Source: Streptomyces sp. H27-C3 (lineage in GTDB: Bacteria > Actinomycetota > Actinomycetes > Streptomycetales > Streptomycetaceae). Taken from it: a stretch of DNA of 64,000 nucleotides. Below the pieces are notes generated by a model. That model did no database searches and was not told the DNA's origin. It saw nothing but the letters and a program-made list of their open reading frames with translations. The DNA is taken from contig NZ_JASITA010000006.1 of NCBI RefSeq assembly GCF_030063415.1, forward strand, positions 1 to 64,000. Reading direction: 5' to 3'. Shown here one piece after another: positions 1 to 64,000 of the stretch (position 1 is its first letter; every line of letters starts with the position of its first letter). Position numbers and translations under genes: made by a program.

Positions 1-267
1 CCCCACCAGCCCCGCCGCGATCAGCGTCAGCACCACCACCGGCGTCCACGCCATCTCGGTGCCCGGCAGCTTCGGCAGGTGCCCGAAGGGGGACAGGTTC
101 AGCACCGACTGCGGGATCTCCAGCGCCGGGCCGATCCAGCCCAGCGCGAGCGTCGGCCCCGCCACCGCCCAGGCCGCCACCGCCGCCCTCGGGACGACTC
201 CGTACAGCAGCACCGCCAGGCCGCCGAGCAGCCAGATCGCGGGGAGTTGGGCCAGCGAGGCACCCAC
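1..267 (-). pseudogene. C-terminal part of an ABC-2-type permease (polyketide exporter-like), runs off the window
   Basis: Reading leftward from a GTG at 267 the frame encodes hydrophobic stretches (LPAIWLLGGLAVLLYGVV, then AAWAVAGPTLALGWIGP) followed by a segment like SVLNLSPFGHLPKLPG and another hydrophobic run. This order resembles the last membrane segments of large actinobacterial drug/polyketide ABC exporter permeases. Those proteins are normally about 500 residues, but an in-frame stop lies a short way upstream of this start and the diacylglycerol-kinase gene ends at 302, so no N-terminal half can be attached. It is either a truncated remnant or a short permease-like protein. The left end is outside the window. 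Confidence 0.5.
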
Positions 268-301
268 GATCGGGCCGGGCTCCTTCCCGTGTCCGTGCCG
301 C

Positions 302-1138
302 TCAGACCGCAGGCAGGGGCAAGGGCAACGGCAGGGTCAGCGACCACGCCCCCGGCCGTACCGTCCACGTCCGGGTCCGCACCGGGCCCGTCACCAGCGC
401 GTCCGCCCGGTAGCGGAAGTCCGGGCCGGACACGGTCACCGTCAGCGCGTCCACCCGTACCGGCTCACCGCCCTGCGGCCGGATCACCACCTGCGCCCGG
501 CCCGCGCGGGAGAACACCGAGATCCCTTCGACCGGCCGGTCCAGATCGTTCAGCAGGACCCCGTCCGCCTCCACCCGCAGACGGTAGGCCCGCATGACGG
601 ACAGCGGGGCGGGCGGCGCGGGCCCGACCAGGGTCCGCACCAGCGAGCGGCAGGCGTGCCACACCGAGGGCACGGGTGGCGTCACGGGCATCGGCGCGGG
701 GATGCGTAGATCGCCGAGGACCACCCCGTCGCTCTCGTCGACCAGCAGATCGAGCCGGTGCGCGGCCCCTTCCAGGACCGCGCGGGCCGCCGCCACCGCA
801 CTCGTCGGCACGCCGAGCGACCGGGCGAGATCGAGCCCCGCCCCCACCGGCACCAGCGAGAGTTCCCGGGCGCCGAGCCCTCTCTCCCGGTGCAGCAGGG
901 CCACCGTACGCAGCAGCGCCCGGTCGTCGCCGACCACCACGGGCCGCCTACTGCCCCGGCGGGCAAGGGCCCGCGCGAACTCCTCAGGCCCCTCGGGGAG
1001 GCAGATTTTGGCGGACGCTCCGGCGCTCAGCACGTCCTTGGCGATACGTACGGACTCGCCGTCCGTACGCCGGGCGACCGGGTCGATGAGCACCAGCAGC
1101 GGATGCGCGGTGTTCGCGGTGGGCTCTGGAGCCGACAC
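302..1138 (-). CDS. diacylglycerol kinase-like lipid kinase family protein
   Basis: The protein (278 residues from the GTG at 1138) resembles the DAGK/LCB5 lipid-kinase fold: an N-terminal Rossmann-like half with a glycine-containing loop (VPVGAGLDLARSLG) in the place of the GGDGT/GTxND nucleotide loop, and a C-terminal beta-rich half. The canonical GGDGT motif is not obvious; the corresponding segment reads VVVGDDRALL, so catalytic activity is uncertain. The GTG at 1138 is preceded by a GGAAGGACCGAG Shine-Dalgarno-like stretch; an ATG at 1171 is an in-frame alternative. It is divergent from purA, sharing the region 1139-1303. Confidence 0.65.
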   Translation of the reverse strand: MSAPEPTANTAHPLLVLIDPVARRTDGESVRIAKDVLSAGASAKICLPEGPEEFARALARRGSRRPVVVGDDRALLRTVALLHRERGLGARELSLVPVGAGLDLARSLGVPTSAVAAARAVLEGAAHRLDLLVDESDGVVLGDLRIPAPMPVTPPVPSVWHACRSLVRTLVGPAPPAPLSVMRAYRLRVEADGVLLNDLDRPVEGISVFSRAGRAQVVIRPQGGEPVRVDALTVTVSGPDFRYRADALVTGPVRTRTWTVRPGAWSLTLPLPLPLPAV

Positions 1139-1172
1139 CTCGGTCCTTCCTCGGGTAGCATCTTTGTGCAAG

Positions 1173-1200
1173 AGCCCCTTGCGCTATTGCGCCAGGGGCT
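1173..1200. promoter_or_regulatory. 12-bp stem hairpin in the purA / lipid-kinase divergent region
   Basis: An inverted repeat with arms AGCCCCTTGCGC and GCGCCAGGGGCT around a TATT loop has one mismatch in twelve pairs. It is immediately upstream of the kinase gene, in what would be its 5' leader if transcription starts beyond it. No T-run follows on either strand, so a leader structure or operator is more likely than a terminator. Confidence 0.4.
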
Positions 1201-1267
1201 TGGTCTATTCCGGGGCACCCGGTCCAACGGCTCAGTATCAGGCGTACGCCGTACGTACGCCCCCTGA

Positions 1268-2587
<1,320 letters not shown>

Positions 2588-2616
2588 CAGTGGGCAAGTG
2601 AACAAGTTGAGCGAGT

Positions 2617-2670
2617 GAACAAGCGAAGGGGCCACGGCGCGCATGCGCGCCGTGGCCCCTTCGCTTGTTC
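2617..2670. terminator. perfect 54-base palindrome, bidirectional terminator
   Basis: Bases 2617-2643 are the exact reverse complement of 2644-2670, giving a 27-bp stem with no enforced loop; inner part GGCGCGCATGCGCGCC. It lies 29 bases after the purA stop and 24 bases after the convergent kinase stop, the ideal place for a shared terminator. It has no T-tract, as is usual for Streptomyces hairpin terminators. Confidence 0.85.
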
Positions 2671-2693
2671 CGGTCGCGCACGGCCGTGCCGGG

Positions 2694-4484
2694 TCAGCCC
2701 GACTTGGTGTAGGTGACCGACTCCCCGGTGGCGGTGGTCGTCCGGCGCAGCGTCCCGTCCGGCTCCAGGGTCAGCTCGGTCGGTTTGCCGGGCTCGCAGG
2801 ATGCCATGGGCTCGCCGGCCGTGACCCGGGACGGGCCGATCTTCAGGGGAGCGCCGCCGCTCGGGGGCGCGGTCAACTCCGCCTGGAACACGCAGTGGTA
2901 CGTGCCGACCGCGAGCGGTCCGTCGGCGGTGAGCGAGAGAACCGTGTCGCCGATCTCGCCCTGCTGGAGGACGATACGGCGGGTGTCCTGGCCCGTGTCG
3001 CCGATGGTGCCGCTCCAGGCGCCGAGGTACTCCTCGGGTATGGAGCCCCCCTTGGTGGCCTGCGTGGGCGAGCCGTTGGGCGACGGGGGCGGCGCCGTGT
3101 TCTTGCCGTCGTCCGTGGGGCCGTTCGCGGACACGGTCGGCAGCGTGTTGACCGGGCCGGAGTGCTGCTCGTCCTCACCGGTGTTCATGAAGGCGTACAC
3201 GGACCCGCCCGCGCCGAGCGCGACCAGCAGCGCCACCGTGATCAGCGCGGCGGTGGAGCGGCCGGTGCGGGGCGCGGGCTCGGGCGTGGTCGGCTGGTAG
3301 GCGTACAGCGGCCCGTGGGGGCCGTACCCGCTGGGCGGGGTGTGGTGCGGGTGGGGCTGCTGGGGCTGTGGGTAGCTGTACGAGGCGTACGGCGGTGTCG
3401 GGGCCAGGGCCGGAGGCGCCGGAGGGCCGCTCGCGTTCGGGCCCGCTGTCGGGGGCGGGGTCGGCGCCGTGATGATCGTCGGCAGGGCGTGCACACCGCC
3501 ACCGGGCGGGGCGGCCGGCGCCGCGCCGTTCTCGCTGCCCGGGGCCGGGCCCTCCGACTCCAGCTCCAGCAACTGGATCGCGTGGTTGCCGAGCTGGGCC
3601 ACCAGCGCGCCCGGCAGCCAGGGCTCACCGTCCGCTCCGCGGGTGCGCTCCAGGATCTGCTCCGGGGTGGGGCGCGCCGTCGGGTCCTGGAGCAGGCAGT
3701 CCCCGATCAGGTCCCGCAGCCCCTCCGGTACGTCGCCGAGCTCCGGGGGCTGGGTCGCGATCCGGAACATCAGCGCGTGCACACCGCTGTCGGCCGTGCC
3801 GAACGGCAGCCGGCCCGTCGACGCGTACGCCAGCACCGAGCCCAGGCAGAAGATGTCGCACGCGGGCGTGATCGGCTCGCCGCGCACCTGCTCGGGGGCC
3901 ATGAAGCCGGGGGAGCCGACCAGGGCGCCGGCTCTGGTCAGCCCGGCGTCCGTGACCGTCTCCAGTGCCCGCGCGATGCCGAAGTCGATGACGCGGGGCC
4001 CGTCGATGGTGATCAGGACGTTGGACGGCTTGAGGTCGCGGTGGATGAGGCCGGCGCCGTGGATGTCCTTGAGCGCGTGCGCGAGACCGGCCCCCAGGAT
4101 GTGGACGGAGCGCTCGGGCAGCGGCCCGTGCCCCGCGGCGGCCCCGCCTCCGGCCGCCGAGCCGGATCCGGCCGACACGACCGACTGGAGGCTGGGCCCG
4201 GCGACGTAACCCGTGGCGACCCACGGGATCGTGGCCTCGGTGTCGGCGTCGAGGACCGGCGCGGTCCATCGGCCGCCGACGCGCCTGGCCGCGGCCACCT
4301 CTTGGCGGAAGCGGCTGCGGAACTCCTCCTGCTCGGCGAGCTCCTGGCGCACCAGCTTGACGGCGACGGTACGGCCCCGGCCGGAGCGGGCCAGGAAGAC
4401 CTGGCCCATACCGCCCGCGCCGAGCCGCGCCAGCAGCCGGTAGGCACCGATCTGTTGTGGATCTTCCGGCCCCAGTATTTCCAT
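2694..4484 (-). CDS. membrane-anchored Hanks-type serine/threonine protein kinase
   Basis: The first 270 residues form a full eukaryotic-type kinase: glycine loop GAGGMGQVF (22-30), Lys43 in AVKLV, catalytic HRDLKPSN (148-155), DFG (167-169) and APE (196-198), so it should be active. A Pro/Ala/Tyr-rich linker follows, then one transmembrane helix near residue 420 (AALITVALLVALGAGG) and an extracytoplasmic domain of about 150 residues with paired cysteines but no PASTA repeats. The domain order indicates a sensor kinase with a small beta-rich external module. The ATG start is followed by MEILGPEDPQQIGAYRLL, the usual beginning of Streptomyces kinases of this type. It converges on purA. Confidence 0.93.
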   Translation of the reverse strand: MEILGPEDPQQIGAYRLLARLGAGGMGQVFLARSGRGRTVAVKLVRQELAEQEEFRSRFRQEVAAARRVGGRWTAPVLDADTEATIPWVATGYVAGPSLQSVVSAGSGSAAGGGAAAGHGPLPERSVHILGAGLAHALKDIHGAGLIHRDLKPSNVLITIDGPRVIDFGIARALETVTDAGLTRAGALVGSPGFMAPEQVRGEPITPACDIFCLGSVLAYASTGRLPFGTADSGVHALMFRIATQPPELGDVPEGLRDLIGDCLLQDPTARPTPEQILERTRGADGEPWLPGALVAQLGNHAIQLLELESEGPAPGSENGAAPAAPPGGGVHALPTIITAPTPPPTAGPNASGPPAPPALAPTPPYASYSYPQPQQPHPHHTPPSGYGPHGPLYAYQPTTPEPAPRTGRSTAALITVALLVALGAGGSVYAFMNTGEDEQHSGPVNTLPTVSANGPTDDGKNTAPPPSPNGSPTQATKGGSIPEEYLGAWSGTIGDTGQDTRRIVLQQGEIGDTVLSLTADGPLAVGTYHCVFQAELTAPPSGGAPLKIGPSRVTAGEPMASCEPGKPTELTLEPDGTLRRTTTATGESVTYTKSG

Positions 4485-4550
4485 GGCAGCGCTGTCCCTC
4501 CCCCGACGAGTCCCCCAACGGACCGAAGGATAGTGCGCTGGTAGGACATT

Positions 4551-5087
4551 TCACGGTCCGGACGGAAACTCCGGACGGTGACCAAGGTCCTGTGCTTCTG
4601 TACTGTCCGACGCCTGCGTGGGCTCCGGCAGTTCCGCGACCGCGTCCAGTGCTTTGGACAGCCGCTCCAGCACCCGCACCGTTTCCGCGAACGCCTCCGC
4701 GCCCAGCTCCGCGCCGAGCCGCGCCGCCAGCTCCGCATGGCCGGGACCGATCTTCCGCACCGCGTCCGCTCCGGCCTCGGTGGGGCGCAGCAGTTTGGCG
4801 CGGCGGTGGGCCGGGTTGGGTGCGTACTCGGCGAGCCCGGTGGCGACCAGCAGATCGGCGATCCGCTGCACGCTCTGGCGGGTGATGCCCATGGCGCGGG
4901 CGATCCCGGCGACGGGCATCGGCTCGCGCAGTACGGCGCCGAGGACCTGCCAGCGGGCGGCTGTGAGACCGCCCGGCTTGGCCAACTGCTCGGACACGCC
5001 GAGGAATTGGCCATTGAGCCGGAAGACGCCGAGCGCGGTACGGGTGAGCATGTCCTGCTCCACCCGCTCCTCCTGCTCGTCGCTCAC
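4551..5087 (-). CDS. MarR-family transcriptional regulator
   Basis: The 178-residue product carries a winged helix-turn-helix (ARWQVLGAVLREPMPVAGIARAMGITRQSVQRIADLLVATGL region) typical of MarR repressors. The GTG start overlaps the stop of the upstream DJ-1 gene (GTGA), so the two genes are translationally coupled in one operon. Two closely spaced copies of a TTGACA-N6-TGTCAA palindrome sit in the promoter of this operon, which points to autoregulation by this protein. The inducing signal is unknown; MarR proteins usually respond to phenolics or oxidants, and the DJ-1 partner fits a stress role. Confidence 0.9.
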   Translation of the reverse strand: MSDEQEERVEQDMLTRTALGVFRLNGQFLGVSEQLAKPGGLTAARWQVLGAVLREPMPVAGIARAMGITRQSVQRIADLLVATGLAEYAPNPAHRRAKLLRPTEAGADAVRKIGPGHAELAARLGAELGAEAFAETVRVLERLSKALDAVAELPEPTQASDSTEAQDLGHRPEFPSGP

Positions 5088-5683
5088 GACTCCAGCACTT
5101 CGTAGGCGGAGGCGTCCGAGTCGTGGAACAGCCGGTACCACGCGTCGAGCTTCTCGCCCTCGTACACCCCGAGCCGCGCGAAGACCTCGCGGGCGAACGC
5201 CACGGGCTCGGTCGGCCCCGCCGTGATCAGGTCGTGGTCGGTGACGGCGTCGGACTCGCGGTAGTGCTCGCCGCCCTTGTAGCCGGTGGCGTCGAGATAG
5301 AAGGAGACGGCGCTGGTGTGCGTCCGGTTGTCCAGCAGCCCCTCGCGCGCCAGCCCGGCCGTCGCCCCGCAGATCGCGGCGACCGGCACCCCCGCGTCGA
5401 GGAAGGTGCGCGCGGCGCGGGCGAAGGGGGCGAGCTCGTCGCCGGTGTCCCAGAGCTGGGCGCCGGTGAGGATCAGCAGGGCGGTGTCGTCGTCCCCGGC
5501 CCGTACGTCGTGGAGCGCGAGGTCGGGCTGGATGCGCAGGCCGCCCATGGTGGTGACGGGCTCGGTGGTCGCGCCGACGGTCTTGACGGTGTAGCCGTGC
5601 TGGGTGAGATGGGCCGTGGTGTGGCCCGTCTCCCAGTCGGCGAAGGTGTTGTACACGGCGAGGTACACGGTCTTGCCGGCCAT
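5084..5683 (-). CDS. DJ-1/PfpI-family protein
   Basis: This 199-residue protein has the DJ-1/PfpI (class I glutamine amidotransferase-like) fold, with the nucleophile-elbow cysteine at about residue 105 in AAICGATAG and an early acidic residue in the FADWETG segment. Family members act as glyoxalases, chaperones, or stress proteins; the substrate cannot be told from sequence. GAGGAGCT precedes the ATG. It is the first gene of a two-gene operon with the marR gene, whose start overlaps its stop. Confidence 0.9.
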   Translation of the reverse strand: MAGKTVYLAVYNTFADWETGHTTAHLTQHGYTVKTVGATTEPVTTMGGLRIQPDLALHDVRAGDDDTALLILTGAQLWDTGDELAPFARAARTFLDAGVPVAAICGATAGLAREGLLDNRTHTSAVSFYLDATGYKGGEHYRESDAVTDHDLITAGPTEPVAFAREVFARLGVYEGEKLDAWYRLFHDSDASAYEVLES

Positions 5684-5732
5684 GGGGAGCTCCTCGTTTC
5701 GAAGTGCGTTCGCAAGTGCGTTCCGAAGTTCG

Positions 5733-5769
5733 TTGACAACATACTGTCAAATCGACAGCACTCTGTCAA
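5733..5769 (-). promoter_or_regulatory. DJ-1/marR promoter with two tandem 18-bp MarR-type palindromes
   Basis: Two palindromes of the form TTGACA-N6-TGTCAA lie at 5733-5750 (perfect) and 5752-5769 (TCGACA in one arm), 19 bases centre to centre, so they face the same side of the helix within half a turn. On the minus strand TTGACA (5769-5764), a 17-base spacer and CAGTAT (5746-5741) form a good housekeeping promoter directed at the DJ-1 gene. The operators cover both hexamers, the classic layout for repression. Confidence 0.75.
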
Positions 5770-5870
5770 TGAATGCGCCCGCCTCTCCTCGACACCCTGC
5801 CGACGAAAGTGGCGCAGTCCATACAAGGTGGCCATGTCGCCTCCCGCCGGGCCGTATCTACCCTTGGCCC

Positions 5871-7265
5871 ATGACCCCTCATGTCGACCCTTCCCCAAGC
5901 TCTCAAATCCGTTCGAGCAGGGGAGGCCCCACTGCCGGCGCGGCCGTGAAGGCCGCGGACCGCGCGCACGTGTTCCACTCCTGGTCCGCCCAGGGCCTGA
6001 TCGATCCGCTCGCCGTCGCCGGCGCCGAGGGTTCGTACTTCTGGGACTACGAGGGCAACCGGTACCTCGACTTCACCAGTGGCCTGGTCTTCACCAACAT
6101 CGGCTACCAGCACCCGAAGGTCGTCGCCGCGATCCAGGAGCAGGCGGGGAAGCTCACCACCTTCGCGCCCGCCTTCGCCGTCGAGTCCCGCTCCGAGGCC
6201 GCACGCCTCATCGCCGAGCGGACCCCCGGCGACCTCGACAAGATCTTCTTCACCAACGGCGGCGCCGAGGCCATCGAGAACGCCGTCCGCATGGCCCGTC
6301 TGCACACGGGCCGCAACAAGGTGCTGGCCGCGTACCGCTCGTACCACGGCGGCACCTCCACCGCGATCAACCTCACCGGCGACCCGCGCCGCTGGCCGTC
6401 CGACAACGGCACGTCGGGCACCGTCCACTTCTGGGCGCCGTACCTCTACCGCTCGTCGTTCTACGCGCAGACCGAGGCCGAGGAGTGCGCCCGCGCGCTC
6501 CAGCACCTGGAAGACACCATCGCCTTCGAGGGCCCGCAGTCCGTCGCGGCGATCGTGCTCGAAACGATCCCCGGCACGGCCGGCATCATGACCCCGCCGC
6601 CCGGCTACCTCGCGGGTGTCCGCGAGCTCTGCGACCGGCACGGCATCGTCTTCGTCCTCGACGAGGTCATGGCGGGCTTCGGCCGCACGGGCAAGTGGTT
6701 CGCCGCCGAGCACTACGACGTCGTGCCCGACCTGATGACCTTCGCGAAGGGCGTGAACTCGGGTTACGTGCCGCTGGGCGGCGTGGCGATCTCGGCCGAG
6801 ATCGCCGAGACCTTCTCGACCCGCCCCTACCCCGGCGGGCTCACCTACTCGGGCCACCCGCTGGCCTGCGCGGCGGCCGTCGCGACGATCCGGGCGATGG
6901 ACGAGGAGCGCATCGTCGAGAACGCCGCGCACATCGGTGACACGGTGATCGCCCCGGGCCTGCGCGACCTCGCGGAGCGCCACCCGAGCATCGGCGAGAT
7001 CCGCGGCACGGGCATGTTCTGGGCGCTGGAGCTCGTACGCGACAGGGAGACCCGAGAGCCGCTGGTCCCGTACAACGCGACGGGCGCGGCGAACGCCCCG
7101 ATGGCGGCCTTCGGCGCGGCCTGCAAGAAGAACGGCCTGTGGCCCTTCATCAACATGAACCGCACCCACGTGGTCCCGCCCTGCAACGTCACGGAGGCGG
7201 AGGCGAAGGAGGGCCTGTCGGCCCTGGACGCGGCGCTCTCGGTGGCGGACGAGCACACGGTGTAG
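5871..7265 (+). CDS. class III PLP-dependent aminotransferase
   Basis: The 464-residue enzyme is a fold-type I class III transaminase: TNGGAEAIENAVRMAR binds the cofactor phosphate, FVLDEVMAGFGRTGKW carries the pyridine-binding Asp264, and TFAKGVNSGYVPLGG holds the Schiff-base Lys293. It is annotated in many actinobacteria as an aspartate aminotransferase-family protein, but the class includes omega-amino acid:pyruvate, beta-alanine and GABA transaminases and sequence alone does not fix the donor. The ATG at 5871 gives the usual N-terminus; it is divergent from the DJ-1 operon and followed by two hairpins before a GntR gene. Confidence 0.9.
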   Translation: MTPHVDPSPSSQIRSSRGGPTAGAAVKAADRAHVFHSWSAQGLIDPLAVAGAEGSYFWDYEGNRYLDFTSGLVFTNIGYQHPKVVAAIQEQAGKLTTFAPAFAVESRSEAARLIAERTPGDLDKIFFTNGGAEAIENAVRMARLHTGRNKVLAAYRSYHGGTSTAINLTGDPRRWPSDNGTSGTVHFWAPYLYRSSFYAQTEAEECARALQHLEDTIAFEGPQSVAAIVLETIPGTAGIMTPPPGYLAGVRELCDRHGIVFVLDEVMAGFGRTGKWFAAEHYDVVPDLMTFAKGVNSGYVPLGGVAISAEIAETFSTRPYPGGLTYSGHPLACAAAVATIRAMDEERIVENAAHIGDTVIAPGLRDLAERHPSIGEIRGTGMFWALELVRDRETREPLVPYNATGAANAPMAAFGAACKKNGLWPFINMNRTHVVPPCNVTEAEAKEGLSALDAALSVADEHTV

Positions 7266-7296
7266 CGCGCACCGGCCGGCGTCAGGGCATGAAAAT

Positions 7297-7325
7297 GCCC
7301 CCGCGGTGTGCGACGACCCGGGGGC
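7297..7325 (+). terminator. hairpin after the aminotransferase gene
   Basis: GCCCCCG at 7297-7303 pairs with CGGGGGC at 7319-7325, 31 bases after the aminotransferase stop. The long loop makes it a moderate candidate for the terminator of that gene. Confidence 0.5.
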
Positions 7326-7716
7326 GTGACACCGGAGAGAGAACCTCTGGTGCGTAGCCACCGTACCCCGCTTAAGGCCAGGCCCTTTACCACCGGCCAC
7401 CCGCGACGCCAGGGCCCCCGCCGACGCGGATGCCCTGGCCGACGCCGACGCCGACGCCACAGCGGACACAGACGCCGGGGCGCCCCCTGTCACACACTTC
7501 CGTGTGGAGGGGGCGCCGCCGCGCGTGCGCTGTCACCCTCGTCGCGCCGGCGAGCGGACCGGCGAGCAGGCGGGGCGGCCCCGGCGCCTGCTAACCCCCA
7601 CCCTCACCCCGCGCCCCCTTTTGCGCCCCACGTGCGCCCCTCGCGCGCCGTAGGCTCTCCGGGTCGGTTCGGACAGCGCCTAAGGTGTCCGAAGTCAGAC
7701 GAAGGGGAAATACGCC
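7326..7716. other. non-coding interval with a second strong hairpin at 7479-7517
   Basis: No convincing gene is seen here. A GACGCC-rich run near 7430-7460 is followed by a strong two-part hairpin: GGCGCCCCCT (7479-7488) pairs with AGGGGGCGCC (7508-7517), and inside it CACAC pairs with GTGTG. This is a second terminator candidate or a structured leader of the GntR gene. The remainder is C-rich sequence, ending in AAGGGGAAATACGCC, the ribosome binding site of the GntR gene at 7717. Confidence 0.55.
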
Positions 7717-8442
7717 ATGCCCGCGAGCGGACCTGTGACCCGCAACACCCTGCGGCAGCAGATAGCCGACGCGCTGCGTGACGAGGTGCTTGCGGGGCGC
7801 TTGCGGCCGGGGCAGGAATTCACCGTCAAGCAGATCGCCGAGCAGTACGGCGTCTCCGCGACGCCCGTCAGAGAGGCGCTGGTCGATCTCGCCGCGCAGA
7901 GTCTGCTCGACTCCGATCAGCACCGCGGTTTCCGCGTCTGTGAGATCTCCGTCGACGACTTCCGCGGCATGGTCGAGGCGCGCTCCCTGATCATCGACGG
8001 CATCTTCCGCAAGCTCGCCGCGAGCGCCCTCGGCCGGGCGCGCGTCGAGGTGCTGATGTCGGTCCGGCGGCGGGCCGACGAGGCCGCGCGGGCGGCGCGG
8101 GCCGGCGATCTGGACATCCTCATCGGGTACGACCTGCGGTTCTGGCGGGAGCTGGGGACGCTCATCGGCAACCCCTTCATCTCGGAGTTCCTGCACCAAC
8201 TGCGCGTCCGCTGCTGGGTCTTCTCCGTGCCGTATCTGCGCGTCGACCCGAAGGCAGGGGAGCGGCTGTGGAGCGGCTACCCGGAGGTCGTGGAAGCGGT
8301 CACCCGGGGGGACTCCGACGAGGTGCTCGGTGTGATCGGCGCGTACCACGCTTCCGCCCTGGCCTGGGCGGAACACCTGGAGTGCCTGGGAGACCCGGCG
8401 CGGCCCGGGAGCCCCGCAGACCTGGAGCGTCCGTCGCGGTGA
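7717..8442 (+). CDS. GntR-family regulator with FCD ligand domain
   Basis: The N-terminal winged helix (residues about 8-75, with VKQIAEQYGVSATPVREALVDL as recognition region) is followed by an all-helical FCD domain with the metal/ligand-type segments ARSLIIDGIFRKLA, DLRFWREL and a late GAYHASAL containing a His. This is the FadR subgroup of GntR repressors, which usually sense small organic acids. AAGGGG lies 8 bases before the ATG. Its stop overlaps the start of the glycosyltransferase gene (GTGA), so the two are co-translated. Confidence 0.9.
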   Translation: MPASGPVTRNTLRQQIADALRDEVLAGRLRPGQEFTVKQIAEQYGVSATPVREALVDLAAQSLLDSDQHRGFRVCEISVDDFRGMVEARSLIIDGIFRKLAASALGRARVEVLMSVRRRADEAARAARAGDLDILIGYDLRFWRELGTLIGNPFISEFLHQLRVRCWVFSVPYLRVDPKAGERLWSGYPEVVEAVTRGDSDEVLGVIGAYHASALAWAEHLECLGDPARPGSPADLERPSR

Positions 8443-11000
8443 GTGTTGATCTGACCGTCGTCGTCCCCGCGTACAACGAGGAACAGCGGCTGGGCCCCAC
8501 ACTGGACGCGATCTGCGCGCATCTGGGCGCGGATCCGGGCCGTTGGGGCACCTGGGAGCTGATCGTCGTCGACGACGGCTCGGCCGACGGCACCGCCGAC
8601 GCCGTCCTCGCCGCCGCGGCCGACGAGCCGCGCATCCACCTCGTCGCGGGTGACGCCAACCGCGGCAAGGGGCACGCCCTGCGGCTCGGTGTCCTCGCCT
8701 CGTGCGGCGCCCGGGTGCTCGTCACCGATGCCGACCTGGCGACCCCCATCGAGGAACTGGACCGGCTCGACAAGCAGCTGGCGGACGAGTCGCTGACCGC
8801 CGCGATCGGTTCGCGCGCGCACCCCGACTCGGCCATAGAGGTGCATCAGCGGCGCGTACGGGAGCGGCTCGGGCGTCTCGGCAACCGGCTCATACGGGCC
8901 GTCGCCGTGCCCGGCATCAAGGACACGCAGTGCGGCTTCAAGCTGTTCGACGGGGACAAGGCGCGGACCGCGTTCGCCGATGCCCGCCTCGACGGATGGG
9001 GCATCGACGTGGAGATCCTGCAGTTCTTCCGGCGGGAGGGGTGGCCGGTGGCCGAGGTTCCGGTGCGGTGGTCGCATCAGGAGGGGTCCAAGGTCCGGCC
9101 CGGTGACTACGGCAAGGTGCTGTTCGAGCTCGTACGGCTCAAGGCACGCGCCGCACGGAGGGTACGGGTGAGGCGAGTTGATCTTGCCGTCGCCGGTCTC
9201 TTCCTACTCGGGTCCGTCCTCCTCTACAAGGGGTTGTGGGCCGACCTCGACCACCGCTATCTCGCCGACTCGGGGCAGGACCAGAACCAGTGGGAGTGGT
9301 TCTTCGCGGTCACCGCCGACAATGTCGCGCATCTGCGCAACCCGCTCTTCACGACCGTGCAGAACTTCCCCGACGGTGTGAACCTGATGGCCAACACCGT
9401 CATGCTCGGCCTGTCCGTCCCGCTCGCCCCCGTGACCCTGCTCTTCGGGCCGACCGTGACCTGGGCGCTCGTACTGAGCCTGGGGCTGGCCGGGACCGCG
9501 GTCGCCTGGTACTGGCTGATCGCGAAGCGGCTCGTCCGCAACCGGTGGGCGGCGGCGGTCGGCGCCGGGCTGTGCGCCTTCGCGCCGCCGATGATCTCGC
9601 ACGCCAACGCCCACCCCAACTTCGCCGTGCTGTTCATGATCCCGGTGATCGTGGACCGCGCGTTGCGGCTCTGCGAGGGCAAGAGGGTCGTACGCGACGG
9701 GGTCCTCCTCGGCCTCTTCGCGACGTACCAGATCTTCCTCGGCGAGGAGCCGCTGCTGCTCGCCGCGATGGGGATGCTGCTCTTCGCGCTGTCGTACGGG
9801 CTCGCACGCCCCGACGTCGCGCGGGCGGCCCGGCGGCCTTTGCTGAAGGGGCTCGGGATCGCAGCCGCGGTGTGTCTGCCGTTGGTCGCGGTGCCGCTGT
9901 ACTGGCAGTTCTTCGGCCCGCAGAGCTATCACAGCGTGCTGCACGGCGACAACGCCGGCAACAGCCCGCTCGCCTTCCTGGAGTTCTCCGGGCGCGCGCT
10001 GGCCGGTGACGAGGCGCGGGCCGACCCGCTCGCCATGAACCGCACCGAGCAGAACGCGTTCTACGGCTGGCCGCTGGCCGGTCTGGTCCTCGCGATCGTG
10101 CTGAGCCTGTGGCGCCTGGCCCTGGTCAAGGCGCTCACCTTCACCGCGCTCGCGGCGGCGCTGCTCTCCCTCGGCCCCAAGTTCCGTATCCCGTACACCG
10201 ATGTGGTGCTGCCGGGGCCGTGGCGGGTGCTGGCCCATCAGCCTCTCTTCGAGTCGGTGATCGAGTCGCGGGTCGCGATGATCTGTGCCCCGGCGCTGGG
10301 CATCCTGATCGCCCTCGCGGTGGATCAGCTGTGGGCGACCCGGGCCGTCGATGGCGATGTGGATATAGATGTAGACGTTGACGTTGACCGGGACGCGCCG
10401 GACCGTGTGCGGAGAACGGGAGTTGGTGCCGGCCGTGCGCGGAACGTGGGCGCCGCGGGCGACCGAGTGCCCGACCTGAGCCGCACCCTCGGTCTGGTCG
10501 CGGTGGCGCTCGCGCTGCTGCCCATCGTGCCGACGACGATGCCGACGCGGGACCGGCCCGAGATACCGCCGTTCATCGCCGACGGCAGGTGGAAGTCGTA
10601 CCTGGGCGAGGGTGAATCCCTGGTCCCCGTTCCGCTCCCTGACCCCGGCAACGCGGAGGCCCTGCGCTGGCAGTCCGCGACGACCGGCCGCGATTTCCCG
10701 GTGCCCGGCGGTTACTTCAACGGGCCGTGGGGCGAGGAGCGCATCGGCATATACGGCGCGCCCCCGCGCCACACCTCACGCCTGCTGCGCGACATCCGTT
10801 ACGGTGCCAAGATCCCGCCCATCGGCCCCAATTGGCAGGCGCAGGCGCGGGCCGACCTGGAGTACTGGCGGGCGGGCATCGTGGTGCTCGCCCCGCAGGA
10901 CAACGCGGAGGCGCTGTACACCGCCGTGACGAAGTTGCTGGGGCGCGACGGGAAGCCCGTGGGCGGCGTCTGGGTATGGGAGGTGCGCGGGCGCAGTTGA
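8439..11000 (+). CDS. fused GT2 glycosyltransferase and GT-C-like polytopic membrane protein
   Basis: This 853-residue protein begins with a cytosolic GT2 domain (residues 1 to about 240): VVVPAYNEE, VVDDGSADGT, VTDADLATP as the DxD-type segment, and GFKLFDG, closest to dolichyl/polyprenyl-phosphate glucosyltransferases such as DPG synthases. From about residue 245 it becomes a membrane protein with roughly ten hydrophobic helices and a C-terminal extracytoplasmic part, like GT-C enzymes that use polyprenyl-phosphate sugars. The fusion would couple donor synthesis and use. An Asp-Val repeat (DVDIDVDVDVDRD) interrupts the membrane part near residue 645. The GTG start overlaps the gntR stop. 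The acceptor is unknown. Confidence 0.8.
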   Translation: MSVDLTVVVPAYNEEQRLGPTLDAICAHLGADPGRWGTWELIVVDDGSADGTADAVLAAAADEPRIHLVAGDANRGKGHALRLGVLASCGARVLVTDADLATPIEELDRLDKQLADESLTAAIGSRAHPDSAIEVHQRRVRERLGRLGNRLIRAVAVPGIKDTQCGFKLFDGDKARTAFADARLDGWGIDVEILQFFRREGWPVAEVPVRWSHQEGSKVRPGDYGKVLFELVRLKARAARRVRVRRVDLAVAGLFLLGSVLLYKGLWADLDHRYLADSGQDQNQWEWFFAVTADNVAHLRNPLFTTVQNFPDGVNLMANTVMLGLSVPLAPVTLLFGPTVTWALVLSLGLAGTAVAWYWLIAKRLVRNRWAAAVGAGLCAFAPPMISHANAHPNFAVLFMIPVIVDRALRLCEGKRVVRDGVLLGLFATYQIFLGEEPLLLAAMGMLLFALSYGLARPDVARAARRPLLKGLGIAAAVCLPLVAVPLYWQFFGPQSYHSVLHGDNAGNSPLAFLEFSGRALAGDEARADPLAMNRTEQNAFYGWPLAGLVLAIVLSLWRLALVKALTFTALAAALLSLGPKFRIPYTDVVLPGPWRVLAHQPLFESVIESRVAMICAPALGILIALAVDQLWATRAVDGDVDIDVDVDVDRDAPDRVRRTGVGAGRARNVGAAGDRVPDLSRTLGLVAVALALLPIVPTTMPTRDRPEIPPFIADGRWKSYLGEGESLVPVPLPDPGNAEALRWQSATTGRDFPVPGGYFNGPWGEERIGIYGAPPRHTSRLLRDIRYGAKIPPIGPNWQAQARADLEYWRAGIVVLAPQDNAEALYTAVTKLLGRDGKPVGGVWVWEVRGRS

Positions 11001-11079
11001 CCCGCGAACTGTGCGCAGCGTGTGCGGAGCACTACGCTGCCCTGACCGTCGCACGAATCCAGTGGAGAGCGAGCCGTAC

Positions 11080-11730
11080 GTGGCCTGTGACCTGTGGCTG
11101 GTCCCCCTCGTCGATGTGCTGTGCCACAGCCCCGACAATCCTTTCGCCGAAGAGATCGCTACGTACGACAAGGCCCTCACCGAAGTGGGCCTGCCGACCG
11201 TTCCCGTCTTCGCCTACATGCCGGGCCTCTCGGGCGATGTCGCCCCGGTGGCGGGCTTCGACTACGACGCCCTGCACTTCCTGCGCCGCGCGTACCTCCT
11301 GCAGCTCTGCGGCCTGGAGGTGAGCCCGGTCGACGCGCTGGGCGGTGACTACGAGCAGCTCCTGGAGATGTTCGAGTCGACGGCCCAGCAGTCGCACCTG
11401 GTCTGGCACTACGACCACGCGGGCGCCTATGTCCCGGTGGACTACACCGCGCCGCTGTCCAACGAGGAGCTGCTGGCGGGCGGCGGCCCCCTGGGCTCCA
11501 CCCAGGGTCTGCTGCGCGAGCTGGAGGTGGTGGCCAGGTCGATCGGCATAGACCCGGCGAACCCGCCGTCGCCACCGCGCCCGCCCGAGCGCCCCACCAC
11601 GCTGGAGGAGCCGGCGGGCCCGCAGCCGCCCGACGACAACCCCTTCGCCCGGGAGCGTCATGTTTGGCTGGGCCTGCACGCGGCGGCCACCAGAAGCCTC
11701 GGCCAGGGGTCAATGATCATCTTCAGCTGA
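11080..11730 (+). CDS. conserved Streptomyces protein of unknown function
   Basis: The GTG at 11080 follows GGAGAGCGAG and yields a 216-residue soluble protein beginning MACDLWLVPLVDVLCHS. It has no signal peptide or membrane helix and no catalytic motif I can name; the centre is rich in conserved-looking aromatic segments (LVWHYDHAGAYVPVDY), and a Pro-rich linker leads to a short C-terminal block ending WLGLHAAATRSLGQGSMIIFS. From memory, proteins of this type recur at this position in Streptomyces. An earlier GTG at 11062 is possible. Confidence 0.75.
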   Translation: MACDLWLVPLVDVLCHSPDNPFAEEIATYDKALTEVGLPTVPVFAYMPGLSGDVAPVAGFDYDALHFLRRAYLLQLCGLEVSPVDALGGDYEQLLEMFESTAQQSHLVWHYDHAGAYVPVDYTAPLSNEELLAGGGPLGSTQGLLRELEVVARSIGIDPANPPSPPRPPERPTTLEEPAGPQPPDDNPFARERHVWLGLHAAATRSLGQGSMIIFS

Positions 11731-11884
11731 GCCGACGCCGGCCGGGGGCCGCGCGATCCCGGACCGGCTCACTCCACCACCCAGCCGCCCCCGGCGCGCA
11801 GATCGCCGCACGGGGGCGCGTGGCGCCTCGCACGCCCCACGCCCGCCCTCGCGCACGCCCCCACGCCCTGCGAGGGCCGGGGAG

Positions 11885-12014
11885 GTCCACACCGCCCCCC
11901 GAGGGGACTCCCGCCCGCACGCCCCCCCGGGGGGGCCGGGAGTCTCCGCACTGCGCCCGCACGCCCCCGGGGGGCCGGGGGCGTCCGTACCGCGCCCCCC
12001 GAGGGGACTCAGCG
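11885..12014. repeat. GC-rich direct and inverted repeat block between convergent genes
   Basis: The block holds two copies of CGCCCCCCGAGGGGACTC-like sequence near 11893 and 11995, and two copies of a GCCCGCACGCCCCC core with G-runs that can pair with them. It lies between the convergent genes ending at 11730 and 12009 and could act as a terminator; the very high GC makes it prone to slippage. Confidence 0.5.
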
Positions 12015-12770
12015 CGGCGTCTCCGGTGGCCGCTGGCGCGGCATGTTCGGCCGGGTCCCGGGCGGCAGCGCGTAGCGGCCCGGCAGCACCGGCCCCTCCG
12101 GGCGCCCGCCGCCCCCCGTACCGCCGGCCGCGCCCAGCGACTGCACCGCCAGCGGCGAGGGCCCGGACCGGAACTCCACCATCCAGTCCGCCGTCTCCGA
12201 GCGCACCAGCTCCGTCACGTCGTCGGAGAACAGCCGCAGCACCGCGAGGCACCGCTCCGCCGCCTCGCTCGCCGTCCCGTCCGTGGGCCCGAGCACCTCG
12301 CGCACACTCTCCGAGGCCCAGTCGAACTGGAGCGCCTGAAGGCGCCGCTGCACGGCCTGCGCCGTGGCCACGTCCCGCATCCATCCCGACGTCAGCCCGA
12401 AGTACCGGTCGCAGGCCGTGCAGGCCGCTCCGAGGAGCAGCGACACATAGCCCCACCCGGCGACCCCGTTCAGCGCCCCGGTCACGTCGAGCAGCGGCAG
12501 CGCCGCGCCGGTGATCACGCCGATGGCCGTCCCGGCCCGCAGCACCCTGGCCCCGCGCCGCTTCCACGCGCGGTCGGCCAGGTACCAGTCGGCGGTGCGC
12601 AGCGCGCCCTGCTCGACCCACCGGTAGAGCTCGTCGAGTCGTTCCGCCGGCTCACCCCAGTCGCCGAGGGGGAAGGGCCTCCCGGTCAGATCGTCCTCGT
12701 CGTACGGCCGCTCGGCTTCCCAGGCCTCCTTCCGGGCCGGCCCCTCGGGCTGCATCTCCGGCTGGCTCAC
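12009..12770 (-). CDS. SLATT-domain two-helix membrane protein
   Basis: The 253-residue protein has an N-terminal amphipathic region (RLDELYRWVEQGALRTADWYLADRAWKRRGARVLR), then two closely spaced transmembrane helices (about 78-97 and 103-120) and a C-terminal helical domain followed by a Gly/Pro-rich tail. This architecture is that of SLATT proteins, which in other contexts act as membrane effectors next to nucleotide-sensing or nucleotide-making proteins. Here no SLOG or nucleotidyltransferase partner is beside it, so the role is open; the version at this core-genome position may be a housekeeping paralog. Confidence 0.75.
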   Translation of the reverse strand: MSQPEMQPEGPARKEAWEAERPYDEDDLTGRPFPLGDWGEPAERLDELYRWVEQGALRTADWYLADRAWKRRGARVLRAGTAIGVITGAALPLLDVTGALNGVAGWGYVSLLLGAACTACDRYFGLTSGWMRDVATAQAVQRRLQALQFDWASESVREVLGPTDGTASEAAERCLAVLRLFSDDVTELVRSETADWMVEFRSGPSPLAVQSLGAAGGTGGGGRPEGPVLPGRYALPPGTRPNMPRQRPPETPR

Positions 12771-13117
12771 CGGGTACTCCTCTGCGCTCTGGCTGTTCCC
12801 GACACTGCGTTACGTGACGTGCGGTGCTCGCGTGTGTACCGAAGGCACACGGGGCGCACTGGACGCGCAAGGCGCGCTGGGCGCACTGATGCGCACTGAT
12901 GCGCATGCTCCTCCACTTCCTACCGCCGAATGGTGGGCGGTAGGGACGGGATCCAGGGATGTCCGCCGGGAAACACGGCGTGATCAGGTAGAGGAGCTCG
13001 ATGCCGGTTTTCGCGTCTCACCCGAAAGAGTCGCCTCGTACGGCATGGGGCACGGTGCCCGTCGAACACGTAGGCTCGCCCTACCGAAATGTCGTCGTCG
13101 AAATGCCAGGAGTGACC
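12771..13117. other. non-coding interval upstream of ybaB
   Basis: No gene is seen. The interval contains a tandem GCGCACTGAT repeat near 12885-12905 and a hairpin with CTACCGCC (12920-12927) paired to GGCGGTAG (12936-12943). I looked for a signal recognition particle RNA, which accompanies dnaX-ybaB-recR in some bacteria, and found none of its conserved loops. The end of the interval carries the AGGAG of ybaB. Confidence 0.5.
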
Positions 13118-13453
13118 TTGATTCCCGGTGGTGGCCAGCCCGATATGCAGCAGCTCCTCCAGCAGGCCCAGAAGATGCAGCAGGACCTCGCGGTGGCGCA
13201 GGAGGAGCTCGCGCGCACCGAGGTCGAAGGACAGGCGGGCGGTGGACTCGTCAAGGCCACCGTCAACGGCTCCGGTGAGCTGCGTGGCCTGCTGATCGAC
13301 CCGAAGGCGGTCGACCCCGATGACACCGAAACGCTCGCGGATCTGATCGTCGCCGCGGTCCAGGCCGCGAACGAGAACGCGCAGGACCTCCAGCAGCAGA
13401 AGCTCGGCCCGCTGGCCCAGGGGCTGGACGGCATGCCGGGCCTGCCCTTCTGA
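13118..13453 (+). CDS. ybaB: YbaB/EbfC-family nucleoid-associated protein
   Basis: The 111-residue protein has the YbaB fold: an N-terminal helix rich in Gln ([15 protein letters not shown]), the [20 protein letters not shown] beta-hairpin, and a C-terminal helix. Such proteins dimerise as tweezers and bind DNA and are encoded next to recR in most bacteria. I place the start at the TTG at 13118 because AGGAG lies exactly five bases upstream and the protein then begins [12 protein letters not shown]; the GTG at 13112 is in frame but overlaps the AGGAG. It is co-directional with recR, 72 bases apart. Confidence 0.92.
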
Positions 13454-13525
13454 GACGGCCCCGCGGCAACTACCGTACGAAGCAAGCAGGACGTGCGCGA
13501 CCAGCAGGACTAGGAAGGCAATCCG

Positions 13526-14125
13526 TTGTACGAAGGCGTGGTCCAGGACCTCATCGACGAGTTGGGCAGGCTGCCCGGCGTCGGTCCCAAGAGCGCGCAG
13601 CGGATCGCCTTCCACATCCTGCAGGCCGAGCCGACCGATGTCCGCCGCCTTGCCCATGCCCTCCTTGAGGTCAAGGACAAGGTCCGCTTCTGCGCGGTGT
13701 GCGGGAACGTGGCACAGGAGGAGCGGTGCGGCATCTGTCGCGACCCGCGCCGTGACCCGTCGGTCATCTGTGTCGTCGAGGAGCCCAAGGACGTGGTCGC
13801 GGTCGAGCGGACACGGGAATTCCGCGGGAAGTACCACGTGCTCGGCGGCGCCATCAGCCCCATCGAGGGCGTGGGCCCCGACGACCTGCGGATCCGCGAG
13901 CTGCTGACGCGCCTCGCGGACGGTGCGGTCACCGAACTGATCCTGGCCACCGATCCGAACCTGGAGGGGGAGGCCACGGCCACCTACCTGGCACGGATGA
14001 TCAAGCCGATGGGTCTGCGCGTGACCCGGCTCGCCAGTGGACTCCCCGTCGGGGGAGATCTTGAGTACGCCGACGAGGTCACGCTGGGCCGTGCCTTCGA
14101 GGGGAGACGATTGCTCGATGTCTGA
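13526..14125 (+). CDS. recR: recombination mediator protein RecR
   Basis: RecR (199 residues) acts with RecF and RecO to load RecA at gaps. The N-terminal helix-hairpin-helix ([19 protein letters not shown]), the four-cysteine zinc finger (CAVCGN...CGIC) and the Toprim domain with its Walker B-like [17 protein letters not shown] are all present. The start is a TTG at 13526 after AGGAAGGCAA. Its stop overlaps the next start by 8 bases (ATGTCTGA), so the DUF5063 gene is coupled. Confidence 0.97.
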
Positions 14126-14786
14126 CGCCACGCTGCACGCGGTCACACAGGATCCGGACAATTTCGCCGTCCAGATCGCCGACCAGATCGAGAGCTTCAT
14201 CGTCGTTGTCACGGAAGTGGCAAAGGGCGACGAGCCGAACAGCGCTGTCCCGTTCCTCCTGCTGGAGGTATCCCAACTCCTCCTCGCGGGCGGCCGGTTG
14301 GGCGCGCACGAAGACATCGTCCCCGACGAGCGGTACGAGCCGGACCTCGGCCCGGAGCCGGACGTGGACGACCTGCGCGAGCGGTTCGCCGTCATGCTCG
14401 ACCCGATCGACGTCTACAACGAGGTCTTCGACCCGTACGAGCCGCGCAAGCCCCCCGTGGCCTGCCGCATCTCCGACGACCTCGCGGACATCGTCACCGA
14501 CCTCCGCCACGGCCTCGCGCACTACCGGGCGGGCCGCACGAGCGAGGCCCTGTGGTGGTGGCAGTTCTCGTACTTCTCCAACTGGGGATCCACCGCCTCG
14601 GCGACCCTGCGCGCCCTCCAGTCCCTGCTCGCCCACGTCCGCCTCGACCAGCCGCTCCAGGAGCTGGACGGCCTGGACACGGACGAGGCCATCGCGGAGA
14701 GCGACCTCGCGGAGGAAGCGGGCAAGGTCATGCTGGAGGAGATCGCGGGCCCGCTGGGCCTGCGCACGAGCAGCACGGCGACCTGA
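14118..14786 (+). CDS. DUF5063 protein
   Basis: This 222-residue helical, acidic cytosolic protein follows recR with an 8-base overlap. The segments [38 protein letters not shown] and [26 protein letters not shown] are typical of the DUF5063 family, found immediately after recR in actinobacteria. No catalytic residues are evident and the function is unknown; the overlap suggests it is made in proportion to RecR. Confidence 0.88.
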
Positions 14787-14863
14787 GCAGCCATGGTCTA
14801 CGGCAGGCGCCGCCCTCCACGGGCGGCGCCCACCGGATGCCGGGCCGGTCTGGCACGGCTGGT

Positions 14864-15142
14864 TCACATGGCGCGGTAGACGTCGCGGCGATTCGCGACT
14901 GTCAGTACCCACAGGATGAGTTCGCCGTCCTCGACGGTGTACACGGCGCGATAGTCGCCCACTCGCAGACGCCAACGGGCGCTGTGGCCCTGGAGGGCTT
15001 TGATATCGAAAGCCGCGGTGTCTCCCTGATCCATTGCCGCCTGGAGTTCAGCGAGGCGGTGGAGGATGCGCAGGGCGTCGGGGCGCGGGATCTTGAGCAT
15101 GTCCCGCTGGGCGTGCGGGGTGAACCTCGTGACGAATCCCAT
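14864..15142 (-). CDS. RelE/ParE-family toxin
   Basis: The 92-residue basic protein has the RelE fold: RFTPHAQRDMLKIP with a basic helix, then GHSARWRLRVGDYRAVYTVEDGELILWVLTVANRRDVY, where the RxRVGDYR segment and the C-terminal HR/RRDVY match the mRNA-interferase RelE group. It would cleave mRNA in the ribosome when freed. The antitoxin gene is directly upstream with a 5-base gap. Confidence 0.9.
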   Translation of the reverse strand: MGFVTRFTPHAQRDMLKIPRPDALRILHRLAELQAAMDQGDTAAFDIKALQGHSARWRLRVGDYRAVYTVEDGELILWVLTVANRRDVYRAM

Positions 15143-15147
15143 GAGAA

Positions 15148-15429
15148 TCAGCCGTGGTGCGAACGCAGTTGCGCGGCCATCTGCTCAAGGGAGACCGAGT
15201 CGTCCGTCCCCTCGGCCTCGGCCTCGTCGGCCAGCTGGTTGAGCCAGGCGTCTTCGCTCAGCTCCGCGAGGTGCCGCAGTCGCCGGTACTCGTCGATGTC
15301 GACCAGTACGGCTTCCTCTTTGCCTCGACGGGTGATGACGGTAGGGGTGGCGTCGCGTCGCGCGCGGTCGATGGCGTCCGCGAGGTGGCTCCGGACCTCG
15401 GCCATGGATTCGACTACAGGCTCACTCAT
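15148..15429 (-). CDS. Phd/YefM-family antitoxin
   Basis: The 93-residue protein has the N-terminal Phd DNA-binding domain (EVRSHLADAIDRARRDATPTVITRRGKEEAVLVDIDEY) and an acidic C-terminal tail that would wrap the RelE toxin. The ATG at 15429 gives the normal domain start; longer upstream frames lack it. It is the first gene of the pair and very probably represses its own promoter through the palindrome at 15437-15453. Confidence 0.9.
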   Translation of the reverse strand: MSEPVVESMAEVRSHLADAIDRARRDATPTVITRRGKEEAVLVDIDEYRRLRHLAELSEDAWLNQLADEAEAEGTDDSVSLEQMAAQLRSHHG

Positions 15430-15436
15430 GTAATGA

Positions 15437-15453
15437 ATGTAGCAGGTGTACAT
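15437..15453 (-). promoter_or_regulatory. palindromic operator of the phd-relE pair
   Basis: ATGTA and TACAT flank a seven-base spacer (GCAGGTG on the plus strand), 8 bases upstream of the antitoxin start. The minus-strand TACATT overlapping one arm could be the -10 hexamer, which would give a very short or absent leader. Confidence 0.5.
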
Positions 15454-15461
15454 GAAGCGCC

Positions 15462-15851
15462 TTATTCGTTGTCCAGCTCGAACCACACGAACTTGCCGAA
15501 CGGCCGCTCCCCGACGCCCCACCGCGACGCGACCGCGTCGACCAGCAGCAGCCCGCGTCCGCCCTGCTCGTCGTGGTCGGGATGCCGGACGCGGGGGAGC
15601 CGGCGGCCCGCATCGTGGCATTCGACGCGCACGCACCGCTCGTCCGCACCGACCTCGAGCAGGAACGCCCCGCCCACGGGAACCCCGTGCCGGACGGCGT
15701 TGGTCGCGAGCTCCGAGACGCACAGAAGTACGTCGTCCAGGCCCCGGCCGCACGCCTCGCCGAGAACCTCGCGCGCGAAGGCGCGGGCGGCGGGCACGGA
15801 GACGGTGGCACGGGCGAACCGCTTCCCGGTGGTGGGCATTGTGTCGTTCAT
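15462..15851 (-). CDS. HATPase_c_2 ATP-binding protein (RsbW/anti-sigma-like)
   Basis: The 129-residue protein is a single GHKL ATPase domain: the N box VLLCVSELATNAVRHG, the G1 box HDAGRRLP and the G2 region GGRGLLLVDAVASRWG are visible. In Streptomyces such small serine-kinase-like proteins sit beside XRE/DUF5753 and DUF397 genes, as in the whiJ-type loci that affect development. Here it is divergent from that pair, with 84 bases between the starts. Confidence 0.9.
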   Translation of the reverse strand: MNDTMPTTGKRFARATVSVPAARAFAREVLGEACGRGLDDVLLCVSELATNAVRHGVPVGGAFLLEVGADERCVRVECHDAGRRLPRVRHPDHDEQGGRGLLLVDAVASRWGVGERPFGKFVWFELDNE

Positions 15852-15935
15852 GGTTACAGCGTGGTGGTCAGGTGGTTACGCTCGGGAGTGACCGAGTGGA
15901 TACATGGTGTGGTGTATCGGTAGGAGGTACGAGCT

Positions 15936-16739
15936 GTGTCTCTCCAGGACTCCCAGCCGCCGGGCACGTGGCGCTACTGCGGAAACCAAGTGCTGCGCTG
16001 GCGTACGCAGTCGGGCGTGACCCGCGAGGAACTGGGCGCGGCGGCGAATTACTCGTCGGCGACGGTGAAGTCCATGGAGCAGGGCGTACGCATGCCCACA
16101 CCCCGGCTGCTCGACACGGCGGACGCGCTGTTCAGCGCGAACGGCAAGTTGAGTGCGGCGAAGGAGTACCTGAAACGGGAGAAGTTCCCGGTGCGGGCGC
16201 AGAGCTTCATGCTGCACGAGCTTGAGGCGATCAGTGTGTGGTCGTACGAAGTCGCGTTGATCCCAGGGCTGTTGCAGACCGAGAGGTATGTGCGGCGGCT
16301 GATCGGCAATCGCCACCCTCCGTATGACAAGGAGACGGCCGAGGGCCGGATCGCGGCCAGGTTGGACCGTCAGTCGTTCTTTGACGGTAGACCGACGGTT
16401 CCGCTCAGCTATGTGGTGTACGAAGCGGCTCTGCGTGGCCCGGGAGTGGACAAGGGGCAGGCTTTGCACCTCTTGGAGATGGGGGACCGGGCCAATATCT
16501 CGATCCAAGTGCTGCCCTTCGCTCGTGCCATTACTAGCGCCCTCAATGGGCCGATGCTGCTCCTCGAAACGCGCGACCATGAGCGCTACGCCCTGTCCGA
16601 CGGCCAGTCGGTGAGTCAGTTGACTTCCGATCCGGAAGTGGTCAGCGCGCACACGGAACGACTTAGCATGATTCGCGCAGTGGCCCTCGGCCCCGCCGAC
16701 TCGGCCAGCTTCATCGAGAAAATGGTGGATGAGCTATGA
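15936..16739 (+). CDS. XRE-family regulator with DUF5753 domain (WhiJ-like)
   Basis: The 267-residue protein has an N-terminal helix-turn-helix (VLRWRTQSGVTREELGAAANYSSATVKSMEQG) followed by a DUF5753 ligand domain (SYEVALIPGLLQTERYVRRL to the C-terminus). Proteins like this pair with a small DUF397 protein and regulate Streptomyces differentiation or antibiotic production. The GTG at 15936 follows AGGAGGTACGAGCT. It overlaps the DUF397 gene by four bases. Confidence 0.92.
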   Translation: MSLQDSQPPGTWRYCGNQVLRWRTQSGVTREELGAAANYSSATVKSMEQGVRMPTPRLLDTADALFSANGKLSAAKEYLKREKFPVRAQSFMLHELEAISVWSYEVALIPGLLQTERYVRRLIGNRHPPYDKETAEGRIAARLDRQSFFDGRPTVPLSYVVYEAALRGPGVDKGQALHLLEMGDRANISIQVLPFARAITSALNGPMLLLETRDHERYALSDGQSVSQLTSDPEVVSAHTERLSMIRAVALGPADSASFIEKMVDEL

Positions 16740-16981
16740 CCGGACAACTTCAGTGGTTCAAATCCAGCTACAGCGACGACGAGGGCGCCAACTGCATCGA
16801 AGTCGCGCTGGAATGGCGTAAGTCCACGTACAGCGATGACGAGGGCGGCGCCTGCGTAGAGGTGTCCACTTCCTGCCCCGCCGCCATCCACGTCCGCGAC
16901 TCCAAGCTGACCGCCGGCCCGGAGTTGACGCTCCCCGCCGCGTCCTGGGCCGCGTTCGTCACGTACGCCGTGCGCGGCTGA
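16736..16981 (+). CDS. DUF397 protein with a duplicated N-terminal motif
   Basis: DUF397 proteins are the small partners of WhiJ-like regulators. This one (81 residues) carries the core motif twice: KSSYSDDEGANCIEVA and then KSTYSDDEGGACVEVS, followed once by the usual VRDSKLTAGPELTLPAASWAAFV. The internal duplication is in frame and about 17 residues long. It starts inside the stop of the XRE gene (ATGA). Confidence 0.9.
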   Translation: MTGQLQWFKSSYSDDEGANCIEVALEWRKSTYSDDEGGACVEVSTSCPAAIHVRDSKLTAGPELTLPAASWAAFVTYAVRG

Positions 16982-17192
16982 AGCCGCAGGTCGGCCCGGA
17001 GCTCAAGCCTCGGGTTCCGGGCTTCGGGTTCCGGGCCTCGGGGTCCGAGCCCTTCCCAAAGGAATGGGCGGTCCAGTGGAAACCACCCACCCTCCCCCCA
17101 CCCCTCAAGTCTCGCGCTGACAAGCCGAGATGACTTTCCGTGATCGGGTTGCGCCGCAGCGTGGCGGCGGTCTAGGTTCGCAGCAATAAACA

Positions 17193-17226
17193 GCCCCGGC
17201 CGGTGCACCAACACCGAACCGGGGCC
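17193..17226 (+). promoter_or_regulatory. structured leader hairpin upstream of the HTH gene
   Basis: GCCCCGG and CCGGGGC form the outer stem and CGGTG/CACCG the inner stem around a CACCAA-type loop; the structure ends about 30 bases before the GTG at 17256. From memory, many Streptomyces genes for proteins of this HTH group carry a similar GC stem just upstream, with the motif CCTGACCTACGGATCGA after it. Confidence 0.5.
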
Positions 17227-17255
17227 TGACCTACGGATCGAATGAGGCCTCGATC

Positions 17256-18317
17256 GTGGCTGCTGCCAACTTTAGTGCTGCCCTGCCCGCGCCCGCACAC
17301 CCCCTGGCCAAGACCGGCTACGGAAAGCGGAGCGCTCACGACCAGAAACCGCGCGGCGAGGCGGACTTCGTACACCTGCGCCCGCGAGAGGCGGCGGTCG
17401 CGGCGTACATCGACCGGCTGCCCGACGGCGCCGCGATCGGGTACAAGCCCCTCGCCGCGAACATCGCCGACTTCGGCCAGCAGGCCTGCGGCAAGGCGCT
17501 GAACTTCCTTTCCGACGCCGGGCATCTGCGCCGGGTGAAGGAACACCTGGAGCTGGAGGACAGCAGCTTCCGCTGGGTGACGCGGACGTACTTCTCGCGG
17601 ACGGCGAGGGACGACGACTGGTGGAAGTCGTTCGTGGGCGGCCTGCGCGGGATTGACCTGACGGAGCTGGAGAGGCGGGCCGGCGGCCAGGAGGGTGCCG
17701 GGCAGCCCGCCCCGCAACCCGCCCCGGCGGAAAGGTCCGTCGCGTACCGCACGCTCGCCCATCTCGGCCGCACCAACCCGCGTATGACCCTGGCCGCCGC
17801 CGAGTGCGCCGCGCTGGAAGGCCTCGCGGCGGGCTGGCTGGCGCGGGGTGTGACGACGGACCAGCTCACGCACGCCCTGACCGACGGACTGCCGAACCCC
17901 ATGCACAGCCCGGGCGCGATCGCTCGTAGCCGATTGGAGAAGAAGATGCCGTCCGAGGAATCCACCGGTTCCACCGGTGAGAGCGCCGCACCGGCCCGCA
18001 TCGCCCGCGCCGTGATCGTCTGCATGGGCTGCGACGAGCCCGAGACGGTGGTGACGCTGACCGGGGGAATCTGCGCCGAGTGCCGCGAGGAGATGATCGC
18101 GTACGACGCGGCGGAGGAGGCGCGGGTGGTCGTCGAGGCCGTCCCGGACACCTTCCGCGCCGCCCCCGCGCAGGTCGACGTGGCCCGGCGAGCGGCCGAA
18201 GCGCGTGCGGCGGGGGGCCTCAAGCCGCGCATCATCCCGCGCCCCACGCACGGCGAGCTGGCTCACTGGCTGGCGGCGGACGTCGGTGAGGCGAAGCTGC
18301 TCAGGGAGGCGGAATGA
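17256..18317 (+). CDS. winged-helix protein with C-terminal Cys4 motif
   Basis: The 353-residue protein has a basic N-terminal winged-helix region (LRPREAAVAAYIDRLPDGAAIGYKPLAANIADFGQQACGKALNFLSDAGHLRRVKEHL), then RTYFSRTARDDDWWKSFV, a Pro/Ala linker, a central helical region and a Cys-x2-Cys...Cys-x2-Cys pair (CMGC and CAEC) near residues 250-275 likely to bind zinc. Annotated homologs are called MarR-like or helix-turn-helix proteins and are frequent in Streptomyces accessory DNA; the target is unknown. The GTG at 17256 is a plausible start. Confidence 0.65.
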   Translation: MAAANFSAALPAPAHPLAKTGYGKRSAHDQKPRGEADFVHLRPREAAVAAYIDRLPDGAAIGYKPLAANIADFGQQACGKALNFLSDAGHLRRVKEHLELEDSSFRWVTRTYFSRTARDDDWWKSFVGGLRGIDLTELERRAGGQEGAGQPAPQPAPAERSVAYRTLAHLGRTNPRMTLAAAECAALEGLAAGWLARGVTTDQLTHALTDGLPNPMHSPGAIARSRLEKKMPSEESTGSTGESAAPARIARAVIVCMGCDEPETVVTLTGGICAECREEMIAYDAAEEARVVVEAVPDTFRAAPAQVDVARRAAEARAAGGLKPRIIPRPTHGELAHWLAADVGEAKLLREAE

Positions 18318-18367
18318 GCGTGCGGGAGACCAGGGCCGGGGCACCATGGAGGGGAGGAGGCGACGCC

Positions 18368-18946
18368 ATGACCCCCATGACCAGTGACCGGCCCCAGATG
18401 TCGATCAAGGATTTCGAGGAACTTGCCGGTCGAGCGCCGGAGACGGTGCGGCTGGAGTTCGTGAATGGGAAGGTCCAGGTCAAGCCGGTGCCCGATGGCA
18501 ATCACGGCGCGATCGTCGCTTGGCTGCTCAAGCAGTGCATGCAACATCGCCCGGAGCTGTTTCTCTACCCCGAGCAGGGGCTGAAGGTCCAGACGTACCG
18601 GAAGGGAAGGGCACGTCCGGACGGTGCGCTCGCCCCCGACGAGCATTTCGTCGGGCAGGGGGAGTGGGCCGAGCCCGAGGGCATCCTGATGGTGGTCGAG
18701 GTCACCTCGAACGACATGGACACCAACCGCCGCGACCGGGTCGAGAAGCCCGTGGGCTACGCGGAAGCAGGCATCCCCGTCTACCTCCTCATCGACCGCG
18801 AAGCCTGCTCGGTCACCGTCCACGCGGAGCCCGAGAAGGGCGCGTACCGCAGTACGACGACCCGGCCCTTCGGCGCGGTCGTCGAGCTCCCGGACCCGGT
18901 CGGGATCACGCTGGAGACCGAGAAGCTAAAGGACTACGCGGGCTGA
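18368..18946 (+). CDS. Uma2-family putative restriction-endonuclease-fold protein
   Basis: The 192-residue protein has the DUF820/Uma2 PD-(D/E)xK-like core: VRLEFVNGKVQVKPVPDGNH, RPDGALAPDE, ILMVVEVTSNDMDTNRRDRVEKPVGYAEAGIPVYLLIDRE, with the EV(T)S and K residues of the nuclease motif in place. Uma2 proteins are highly amplified in Streptomyces and have no established role. I choose the ATG at 18368 with GGAGGAGG just upstream; an ATG at 18314 overlapping the previous stop is the alternative. Confidence 0.85.
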   Translation: MTPMTSDRPQMSIKDFEELAGRAPETVRLEFVNGKVQVKPVPDGNHGAIVAWLLKQCMQHRPELFLYPEQGLKVQTYRKGRARPDGALAPDEHFVGQGEWAEPEGILMVVEVTSNDMDTNRRDRVEKPVGYAEAGIPVYLLIDREACSVTVHAEPEKGAYRSTTTRPFGAVVELPDPVGITLETEKLKDYAG

Positions 18947-19147
18947 GGCGGACCGCGCCCACCCTGTGACCCATCACACGTTCCGCGTACCCCGCGTGCT
19001 CCGGGGCAGGCATCCCCACCGAGCGGGCACGGGTGGTCCCCCCGGTCGCATGGTGAGCGGTATGTCTCAGGATGCGATATGGCAGGGGCGGTCCCGGTCC
19101 GCTCGGTAAACTGACCCGACCGCAGTAATGACTAACGAGGAGCGCAC

Positions 19148-20419
19148 GTGGGCCTTGTCGTGCAGAAGTACGGAGGCTCCTCCGTTGCCGATGCCGAAGG
19201 CATCAAGCGCGTCGCCAAGCGAATCGTCGATGCCAAGAAGAACGGCCACCAGGTCGTTGTCGTGGTTTCGGCGATGGGCGACACGACGGACGAGTTGATC
19301 GATCTCGCCGAGCAGGTATCTCCGATCCCTGCCGGGCGTGAATTCGACATGTTGCTGACCGCGGGTGAGCGGATTTCGATGTCGCTGCTGGCGATGGCGA
19401 TCCGGAGCCTGGGCCACGAGGCCCAGTCGTTCACCGGCAGCCAGGCGGGTGTCATCACCGACTCGGTCCACAACAAAGCGCGCATCATCGATGTCACGCC
19501 GGGCCGTATCCGCACCGCCCTCGACGAGGGCAACATCGCCATCGTCGCCGGGTTCCAGGGTGTATCCCAGGACAAGAAGGACATCACGACCCTCGGCCGG
19601 GGCGGCTCGGACACGACCGCCGTGGCACTGGCCGCTGCGCTCAACGCCGAGGTCTGTGAGATCTACACCGACGTCGACGGCGTCTTCACCGCCGACCCCC
19701 GGGTCGTGAAGAAGGCCCGGAAGATCGAGTGGATCTCCTCCGAGGACATGCTGGAGCTTGCCGCCTCCGGCTCCAAGGTGCTGCTGCACCGATGCGTCGA
19801 GTACGCACGCCGATACAACATCCCGATTCACGTGCGGTCGTCCTTCTCGGGGCTGCGCGGGACCTGGGTAAGCAACGAGCCGCAAGGGGACCAGCAGGTG
19901 GAGCAGGCCATCATCTCCGGAGTCGCCCACGATGTCTCCGAGGCCAAGGTCACGGTCGTCGGGGTCCCGGACAAGCCGGGCGAGGCCGCGGCGATCTTCC
20001 GCGCCATCGCGAACGCCGAGATCAACATCGACATGGTCGTGCAGAACGTGTCCGCCGCGACGACCGGGCTGACCGACATTTCCTTCACCCTCCCCAAGAC
20101 CGAGGGCCGCAAGGCCATCGACGCCCTGGAGAAGGCGAAGACGGTCATCGGGTTCGAGTCGCTGCGTTACGACGACCAGATCGGCAAGATCTCGCTGGTC
20201 GGCGCGGGTATGAAGACCAACCCGGGCGTCACGGCGGGCTTCTTCGAGGCGCTCTCCGCAGCCGGTGTGAACATCGAGCTGATCTCGACCTCCGAGATCC
20301 GCATCTCGGTGGTCACCCGTGGTGAGGACGTGAATGAGGCCGTGCGCGCCGTGCACACCGCCTTCGGCCTGGACAGCGAGTCCGACGAGGCAGTCGTCTA
20401 CGGGGGCTCCGGCAGGTGA
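19148..20419 (+). CDS. ask: aspartokinase
   Basis: This 423-residue enzyme phosphorylates aspartate, the entry to lysine/diaminopimelate, threonine and methionine. KYGGSSV (7-13), [10 protein letters not shown] and the FTGSQAG...[16 protein letters not shown] segments form the kinase domain, and two C-terminal ACT domains (from about residue 265) provide lysine/threonine feedback. The GTG start at 19148 has GAGGAG upstream. As in other actinobacteria the gene probably also gives a beta subunit from an internal start. The stop overlaps the asd start (GTGA). Confidence 0.97.
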
Positions 20420-21474
20420 CCGGTAAGCCGACACTCGCGGTCGTCGGAGCGACCGGGGCCGTCGGCGCCGTCATGCTCGAAATCCTGTCCCAGCACGCGG
20501 ATGTCTGGGGCGAGATCAGACTCTTCGCCTCCCCCCGCTCGGCCGGCCGCAAGCTGGTCGTGCGCGGGGTGCAGGCCGAGGTCATGGCGCTCTCCGAGGA
20601 AGCCCTGGAGGGCGTCGACGTCGCGATGTTCGACGTACCCGACGAAGTGGCCCTGCGGTGGGCGCCGATCGCCGCCGCGAAGGGCGCCGTCGTGGTGGAC
20701 AACTCCGCCGCGTTCCGGATGGACCCGGAAGTGCCGCTGGTCGTCCCCGAAGTCAATCCGCACGCCGTACGGGCCCGCTCGCGCGGCATCATCGCGAGCC
20801 CCAACTGCACGACGCTGTCGATGATCGTGGCGATGGGCGCGCTGCACGCCGAGTTCGCGCTGACCGAGCTGGTCGTGTCGTCGTACCAGGCGGTGAGCGG
20901 CGCCGGCCGCGGAGGCGTCGACGCGTTGCGTACGCAGCTTTCGCTCGTCGCGGGCACAGAGCTGGGCACCAGGCCCGGCGACGTACGCCGGGCGGTGGGC
21001 GACGACACCGGGCCCTTCCCGGCGCCGATGGCACTCAACGTGGTGCCGTGGGCCGGGGTGCTGGCGGAGGACGGCTGGTCCTCGGAGGAGCTCAAGGTCC
21101 GCGCCGAGTCGCGCAAGATCCTGGACCGGCCCGGTCTGCGGGTGTCCGTCACCTGCGTGCGGGTGCCGGTGATCACGACGCACTCGCTTGCGGTGCACGC
21201 GCGCTTCGAGCGCGAGGTCACCGTCGAGCGGGCGCACGAGATCCTGGCGGCGGCGCCGGGCGTGGTCCTGTTCGACAATCCGGCGGCGGGGGAGTTCCCC
21301 ACACCGGCCGATGTCGTGGGCACGGACCCGACCTGGGTGGGGCGCGTGCGGCGGTCGCTGGACGACCCCATGGCACTCGAACTCTTTGTGTGCGGGGACA
21401 ATCTGCGCAAGGGTGCCGCGCTGAACACGGCCCAGATCGCCGAGCTGGTCGCCGCCGAGTTTCCCGCTTCGTAG
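20416..21474 (+). CDS. asd: aspartate-semialdehyde dehydrogenase
   Basis: The 352-residue enzyme reduces aspartyl phosphate to the semialdehyde with NADPH. The N-terminal GATGAVG nucleotide loop and the active-site Cys131 in [12 protein letters not shown] are clear, with [13 protein letters not shown] after it and the late catalytic His segment [13 protein letters not shown]. It is translationally coupled to ask by a four-base overlap, forming the common ask-asd operon. Confidence 0.97.
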
Positions 21475-21763
21475 GTGGCCTGAGCCGCGGCGTAAGCGGA
21501 GGGAGTTGTGCGACCTGTGAATGCTTTGTGATCAAGTCGCAGGTCTGTACCACTTGAACTGGGATGTTGTTCTGTTCGATTATTCGCTCTCCGCCTTACT
21601 GCAACCGGCAGTTGAGAGGAGAGCGTCTTCGTGATCGCCCCGCGGAACGGCGCAATAAATGGGGCATTCAGGAAGGGTTGGTACGCATGCGGGCATTTGC
21701 CTCACCATCAAATGCGGTGTCTCTCGCGTACAACCCTGTCGGGGGGAAGCGTGTCCAACAGGC

Positions 21764-22423
21764 GTGGCAGAGGTACTCGACATCACAGCAGTCCCGGGAC
21801 GTGGCGCAACAGTGCTGCCGCTCCGGAGGCTCCGTGCGCCCGGCGGCATGCCGGTGATCGCACCCATGCCGGTCACTCGCCCGTTGCCCATCGCGTCCAC
21901 GCGCGAGGGCGCTGAAGACGTCATGGCAGCGGGCACAACAGTCGATCACCTCACCGAGACCTACCGCGCGCACTACCGGTCCCTGCTGGGCCTCGCGGCC
22001 CTGCTCCTCGACGACATCGCGTCCTGCGAGGACGTCGTCCAGGAGGCGTTCATCCGCGTGCACTCGGCGCGCAACCGGGTGCGTGACCCCGAGAAGACCC
22101 TGGCCTACCTGCGCCAGACCGTGGTCAACCTGTCCCGCTCCGCACTGCGCCGCCGCATACTCGGCCTGAAGCTGCTCTCCAAGCCGATGCCGGACATGGC
22201 GAGCGCGGAGGAGGGGGCGTACGACCAGCTGGAGCGCGACGCGCTGATCAAGGCGATGCGCGGCCTCCAGCGCCGCCAGCGGGAAGTGCTGTCGCTGCGG
22301 TACTTCGCGGACATGACCGAGGCTCAGGTCGCCGAGACGCTGGGCATATCGCTGGGCTCGGTGAAGGCGTACGGCTCGCGGGGTATCGCGGCGTTGCGCG
22401 TCGTCATGGAGGCCATGGCATGA
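21764..22423 (+). CDS. SigE-like ECF-type RNA polymerase sigma factor
   Basis: Region 2 (YRAHYRSLLGLAALLLDDIASCEDVVQEAFIRVHSA) and region 4 (LQRRQREVLSLRYFADMTEAQVAETLGISLGSVKAYGSRGIAALR) of an ECF sigma-70 are intact. A Pro-rich N-terminal extension precedes them. The start is uncertain: I use the GTG at 21764; ATG codons at 21848 and 21923 would shorten the extension without touching the sigma domains. Its stop overlaps the next gene (ATGA), which encodes a membrane protein likely to act as its partner. Confidence 0.85.
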   Translation: MAEVLDITAVPGRGATVLPLRRLRAPGGMPVIAPMPVTRPLPIASTREGAEDVMAAGTTVDHLTETYRAHYRSLLGLAALLLDDIASCEDVVQEAFIRVHSARNRVRDPEKTLAYLRQTVVNLSRSALRRRILGLKLLSKPMPDMASAEEGAYDQLERDALIKAMRGLQRRQREVLSLRYFADMTEAQVAETLGISLGSVKAYGSRGIAALRVVMEAMA

Positions 22424-23886
22424 GCGAGCAGAAACGATCCGGGCAGCGTGGACCGGACGGCCCGCACGGACCCGACGGACCCGACGGACCCGACGGCCCG
22501 GACGGACCTGATGGACCTGCCCACGTGGATTCGGCGGACCGGGAGTTGACGGACGCGGAGCCTGCGTGCGCGGAGCCGGTGGGCGCGGAGTCGGCGAGCG
22601 CTGAGTCGGTGGCTGCTGAGGCGGCCGGCCCCGATGCGACGGCCGCTGAGCCGACCGGCGCCGATGCGGCCGACCGGGAAGCGACCGGTTCGGAGTCCGC
22701 GGGCCCGGATGAGACTGACTGGCCGGACAGGCTGCTGAGAGACCTGACTGGGAACGCGATGCTGAACAACGGGCCGGGCACCCCCGGCACGGACGACCAC
22801 GCACATGGCGCCGGCACTCCCGTACGCGGCGCGGAAGCCGATGCCGACACGCACGGCGCGGACGAGCTCGCCCTGCGCCGGATGATGCGCCGCGCCGTAC
22901 AGGAGTTGCAGGAGCTGGAGCCCTCCGAACGCGCCCTGGAGCACCTGCGCAAGGCCGTTCCGGCCCGGCGCGTCCGGCGGCGCCAGGCCATCGTCGGGAT
23001 GGCCGCAGCGGCCCTCTTCGTCGGCACGGCGATCCCGGCCTTCGTCCATGTGGCGAAGTCCGACGGAGCGGCCGACGAGCGCCCCGCCGTGGCGGGCCGC
23101 GGGCAGGACATCCAGGGCGGCACGGGCGGCGAGACACGCACGCCGGACAGCAAGAAGGGGGAGAGCAAGCCCTCGGACAAGCCGACCTCCAAGGACAAGT
23201 CGCAGAAGCCCGACAAGGGCAAGGACCCGGACAGGAACCCACCCGGCGGCGACACGAGCGCCGGTGGCGCGGGTGACGTCGGCGCCTCCGGGGCGGTGCC
23301 CGTGTCGTCGCCGACCTGCGAGCCGAGCCAGTTGGGCGTCTCCGCGGGCACGGGCGCCCCGGACGCCGACGGCAAGGTCTACGGGACCTTCCGGATCGCC
23401 AATGTGTCGGGCCAGGACTGCACGGTCGCGGGCACCGGGTCAGTGAACTTCCAGGCGCTGGGCGCGGCCGACTCCGGCCGGATCGACGTGGTCGAGCACA
23501 CCTCGGGCGACGCGGCGGCAGGGCTGCCCGACCCCTCGCAGGAGGCGACGGGCCTGGTGCTCGCGCCGGACATGGCGTACGAGGTGAAGTTCGCCTGGGT
23601 TCCGACGGGCAGCTGTCCGACGACCAACCCCTCGCCCGACCCCTCACCCACGGAAAACAGCGCCGGAACGACCGAAGGCACGGGCAACGGCGGTGCCGGC
23701 GGCGGCAGTGGCGACTCGGGGCAGACGGGCACGGAGACGCAGCTCGGCGAGGGCGAAGGGACCACGGAGGACGGCAGTATCGCGGTGACCCACACGCCGG
23801 AGTCGGGTGCGCCGGGAGCCGCGGCGAACATCCCGAACGCGTGCGCGGGCACGATCTATCGCACGGGCGTGCTGGAAGCGTTGTAG
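22420..23886 (+). CDS. single-pass membrane protein, sigma-factor partner, with collagen-like N-terminus
   Basis: The 488-residue protein starts with a run of Gly-Pro-Asp triplets (residues 10-33), then an Ala/Glu-rich stretch, a cytosolic helical segment (RRMMRRAVQELQELEPSERALEHLRKAVPARRVRRR) followed by one transmembrane helix (AIVGMAAAALFVGTAIPAFV, near residue 195) and a long external part. The external part has a Lys/Asp/Ser-rich linker and a beta-sandwich-like domain with paired cysteines (SPTCEPSQLGVSA, NVSGQDCTVAG). Its topology and coupling to the sigma gene suggest anti-sigma or sensor function, but no zinc anti-sigma motif is visible. Confidence 0.75.
   Translation: MSEQKRSGQRGPDGPHGPDGPDGPDGPDGPDGPAHVDSADRELTDAEPACAEPVGAESASAESVAAEAAGPDATAAEPTGADAADREATGSESAGPDETDWPDRLLRDLTGNAMLNNGPGTPGTDDHAHGAGTPVRGAEADADTHGADELALRRMMRRAVQELQELEPSERALEHLRKAVPARRVRRRQAIVGMAAAALFVGTAIPAFVHVAKSDGAADERPAVAGRGQDIQGGTGGETRTPDSKKGESKPSDKPTSKDKSQKPDKGKDPDRNPPGGDTSAGGAGDVGASGAVPVSSPTCEPSQLGVSAGTGAPDADGKVYGTFRIANVSGQDCTVAGTGSVNFQALGAADSGRIDVVEHTSGDAAAGLPDPSQEATGLVLAPDMAYEVKFAWVPTGSCPTTNPSPDPSPTENSAGTTEGTGNGGAGGGSGDSGQTGTETQLGEGEGTTEDGSIAVTHTPESGAPGAAANIPNACAGTIYRTGVLEAL
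22461..22520 (+). repeat. 9-bp tandem repeat encoding Gly-Pro-Asp
   Basis: About six near-identical GACGGACCC-type units in a row encode the collagen-like start of the membrane protein. All units preserve the frame, so copy-number change would lengthen or shorten the tail without disrupting the gene. Confidence 0.8.
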
Positions 23887-24039
23887 CGGGACACGGACCC
23901 GGAGGGGGCGCCGGGGCGGGTGCGGCCGGAGACGGCGCCCGCCCCGCTCGCCGTTCCCTGAGGGACGGGCCGGGGGGCTCGGAGACCCCTGGTTCTCGGA
24001 AGGACCGGGTGCCCGGAGGTACCTGGAGGTGCCCGAGCC

Positions 24040-24975
24040 TCAGGCGCTCTTGCCGCCGCTGCCGCTACCGGCGATTTCCTTCCTGGCTGCCTTCTTGGCT
24101 TCCCCGTCGGCCGGCTTCGCGTATTCCGTGCCGGCCTCGGGGGCCTCGTCCGCGCCCGCCGGTCCGAGCGGCTCCTCGGGCAGGACGCCGAGTGCGAGGT
24201 CCCGTACGGCTTCCGCCTCGCGGCGGACCAGCCGGAACCACATGAAGACCACGAAGCCCGCGAAGACGAACCACTCGCCGGTGTAGCCCAGGTTCTGGAA
24301 GGCCTTGAGGTCCAGGCCGCTGCCCTGTGGGGCCACCGCGGGGACGGGCCGCAGACCTGCGTCGCCCTCGCTGAGGGTGACCCAGGCGTCGTACATGTCG
24401 TACGGCACGAGGTTCACCAGCGATGCCGCGCTGATCATCCCCAACTGGCCCTTGGGCAGGCCGCCCTCCGCGTTGACCCCGTCGGTGCTCGCGTTCTCGG
24501 AGGCCTGGAGCGCGCCGGTCACGGAGACTTCGCCCGGGGGCGCGGCGGGGGCCTTGGCGCCGGGGGGCAGCCAGCCGCGTACGACGGGCAGTGCCTTGCC
24601 GTCGTCGGTGCGCAGCAGCGTCAGTACGTAGGAGCCGAGCTTGTCGTCCAGCTTCCGGCCGGGCACGACGAACTGCTCCGCGTACCGCCCGGTCGCCGTC
24701 GCGTGCCGCCCTGAGGTCTCGGTGTCGACGGGCAGCAGATCGTCGAGCGGTACGGCGCTCTGCTTGCCCGGATCCGGCTTCGCCTCCTCGGCCTGGTGGG
24801 ACTCGACGCGGTCTTCGAACCGGCCGAGCTGCCAGGACCCCATCAGGACACAGAAGGGGATGGCCAGCACGACGAAGAGGTGGAGCCCCCACCAGCGGGG
24901 CGTCAGCAGGAACCGGTACACCCCTCCAAGGTACGGTCCCCGCCTCTGCCACCGGCCCGCCGGGGTCGTGCTCAT
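24040..24975 (-). CDS. SURF1-family cytochrome oxidase assembly protein
   Basis: The 311-residue protein has the SURF1 layout: an N-terminal helix (HLFVVLAIPFCVLMGSWQLGRFEDR, with the family GxWQLxR motif), a periplasmic domain with VVRGWLPPG, and a second helix near the end (WFVFAGFVVFMWFRLVRREAE). SURF1 helps insert heme into the aa3 oxidase. The tail is Ala/Lys/Glu-rich. The ATG at 24973-24975 overlaps the stop of the ABC permease, so this housekeeping gene is coupled to the NRPS transport genes. Confidence 0.92.
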   Translation of the reverse strand: MSTTPAGRWQRRGPYLGGVYRFLLTPRWWGLHLFVVLAIPFCVLMGSWQLGRFEDRVESHQAEEAKPDPGKQSAVPLDDLLPVDTETSGRHATATGRYAEQFVVPGRKLDDKLGSYVLTLLRTDDGKALPVVRGWLPPGAKAPAAPPGEVSVTGALQASENASTDGVNAEGGLPKGQLGMISAASLVNLVPYDMYDAWVTLSEGDAGLRPVPAVAPQGSGLDLKAFQNLGYTGEWFVFAGFVVFMWFRLVRREAEAVRDLALGVLPEEPLGPAGADEAPEAGTEYAKPADGEAKKAARKEIAGSGSGGKSA

Positions 24976-25768
24976 CCGAGGGTGATCTGCCGGAACCTCC
25001 GCAGGGCCAGCAGCATGAACCCGCCGATGATCACGCACGCGCACAGCAGCGCGTACGGGATGGCGTGCACGACGGGCCACGCGTCACCGACCGCGATGCC
25101 GCCGGGCGGCGGGTTGCCGAACAGTTGGCGCACCGCCGACGCCGTGGCCGAGACCGGGTTCCACTCGGCGACGGTACGCAGCGGGCCCGGCATGGAGGCG
25201 GTCGAGACGAACGCGGACGAGATGAACGTGACCGGGAAGAGCCAGATCAGCCCGGCGCTCTGGGCCACCTCGACGCTGCGGGCCATCAGGCCGATGGTGG
25301 CTCCGACCCACGACATGGCGAACGCGAAGAGCAGGATGAGCAGATAGCCGGCCGCCGCCTCGCCGAAGGACGTACCGATGCGCCACCCGACGAGGAGTCC
25401 GCACAGGGACGTCACGGTCAGGGTGACCACGCTCATCATCAGGTCCGACAGGGTCCGCCCGAGGATCACCGCCATGCGCGGCATGGGCAGCGAACGGAAC
25501 CGGTCCACGATGCCCTTGTCCATGTCGTGGGCGAGCCCCAGCGCCGTGAAGGCGGCGTTGAAGGTGACGGCCTGCGCGAAGATGCCGCCCATCAGGAACG
25601 TGCGGTAGTCGGCGCCGCCCAGGCTGCCGCCGAAGACATAGGCGAGCAGCAGGACGAACATCACGGGCTGGACGAGCGCGGCGATCACCGACCCGGGGGT
25701 GCGGCGCAGATTCAGCAGATTGCGCCACGCGATGATCGTGGAGTCCCGCGCGACCCGCTTCACGGACG

Positions 25769-25772
<4 letters not shown>
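24972..25772 (-). CDS. ABC-2-type permease, DrrB-like
   Basis: The 266-residue protein has six membrane helices and the ABC-2 signature near its centre and end (FRSLPMPRMAVILGRTLSDLMMS, WLFPVTFISSAFVSTASMPGPLRTVAEWNPVSATASAVRQLFG). With the ATPase immediately upstream (four-base overlap) it forms a DrrAB-type exporter, the usual self-resistance and export pump of actinobacterial biosynthetic loci. Its position behind mbtH and the NRPS makes the NRPS product the likely cargo. Confidence 0.93.
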
Positions 25773-27069
<1,297 letters not shown>

Positions 27070-27073
<4 letters not shown>

Positions 27074-27272
27074 CCGACGTGCACGCGCGCGCTCCTGGGC
27101 GTGATGTCCGTCCAGTTGCGTTCCACGTATTCCAGGCAGGCACTCTGATCGGCCGGCCCGAAGACCTGGTCCCAGCCCGCGGGTATGTCGGCGAACGAGG
27201 GCCAAAGGGCGTGCTGTTCCTCGGAGTTGACGACGACGCGGTGCTCGGTGCGCGGGTCGTCGAAGGGGTTCG

Positions 27273-27276
<4 letters not shown>
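27070..27276 (-). CDS. MbtH-like protein
   Basis: This 68-residue protein matches the MbtH family, with the NSEEQHALWPSFADIPAGW motif and the late CLEYVERNWTDITP. MbtH-like proteins bind NRPS adenylation domains and are needed for their folding or activity. It lies directly after the NRPS with a four-base overlap (ATGA) on each side, so it is made with the synthetase. Confidence 0.96.
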
Positions 27277-37727
<10,451 letters not shown>

Positions 37728-37817
37728 GTGTATTTCACCTCTGCGCCGGGGCGCGGCGTCGGCGGCCTCGCGTCGGGATGGGGGTCGAACGGCCGCGTGC
37801 CGGAAAGAAAATGCCGA

Positions 37818-37845
37818 CGAGTATTCGGCGAGTAACTGGCGAGTA
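37818..37845. promoter_or_regulatory. three CGAGTA direct repeats at 11-bp spacing upstream of the NRPS
   Basis: CGAGTA starts at 37818, 37829 and 37840, with further matches around it (GGCGAGTA in the last two). Direct repeats at 11-bp steps are the binding pattern of SARP activators and of PhoP in Streptomyces. They lie 91 bases upstream of the NRPS start in the divergent control region. Confidence 0.5.
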
Positions 37846-38072
37846 CGCGATCGGCGCGCCCGTCCGAAACTGTCGAACCGGATCGGTCTGGAATTACGGC
37901 GTCAGATCACGGTCAGCGCCCGGCGGGGCCGATTCCAGACCCCATCGGAAGGCCAATTCCATGCGTGTCCGTGAACCTCGCCGCACCTCGCCGAACTTCC
38001 GCTGGCGTACTGATCCACCGTCAAGCCTCCGATGTCGACATCGCTTCCTGCGCTGTCCACAAGGGGTTCGGA

Positions 38073-38102
38073 GTCACATGGGCAGCGGATTGCCCATGTG
38101 AC
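38073..38102. promoter_or_regulatory. perfect 12-bp inverted repeat in the NRPS / secreted-peptide control region
   Basis: GTCACATGGGCA (38073-38084) and TGCCCATGTGAC (38091-38102) flank GCGGAT. It may be an operator or a leader hairpin for either divergent gene. A 12-bp tandem repeat (CAATGTCACGAC twice, 38182-38205) follows; no gene is seen in the remaining 584-base interval. Confidence 0.55.
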
Positions 38103-38311
38103 ACAGGACACAACCCGCCCCCAGGCCAAGCCGCCCCGTCTCCGGCGCCGAATGCCCTGCGACTGGTGGCAGGGGCACGATCAATGTCACGACCAATGTC
38201 ACGACCAGCGCGACGAGGCTTTCCGTAAGCCTTCCACCAGCCGCTCGCCAGCTTTCTCAACATCATTCCGCAGTGCTTTCCGTGAACGTTTCCACAAGAC
38301 TTGGAGAACGC

Positions 38312-38635
38312 GTGAAAATTCCTGTATCTGTTACACGCTGGGGTACCGCCGCCGCAATAGTCGGAACCCTGTTCATATCGGCCGTACCGACGGCCACGGC
38401 GTCCGGTACGCCGACCCACAGTTCGGCTTCCCGTGCAGGTGAGGCGACGAATTCGGCTCGAGCGAGCGAGGTGCCCGCAGGCACGAACAGGATGGGGTCG
38501 CTGCGCGACACACAGGGCATGAATTTCTGCCTGCTGGCCCGCTGCACGGTGGGCGGAGCACCGGATTCATCGGGCCCGAGCAATACGCAGGGAGTGAATT
38601 TCTGCCTACTGGCGGTCTGCTCGATACGGCCCTGA
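38312..38635 (+). CDS. small secreted protein with two repeated Cys-X4-Cys motifs
   Basis: The GTG at 38312 follows TTGGAG with five-base spacing and gives 107 residues. A signal peptide is clear: basic start, hydrophobic core (TAAAIVGTLFISAV) and a likely cut after PTATA. The mature part is Ser/Ala/Thr-rich, then carries two copies of one motif: TQGMNFCLLARC and TQGVNFCLLAVC, separated by about 17 residues and each followed by a short polar end. Each copy could close a disulfide ring. I know no family for it. It is divergent from the NRPS, sharing a 584-base control region; whether it belongs to that pathway is unknown. Confidence 0.8.
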   Translation: MKIPVSVTRWGTAAAIVGTLFISAVPTATASGTPTHSSASRAGEATNSARASEVPAGTNRMGSLRDTQGMNFCLLARCTVGGAPDSSGPSNTQGVNFCLLAVCSIRP

Positions 38636-38835
38636 TGGGCATCGGTGATACGGAGTTGAGAGGCGCGTGGGAAGGACGCTGATCACGGCGCAGGGCCGGG
38701 GCTGAGCCCGCTTGGCGGGTACGGGTCTGGGCCCGTCCTGCCCCTCCGGGTGGAGACGGGGCGGGGCCCTTCGCACCGGGTCTGGGGCCCTGCGCACGGG
38801 CTGCGGTGACTCTCGTACCGGTACGCGTTCCCACC

Positions 38836-38911
38836 CCACCCCCTCAGCCCGTCCGGCGTTTGAGGACCTGGGTCTGGGGCGGAGCCCCGGTTTCGGGAAG
38901 GGGCGGGTAGA
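38836..38911 (+). repeat. Streptomyces intergenic repeat with GGGGCGGAGCCCC hairpin
   Basis: The sequence CAGCCCGTCCGGCGTTTGAG followed by GGGGCGGAGCCCC and GGGAAGGGGCGGGTAG is, from memory, a very common intergenic repeat in Streptomyces genomes. It lies in the 352-base gap between the secreted-peptide gene and the S9 peptidase; it may serve as terminator. The rest of that gap shows only G-rich simple repeats. Confidence 0.7.
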
Positions 38912-38987
38912 GGTGAGCCGCGCAGGACCCGCAGCTCACCCATTCACCGCACCTGACCGCTCACCCACTCACTTGCTCATCGCACCC

Positions 38988-40802
38988 TCACCCCAGGTGG
39001 CGCTTCGCGAAGTCCAGCTCCAGCCGGACCTGCTTGATCCGCTCCTCGACCACGAGCGACCCGTGCCCGGCGTCGTACCGGTACACCTCGTGTGTCGCGC
39101 CCCGCTCCGCGAGCCGGTCGACGTAGTTCTCGACCTGCTGGATGGGGCAGCGCGGATCGTTGACGCCCGCCGAGATGTAGACCGGCGCCCGCACCGCATC
39201 GACGTACGTCAGCGGGGACGACGCCTCGAACCGCTCGGGCACCTCTTCCGGTGTCCCGCCGAGCAGCGTGCGGTCCATCGACTTCAGGGCTTCCATCTCG
39301 TCGTGGTACGCAGTGACGTAGTCGGCGACCGGCACCGCGGCCAGCCCCACCGCCCAGGCGTCCGGCTGCGTGCCCAGCCCGAGCAGGGTCAGATACCCGC
39401 CCCACGAGCCACCGGCCAGCACCAGCTTCTCCGGGTCCGCCAGCCCGGACGACACGGCCCATTCACGCACGGCGTCGATGTCCTCAAGCTCGATCAGGCC
39501 GACCCGGTGCTTGAGCGCGTCGGTCCAGTCGCGCCCGTACCCGGTCGAACCCCGGTAGTTGACCCGTACGACCGCGTACCCGTGGTCGACCCAGGCCGCG
39601 GGCCCACTCGCGAACGCGTCGCTGTCGTGCCAGGTCGGCCCGCCGTGGATCTCGAAGACGGTCGGGAACGGCCCGGAGCCGGTGGCAGGCTTCTGCACGA
39701 GCGCATGAATCCGCCCGCCGGGCCCCTCCACCCAGGCATCCTCGACCGGCACGGACGCCGGCGCCTTCGTCCCCGGCGGATCGAGCACGACGCCCCCGGA
39801 GGTCGACCGCACGACAGGCGGCAGCGCCGCGGAGGACCACAGGTATTCAACGGACCCGTCGGGCCGGGCAGTGGCACCCGACACGGTCCCGGCAGGGGTG
39901 TCGACCTCCACGAGCTGACGCGTGGAGAGGTCGTAGCGCCGCAGCTCACTACGGGCCTCGAAGCTGTGCGCGATGAGCAGCGCCGACCCGTCCGGATACC
40001 ACTCGGCCGATACGTCGCCGGGCAGCTCGATCCCCAGCTCGCTCTGCTCGCCCGTGGCGATGTCCCACACCATGGGCTCCCAGCGACCGCGCCGCTGGTG
40101 CCCCACGAGGAGCCGGGTGTCGCCGTCGACGGGCGCGAACCCGAGCACTTCGAGGCCGAGTTCGACCTCGCCGCCCTTGGTGTCGTCCAGCTCGGACACC
40201 GCGGTCCCGTCCGTCCGCACGACCCGTAGCGCGGAGTGCATGGCGTCCCCGTGCTCGGTGTGCTCGATGGCGATCAGCGTCCCGTCGTGCGACAGATCCC
40301 CGACACCGGCGGACTCCCGATGCCGATAGATCTCGACGGGCGCGGCCCCGGCTCCGGCCGGCACGACGTAGATGGTCGACCCGTCCTCATCGGTGGACCG
40401 CCCCACGACAGAGGTCCCGTCCCGCCCGAGCGCGAGCCCACCGGAGTACGACGCTTCGAGCCCCGCGGTCGCGGGCTCGTCGGCGCCACCACCGAAGGGC
40501 TGGCGCATCCACACCCCGAACTCGTCCCCGTCGGTATCGCTGAACCACCAGATCGCTTCCCCGTCGGGCGTCAGCACCCCGTCGGTGGTTCCGTTCGGCC
40601 GGTCGGTGACCTGGCGTTGCGCGCCGGTGGCGCGATCCCACGCGTACAGCTCGTACGTCCCGGTCGCATTGGAAACGAACAGCGCACGGTCGGGCGCGTC
40701 TTCGGCCCAGTCGGGCAGCGAAACGCGAGGGGCCCGGAACCGCTGCTCCCAGTCGGGCACGGATGCGGCGGCGGCCTGCGCAGGCCCAGTGTTCTCAGTC
40801 AT
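38988..40802 (-). CDS. S9-family (prolyl oligopeptidase-type) serine peptidase
   Basis: The 604-residue protein has an N-terminal beta-propeller of WD-like repeats (for example YELYAWDRATGAQRQVT, PMVWDIATGEQSELG) and a C-terminal alpha/beta hydrolase with the triad Ser466 in GGSWGG, Asp549 in GVNDPRCP and His580 in DAGHGS. There is no signal peptide, so it is cytosolic and probably trims short peptides. The ATG at 40802 gives MTENTGPAQ; an upstream ATG adds 25 residues without domain content. It is the last gene before the accessory stretch. Confidence 0.92.
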   Translation of the reverse strand: MTENTGPAQAAAASVPDWEQRFRAPRVSLPDWAEDAPDRALFVSNATGTYELYAWDRATGAQRQVTDRPNGTTDGVLTPDGEAIWWFSDTDGDEFGVWMRQPFGGGADEPATAGLEASYSGGLALGRDGTSVVGRSTDEDGSTIYVVPAGAGAAPVEIYRHRESAGVGDLSHDGTLIAIEHTEHGDAMHSALRVVRTDGTAVSELDDTKGGEVELGLEVLGFAPVDGDTRLLVGHQRRGRWEPMVWDIATGEQSELGIELPGDVSAEWYPDGSALLIAHSFEARSELRRYDLSTRQLVEVDTPAGTVSGATARPDGSVEYLWSSAALPPVVRSTSGGVVLDPPGTKAPASVPVEDAWVEGPGGRIHALVQKPATGSGPFPTVFEIHGGPTWHDSDAFASGPAAWVDHGYAVVRVNYRGSTGYGRDWTDALKHRVGLIELEDIDAVREWAVSSGLADPEKLVLAGGSWGGYLTLLGLGTQPDAWAVGLAAVPVADYVTAYHDEMEALKSMDRTLLGGTPEEVPERFEASSPLTYVDAVRAPVYISAGVNDPRCPIQQVENYVDRLAERGATHEVYRYDAGHGSLVVEERIKQVRLELDFAKRHLG

Positions 40803-41079
40803 GCCCCCATTCTGCGCCGTCCCACTGACAAGCTCGGGCGGATTGTCAGTGCCCGGGTGCAGACTCGGAATGCCCATCCGAAGGAAGTCGCACCCTTGCA
40901 GTTCCGCCCACGAGGTCGACGACGGTCCGGTTCGGCGGGGCGCCGCCCTCCGTGTCGTCCTTCATGAGCAGCGAGCTCTGCCGCTCCTTGAGCTCGTTCT
41001 GCTTGCCGGGCGAGAAGCTGGCGCAGCTGCTCGAACCCGGTCGACGAAACCTGCCCCTGCCACGCCCGATTCGGCCACG

Positions 41080-41790
41080 GCAGCAGCTCAGTTCGGTAGC
41101 GGAGTGGAACGCGACCCTGGTCTTCCACATCACAAGGTCGCCCTCCGTCCACTTGTGGCGATAGATGTTCTCGGGATTGCTCACGAACTCCTCAATCGCA
41201 TCGAACCAGAGCCTGTCGTCGTTCGCGTCGAACTGGTCGACCGCCTCGGTGTAGCCGTACGACCCGTACGCGTAAGGCTTCCCGGTCGGCTCGTCGACCG
41301 GCGTGAGCGGATGAACCGCGGGCGGATACTCCTTGTCGACGGCGGCGCGGAACTCCGGCAGGGACAGCCCGACATGCCCGGGGCGCATCCGGAAACGACG
41401 CTGTGGAGGTGCGTCGCGGTAGCCGCCCCGGCCTTCTCGCGCAGGTCTGCCGGCAGTGCTTCCAGCACCTTGATCGCGCTGGCGAACAGGGTGTCGCCGT
41501 GGCCGTCGGGCACCTGGACTCCCTGCAGGAGGGTGTACTCCGGCGGATCGGGAAGGTAGGTCGAGTCCTGGTGCCAGAAGTTTCCGACGCGCGCGACGCC
41601 GATGGGCTTGCCGTCCTTGACCACGTTCGACGAGATCATCAGATCCGGGTAGTCCGGGTGGCGATACCTGCTGATGTTGAACGGGACCGACTGCCCGATC
41701 TCCCCGGCGAACTCGATCTGCTGCTCGAGGCTCGGCGGAGTCTGCCGGATGACGACCAGGTACGACGTCTCCAGGCCATCAATCAGTAAC
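41080..41790 (-). pseudogene. decayed TauD/TfdA-family Fe(II)/2-oxoglutarate dioxygenase
   Basis: Reading leftward, one frame encodes LVVIRQTPPSLEQQIEFAGEIG... and NFWHQDSTYLPDPPEYTLLQG with the iron-binding His-x-Asp. Near 41,390 the homology shifts to another frame (MRPGHVGLSLPEFRAAVDKEYPPAVHPL... to RVAFHSAT, with the distal His). The part before LVVIRQT is missing because of an in-frame stop and no start codon, and after HSAT the family sequence ends abruptly in unrelated DNA. So it has lost both ends and carries a frameshift. The neighbouring MFS gene may have been its partner. Confidence 0.8.
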
Positions 41791-41822
41791 TGCCCACGTC
41801 GTCGCCCCTATATGCGGGTTGG

Positions 41823-43415
41823 TTATCGGCCCCGGAACGGGGGCGCCCCGGTCACGGAGGGGCTGCCTCCTCGATCGTGGTCCGGCTCCTGCACCAGTTC
41901 CGTGCGCTTTCCGACAGGGCGCAAGGAAAATGCCAGCACAGCTGCTCCGAAGAGTGCGATGAGCATGATCCAGACCGCGCCGACGTGCATAGCGTGAATG
42001 AACGCATCATCGGCAGCGTGCGCAAGAGCGGGCCGTTGGATCTCGGTGGCGACATGCCGGGCCTGTTCGGCGGAAAGCCGCGCCCGGTCCTGCACCGACC
42101 CGGGTACAGCGCTCAGCGAGGGTTCGAGCGCGCGCCGGTACACGATCGACATGATCGTGCCGCCAACCGCGATCCCGATCACGCTGCCGGTCTGTCGCAC
42201 GGTGTTGGTGACGGCCGACCCGGCACCGGCCCGTTCCAACGGCAGGGAGCTGATCAAAGCTGCCGTCACTGGGCCGATCACCATGCCGATGGTGAGGCCC
42301 TGGACCAACAGCAGGATCTCGATCCAGACGAGTGAGGTGTGCAGTCCGAAGAACCCGTACGCGCCCATGGTCAGCGCCGCCACGGTGAGCGCCGGCGGGG
42401 TGACAAGACGTAGCGGCCGGCGGCGAACCAGACGCGCGCCAAGGGGCGCCCCCAGGATCGCACCGAGCGCGGTCGGGAGGCCGGCCAAGCCCGCTTCCAT
42501 CGGCGAATAGCCGCGTGCGCCCTGCATGTAGAACGCGTTATAGAAGGTGACGGCGGTCACGGCGAAGAGGAGCAATCCGAGCGCCGCGTTGCCGCCACCG
42601 AATGCACGTTCCGCGAGCAGTCGGGGATCGAAGCTGGGCATCTTGATCCGCAGTTCGACGAGTGCGAAAGCGGCCAGCAGGACCAGTCCGATGGCGATCG
42701 GCGCCCAGACATCCGTGCGGCTCCATTCGGCCACCTGCCCCGCCCGGATCAGCCCGTAGGCCAATGCCGCGAGCCCGGTGATCGACAGCAACATCCCAGC
42801 CGGGTCCAGTGGACGCGGGGTGGGGCTGCGGAAATTCGGGACCAGCACGACGATCCCGATCAGCGCCAGCGCCACGACCGGGACATTGACCAGAAAGACC
42901 GAGCCCCACCAGAAATGGTCGAGAAGCAACCCTGCCAACATCGGGCCTGCGGCCATTCCGACACCGGCGGACGTCGACGAAACGCTGATCGCGGTTGTCC
43001 GCGCGGGGCCGGTGAAGGTCCACATAAGGATGGCCAGGTTGGCGGGCATGATCAGCGCGCTGCCTACGCCCATTGCGGCTCGAGCGGCAATCAGCTGGCC
43101 TGCGTCACCTGCGTACGCCGCCCACACCGAGGACCCTGCGAAGACCACCAAGCCGGTTACGAGCACAGTCCGGTGACCGAAGCGATCACCCAGTGCTCCT
43201 GCGGTGAACATCAAGGTGGCGAAGGCCAGCGTGTACGAGCCTGTGGCCCATTGGAGCTCGGCCGGACTGGCATCCAGTCCACGGACCGGATCTGCGAGAG
43301 TCTCCAAGGTGGTACTCAGGATCGTGTTGTCCAGCCAGATCAGCAGCGAGCACAACATGAGAACGGCAAGAATCAACTGCTGCTTCAAATTCGGCATCGT
43401 TGGGGGCGTGTTCAT
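41823..43415 (-). CDS. MFS drug exporter, DHA2 (EmrB/QacA) type
   Basis: The 530-residue protein has 14 predicted membrane helices and the MFS motifs LDNTILSTTLETL, GALGDRFGHRTVL (motif A) and a motif C-like GVGMAAGPMLAGLLL. DHA2 proteins expel cationic and lipophilic drugs by proton antiport. The ATG at 43415 follows AAGGGTATTT. Its promoter is excellent (TTGACA, 17 bases, TACGGT) and lies at the end of a four-copy 69-bp repeat array. Confidence 0.92.
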   Translation of the reverse strand: MNTPPTMPNLKQQLILAVLMLCSLLIWLDNTILSTTLETLADPVRGLDASPAELQWATGSYTLAFATLMFTAGALGDRFGHRTVLVTGLVVFAGSSVWAAYAGDAGQLIAARAAMGVGSALIMPANLAILMWTFTGPARTTAISVSSTSAGVGMAAGPMLAGLLLDHFWWGSVFLVNVPVVALALIGIVVLVPNFRSPTPRPLDPAGMLLSITGLAALAYGLIRAGQVAEWSRTDVWAPIAIGLVLLAAFALVELRIKMPSFDPRLLAERAFGGGNAALGLLLFAVTAVTFYNAFYMQGARGYSPMEAGLAGLPTALGAILGAPLGARLVRRRPLRLVTPPALTVAALTMGAYGFFGLHTSLVWIEILLLVQGLTIGMVIGPVTAALISSLPLERAGAGSAVTNTVRQTGSVIGIAVGGTIMSIVYRRALEPSLSAVPGSVQDRARLSAEQARHVATEIQRPALAHAADDAFIHAMHVGAVWIMLIALFGAAVLAFSLRPVGKRTELVQEPDHDRGGSPSVTGAPPFRGR

Positions 43416-43449
43416 AAATACCCTTGGGTGCGACCGGTAAAAGCCTGAC

Positions 43450-43702
43450 GATGGGACCGTAGGCAATCGCCACGCCTCTGTCAATTCTCAATTGCCCAAA
43501 AAAATTGCTGCTTTCAGCGAAAAGCCGGGGGCATGTCGCCACCCCCCTGTCAATTGCCGAGAGCCCGTGTAAACCGCTGGTGGTAGCGAGTCGCAGGGGC
43601 ATATTGCCGCCTCCCCTGTCAATTTCTAGGGCCCGTGAATAACTGCTGCTTTCAGCGAGTCGCAGGGGCATATCGCCAACCACCCTGTCAATTTCTTAGG
43701 GG
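43450..43702 (-). repeat. four-copy 69-bp tandem repeat containing the MFS promoter
   Basis: The marker CTGTCAATT recurs at 43478, 43547, 43616 and 43685, exactly 69 bases apart, with GGCAT(A)TCGCCACC before it and CTGCTTTCAGCGA after it in most copies. On the minus strand every copy offers a TTGACA hexamer. Only the copy nearest the gene has a good partner: TTGACA (43484-43479), 17 bases, TACGGT (43461-43456), 40 bases before the MFS start. Confidence 0.85.
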
Positions 43703-43740
43703 TTGATCGCCAGGGACGGCGGTTGAGAGGTGTGTGCTTG

Positions 43741-43777
43741 AGCCCCCGGGCGTCGGTGAATTCCAGGGGGCTTCTTT
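43741..43777 (+). terminator. hairpin with pyrimidine tail
   Basis: AGCCCCC (43741-43747) pairs with GGGGGCT (43766-43772) and is followed by TCTTTC. It is a modest terminator candidate with no obvious gene ending just before it on the plus strand; the rest of 43,703-43,855 shows nothing I can name. Confidence 0.35.
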
Positions 43778-43855
43778 CACGTCGCGTGCGGTCGGGCACG
43801 GCGAAGTGCTCATGGACGAGCGCACGGGCCACATCGACGGCTCGGCCTCAGCGCG

Positions 43856-44077
43856 CTACGCCCCCACGTCACTGCTGGCACGCGCAAGCGCGTCAAGGGT
43901 GAAGGACCAGAGGTCTGGCCACTCGACGGCAGGGTTCATCGCGTGACGGCACAACGGGCAGACCCATTGGCCGCGTTCGAGACGTCGAGCGGGTCCACTT
44001 GGTCGGTTCCTACGTCGTGGTCTGCCGCTGGGAGACCACGACCAGGATCTTCTCCCAGATTTTTCCCAAACGATCAC
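43856..44077 (-). pseudogene. possible HNH-nuclease remnant
   Basis: A 73-codon frame contains WVCPLCRHAMNPAVEWPDLWSFTLD, which looks like the first zinc knuckle and linker of a phage or AICE HNH nuclease, but the sequence breaks off at the point where the catalytic DH is expected (LDALARASS) and stops. It lies left of the first tRNA-Pro fragment, in what seems to be old element debris. Confidence 0.35.
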
Positions 44078-44135
44078 CAGGGAAGCGGGAAGGGCCCGAC
44101 CCGCGATGCGGATCAGGCCCCTGACCTGGTCTTAC

Positions 44136-44177
44136 AGCTGTCGGGGTGGCGGGATTTGAACCCACGACCTCTTCGTG
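44136..44177 (-). other. att-type site: 3' part of a tRNA-Pro gene, copy 1
   Basis: On the minus strand this is the anticodon-stem-to-3'-end half of a tRNA-Pro, including CGAAGAGGTCGTGGGTTCAA and CCCGCCACCCCGAC. The 5' half is absent. The same 42 bases recur at 45509-45550. Fragments of tRNA-Pro 3' ends are the att products of pSAM2-like integrases. ACTCCCAGG-type repeats at about 44288-44310 look like integrase arm sites. Confidence 0.8.
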
Positions 44178-44438
44178 CCGAATGAGGCTCGGTCAAGATC
44201 TCTACCTGCGGCCGAGGGTGTTTGTGCTGGTCAAGGTGTTGGGTTGAGTTGGTCTTGGGTGGTGTCGCGGGGGCTTCGGGAGACAGTCGGCTCCCAGGTG
44301 ACTCCCAGGGGGACAAAGCTGTGGGGCACCGCGAGTGCAGTCACAGACGGGGTGTGGCTCTTTTGGAGGGGTCTGCGCCCCGCCGGGCCTGCTCCTTCTA
44401 GCCGTCACACCGGTGCGTACTGGCCCAGCCCTACAGGG

Positions 44439-44455
44439 GTAGTACGCTGTACTAC
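44439..44455 (+). promoter_or_regulatory. perfect palindromic operator abutting the antitoxin start
   Basis: GTAGTAC-GCT-GTACTAC ends at the base before the ATG at 44456. There is no room for a ribosome binding site between them, so the mRNA may be leaderless or translated from a site within the palindrome. It is the probable autoregulatory site of the phd/PIN pair. Upstream, from 44178 to 44438, no gene is seen. Confidence 0.7.
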
Positions 44456-44704
44456 ATGGAAGCTACCGCACGCGAACTCAACCAGCACTCGTCAAGGCTG
44501 CTCGACGAAGTGGCGCGCGGCGAGGAAGTCACCGTAACGCGCAACGGTCAGGCCGTCGCTCGCATCGTGCCTGTGCGCAGCTACGTCCCCGCCTACCCTG
44601 CGACACCTATCGGTGACATCGAGCTGCCCGACCTCGACTTTGACGACGACGACCTCAGGGTCGAGGACATGAACGACACCCTGCGCGGAATGGGCGGCGC
44701 GTGA
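44456..44704 (+). CDS. Phd-family antitoxin of a PIN-toxin pair
   Basis: The 82-residue protein begins MEATARELNQHSSRLLDEVARGEEVTVTRNGQAVARIVPV, the Phd/YefM DNA-binding fold, and ends with a very acidic toxin-binding tail (LPDLDFDDDDLRVEDMND). It lies between the two tRNA-Pro fragments and overlaps the toxin gene by four bases (GTGA). Confidence 0.92.
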   Translation: MEATARELNQHSSRLLDEVARGEEVTVTRNGQAVARIVPVRSYVPAYPATPIGDIELPDLDFDDDDLRVEDMNDTLRGMGGA

Positions 44705-45162
44705 GCGTTCCCATCGCCATCGCTGACACGAACGCGTTGTACAACCTGCTGCGCCCCAAGCAGTCGGAACACGCGCGTCATAAGGCCGCGCTTCCGTTCG
44801 TCCGGCAGTTCATCGTCTCGCCGATGGTTCTCGCCGAGCTGGACTACCTGATCACCGCTCGCGCCAAGTCATCCAAGTACGCGCTTCAAGCGATGGCGTT
44901 CCTGACCAACCAGCACGCACTGAACCGATTCGTCATTCCTGACGTGGGCCCTCACCTGGGCACAGCCGTTGCGGTTGCCGAAGCGTACAAGGACGCGCGC
45001 AGCGGCGAGGGCATCGGCATCACGGACGCTATGAACGTCGCGCTCGCCAAGGCATACGAGACGAATGCGCTGTTCACGTCCGACAAGGACTTCCGGATGA
45101 TCCAACCGCTGACCGGTCACGCCGCGTTCCGGTTGCTGCCCGACGATTTGGAGTCCTCATGA
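44701..45162 (+). CDS. PIN-domain (VapC-like) ribonuclease toxin
   Basis: The 153-residue protein has the four acidic residues of a PIN nuclease: Asp9 in IADTN, Glu46 in VLAELD, Asp109 in GITDAMNVALA and Asp128/Asp130 in FTSDKDF. It should cleave RNA in a Mg2+-dependent way when not bound by the upstream Phd protein. The GTG start overlaps the antitoxin stop. The next frame starts inside its stop (ATGA). Confidence 0.92.
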   Translation: MSVPIAIADTNALYNLLRPKQSEHARHKAALPFVRQFIVSPMVLAELDYLITARAKSSKYALQAMAFLTNQHALNRFVIPDVGPHLGTAVAVAEAYKDARSGEGIGITDAMNVALAKAYETNALFTSDKDFRMIQPLTGHAAFRLLPDDLESS

Positions 45163-45342
45163 CCGACGTTCGGTGGGGAACGACGCGTACGCGGCAACTC
45201 ACCGGCGAGCAGGTCGAGCCGTCGTCCGAGTACATCGAGGCCGGCTACGCCATCGCGCTCGGCCAGACGTAGGCCCAGGTCGCCGAGCGTGCCGGCCTGG
45301 CCCAGTCCAAGATCCGTTGCGGCTGCCGAGTTGCGGCTGCCG
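45159..45342 (+). pseudogene. broken helix-turn-helix protein after the PIN toxin
   Basis: An ATG overlapping the toxin stop opens MTDVRWGTTRTRQLTGEQ... GYAIALGQT and then hits a TAG at about 45,270. The same frame continues AQVAERAGLAQSKIR, which is the first helix-turn-helix of an XRE-type protein. The stop lies exactly where the helix linker is expected, so a formerly functional third gene has been inactivated. Confidence 0.55.
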
Positions 45343-45508
45343 CTCAACCCAGGTGTGGGCGTTGGCCGGGCCGGTGAAGAAGTTCGGAGTTCCGCAGGCG
45401 ACGTCGGCGGCGCGGCCCGTGCAGCGCCGTCACCCTCGGGGGCGCGGTGCGCCAAGATTCATTGATCCACTCCCCGCTCGCTCCCGAGAGGGCCCTGACC
45501 AGGTATTT

Positions 45509-45550
45509 CAGCTGTCGGGGTGGCGGGATTTGAACCCACGACCTCTTCGT
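45509..45550 (-). other. att-type site: 3' part of a tRNA-Pro gene, copy 2
   Basis: These 42 bases are identical to 44136-44177 and flanked on the left by similar sequence (CCCTGACC-GGT). Identity to tRNA-Pro continues to the anticodon loop (CGGGACGAAG on the minus strand) and then stops. CACTCCC-type arm repeats lie at about 45,662-45,690, and a 16-base palindrome GGAAGGCATGCCTTCC at 45,642-45,657. No gene is seen from 45,551 to 45,712. Confidence 0.8.
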
Positions 45551-45712
45551 CCCGGATGAGGAACAGGGAGATCTCTGACCTGTATCTCTTGGTGTCGATG
45601 CAGGTCAGAGGCGTGGTCCGCGTTGGTCTCGCAAGGTGCCGGAAGGCATGCCTTCCATGATCCACTCCCCGTCCACTCCCGGCACTCCCGACGGTGGAAC
45701 CGGGTGGGCATG

Positions 45713-46321
45713 TCACAGATGCATCATCGCCATCATCTCAGGGCTCCGCACGCCGAGAGATACCTGGGGAACGTGCTGACCTGGTTCCATCCACCCAGCC
45801 TCTTCCGCGGCGGCGACGGCGGTCGTCTCAGCCGCATCCGCTGCGGCATTCAAGGCCATGTCCCTGCCCAGATTTCCCGCCAACGCTGCTTCCGCAGCAG
45901 CCATTGATGCCTTGAGCGCAGCGCGATAGGCAGCGACAGCGAGGTCACTTTTGCCGTCGTGGAGTTGGCCCATCTCTGCGGTTTGGCAGGCGGAGGCGGA
46001 GGCGTTCCTCGCGCAGCGGGAGTCAGCCGCAGGGTCAAGGGCGCTCTCGGAGATCAGGGCGACGGCCTGGGCGGACACGCGGGCGCCACGGGTGGCCTTC
46101 CACACGATCTCTTTTTCCGCCGGCCCGTCTTCATGGTTCTCCCCGAGGCCGCGTTGCTCGATGTAGTGGCAGGTGGCCGCGGCCCGGGAAGCGGCGCTCT
46201 GAGCACGCGCAGCGTGACTCTCCCTGAACGCCTCCTCGGGGGTGGCCTCCGCCGCCTCCGGATGCTCGGGGACTTGGTCCTTCGAGGTGACCAGTCGCTC
46301 ATCATCGTTGTGTTCGCTCAT
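45713..46321 (-). CDS. Ala-rich helical protein of unknown function
   Basis: The 202-residue protein starts at the ATG at 46321, which has GAGGAG six bases upstream. It is made almost only of Ala/Glu-rich helices (for example LAVAAYRAALKASMAAAEAALAGNLGRDMALNAAADAAETTAVAAA) with no membrane segment. I do not recognise it. It is the first gene right of the second tRNA-Pro fragment. Confidence 0.6.
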   Translation of the reverse strand: MSEHNDDERLVTSKDQVPEHPEAAEATPEEAFRESHAARAQSAASRAAATCHYIEQRGLGENHEDGPAEKEIVWKATRGARVSAQAVALISESALDPAADSRCARNASASACQTAEMGQLHDGKSDLAVAAYRAALKASMAAAEAALAGNLGRDMALNAAADAAETTAVAAAEEAGWMEPGQHVPQVSLGVRSPEMMAMMHL

Positions 46322-46538
46322 TGCCATCTCCTCGTCTGCCACGGCGATGGTGCTGTTTGAATCAAGCGCCCGCCGTCGGCCTCGGACGCTGCACCGGACA
46401 GGGGCAGGCAACAGGCGTCCAGCAGGGTGGCACATCGGGCATGAATAGACCAGAGCGGTGCTCAAGTGCACGGACTTCTTGAGGTCCAAGCCTTCTTCGC
46501 GGTCACCATTCCCGTCACGTCCGCGACAGGCTTGATAG

Positions 46539-46553
46539 CTGACGGATCGTCAG
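46539..46553 (+). promoter_or_regulatory. CTGACG-N3-CGTCAG palindrome, site A
   Basis: CTGACGGATCGTCAG sits 22 bases upstream of the first amidohydrolase start. The same palindrome occurs in front of the doxX gene and, with one changed base, in front of the second amidohydrolase. The form suits a TetR-family repressor. Confidence 0.7.
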
Positions 46554-46574
46554 ATCGACGCTACCGTTGCGCCC

Positions 46575-47804
46575 ATGGAGACATTCCCCAAGATCATCTC
46601 GGTGGATGACCACACCGTCGAGCCTCCCAACGTCTGGCGGGACCGACTCCCGTCCAAGTACCGCGACATCGGTCCTCGCATCGTCCGCGGGCCGGTGAAG
46701 CAGCTGACCTTCATCGGCGGCAAGTTCGCCCCCCTCATGGGCGCACCCGGTGACGACGGCCCCGTCGCAGACTGGTGGATCTACGAGGACCTGCATCGCC
46801 CCCTCACTCGCCTGGACACGTCCGTCGGCTACAGCCGCGACGAGATCAAGCTCGAAGGCATCACCTACGAGCAGATGCGCCCGGGGTCGTTCTCCGTCCC
46901 CGAACGCCTCGCCGACATGGACATCAACCACGTCCAGTCGGCCCTCTGCTTCCCGACGTTCCCGCGTTTCTGCGGCCAGACTTTCACCGAGGCGAAGGAC
47001 CGTGAGCTGGGCCTGCTCGGGGTGCGGGCGTACAACGACTGGATGGTCGAGGAGTGGTGCGGTCCGCTGGCGCAGGGCCGGCTGATACCGCTCACGCTGG
47101 TGCCGCTTTGGGACGCGGAGCTGGCTGCCGCCGAGGTACGCAGGAATGCTGCGCGTGGCGTCCGGGCCGTCTGCTTCTCGGAGATCCCTCCGCACCTGGG
47201 GCTGCCGTCCATCCACACGGACTACTGGGACCCCTTCCTGCAGGCCTGCGACGAGACCGGCACGGTAGTTGCCATGCACATCGGTTCGTCCTCGCGCATG
47301 CCGTCCACGTCTGCGGATGCACCGGCGGCCGTCGGGTCCACGATCACGTTCGCCAACTGCTGTTTCTCGATGGTCGACTGGCTGATGAGCGGCAAGTTCG
47401 ACCGCTTCCCGAACCTCAAGATCATGTATGCCGAGAGTCAGATCGGGTGGATCCCGTACGTACTGGAGCGCGCGGACGTGGTCTGGGAGGAGAACCGCGG
47501 CTGGGGTGGCGTGGCCGACAAGGTATTTCGTCCGCCGTCGGAGCTATTCCGTGAGCACGTCTACGGATGCTTTTTCGACGATGCGTTCGGCCTGAAGAAC
47601 CTCGACTCGATCGGTGTCCCGAACGTCTTGTACGAGACGGACTACCCGCACAGCGACTCGACGTGGCCGAAGTCCAAGGAGGTAGGCGAGTCTCAGATGG
47701 GCCACCTGGCGCCTGCGGTGGTGGAGCGCATCGTCCGCGGCAACGCGATCGACCTCCTCGGCTTGACCCCGGACGGCTTATGGTCCAGTTCGGCGTCCGG
47801 CTGA
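46575..47804 (+). CDS. amidohydrolase-family protein (ACMSD-like TIM barrel), paralog 1
   Basis: The 409-residue protein belongs to the amidohydrolase_2 group (aminocarboxymuconate-semialdehyde decarboxylase-like): IISVDDHTVEP with the first metal-ligand region, NHVQSALCFPTFPRF, MHIGSSSRMPS with a conserved His, MYAESQIGWIPYVLERAD and the terminal YETDYPHSDSTWP with the metal Asp. Family members decarboxylate or hydrolyse aromatic acids and related compounds. It resembles the protein at 49439 over its whole length and shares its promoter palindrome. Confidence 0.88.
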   Translation: METFPKIISVDDHTVEPPNVWRDRLPSKYRDIGPRIVRGPVKQLTFIGGKFAPLMGAPGDDGPVADWWIYEDLHRPLTRLDTSVGYSRDEIKLEGITYEQMRPGSFSVPERLADMDINHVQSALCFPTFPRFCGQTFTEAKDRELGLLGVRAYNDWMVEEWCGPLAQGRLIPLTLVPLWDAELAAAEVRRNAARGVRAVCFSEIPPHLGLPSIHTDYWDPFLQACDETGTVVAMHIGSSSRMPSTSADAPAAVGSTITFANCCFSMVDWLMSGKFDRFPNLKIMYAESQIGWIPYVLERADVVWEENRGWGGVADKVFRPPSELFREHVYGCFFDDAFGLKNLDSIGVPNVLYETDYPHSDSTWPKSKEVGESQMGHLAPAVVERIVRGNAIDLLGLTPDGLWSSSASG

Positions 47805-47957
47805 TGGTTCAGGCTTGTCCTCAACCGCTGGGCTGGGGGGTGACTGGGTGCCGTACGTGAGTGCGGACCTACGATTCCTGGCGCCGCTCTGGGCAGGGTC
47901 GGAACTGGAAACGGAGCGTCAGCCACCGAGTCCGCCCCCGGCCCTGCTCTGATGCAA

Positions 47958-48521
47958 TCAGCTTGTGTCGTCGTTTCGGCGGGCTGGGGGTAGGAGGAGA
48001 TCCCGTTCGGGGTGCTGCTCGCCGGTGACGCGGCCCTGGACGCCGAGGTCTATTCGCGCAGCTTCGTGAAACTCGTTGATCTCTCGGAATGCCGCACGGC
48101 TCCGTGCACGCCAGTCGTCCAAAGTTCCGGTGATCTTGCCTTCGGCCTGCCAATCGAGCTGCAGAGCTGCGGCGTTCAGCTGGTGGCCGGCCTCTACGAC
48201 GGCATCACCGCCGAGCAGCATGACTTGCTCGAATACCCGCCCTCGCATGCGAGAAGCTTCCCTCAGCTCCTCAAGCAAATCGGCCTCGGGCTTCCCGCTC
48301 GGACGGATACCTTCCTTGTGCTCGTAGAGCTGTACAGCCAGGAAGATGCTCGCTCGCACCCTGTCGACGTAACCTCCGTACGCGTCGATCTTCCTGTCGT
48401 CCCACCGCGTTAGCAGCACATACCGGTTGCGGCTCCGCTCCATGGCGTAAGTCGCCAGGTGCGTCGTGAGCGCGCCCAGCAGCACGGCTGCAATCGTTAC
48501 GAGCTGCTCAACGGCCACCAA
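47958..48521 (-). CDS. single-pass membrane protein of unknown function
   Basis: The 187-residue protein has one N-terminal helix (VEQLVTIAAVLLGALTTHLATYAM) followed by a long helical cytosolic region (SRNRYVLLTRWDDRKIDAYGGYVDRVRASIF...). Proteins of this shape are common in Streptomyces mobile DNA, function unknown. Upstream, at 48,540-48,577, the stretch CTTAAAGATGTCTAGAGG and following ATCTTAGGAG resembles the GntR-type operators found near 56 kb. Confidence 0.7.
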   Translation of the reverse strand: MVAVEQLVTIAAVLLGALTTHLATYAMERSRNRYVLLTRWDDRKIDAYGGYVDRVRASIFLAVQLYEHKEGIRPSGKPEADLLEELREASRMRGRVFEQVMLLGGDAVVEAGHQLNAAALQLDWQAEGKITGTLDDWRARSRAAFREINEFHEAARIDLGVQGRVTGEQHPERDLLLPPARRNDDTS

Positions 48522-48807
48522 CTGGTCCCCCAGACATGAGACTTAAAGATGTCTAGAGGATCTTAGGAGTGAGACGCGAGACGCGTCCCCCCAAGAGCCA
48601 TGCCGCTGTGCCCAGGCCCTGCGGCTGACCATCCGCCGCTCGTCGGAGCTACGAGAAGCTACAAGGCACTGAAACAGGAGGTGTCCCTGCCCCGGTTTTG
48701 GTCATCCGGGCAGGTCGAGCCACTTGGAGTGACGCTGTGACAGCTGTGACACTCCCCCTGTTTCAGCTGCTTGCTCCGGCAGGCCATGCCGAGTTGAGAG
48801 CGCTCAA

Positions 48808-49257
48808 CTACAGGAACAAGCCAAGAACGTTGTCGATTGACCAGTTCTGCCAGCTCATGGCGAACAGCGCGACGACGGAGATCAGCGCCATCATCAGGTT
48901 CTGCCCCTGCTCGCCCCAGTCGTGAATCATCAGAATGAAATAGATCAGGTTGAGCACGAGCCCGCAGACGAGCGCGATGGGCGTCAGGAAGCCTGCGATG
49001 AGGCCGAGGCCGAGAGCCAACTCCGCGTAGGCGACGATGTACGCCATCAGGCGCGGGTACGGCTTCGCAAACCGGTTGAAACCATAGCGCACGAAGGGCC
49101 AGCGATGTTTGTCGGCGATGCCCGCGGCCCAGGTAATGCCCCCGCCGCCGAACCATGTTGACTTGTCCTTGTGGCGCCAGCTCTCCAACCACCACAGGCC
49201 GAGACCGATTCGAAGTACGGCCAGCCACTCGGCCCCGCTGAACCAGATCGACTGCAT
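48808..49257 (-). CDS. DoxX-family membrane protein
   Basis: The 149-residue protein has four membrane helices and begins WLAVLRIGLGLWWLESWRHKD, as DoxX proteins do, with the ELALGLGLIAGFLTPIALVCGLVLNL centre. DoxX-type proteins serve as quinol-linked or redox-stress membrane subunits; here it is divergent from the second amidohydrolase and shares a regulatory palindrome with both. Downstream, around 48,727-48,754, a GGAGTG/CACTCC hairpin may end the transcript; no other gene is seen in 48,522-48,807. Confidence 0.88.
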   Translation of the reverse strand: MQSIWFSGAEWLAVLRIGLGLWWLESWRHKDKSTWFGGGGITWAAGIADKHRWPFVRYGFNRFAKPYPRLMAYIVAYAELALGLGLIAGFLTPIALVCGLVLNLIYFILMIHDWGEQGQNLMMALISVVALFAMSWQNWSIDNVLGLFL

Positions 49258-49276
49258 CGTGTACCCCTCTCTGCGC

Positions 49277-49303
49277 GCTGAACTGACGATGCGTCAGTTC
49301 AGC
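49277..49303. promoter_or_regulatory. 27-base perfect palindrome in the doxX promoter, site B
   Basis: GCTGAACTGACG and its exact reverse complement flank ATG; the core CTGACG-ATG-CGTCAG matches site A. It lies 20 bases upstream of the doxX start. Confidence 0.8.
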
Positions 49304-49378
49304 TGATGCGGATCGATCTCGCAAGGGGTGAAGTTCTTTCCATCTGCTTGCTGTTGATCAGGTGAGCCCATAACCTAA

Positions 49379-49397
49379 ATCTGACGAGTAGTCAGAT
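49379..49397 (+). promoter_or_regulatory. CTGAC-N5-GTCAG palindrome, site C
   Basis: ATCTGAC-GAGTA-GTCAGAT lies 42 bases before the GTG of the second amidohydrolase and differs from sites A and B by one core base. Confidence 0.7.
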
Positions 49398-49438
49398 ATG
49401 GGCCGGGCGGAACCGGCGAGCAGCAGGAGGCAACCGAC

Positions 49439-50677
49439 GTGACCAGCGATGCGAGTGACGCCACGGATCTGCCCAGGATCATCAGCGTGGACGACCATGT
49501 GATTGAGCCCGCTCACCTCTTCGATACCTGGCTTCCGGCCAAGTACCGCGACAAGGGGCCGCAGCCCTTCACTGCGGGTATCGGCGAGCTGCAGTACATC
49601 GGTGGGAAGTACCGATTCACCACGGATCCGGCCGGCCAGCTCACCGACTGGTGGAGGTACGAGGGGCTGGTCTTCCCGTACAAGAGGATCATTGCTGCGG
49701 TTGGCTTCTCCCGGGACGAGATGACGCTTGACGGCATCACACGGGAGCAGATGAGGCGAGGCTGCTGGGACCCGAAGGCCCGCCTGGCGGACATGGACGT
49801 CAACCACGTGGAGGCATCGCTCTGCTTCCCCACCTTCCCGCGTTTCTGTGGGCAAACGTTTGCCGAGGCGCAGGACAAGGAGGTGGGTCTCGCCTGCGTG
49901 CGCGCGTACAACGACTGGATGGTGGAGGAGTGGTGCGGTGACAGCGGCGGCCGGCTGATCCCGCTGTGTCTCATCCCGCTGTGGGACATCGACCTTGCGG
50001 TAGCCGAGATCAGGAGGAACGCCGCGCGCGGCGTCCGTGCGGTGACCTTCAGCGAAATCCCGACGTACCTCGGGCTGCCGTCGATTCACTCGGGTTACTG
50101 GGATCCATTCTTCGCAGTGTGCGAGGAGACCGGCACCGTCGTGAACATGCACATCGGATCTTCGTCACAGATGCCGGCTGCTTCGCCGGACGCACCGCCC
50201 GCCGTCCAGGCGGCCTTGAGCTTCAACAACGCCATGGCGTCCATGATGGACTTCCTCTTCAGCGGTGTCCTGGTGAAGTTCCCACGCCTCAAGCTGGCCT
50301 ACAGCGAGGGGCAGATGGGCTGGATTCCCTACGCACTGGAGCGTGCCGACACAGTGTGGGAGGAGCACCGTGCCTGGGGTGGGGTCAAAGATCTAATCCC
50401 CGAGCCGCCGTCCACGTACTACTACCGGCAGATCTTCTGCTGCTTCTTCCGCGACAAGCACGGCATCGCCGCAATCGACGCCGTCGGCGTCAACAACGCC
50501 ACCTTCGAGACCGACTACCCGCACGTCGACTCCACCTGGCCGCACACGAAGCAGGTGGCTGCTGACCATATGGCAGGCCTTCCGGAGGACGTGGTGTACA
50601 AGCTGCTGCGAGGCAACGCCATCCGTATGCTGGACCTGTCCTTCGATCGGGACCGGGCGGCTGCTGTAACTGCCTGA
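49439..50677 (+). CDS. amidohydrolase-family protein (ACMSD-like), paralog 2
   Basis: The 412-residue protein parallels the one at 46575: IISVDDHVIEPAHLFDTWLPAKYRDKGP, GFSRDEMTLDGITREQMRRG, CFPTFPRFCGQTFAEAQDKE, AYNDWMVEEWCG, MHIGSSSQMPA, YSEGQMGWIPYALERAD and FETDYPHVDSTWPH. The shared motifs cover both metal sites, so both copies appear active. The strongest differences are in the loop around residues 50-85, which may set substrate choice. GCAGCAGGAGGCAACCGAC precedes the GTG start. Confidence 0.88.
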   Translation: MTSDASDATDLPRIISVDDHVIEPAHLFDTWLPAKYRDKGPQPFTAGIGELQYIGGKYRFTTDPAGQLTDWWRYEGLVFPYKRIIAAVGFSRDEMTLDGITREQMRRGCWDPKARLADMDVNHVEASLCFPTFPRFCGQTFAEAQDKEVGLACVRAYNDWMVEEWCGDSGGRLIPLCLIPLWDIDLAVAEIRRNAARGVRAVTFSEIPTYLGLPSIHSGYWDPFFAVCEETGTVVNMHIGSSSQMPAASPDAPPAVQAALSFNNAMASMMDFLFSGVLVKFPRLKLAYSEGQMGWIPYALERADTVWEEHRAWGGVKDLIPEPPSTYYYRQIFCCFFRDKHGIAAIDAVGVNNATFETDYPHVDSTWPHTKQVAADHMAGLPEDVVYKLLRGNAIRMLDLSFDRDRAAAVTA

Positions 50678-50766
50678 GCTGGGGCGCCGGCCACGACGGT
50701 GGGTGCTGAGGGCGCACTTTCCCTCAGCACTACGGTTGGGGTGGCACTCTGCGGAGAGGCAATCGA

Positions 50767-51690
50767 ATGAGCAAGCAGACGTCAGAGGCCCTGGTCACCT
50801 TGGGTCGCTGGTACGTGCGCCATGCTCCAGGCTCGATCGGCAAGGCGCCGATGGCCGCGACATACCTGAATCCACGGTTGCGGGAGTACCCGCGCCGGCG
50901 CCTCACCCGTACTGAGTTCGGCGCCGAATTCGCTGTCGATACCCAGGACCTCATCCAGCGCTACATGTACCTGTTCGGGGTGTGGGAGCCGCGCATGACG
51001 CAGTGGCTCAAGCACCGGCTTCGGCCCGGCGATACGTTCGTGGATGTCGGGGCCAACATCGGCTATTTCAGCCTCCTTGCCTCGCGCCTGGTCGGGGATG
51101 AGGGCCAGGTAGTGGCGATCGAGGCATCACCGGCCTTTCATGATGCCGTTCTGCGGAATGCTCAACTCAACGCCTGTCGTAACATTCGCGCGGTCAACGC
51201 TGCTGCCTCCGACAGCAAGCGGCTGCTGACTTTCACGCTCGCCAGCTCGCACAACATGGGCGCGAACAGCATCGTTCCTTACGACGGCCCCGCGGAATCT
51301 ACGTTCGAGATCGAGGCGCACCCGCTGACGGCGATGCTCAGCGCGGCAGAGATCGCAAGTGCCCGAGTGATCAAGATTGATGTAGAGGGCGCAGAGGGGG
51401 GCGTAGTGCAAGGCATGGCTTCCCTGCTCGACCAGCTCCGCCCGGATGCCGAGATCACTGTCGAGGTCACGCCTGAGCGGATGGCTCAGCTCGGGGACTC
51501 TGTCGCAGAGCTGATGGAGACGATGCGTGACCATGGTTTCCACGCCTACCGCCTCGCCAACGAGTACGCCCCGGAGACCTATCCAGCGGCGATACGTGGC
51601 GCCTCCTCCGTGCCGGTTCGATGGCGGGGGCCTGTCGTGGACGAGAGTGATTTGATCTTTTCGCGGGTCGAGGCCGAGACGCTTCCATAA
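50767..51690 (+). CDS. FkbM-family SAM-dependent methyltransferase
   Basis: The 307-residue protein has the FkbM domain: GDTFVDVGANIGYFSLLASRL (SAM motif I), VVAIEASPAFHDAVLRNAQLN, and ARVIKIDVEGAEGGVVQGM. FkbM enzymes O-methylate sugars, polyketides or peptides. It begins 89 bases after the second amidohydrolase, on the same strand, with GGAGAGG before the ATG. A strong hairpin follows it. Confidence 0.92.
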   Translation: MSKQTSEALVTLGRWYVRHAPGSIGKAPMAATYLNPRLREYPRRRLTRTEFGAEFAVDTQDLIQRYMYLFGVWEPRMTQWLKHRLRPGDTFVDVGANIGYFSLLASRLVGDEGQVVAIEASPAFHDAVLRNAQLNACRNIRAVNAAASDSKRLLTFTLASSHNMGANSIVPYDGPAESTFEIEAHPLTAMLSAAEIASARVIKIDVEGAEGGVVQGMASLLDQLRPDAEITVEVTPERMAQLGDSVAELMETMRDHGFHAYRLANEYAPETYPAAIRGASSVPVRWRGPVVDESDLIFSRVEAETLP

Positions 51691-51694
51691 AACT

Positions 51695-51725
51695 GCCCGG
51701 CTCCCCTTGGAAAGGGAAGCCGGGC
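51695..51725 (+). terminator. terminator after the FkbM gene
   Basis: GCCCGGCT...AGCCGGGC pairs around a CCCC...GGG extension, beginning 5 bases after the stop at 51690. The stem is long and GC-rich, with no T-run. Confidence 0.75.
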
Positions 51726-51777
51726 CACAGCCGGACGGGAAGAACGGAAGTGCCGCTGAGGCTTTGTCTTCCCGGTG

Positions 51778-51813
51778 TCACCATGCGCAAGCGTCGCAAT
51801 CGGCAAGCGTCAT
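51778..51813 (-). CDS. 11-residue mini-ORF MTLADCDACAW
   Basis: An ATG overlapping the stop of the DUF7848 gene (ATGA) opens an 11-codon frame, MTLADCDACAW, with GGAGG seven bases upstream. The preceding genes in this operon are all joined by the same four-base overlap, so the ribosome would run straight into it. It holds a Cys-x2-Cys pair. A tiny precursor peptide or chance frame are both possible. Confidence 0.4.
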   Translation of the reverse strand: MTLADCDACAW

Positions 51814-52046
51814 GACTCGTCCTCCTCTCGGGATACCCGGGCAAGGTCAGTGAACACCCGCCGAAACAGCTCATGTCCAGTCCGGCCCGTGTGAGTCAGG
51901 CACCACATCTGGGCGCTGTCCGCGTCGTTCATCGGTCCGGAGGTAGCCCTGCACCGGTCGTTGACGCAGAACGCTTCGGCGGTGATACCGCCCTCGGGCG
52001 CATGTCGGAGCGTGTGTCGCACGTAGCGGACCGCAGCGCGGCTCAC
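51810..52046 (-). CDS. DUF7848-type small protein
   Basis: The 78-residue protein (AVRYVRHTLRH..., C-x4-C, MWCLTHTGRTGHELFRRVFTDLARV) matches a small family common in Streptomyces next to GntR regulators; the four spaced Cys/His residues suggest a zinc knuckle. The GTG start overlaps the previous stop. Function unknown. Confidence 0.7.
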   Translation of the reverse strand: MSRAAVRYVRHTLRHAPEGGITAEAFCVNDRCRATSGPMNDADSAQMWCLTHTGRTGHELFRRVFTDLARVSREEDES

Positions 52047-52438
52047 CGAAACGCCTCGGACTCGAAGTCAGGCTCATCGCCATCGTTGCTGTCGGCGGGC
52101 TCGTCGTAGTTCGCTGCGGGCAGGCGCGCACCTCTGCTCGTCGCGATCCGCAGCGCGGCGCCGAGAGCATCGGTCACGAAGGTAAGAGCGAGACGAAGGT
52201 CCTGTGGGTCCGCATCCCGGGCCGCCACAACGCCTTGGACAGATGTCAACGCCGTATACCCGTACGTCAGTTGTTCCGCTTCTACTTCATCGGCGATCCG
52301 CGACACGAGGCTTTCGGAGCCGTCCGAGCTTAAGTAGCACGGATTCCCCTCAGGGCTGGCCCATGGAAGTAGTCGGAGACGAGAATCGGTCTGTTGCTCA
52401 GGAGACGGGGGCAGTTCTTTGTTCGGGTTGTACGTCAC
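52043..52438 (-). CDS. hypothetical protein in the GntR operon
   Basis: The GTG at 52438 overlaps the GntR stop and gives 131 residues beginning MTYNPNKELPPSPEQQTD. It has a central helical segment (LVSRIADEVEAEQLTYGYTALTSVQG, RLALTFVTDALGAALRIA) and an acidic C-terminus. No family is recognised; the shape is that of a small cytosolic element protein. Confidence 0.7.
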   Translation of the reverse strand: MTYNPNKELPPSPEQQTDSRLRLLPWASPEGNPCYLSSDGSESLVSRIADEVEAEQLTYGYTALTSVQGVVAARDADPQDLRLALTFVTDALGAALRIATSRGARLPAANYDEPADSNDGDEPDFESEAFR

Positions 52439-53172
52439 TGGGATGTCTCCAGCTCCTGGTCGTGTTCTGACGTAATGAAGACGGCCTCGGTGCGGTCGCC
52501 AAGGAGGACGAGGAACGCCACTTCGACGACGCGCCCGGTGGTATCCGTCCACGTGCGCTCGACTGCGAGCACGGCGGCCCTCGTGGTGATGCCTAGCGTC
52601 TGGGCCTCTGCCAGGGTCGGCGGCCGGGCGGTCACCCGTTCGACCACCGCTGCGAACTGGATGCCAGCTGCGGCAAGGTGGTCCCGGACGTCGCAGCCCC
52701 AAGGTGACCGGCTCGTCTCGGGCATGTTGAAGGTCGCCACAGAGCGGGGGACGTAGACGCGGGCCAGGCTGAGCGCTGAAACTCCCTGATGACTCAGGTA
52801 GATGTACTCGGTCAACTGGGAGCCCAGTGGCACCTGCAGGAGCGCGGACAGGTCGGCGGGTGCGTCCAGTTCGTTTGTGCTGACGCTGACATGAAGCTCG
52901 GTCGGGGCTGCAACCTGTTGATCTGCCGCGCGGCGGTCGTTGACGTACGTGATGCGTTGGGTCGGCCGACGGACGAAGTTTCCGCGGCCGTGGAACTTCT
53001 CCACCAGGCCCTCGCCCTGGAGCAGCTCCAATGCGTACCGCAGAGTCGGCTTGCTGACCTTGTACCGGGAGGCGAGTTCCTCCTCCGGGGGTAGTTGCTG
53101 CCCCGCTGCAAGTGCGCCGGTCGTGATGAGGTTCCGGAGATCGTCTGCGATGTGCTGGTAGCGGACAGCCAT
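52435..53172 (-). CDS. GntR-family regulator with UTRA domain
   Basis: The 245-residue protein has the winged helix (YQHIADDLRNLITTGALAAGQQLPPEEELASRYKVSKPTLRYALELLQGEGLVEKFHGRGNFVRRP) and a UTRA effector domain. It closely resembles the regulator at 55136, including FHGRGNFVRRP versus KHGRGNFVRRP, and KorSA-type regulators of Streptomyces AICEs. It heads an operon of three to four overlapping small genes. Confidence 0.92.
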   Translation of the reverse strand: MAVRYQHIADDLRNLITTGALAAGQQLPPEEELASRYKVSKPTLRYALELLQGEGLVEKFHGRGNFVRRPTQRITYVNDRRAADQQVAAPTELHVSVSTNELDAPADLSALLQVPLGSQLTEYIYLSHQGVSALSLARVYVPRSVATFNMPETSRSPWGCDVRDHLAAAGIQFAAVVERVTARPPTLAEAQTLGITTRAAVLAVERTWTDTTGRVVEVAFLVLLGDRTEAVFITSEHDQELETSQ

Positions 53173-53181
53173 AGCTGTGGA

Positions 53182-53250
53182 TCACCATTTCCGTTTGGCG
53201 GTGAGGTGCTGCATGACCGGTGCTGCAGATCGGCGGATTTGGGCGAACAT
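53182..53250 (-). CDS. possible 22-residue peptide upstream of the GntR gene
   Basis: A frame of 22 codons (begins MFAQIRRSAAPV) with GGGAG nine bases before the ATG ends just before the GntR start. It could be a leader peptide or chance. Confidence 0.25.
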   Translation of the reverse strand: MFAQIRRSAAPVMQHLTAKRKW

Positions 53251-53263
53251 GCTGGTCAGCTCC

Positions 53264-53578
53264 CTATGGCTGATGGCTTCGCCCTCGGAAAATGCCGACT
53301 GTCGCGGTGGTGTCCTTGCGAACAGCGGCCCATACGGAGAGGCCGCTCGCGCTGCTGTCGACTTGGCCGGACCAGTCGGCTGTCGCCAGCAGCGCCAATA
53401 CCTCTCGCCACGACTCGGCGGAGAGTGATTCGGGTACTTCCGCCTCGATGTGTGTGTGATCGGAGTAGTCCGTCACCTGCGGGATGAGTCCAGCGGCGGC
53501 CAGTCGTTCGAAGATCGTGTCGGCACGAACTTCAGGTGAGGGCACAAGGCGTTCCTCCATAGCCGTGAGATCACTCAT
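53264..53578 (-). CDS. hypothetical protein, 104 residues
   Basis: The protein begins MSDLTAMEERLVPSPEVRADTIFERLAAAGLIP and has alternating helix and strand pattern with an early Asp/His-rich segment (YSDHTHIEAEV). No family is recognised. It is divergent from the GntR gene at 53627 across a palindromic operator, so it is probably its target. Confidence 0.6.
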   Translation of the reverse strand: MSDLTAMEERLVPSPEVRADTIFERLAAAGLIPQVTDYSDHTHIEAEVPESLSAESWREVLALLATADWSGQVDSSASGLSVWAAVRKDTTATVGIFRGRSHQP

Positions 53579-53592
53579 GGTTAAGGTGGTTA

Positions 53593-53609
53593 ACTACCTT
53601 ACAGGTAGT
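53593..53609. promoter_or_regulatory. ACTACC-N5-GGTAGT operator between divergent genes
   Basis: The perfect six-base arms are separated by TTACA and lie 18 bases before the GntR start at 53627 and 15 bases before the divergent gene at 53578. Confidence 0.65.
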
Positions 53610-53626
53610 GGACTAGATTTTTCTAT

Positions 53627-54382
53627 ATGCGTGAGCAACCGCCCTACCTTCGGATCGCTGAAGAGCTCGCTGAGCGCATCGCGAGTCAGGAATGGGTGCC
53701 AGGAGACCGGCTACCGTCCCGTGCCCAACTTGCCCAGGAATGCGGTGTGGGTGACAACGTCGTTCGCCGCGCGCAAGAACTGCTGATCTCGCAAGGAGTT
53801 CTCGAAGGTCGTACGGGGTCAGGGACCTACGTCGCCGAGCCGCGGACGCGTGCGCGGATGGTCCGGGCACTGCATCGGGAGCTGACCGGAGGACCGCCGT
53901 TCCGTGCGGACATGTCCGCGCTCGGCAAGTGGGGATCGTGGGAGACACGCACCGAGGCCAAGATTCCGGCTCCCGCAGACATTGCCAGGCGCCTCGGAAT
54001 CACCGAGGGGGACCTCTGCGTGCGGACGGCGTACGAGTTCCTGACGGACAACAAGCCCGTCTATCTGTCGACGAGTTGGGAGCCGTACAGCATCACGGCC
54101 GGAACGTTCGTGGTGCTGCCGGAGGGCGGTCCTCATGCCGGAATCGGTGTGGTTCGCCGCATGGCGGAGATCGGGATCACCGTTGACCGTGTGGTGGAAC
54201 AGCCGGAGCCGCGAAAGGCGACCGCCGAGGAGGCAGGCCTCCTCGGCGTACCGCAGGCCGTACTGGTCACGCATATTCGGCGGACCTACTACAGCGACGA
54301 TGGCCGAGCGGTAGAGACGGCGGACATCGTCGTCCCCGCAGCCCTGTGCGAGATCGTCTACGAGGCAGCGACTAGCCCTTGA
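53627..54382 (+). CDS. GntR-family regulator with UTRA domain, second type
   Basis: The 251-residue protein has the winged helix (YLRIAEELAERIASQEWVPGDRLPSRAQLAQECGVGDNVVRRAQELLISQGVLEGRTGSGTYV) and UTRA domain. It differs from the two minus-strand KorSA-like proteins and resembles the stand-alone GntR regulators of AICE conjugation (Kor-type). It ends 11 bases inside the tail of the opposite glycosyltransferase gene. Confidence 0.9.
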   Translation: MREQPPYLRIAEELAERIASQEWVPGDRLPSRAQLAQECGVGDNVVRRAQELLISQGVLEGRTGSGTYVAEPRTRARMVRALHRELTGGPPFRADMSALGKWGSWETRTEAKIPAPADIARRLGITEGDLCVRTAYEFLTDNKPVYLSTSWEPYSITAGTFVVLPEGGPHAGIGVVRRMAEIGITVDRVVEQPEPRKATAEEAGLLGVPQAVLVTHIRRTYYSDDGRAVETADIVVPAALCEIVYEAATSP

Positions 54383-55139
54383 CGGGGTAGCGCCACTGCA
54401 AGTACGCCAGGGATCGGGCCCTCGCCTCCACAACCGCCATGCGCGCATCGCGCTCGGCGGTATCAGTGTGGGAGGCCTGGTTGGTCGCCTGTCCCTCCCA
54501 CTTGCGGTAGAGCAGTCCGGCCTCGCGAGTGAACCAGCCGCGGGCGACGGCGTTCAGTGCGAGCAGCAGCCCAGTGTCCTCGGATGCCGGCAGAGCCATC
54601 CATCCACCGAGGGCAAGCATCAGGTCGCGGCGAATGAAGAGTGTCGCCGGGTGGACCTGCGCGCGAAAGCCGTTCGCCTTCCAATGATCCAGTACCGCTT
54701 CCCGCTCGATGGGGCCGTCGTCCGGGTCCTGGTCGAACCCGAGGGTGGAGCCGTCGGGCAGGAAGTCCAGGACGCGCGAGGTCGCCCATCCGATGCTGGG
54801 GTCGCCTTCGAGCACGGCCAGGTCGCGAGCCAGGGAACCGGGCGTCAACTGGTCGTCGGCGTCCAGAACCTTGACGTACTCGCCATCGGCGTGGGCCATG
54901 GCCATCATGCGGGTGACTCCCGGGCCGCCTGGCCGGCCTTGCCGGAAGGTCACTCGCGAGTCGTCGGGCACGTGAGGTGCGACAGCGTTGCCCTGGCCGT
55001 CCTCTTGGATGACCCAATGCCAGTCCCACCCCTCAGGGAGTTCCTGTCCAAGCAGGGACTTGTACGCGTCCGGCAGGAACTTGGCTGAGGGCTCATGAAC
55101 GGCAGTGATGATGATGATGCGCCGACGCACGGCGGTCAC
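54372..55139 (-). CDS. GT2-family glycosyltransferase
   Basis: The 255-residue protein has a GT-A core: IIIITAVHEPSAKFLPDAYKSLLGQ, GPGVTRMMAMAHADGEYVKVLDADD (the DxD-type acidic site), and GGWMALPASEDTGLLLALNAV. It would transfer a sugar from a nucleotide donor; acceptor unknown. The GTG start overlaps the stop of the GntR gene (GTGA), so this cargo gene is under the regulator's own promoter. Confidence 0.88.
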   Translation of the reverse strand: MTAVRRRIIIITAVHEPSAKFLPDAYKSLLGQELPEGWDWHWVIQEDGQGNAVAPHVPDDSRVTFRQGRPGGPGVTRMMAMAHADGEYVKVLDADDQLTPGSLARDLAVLEGDPSIGWATSRVLDFLPDGSTLGFDQDPDDGPIEREAVLDHWKANGFRAQVHPATLFIRRDLMLALGGWMALPASEDTGLLLALNAVARGWFTREAGLLYRKWEGQATNQASHTDTAERDARMAVVEARARSLAYLQWRYPVKG

Positions 55140-55924
55140 CACCTTTCCAGTTGGGTGGTGAACAGCATTTCCGTACGGTCGCCGGGCAAGATGACGTCGG
55201 AGATCTCCACGGCGCGATCGTCGGTGTCGATCGACGTCTTTCGCAGAACCAGGACTGCAGTCCCCGGGGGCAGGTCGAGTTCCTCCGCCTCTTCCGCCGT
55301 CGGGGGGCGAGCGGTGATGCGCTCCTCGATGCGGTCCAGCTCGATACCCACGGTGTAGAGCTGGTTCTGGGTGCCTCCCGGCCAAGGTTCCTTCGTCGCG
55401 TCCAGGAGATCGGGGTTCTCCGCAACGAGGTCGCGGACGAGGTGGGAGCACACCAGGTTGAATGGTGCGCCCTCGGCGCGGTAACGCGTCCGGTACATGC
55501 GCTCGATGAGGGCAGTCCCTTCGGGAACGCCGAAGGAGTCCGCGAGCTGCTTATCCGCCTTGATCTCGCGGTATGCCGCGTGGAAAACCAAGTCGTTCAG
55601 CTCTAGGCCGGTGTCGTGCTCGGTGGCGCCCGTCTGCGCGCGTGCGAGTTCCGGTGCACGGGCGCGGTCCTTCTCCCACTGGTGCCGGCCGTTGGTGCGC
55701 TCCACCATCGTGCGAGGGCGGCGCACGAAGTTGCCGCGGCCGTGTTTCTTCTCGACCAGCCCTTCGGCCTGCAGGAGGCTGAGCGCCTGCCGGAGGGTCG
55801 GGAGGCTCTTCCCGTACTGCTCGACCAGCGTCGTTTCCGAGGGGAGACGGTCGCCAGGATTGAGCTGACCTGTGCGGATGAGCTGGCGGAGGTCATCCGC
55901 GATTCGCTCGTATGCCTTTGCCAT
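55136..55924 (-). CDS. KorSA-like GntR/UTRA regulator of the AICE
   Basis: The 262-residue protein begins with YERIADDLRQLIRTGQLNPGDRLPSETTLVEQYGKSLPTLRQALSLLQAEGLVEKKHGRGNFVRRP and continues with a UTRA domain. It is divergent from the element's transfer and replication genes and faces two palindromes in the shared control region. KorSA of pSAM2 represses the transfer/replication activator in just this position. Confidence 0.9.
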   Translation of the reverse strand: MAKAYERIADDLRQLIRTGQLNPGDRLPSETTLVEQYGKSLPTLRQALSLLQAEGLVEKKHGRGNFVRRPRTMVERTNGRHQWEKDRARAPELARAQTGATEHDTGLELNDLVFHAAYREIKADKQLADSFGVPEGTALIERMYRTRYRAEGAPFNLVCSHLVRDLVAENPDLLDATKEPWPGGTQNQLYTVGIELDRIEERITARPPTAEEAEELDLPPGTAVLVLRKTSIDTDDRAVEISDVILPGDRTEMLFTTQLERW

Positions 55925-55970
55925 TGGTGCTCACCGTCCTGATCTTCTGCGACTCGCAGCATACAAGTCC

Positions 55971-56038
55971 TCAAGAGGTCTTGACGAGTGGGGGAGCTAC
56001 GCCATAGTCATCGCAAGTCCTAAAGAGATCTTGAGGAC
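55971..56038. promoter_or_regulatory. two GntR-type operators in the AICE divergent control region
   Basis: Site 1 is TCAAGA-GG-TCTTGA (55971-55984). Site 2 (56017-56038) has arms GTCCT-A-AAGA and TCTT-G-AGGAC around GA. Both share the AAGA-N2-TCTT core. A further CCTTAGGAG follows at 56045. They lie between the KorSA-like gene and the plus-strand AICE operon. Confidence 0.7.
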
Positions 56039-56114
56039 AGGAGGTCCTTAGGAGTTGGGATTGTGCCCGTCTCCAGCGTCCTGCCGCTACTCCAAATCCC
56101 AGGGGGGATTCCCA

Positions 56115-56492
56115 ATGAAGATCGCAATTGGTGATGTAGTCCGCGATCGCAGCACTATGGCGATCGGCACCGTGGCCGGGCACGCAGCCCAGGACGACGG
56201 CGAGATCCTGGTGGCGCTTCGGCTCTCGGGAGGGGCGGTTCACCTCGCGGAGCCCGAGTTCCTGGATGTTGTGGCTCGGTGCTCCAGGCTGATGGCGACT
56301 GACCGACTCCTCGCGACTCGCTGTGTACTCGCCCTCGCCGTTCTCGCCGCGATCTGCGGCTTCCGGGCCGCGCAGGAGCTGGGCGGTGGCTGGCTGCTGA
56401 TGTTCCTGGCGGGCCTCGGCTCCTATTCGGCGGTCATGACCGCCTATCAGTGGTGCCTGCGCCTGACCGGCCCCCGGGCTTTTCACGTCTGA
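56115..56492 (+). CDS. small two-helix membrane protein of the AICE
   Basis: The ATG at 56115 follows AGGGGGGATTCCC and gives 125 residues: a soluble N-terminus of about 70 residues (MKIAIGDVVRDRSTMAIGTVAGHAAQ) then two hydrophobic helices (VLALAVLAAICGF and WLLMFLAGLGSYSAVMTAY). Function unknown; it is the first gene of the plus-strand element operon. Confidence 0.7.
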   Translation: MKIAIGDVVRDRSTMAIGTVAGHAAQDDGEILVALRLSGGAVHLAEPEFLDVVARCSRLMATDRLLATRCVLALAVLAAICGFRAAQELGGGWLLMFLAGLGSYSAVMTAYQWCLRLTGPRAFHV

Positions 56493-56506
56493 GTACTCCC
56501 TCGGCT

Positions 56507-56546
56507 GGTGACAGCGGCCGACGGGTCAAGAAAGCCCGCTGTCACC
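56507..56546 (+). ncRNA. conserved hairpin element, copy 1
   Basis: GGTGACAGCGG pairs with CCGCTGTCACC around an 18-base loop that begins CCGACGGGTCAA. After the stem comes CTCCCATCCCATCCA and a ribosome binding site. The same loop and 3' flank recur at 61154-61196 with a different but still complementary stem, which points to a selected RNA structure. Confidence 0.6.
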
Positions 56547-56583
56547 GGCTCTCCCATCCCATCCAGGACTTAGGAGAGACCTA

Positions 56584-56892
56584 ATGCGTACGTACGTAGG
56601 CGACCAGGAGGCCCTGAATGCCTTCGAGGTCGAGGAGCTGGCTTACGGCTTCGAGGACTGGGAACCGCAGGACTTCCGGGAGCTGTTCCTCGGCCAGGCC
56701 GGAGAATCCGCCGAGCAGCGTGCGGCTCGACTGGAGGTGGCCCGTGAGGTGCTGATCGAGCTGCAGGAGCTGGGCGAGACCGATGAGATTGCCTGGCTGA
56801 ACGCCCTCTACGCGAAGCAGCTCAGCAGCACGGTGTTGCTGAGGAACAAGACCAGTTCGAAGCCGGCGGATTGGGCGAAGGAAGCGGCATGA
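56584..56892 (+). CDS. hypothetical AICE protein, 102 residues
   Basis: An acidic helical protein (ALNAFEVEELAYGFEDWEPQDFRELFLGQAGESAEQRAARLEVAREVLIELQEL) with ATG at 56584 after TTAGGAGAG. Its stop overlaps the next gene (ATGA). No family is recognised. Confidence 0.7.
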   Translation: MRTYVGDQEALNAFEVEELAYGFEDWEPQDFRELFLGQAGESAEQRAARLEVAREVLIELQELGETDEIAWLNALYAKQLSSTVLLRNKTSSKPADWAKEAA

Positions 56893-58139
56893 CAGTGCCT
56901 ACCTTCCGCCCCTGGAGCGCCGTCGCCCTCTATGCCGCTGCTGCTCTTGTGGTCTTGTGGTTGACGTGGCGCATCCTGCGCAGGATGCGTGGAAATGAGC
57001 GCAGGGGAACACCCGCAGTTCGGGTCGCGGCTGTTGCTGCGGCAGGGTGTACCGCCTACAGCGCTGATACGTCCTGGCGGTTCGCCGCTCATTACTTGGA
57101 CATGGGTAGCTCGATTGAACGCGCGGCCATGTTCGGAGCGGCCGAGTTGGCTCTGTTTGCCACCGCGCTCATGGCTCGGCAGAACCTCAACGGCCCCAAC
57201 GCCGCGCCAGGCGCGCCGGGCGTTCTGGTGTGGGTGATCACTGGAGTTCAGATCATTCCGGCGTACTCCGAGTCGGGGCTCGTCGGTGGAACGGTTCGGG
57301 CATTCGTCGGACCGGTCATGGCCGCGATGCTGTGGCATCTCGCCATGGGCATCGAGCTTCGGCACCGGAAGCCGGATGCTGAATCAAATGGTCTCGCCGC
57401 GCTGTTGAGCCGGGAATTGCGGGAGCGATTCCTCTCCCGGCTCGGGATCGCCGAGCGCGACAGAAGCGCAGCTCAGATCACCAAGGACCGCGCCACCGTA
57501 CAAGCGGTGGCCCTGGCCGCGCGGCTCGCGGAGAGGCCGCCGAGGAAGCGCGGCGGATGGCGTGAGCGCCGGACTGTTCGGCGGCTATCGGTTGCAGTGG
57601 CTCGTGCCTCGGTAGGTACGGACCCTGAACAACGCCGCACGCTCCTTGATCAGCTCGCGGTGCGACGGCATGCAGTGGCCCTGGCGACTGTTGAACTGCC
57701 CTCCCCATGGGAGGTGCGCCTCGTAGACCCTGCGGCGTCCGCGCTGTCTGCCCAGGTACGTGACCAGATGAGGCAGGCCACCGACGGCATTCGTCGCAGC
57801 TACCCGCAGGTGCTTTTTCCCGATGTCCGACCAGTTCACGAGGTGAACGCGGAAGCGCGTTCACCTGAACACCCCTCTGAACATCCCTCGCCCCATGAGG
57901 TGGCACCGAAGGAAGACGCGCAGCCGCAGAAGCTGGGCACCACGGAGGCCCAGGCCGTCATCGAGGAGGGCTGGTCCCAAGGGATCAGCGTCCGGGAGAC
58001 CGCGAGACGCGCCACGCGTGCTCCCAGCTACGTGCACAGCGTGTTCGTGAAGCTCGACGTCGACCGCGGCCCTCGGCCGGTCTCCGGCCAACTCACTTTG
58101 GTGAACGGCCGGGGAGAAAGCGACCTCGACCAGCTCTGA
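56889..58139 (+). CDS. Spd-like membrane protein with C-terminal helix-turn-helix
   Basis: The 416-residue protein has an N-terminal helix (SAVALYAAAALVVLWLTW) and three more membrane segments (around residues 75-160, including GVLVWVITGVQIIPAYS and AAMLWHLAMGIEL). A basic cytosolic region follows and ends in a helix-turn-helix-like block (GWSQGISVRETARRATRAPSYVHSVFVKLD). The arrangement is that of the SpdB/DUF2637-like membrane proteins of Streptomyces conjugative elements, which aid intermycelial spread. The ATG at 56889 overlaps the previous stop. Confidence 0.65.
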   Translation: MTVPTFRPWSAVALYAAAALVVLWLTWRILRRMRGNERRGTPAVRVAAVAAAGCTAYSADTSWRFAAHYLDMGSSIERAAMFGAAELALFATALMARQNLNGPNAAPGAPGVLVWVITGVQIIPAYSESGLVGGTVRAFVGPVMAAMLWHLAMGIELRHRKPDAESNGLAALLSRELRERFLSRLGIAERDRSAAQITKDRATVQAVALAARLAERPPRKRGGWRERRTVRRLSVAVARASVGTDPEQRRTLLDQLAVRRHAVALATVELPSPWEVRLVDPAASALSAQVRDQMRQATDGIRRSYPQVLFPDVRPVHEVNAEARSPEHPSEHPSPHEVAPKEDAQPQKLGTTEAQAVIEEGWSQGISVRETARRATRAPSYVHSVFVKLDVDRGPRPVSGQLTLVNGRGESDLDQL

Positions 58140-58231
58140 CGGCATTCAGATTCGCCAAGCGAGGCCCGGACGATCGGCCGACCAAAGCGCCGTCCGAGTC
58201 CCTTCCACTCCACACAAGGAGCAGACCTACC

Positions 58232-60128
58232 GTGTCTGAGATCCACGTCTTTGACGAGCCTGAAGAAGAGCCGGACGACGCGATGGTGGGCGGTGCTGAG
58301 AACACCGTGTCGGCGTCGGTCCTGCAGTTCCCGGCAAAGAAGGAAGAGGAGGTCAAGCCCGGGGAGTGGGAAGCAGAGCTCCCGGACGCCGACAACCCGG
58401 AAACGGCGGACCTCGAGGAAGGGGCACCGGTCGACGCGCCGCGCGCGGTCTACCCGCCATCGGTTGCTGAGTGGATGGCGGCCCACGACAAGGCACGCCA
58501 GCCGGTGTTGCCGGACTGGGTGAAGCTGCCCGACCAGCGCAAAGCCGTGCGGAAGTGGGCCATGCGGCACTACTCCACCATGGTCGGCTACCACGCGGTT
58601 CGCCTGCCGTGCGTCTACGTACCCAAGCTGCTGGTCTACTCCCCGCGCGGCGCGTGGCGCTGGTCGGCCGCGGTCGGCCGATGGGTGTCTGACGCCGAGG
58701 GCAAGGCGCTGCGGTTGGCTGCGGTGGCTTCGGAGGATGCGCGCGAGTACCTGAAGCTGTCGCGGCAGCGGGACGCGCGGGTGAAGTTGCGCAGCATCAT
58801 CGCCACGCTTTCCGGCTTCGTCGGACTGGCGGCTGCGCTGACCGTGTACGTGATGGCGGCCTCTTGGCTGCTCACGCTCGCGATTGCCACCATGACCACC
58901 GCTCTTGGTGTGGCGGGGACGCCGGCTGACCGGCCGCTGATTGACCGGGCGAGGGTGGCCTTCCGCAAGCGCAAGCTGTCGTCGGATGTCATCACTCGTG
59001 CCTTCACTGCGGCCGGGCTGACGACCAAGGACCAGGGAATCGCGTTTCCTCGGCCGATCGGCCGGGACGGGGACGGTTGGCGCGTCGTGGTCGATCTCCC
59101 GTACGGCAAGGGCTTCAACGATGCGCTGGCCAAGCGCCGGGCGCTGGCTTCGGGTATCGACATCGCCCCGACGCAGATCTTCCTGGATCCGGACCTGTCG
59201 TCGGAGCGCCGGGTGTCGCTGTGGATCGCTGACCGCGACCCGCTCGCCGTTCCAGCCGGTCGTACCCCGCTGCTCGGTGCCACCCGGGTAGATTTCTGGA
59301 AGCCCTTCCCCTGGGGCGTGGACGAGCGTGGCAACCCGGTCATGGCCACCTTGCTATGGCTGTCGCTGCTGGTCGGTGCGGTGCCCCGCCGATGAGGTGC
59401 AGGAGTACCTGACCCACCCCATCCACGGCAAGACCATTCTGGAACTGCTGGTCTACCTCGCTCGGGTCGCTCCCGCAGTGGGGGTGTCGGTCATGAACAG
59501 CACGCAGAAGCCGGACGACACCGCCTGCCCGTCGGTGCTGCGTGACCAGCACCAGGCCCGGTTCTCGTTGCGCGCCGGATCCTGGCAGGTCTCGGACGTG
59601 GTCCTGGGCGCCGGATCCTACAGCGAAGGCCTGGATGCCTCCCGGCTGCTGAAGTCCCACAAGGGCGTGGGTCTGCTCAAGGGGATGACGGACGAGTCCG
59701 GCATCGTGCGCACCTACCTCGCCGACGGACGCGACGCGGACGCGATCCTCGTCCGCGCTCGCGCCCTGCGGGAGGACGAAGGCACGCTGTCGGGTGACGC
59801 GGCCGGCCAGGTCATCTCCTCCCGCGGCGCCGACGCGATCCTGGACGACATCGGCGCGGTGCTCGGACGCAAGGAAGACAAGGTGTGGTCCGAGACCGTT
59901 GTGGACCGCCTAGCCCAGCTCAACCCCGATGCCTACGGCGCATGGGCCGAGCTGGAAGGCCGAGCCAAGGCTGACCAGTTGGCCGCCGCGTTGAAGTCCT
60001 ACGGCATCAAGACCGAACAGGTCTGGGGCAAGACCGACGCGGGCAAGGGCGCCAACCGGCGCGGTATCGACCGCCAGCACATCATCGAAGCAATCAGTCA
60101 ACGTGACAAGAAGCGGGCGGCCAAGTAG
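58232..60128 (+). pseudogene. traB: TraB/FtsK-SpoIIIE DNA translocase with the nucleotide-binding core deleted
   Basis: The first frame (58232 to about 59390) encodes the acidic N-terminus, two membrane helices (SIIATLSGFVGLAAALTVYVMAA, WLLTLAIATMTTALGV) and the domain ending LLWLSLLVGAVPRR, where the Walker A PRQGKT should continue. It stops at 59395. The other frame resumes at once with DEVQEYLTHPIHGKTILELL, i.e. from the Walker B Asp-Glu onward, and runs through the C-terminal DNA-reading region to 60128. About 200 residues holding the ATPase core are missing. Without them no pumping is possible, so the element cannot transfer by its own TraB. Start GTG at 58232. Confidence 0.85.
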
Positions 60129-60137
60129 CCCGAAACG

Positions 60138-60175
60138 TTGCTGGGTCTAGCGACTCTCCTCGCTAGACCTAGCAA
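60138..60175 (+). terminator. 16-bp stem hairpin after traB
   Basis: TTGCTGGGTCTAGCGA (60138-60153) pairs with TCGCTAGACCTAGCAA (60160-60175), all Watson-Crick except one G-T. It begins 9 bases after the traB stop. Further CTAGCAACC and GCTAGCG repeats follow. Confidence 0.7.
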
Positions 60176-60267
60176 CCTCGCTAGCAACCAGAACCGTGCC
60201 TGAACTGGTCACTAGCGTCTATCGATTGATGTGCTCATACCCCGGAAACCAGCCCTGGAGGCCCCTC

Positions 60268-60519
60268 GTGACCCTTCCGTTGCTCGCTAGCGCCCTCCTG
60301 CTGCTCTTCACAATCTGTTATGCCGCTGTCTGTGCCGCGAATCCGTTCGGCCGCTGCTACAAGTGCGACGGCCTCGGCTTCAAGCTCAAGCACACCCGCA
60401 GTGGCAAACCCAGGCGCGGCAAGCATTGCCGCCGCTGCGACGGCCACGGCATTCGCATACGGCGTGGGCGCCACCTGTGGAACCTGTGGGCCCGCACCTA
60501 CCGCAACGGCACCCGCTGA
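60268..60519 (+). CDS. small membrane protein with CxxCxGxG zinc motifs
   Basis: The GTG at 60268 follows GGAGGCCCCTC and gives 83 residues: a helix (LLASALLLLFTICYAAVCAA) then CYKCDGLGF, a basic linker, CRRCDGHGIRIRRGRHLWNLWARTYRNGTR. The two CxxCxGxG halves form a DnaJ-type zinc ribbon. It is a frequent AICE protein of unknown role. A GTG at 60196 would add 24 residues without recognisable content. Confidence 0.7.
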   Translation: MTLPLLASALLLLFTICYAAVCAANPFGRCYKCDGLGFKLKHTRSGKPRRGKHCRRCDGHGIRIRRGRHLWNLWARTYRNGTR

Positions 60520-60562
60520 CCGCGCTCCGCCCTTGTCTGCCCTGCGATCGGAGTTCCCTGCT

Positions 60563-60757
60563 ATGGCCGTGACTATCTCCGCCGTCGTGCTACTCGGCGC
60601 CATCACGTTCTTCCTCCTCAAGTCCAAGTCCGTCGGAGCAGGCGGAGCCCTCGTGCTGTTCTTCTTCGGTTTCTTCGTCGCCGGGACCGGCGCTGCCGGC
60701 CCCATCACCGACATCACCACGTCAATCGCCCAGACCATCGCCGACCTTCGCACCTGA
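60563..60757 (+). CDS. very small two-helix membrane protein
   Basis: The ATG at 60563 after GGAG gives 64 residues, almost entirely hydrophobic (ISAVVLLGAITFFLLKS, ALVLFFFGFFVAGTGAAGPI). Similar proteins follow the zinc-ribbon gene in other AICEs; role unknown. Confidence 0.65.
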   Translation: MAVTISAVVLLGAITFFLLKSKSVGAGGALVLFFFGFFVAGTGAAGPITDITTSIAQTIADLRT

Positions 60758-60836
60758 GGAGCTGGCCATGGGTCCAACGCACACAGGCCTCAAGTTCATG
60801 GCCGCAGATCACCTGCGTGATAGCCCGGAGGTCTCA

Positions 60837-61146
60837 GTGAGCACGGAGCGCAGCGAGTTCACCGCGCAGATGTCCCGTACGCGGGACGGTGCTCACTGGA
60901 GGGTTTACGTCGTCATCTACGGCGCGATCCGGTGGCCTGAGGCTCTGCTTCCCGCAGGTAAGGGCATCCCCACCGTCACGGCTCGCATCGGTGCCCTCAG
61001 CTCACTCGGCTACACCCCGTCCAGGGGTCACCTCGGCGAACTCTGGGACTGGGCCGAAGCCCCGGGGACCGAGGAGGACGCCAACGAACCTTCAACTCAT
61101 CGCCGTCTTGACGGTGTCACCAGAGAGCCTCACACAGGGCTCCTGA
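60837..61146 (+). pseudogene. DUF6303-type AICE protein with a frameshift
   Basis: The GTG at 60837 has GGAGG five bases upstream and opens FTAQMSRTRDGAHWRVYVVIYGAIRWPEALLPAGKGIPTVTARIGALSSLGY, a DUF6303-like core. The expected hydrophobic end (NLQLIAVLTVSPESL) sits in the next frame and ends at 61146, while the original frame reads on through the prim-pol start at 61236. A single-base change around 61,080-61,095 explains this. An ATG at 60768, also with a good GAGGAG, is an alternative start. Confidence 0.55.
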
Positions 61147-61153
61147 CTTGTAC

Positions 61154-61196
61154 CCGGGGCAGCGGCCGACGGGTCAACGAACACCCGCTGCCCCGG
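61154..61196 (+). ncRNA. conserved hairpin element, copy 2
   Basis: CCGGGGCAGCGG pairs with CCGCTGCCCCGG around a loop starting CCGACGGGTCAA, followed by CTCCCATCCCATCCA and the prim-pol ribosome binding site. Loop and 3' flank match copy 1 at 56507, whereas the outer stem has changed on both sides in a compensating way. Confidence 0.6.
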
Positions 61197-61235
61197 TACT
61201 CCCATCCCATCCAAGCAACAGGAGGTGCTACCAGG

Positions 61236-61616
61236 ATGCACCACAACACCCCTCTCCCGCTGGCCGACGCCGCTCGCGAAGCGGCTGAGCGTGGCTGGCA
61301 CGTCGCCCCTCTCGTCCCCGGCGCCAAGAGCCCGGCCGTCCGTTCCTGGGAGCCGCGCGCTACGACCGATGCTGAGGTCGTCGCCCGCTGCTGGAGAGCA
61401 GGGACGTATAACTTGGGCATCGCAACCGGACCCTCCCGGCTCGTGGTCATCGACCTGGACGTGCCCAAGCACGATCAGGACTTCCCGCCCATGTGCACGC
61501 CCTCGGGCGTGACCGATGGTGCGGACATGCTCGCGATGCTCGCCGAACAGCATGGTCAGTCCTGCCCCGGCGAGACCTTCACTGTCCGGACTGCGAGCGT
61601 TATCACCGGGGGCTGA
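61236..61616 (+). pseudogene. truncated bifunctional primase/polymerase of the AICE
   Basis: ACAGGAGGTGCTACCAGG leads to the ATG at 61236. The protein begins LADAAREAAERGWHVAPLVPGAKSPAVRSWEPRATTDAEVV, then NLGIATGPSRLVVIDLDVPK with the catalytic Asp pair of the prim-pol fold, and TFTVRTAS, after which GG(L/M)H is expected. Instead it ends in VITGG and a stop. The rest of this replication gene, normally several hundred residues, has been displaced by the transposon that begins here. Confidence 0.8.
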
Positions 61617-61717
61617 GCCCCTCTCTTCTATGTCTGCTACGAGCGTCACTGTGAGGGTTCTGCGTCGTTGAAGCATTGCTATCAACGGGAGTTCTTCAAC
61701 GAGACGGAACAGCACCA

Positions 61718-62905
61718 GTGGCACACAGCTTGGCGGTCCGCCCATCCGGCGGTCAGCGGACGTGGACCGTGATCGATGAGAAATACCGGACGGTCGCCCC
61801 GGTCGAGGCGTGGCTGGAGGCACACCGACACCTCTGGTCTCCCAACACTGTCCGCGGCTATGCCACCTCGCTGGCCCAGTGGTGGACGTTCCTCGAACAA
61901 CGAGACGAGACCGCGAAGTGGCGCGATCTCGGAGTTCCAGCGGTCGCCGGGTTCCTGTCCTGGCTACGCAACGGCCGCACGGTCGAGCACGTCCTGGTCG
62001 AGCCCGAGGACGCCCCGTCGCTGGAGACGCTGGAGGCGAGACTGGCCGCGCTGATCTCCTTCTACCGCTGGCAGGAAGCGGTCTTCGCGGTGCCGGTCGC
62101 GGGCCGGCTGATGCGCGGAACACCGCGCCGGACTCCGGCCCGCGGACTGCTCGCGCACCTGGACGCCCGAACCGCGCCGGGCCCGTCCTCGCTGGTCCGC
62201 GTCCGGCGCCAGCGTCATCACGGGCGCCCGCCGCTTCTGCTGCCGCCCGAGATCCAGGCGATCCTGGACGGCTGCGCGAGACCGGACGCGTTCGGCGGCG
62301 AGTGGGCCGGGAACCTGCGCGATCGGCTGCTGTTCGCCCTGCTGGCAGAGACCGGGATGCGCCTGGGTGAAGCTCTCGGCCTGCGGATCTGCGACTTCAT
62401 CATGGGCCGCGGCGGCACGCCCTACGTCGAGATCGTCCCGCGCGAGGGCAACCCGAACGGGGCGAGGGTGAAAATGATGCGCCCGAGACGGGTCTACGTC
62501 GGCACTGATCTGGAGCGGCTGTTCGCCGACTACCTTTCCCATCTCGCCTGCCGGGCAGGGGAGTTCGGTATGGAGATCGGTACGGACTCGCCACTGCTGG
62601 TGAACCTGGACAGGCCCCCGCTGCTGGCCGCCCTGCAGGAAGGGACAGTGCGGGACAAGACCGCCGCCCTGCGCAAGAAGAAGATCGGGCCGACATTGTG
62701 GACACCGCACTGGTTCCGCCACAGCCACGCCACCGCGCTTCTGCTGGCCGGCACGCCCGAGTGGGTGGTCTCCCGGCGCCTCGGGCACGCACACGTGCAG
62801 ACCACGCTCGACCTATACGGCTGGGTCCGGGAGGACGAGGCACTGCGGGCCGCAGCGAACTGGAAGTCGTACACAAGCGGATGGCAGGTGGCCGGCAGTG
62901 AGTAA
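61718..62905 (+). CDS. tyrosine recombinase, TnpA of a Tn554-like element
   Basis: The 395-residue protein has an N-terminal SAM-like DNA-binding domain (VEAWLEAHRHLWSPNTVRGYATSLAQWWTFLEQ) and a complete catalytic domain: Arg in ETGMRLGEALGLR, HWFRHSHATALLLAG with His-x-x-Arg, RLGHAHVQTT with the second His, and the nucleophile in LDLYGW. I use the GTG at 61718 (MAHSLAVRPS); a TTG at 61676 is possible. Its stop overlaps the following gene. Confidence 0.88.
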   Translation: MAHSLAVRPSGGQRTWTVIDEKYRTVAPVEAWLEAHRHLWSPNTVRGYATSLAQWWTFLEQRDETAKWRDLGVPAVAGFLSWLRNGRTVEHVLVEPEDAPSLETLEARLAALISFYRWQEAVFAVPVAGRLMRGTPRRTPARGLLAHLDARTAPGPSSLVRVRRQRHHGRPPLLLPPEIQAILDGCARPDAFGGEWAGNLRDRLLFALLAETGMRLGEALGLRICDFIMGRGGTPYVEIVPREGNPNGARVKMMRPRRVYVGTDLERLFADYLSHLACRAGEFGMEIGTDSPLLVNLDRPPLLAALQEGTVRDKTAALRKKKIGPTLWTPHWFRHSHATALLLAGTPEWVVSRRLGHAHVQTTLDLYGWVREDEALRAAANWKSYTSGWQVAGSE

Positions 62906-64000
62906 AGATCTTCGTCGACTGCGCGTGGCCGGTCAGGTCGACCCGGTCGAGCGCCTCCGCCTTGATCTGCCCGACGCCTGGCGAGGCCCGGTCATCGGCC
63001 CCGACGTCCCTGGCTGGCACACTGCCCCCGGCGCCCACAAGGACAACATCAGACTGACCGGGCTGCCCGAGACCTTCCAAGTCGAGCTGGCCTGGATGGC
63101 GCACTGGCAGGAAAACGTGGACGGCACACCAGCCTCGGTCCAGCCGATCAACCAGTTCGCGCTCGCCCTGCTTCGGGCGATGAAGGAGAACAAACCCTTC
63201 CCGGCCTCGGTCCGGGAGATGAGCTGGGAGACGGCAGAGGCACTGCTCGGCTGGTTCTACGCGACCCGCTGGAAGCGGCTGCCTCCAGAAAGCTGCCGCA
63301 GCCGCCTGCGGGCCCTGTTCCGGCTCGCCCGACTGGCCATGATCGCCCGCAGTCACGACGGGCACTGGTGGGAGCTGGACGTATGGCATCCCCGCTGCGA
63401 TCCGAGGATTCCCATCTCCCCACGTGAACCGAACAGCAACCGTGTCACCCCCGGCAGAATCAGCCACAGCTGGCTTCGCGCCGCCGTCAAGTGGCACCTG
63501 GGCACCAGCCTGGAGGCCGGCACCCTGCGCTGGTCCACCATCAGCCAAGCCCGGCTCCTGGTGCGATTCGACCGGTGGCTTGCCGTCACCTTCGACGACG
63601 CCACGGACGTCCTCGGTGACCCGGCGTCGGCGCCCGCCCACGCGGCCGCGTTCCGACAATGGATCGCGGACCCGGCCAACCGCTGGCAGCGTCCCCGAGA
63701 CCGGTCACAGAAGGGCGTGGTGCACCCCCGCCTCATCAACAATGACCTGCAAGCAGTCGGCGAACTGTTCGCGTTCATGGCAGAGAATTCCGCTGAAGCC
63801 CGCTCGATTCTCGGGCCCTCGCCTTGGCGGCATGTCACCGAAGCACACGCGGCCAGCTGGTTTCACCAGGCATCCCTGCGCACGCCACGGCAGCACGATC
63901 TCAACGACGAGCACTACGTCGATGATCACGCCCTCGCGCAGATCACAGCCGCGCTGCCCCTGATCGGACTGCCACGCGGGCAGCACATGACCGTCACCCG
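62898..64000 (+). CDS. second tyrosine recombinase, TnpB-like, runs off the window
   Basis: A GTG at 62898, eight bases inside the end of tnpA, opens a frame that stays open to the last base (367 residues seen). It begins MSKDLRRLRVAGQVDPVERLRLDLPDAW and contains a core-binding-like part (WLRAAVKWHLGTSLEAGTLRWSTISQARLLVRFDRWLAVTF, NDLQAVGELFAFMAE). The catalytic domain would lie beyond the window. Overlap with tnpA and size match the larger TnpB of Tn554-type transposons. Confidence 0.8.
   Translation, partial: MSKDLRRLRVAGQVDPVERLRLDLPDAWRGPVIGPDVPGWHTAPGAHKDNIRLTGLPETFQVELAWMAHWQENVDGTPASVQPINQFALALLRAMKENKPFPASVREMSWETAEALLGWFYATRWKRLPPESCRSRLRALFRLARLAMIARSHDGHWWELDVWHPRCDPRIPISPREPNSNRVTPGRISHSWLRAAVKWHLGTSLEAGTLRWSTISQARLLVRFDRWLAVTFDDATDVLGDPASAPAHAAAFRQWIADPANRWQRPRDRSQKGVVHPRLINNDLQAVGELFAFMAENSAEARSILGPSPWRHVTEAHAASWFHQASLRTPRQHDLNDEHYVDDHALAQITAALPLIGLPRGQHMTVT

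Follow-up and report, generated by a model that had tools for sequence, protein, structure and literature searches.

Within the window, a 64,000-nucleotide stretch of Streptomyces sp. H27-C3, a short gene for a secreted-type peptide is divergent from a large NRPS gene, with a 584-bp intergenic region between them. The genes and features are:

24972-25772, minus strand: ABC-2 type permease (PF01061)
25769-27073, minus strand: ABC exporter ATPase, DrrA type (TIGR01188)
27070-27276, minus strand: MbtH-like protein (PF03621)
27273-37727, minus strand: three-module NRPS of 3484 aa, C-A-T three times plus a C-terminal thioesterase
38067-38092, minus strand: SigK-type promoter-like site towards the NRPS, CAATCCG...CTCCGAA (exact pattern match; score 23.9)
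38127-38152, plus strand: SigK-type promoter-like site towards the peptide gene, CAAGCCG...GCGCCGAA (score 19.1 against a 99% shuffle threshold of 13.5)
38312-38635, plus strand: peptide coding sequence, 107 aa, GTG start, an open frame (homologues and alignment)
38312-38401, plus strand: predicted signal peptide (simple hydropathy and AxA pattern, alignment)
38402-38512, plus strand: variable low-complexity linker of 37 residues (alignment, signal-pattern script)
38513-38545, plus strand: repeat 1, QGMNFCLLARC, residues 68-78 (sequence, alignment)
38588-38620, plus strand: repeat 2, QGVNFCLLAVC, residues 93-103 (sequence, alignment)

Elsewhere in the window, two amidohydrolase (PF04909) genes are found near each other, at 46575-47804 and 49439-50677 (span 46575-50677).

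The peptide and its family

The 107-aa frame at 38312-38635, with a Sec-type signal pattern and two near-identical repeats, was confirmed as the initial annotation had described it. A GGAG at 38303-38306 stands five bases 5' of the GTG start, and GGAG-like ribosome-binding sites precede most starts among the family members; a simple coding-potential caller missed the ORF. A basic n-region, a hydrophobic core and AxA-like cut sites, together the pattern of a signal peptide, are present in 26/26 members, as called by a simple script and not a trained predictor. Several candidate cut sites occur in the window peptide, and by the same simple pattern cleavage is likely after the AxA ending at residue 30. 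Its C-terminal block carries TQGMNFCLLARC and TQGVNFCLLAVC, that is, QGxNFCLLAxC twice. AlphaFold2 gave no confident fold, with a mean pLDDT of 51.7 for the whole peptide and 48.2 for the repeat block.

In the collections searched, relatives of the peptide are restricted to Streptomyces. Pattern matching in the GTDB genome collection picked out 56 stretches, 22 of which encode a relative, giving 22 named peptide loci, all in Streptomyces. Among 392 Streptomyces genomes there were 16 raw matches, comprising 13 intact peptides, one pseudogene (genome G165) and two (G217 and G230) that were dismissed as chance on reading. Every one of the 13 cassette genomes has a single strong match. When 396 genomes from across the phylum were searched with a C-terminal block profile, two gave matches, and both of these are Streptomyces; a plasmid collection gave no match. 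An early homologue search had returned 22 rows, 4 of them true members and 18 discarded; four of the discarded rows were read and the remainder were dropped solely for their frame and their E-value, which was 0.001 or worse.

The alignment of 26 members (the window peptide plus 25 relatives) has twelve invariant residues: Q68, G69, C73, L74, L75, C78, G88, Q93, G94, C98, L100 and C103. The family repeat consensus is QGxN[F/L]CLL[A/S]xC. All 26 members have exactly two repeats, spaced 12 to 17 residues, and the protein ends four residues past the last cysteine in 24 of them, five in one and seven in one. The pN/pS ratio is 0.28 in repeat 1 and 0.29 in repeat 2; over the first 25 codons it is 0.94, a value biased upward because these codons are unaligned.

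Against Pfam and NCBIfam the window peptide returned nothing at E up to 1. When four members were scanned, single weak matches appeared for other members only (best E 0.042); the sole Pfam match at E up to 1 was a weak one to the YSIRK signal, and the chaplin profile was unmatched. A four-member profile had no PDB match at E up to 10. By these comparisons the peptide is a member of a new, so far unnamed protein family. The initial annotation had stated that the product matches no known family, and the empty Pfam, NCBIfam and PDB searches with the window peptide or the profile bear it out; its suggestion that relatives might always carry two copies of the repeat holds for 26/26 members. Homologues do exist, as 25 aligned relatives, and the repeat is conserved in them, twin and with the twelve invariant residues throughout.

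The two repeats differ in a regular way at the variable position of QGxN, where one has Gly and the other Phe in 21/26 members. The order is Gly/Phe in 10 and Phe/Gly in 11, and none of the 26 has Gly/Gly or Phe/Phe. The exceptions are the window peptide (Met/Val), L046 and L047 (Trp/Met), L056 (Gly/Ala) and L058 (Lys/Leu). On a tree of 25 NRPS sequences, midpoint-rooted only and excluding locus L027 with its broken NRPS, Phe/Gly members occupy two separate spots, the nine-member clade L037-L045 and the pair L031 and L036. Both groups nest among Gly/Phe members, and the repeat flanks are unmoved in the alignment. As read from this tree, the arrangement would have switched at least twice, and since the flanks stay put, the letters changed and the repeats were not shuffled. 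The complementarity in 21/26 suggests joint action of both repeats, and we infer that the two contact each other. It speaks against the earlier proposal that the precursor is cut into two bioactive units, for which an informal look noticed no conserved processing site.

A five-gene cassette

The same NRPS adjoins the peptide gene on the opposite strand at 24/24 loci, counting L027, where it is broken, and L028 and L023, where it is incomplete or short. In L027 (3090-9508; strain WZ.A104) the NRPS is fragmented in the gene calls, probably by draft frameshifts. Locus L029 belongs to a sequenced strain, SirexAA-E. The first C domain of the NRPS (C1) is found at E <= 1e-100 in 13 of the 392 genomes, a set identical to the 13 genomes with an intact peptide. 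The peptide thus tracks with the NRPS, as the initial annotation had thought it might, at 24/24 loci and in 13/13 NRPS-bearing genomes of 392; the two samples share several strains and the counts are not additive. The C1 bit scores of cassette members (at least 371.2) are set off from those of the next NRPS relatives (at most 327.6). At 17 next-nearest NRPS loci an upstream secreted twin-CX4C frame of the peptide's kind was found in none, versus 2/2 positive controls; a loose pattern gave frames at 6 of these 17 loci, all rejected by eye, and some of the 17 outgroup matches may start elsewhere than the NRPS N-terminus.

In 11 wider neighbourhoods the NRPS is present in all, and MbtH, the ABC ATPase and the permease are present in all nine that reach that far. 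Besides these four and the peptide, no gene recurs in more than two of the 11. With surroundings that differ and no other recurrent neighbour, the cassette appears to be a unit of five genes. A RiPP maturation enzyme is absent from the recurring neighbour set of the 11 genomes, which consists of the NRPS, MbtH, ABC ATPase and ABC permease only.

Genome G165 carries a decayed cassette (L078 10331-10642; G165:C96 near 90.3-90.6 kb). Its peptide gene is frameshifted and lies directly beside a 24-aa remnant of the ABC ATPase (83% identical), and NRPS and MbtH are unmatched within 14.8 kb around the peptide, with the contig end about 4 kb past the locus. The best C1-like match, elsewhere in that genome, reaches only 8.1e-78. 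On the simplest reading, G165 would have lost NRPS and MbtH and its peptide gene would have decayed; the match was set aside as a pseudogene.

Among solved structures in the PDB, C1 is best matched by 7c1k/7c1h/7c1p, which we take to be the rhizomide (RzmA) starter C domain, and by the CDA synthetase, followed by EntF and ObiF1. The A-domain motifs are alike across the three modules, within and between species, which suggests three residues of one kind; the residues of the A domains were picked out of the motifs by eye, following GrsA numbering. From this domain content and the exporter, the NRPS product may be an exported N-acyl tripeptide-like metabolite. A 2,3-DHB-AMP ligase is not part of the recurring cassette in the 11 genomes. 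Its model scores above the cut-off in 3/13 cassette genomes and above 600 bits in 6/13, and at most 359 bits in the other seven, the window's genome included. A catechol siderophore was set aside as a general reading on these counts, and a catechol start appears unlikely as a rule across cassette genomes; in the six genomes with matches above 600 bits it may still apply.

Control region

The intergenic regions between peptide and NRPS (280 to 584 bp, with the NRPS starts of L040 and L045 set by hand) contain two conserved elements, which are one motif in opposite orientations. The initial annotation had supposed a control region shared by the two genes, and the pair of opposed SigK-type promoter-like sites fits this. 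The pattern TTCGG-N13-15-CGGATTG occurs 42 times in 13 genomes versus once for a reversed control, and 4 of the 42 sites fall in cassette intergenic regions. A loose promoter pattern, composed after viewing the alignment, is present in 21/24 and 23/24 regions.

Seventeen non-cassette sites (13 loci) were viewed in context, hand-chosen and non-random, and including all four of the window's genome. Read as CAATCCG...CCGAA, 14 of them are followed within about 0.55 kb by a fitting gene: sigK at four, a sigK fragment at one, molybdopterin oxidoreductase at four, a fasciclin lipoprotein at two, and an amine oxidase, a familyless secreted protein and a hydrolase at one each. Three sites, two in G000:C114 and one in G059:C44, have no fitting gene. 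Representative SigK proteins at the motif loci score 289-296 bits against NF007228 (cut-off 226), and further profile matches there are RskA (PF10099), fasciclin, molybdopterin, amine oxidase, DUF1365 and photolyase; only some neighbour genes were profile-scanned, the others being named by N-terminal likeness.

A matrix built from 14 non-cassette sites exceeds the 99% shuffle level in 18/24 peptide-ward and 19/24 NRPS-ward regions, in a test that is not fully independent because the training sites were found by an exact pattern from the cassette regions. Both directions pass the threshold in the window. Thirteen of the training sites were seen in context and the 14th (G264:C1:931304) was only listed; four viewed sites were excluded from training, the three without a fitting gene and the one before the hydrolase. 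The matrix fails on the peptide side in L040, L042, L043, L044, L046 and L047 (6/24) and on the NRPS side in L042, L043, L045, L046 and L047 (5/24). In 17 of the 18 passing peptide-ward regions the site ends between 42 and 67 bases 5' of the start codon; in the window the distance is 159.

A CRP-type site (GTGN6CAC) was rejected, with 7/24 intergenic regions versus a shuffle mean of 4.6. No sigma-70-type promoters were found, terminator-like sites numbered 2 versus 1.1 in shuffles, and Rfam had no match in 37000-39500.

Two motif sites elsewhere are recorded as observations. In G127 (L120 5015-5135) a second opposed SigK-type pair, 95 bp apart, sits between molybdopterin-oxidoreductase-like and amine-oxidase-like genes, a divergent layout as at the cassette. 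In G386 (L118 3970-4794) the gene directly 3' of a SigK-type site encodes a protein of 274 aa that begins in a signal-like way and falls in no Pfam family; it is a candidate further member of the SigK regulon.

The genes at the motif loci are those of the mycobacterial SigK-RskA (ECF19) system, whose published promoter is CCATCC...CCGAAT. SigK is above the cut-off in 11/13 cassette genomes, including that of the window, and just below it in one more (219.6 of 226 bits). With SigK above the cut-off in 75/101 of a genus sample as well, it is not peculiar to cassette genomes. Elsewhere in these genomes the intergenic motif stands ahead of sigK and further genes of the SigK-RskA type. The cassette is therefore probably a member of the SigK (ECF19) stress regulon, with one stress sigma factor apparently turning on both the peptide gene and the NRPS gene. 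In G005 (L122 4841-5945), the thirteenth cassette genome, the promoter-like site is kept, but all that is seen of SigK is a 126-aa piece close to an RskA-like frame, which may reflect a sequencing frameshift or decay.

In the parts of the literature drawn on here, SigK sites are described as conserved across Actinobacteria and a cysteine bridge is discussed (PMC7509140), while the stimulus of SigK is called obscure and mycobacterial mpk83 and mpk70, with putative SigK sites, show a modest rise in light (PMC9861118). RskA decreased upon UV exposure in a soil actinobacterium (PMC8965627), and in Rhodobacter singlet oxygen calls up genes for photolyase and cyclopropane fatty acids through the RpoE-ChrR system (PMC7074977). 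The inducing signal that acts through SigK in Streptomyces may be photo-oxidative or envelope stress, and not a need to scavenge nutrients.

Proposed role

Our leading reading, held tentatively at a probability of about 0.42, is that the peptide would be an extracellular partner protein (a carrier, a stabilising or sequestering protein, or a means of self-protection) of an exported acyl-tripeptide-like metabolite with which it is co-induced by stress. Under envelope or oxidative stress, SigK would activate both arms, peptide and NRPS. The NRPS would build an N-acylated tripeptide-like metabolite through a putative starter-type C domain, three similar A domains and release by the thioesterase, and the ABC pump would move it out. 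The peptide, exported by Sec, would close a disulfide ring in each repeat (CLLxxC); paired with each other, these rings would act as a single extracellular binding unit for the metabolite. The invariant block of the peptide would then bind a constant ligand; similar A-domain motifs and a constant peptide block are compatible with a fixed ligand, as a matter of consistency and not proof. Speaking for the partner role are the linkage of peptide and NRPS, the promoter-like sites facing both genes, the C1 matches and the Gly/Phe complementarity. Speaking against it are the low-confidence AlphaFold2 models, the EntF and ObiF1 matches of C1, the DHB-AMP-ligase matches in six cassette genomes, the regions in which the promoter matrix fails, the wide occurrence of SigK in the genus and the Met/Val repeats of the window peptide. 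In a more demanding version, which we regard as doubtful, SigK would fire the divergent promoters of a two-part system in which the acyl-tripeptide and the dedicated twin-disulfide-ring protein are co-secreted and function when complexed with each other but not alone. This would make a class of 'metabolite plus custom extracellular receptor' distinct from the enediynes.

The peptide could instead be active itself, as a disulfide-ring signal or antimicrobial working in parallel or synergy with the NRPS product and perhaps cut in two. Its signal pattern, two conserved CX4C motifs and variable leader-like segment are precursor-like, and its likely co-regulation with the NRPS would suit such a role. 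The repeats are, however, complementary and not equal (one Gly, one Phe in 21/26), the net charge past residue 30 is near balance (-3 to +4), unlike typical cationic antimicrobials, and a free-standing signal would be expected sometimes to occur without the NRPS, an intact case of which was not found in the genomes searched. We consider this reading unlikely.

Rather unlikely, too, is a metal or redox site built from the four cysteines. The peptide would then act outside the cell as a buffer of thiols or metal within the SigK response, and the NRPS would make a metallophore or its ligand. All four cysteines are invariant, three similar A domains could yield three like ligand groups, and cysteine-bridge sensing is discussed for SigK in the part of PMC7509140 used here. 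A simple thiol buffer would not need the invariant Q, G and L around the cysteines, though, and no iron or zinc regulator box was seen by eye in the intergenic regions, whose conserved elements fit SigK-type sites.

We judge improbable a ribosomal/non-ribosomal hybrid in which the peptide is a covalent substrate, joined to the NRPS product by the starter C domain or the thioesterase. The recurring cassette is without a loading enzyme to supply a donor to C1, and peptide and NRPS co-occur one-to-one; but the Sec-type signal should remove the peptide from the cytoplasm, and C1 resembles acyl-type starter domains. The prospects are equally slim for a surface-active or structural, chaplin-like peptide that coats hyphae along with a lipopeptide surfactant. 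Hydrophobic CLL cores, low net charge and the secretion pattern would agree with it, whereas Pfam including chaplin is unmatched at E up to 1 except for the weak YSIRK signal match, each genome has one strong match, and most Streptomyces are without the peptide (13 intact among 392 genomes). That the frame is spurious or untranslated is scarcely credible: it is short, starts with GTG and was missed by the simple caller, yet the repeat pN/pS is about 0.28, GGAG-like ribosome-binding sites precede most starts and there are 25 aligned relatives.

Discussion

The NRPS, MbtH and exporter are ordinary; neither a twin-ring peptide alongside an NRPS nor the link to SigK was found in the open-licence literature searched. 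Several known systems share parts of the arrangement, and the enediyne apoprotein comes closest in concept. Enediyne apoproteins, such as the neocarzinostatin apoprotein, are small secreted disulfide proteins encoded with the genes for the metabolite that they bind. The peptide is likewise a small secreted-type protein, with disulfides predicted here, encoded beside biosynthetic genes. It differs in consisting of repeats on a long tether, with no PDB match even at E 10, and in its partner enzymes, an NRPS here and an enediyne PKS there; metabolite binding is hypothetical in the present case. Chaplins are small secreted Streptomyces proteins with paired cysteines, as the peptide is a small, secreted-type Streptomyces protein with paired cysteines, but the peptide has no Pfam match, and its CX4C spacing and QGxN context are distinct. 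Starter-C synthetases (CDA; 7c1k/7c1h/7c1p) provide the best solved matches of C1, ahead of EntF and ObiF1, and the cassette resembles them in having MbtH and an ABC exporter in the operon; it departs from them in its three similar modules and its standing divergent ribosomal peptide. The mycobacterial SigK-RskA system (ECF19; fasciclins MPT70/MPT83) is echoed by a Streptomyces motif that precedes sigK and by the RskA, fasciclin, amine-oxidase and DUF1365 genes at motif loci, whereas the excerpts of PMC7509140 and PMC9861118 drawn on here mention neither an NRPS nor a twin-CX4C peptide.

With the peptide, a Streptomyces NRPS that is so far uncharacterised gains a partner open to testing. SigK activation is a likely induction route and, if it holds, a silent cluster could be switched on deliberately. 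The SigK regulon, best known from mycobacterial antigens, would in that case gain specialised metabolism, and the cassette would put to the test the idea that bacteria send out small non-ribosomal metabolites together with proteins dedicated to carriage or protection.
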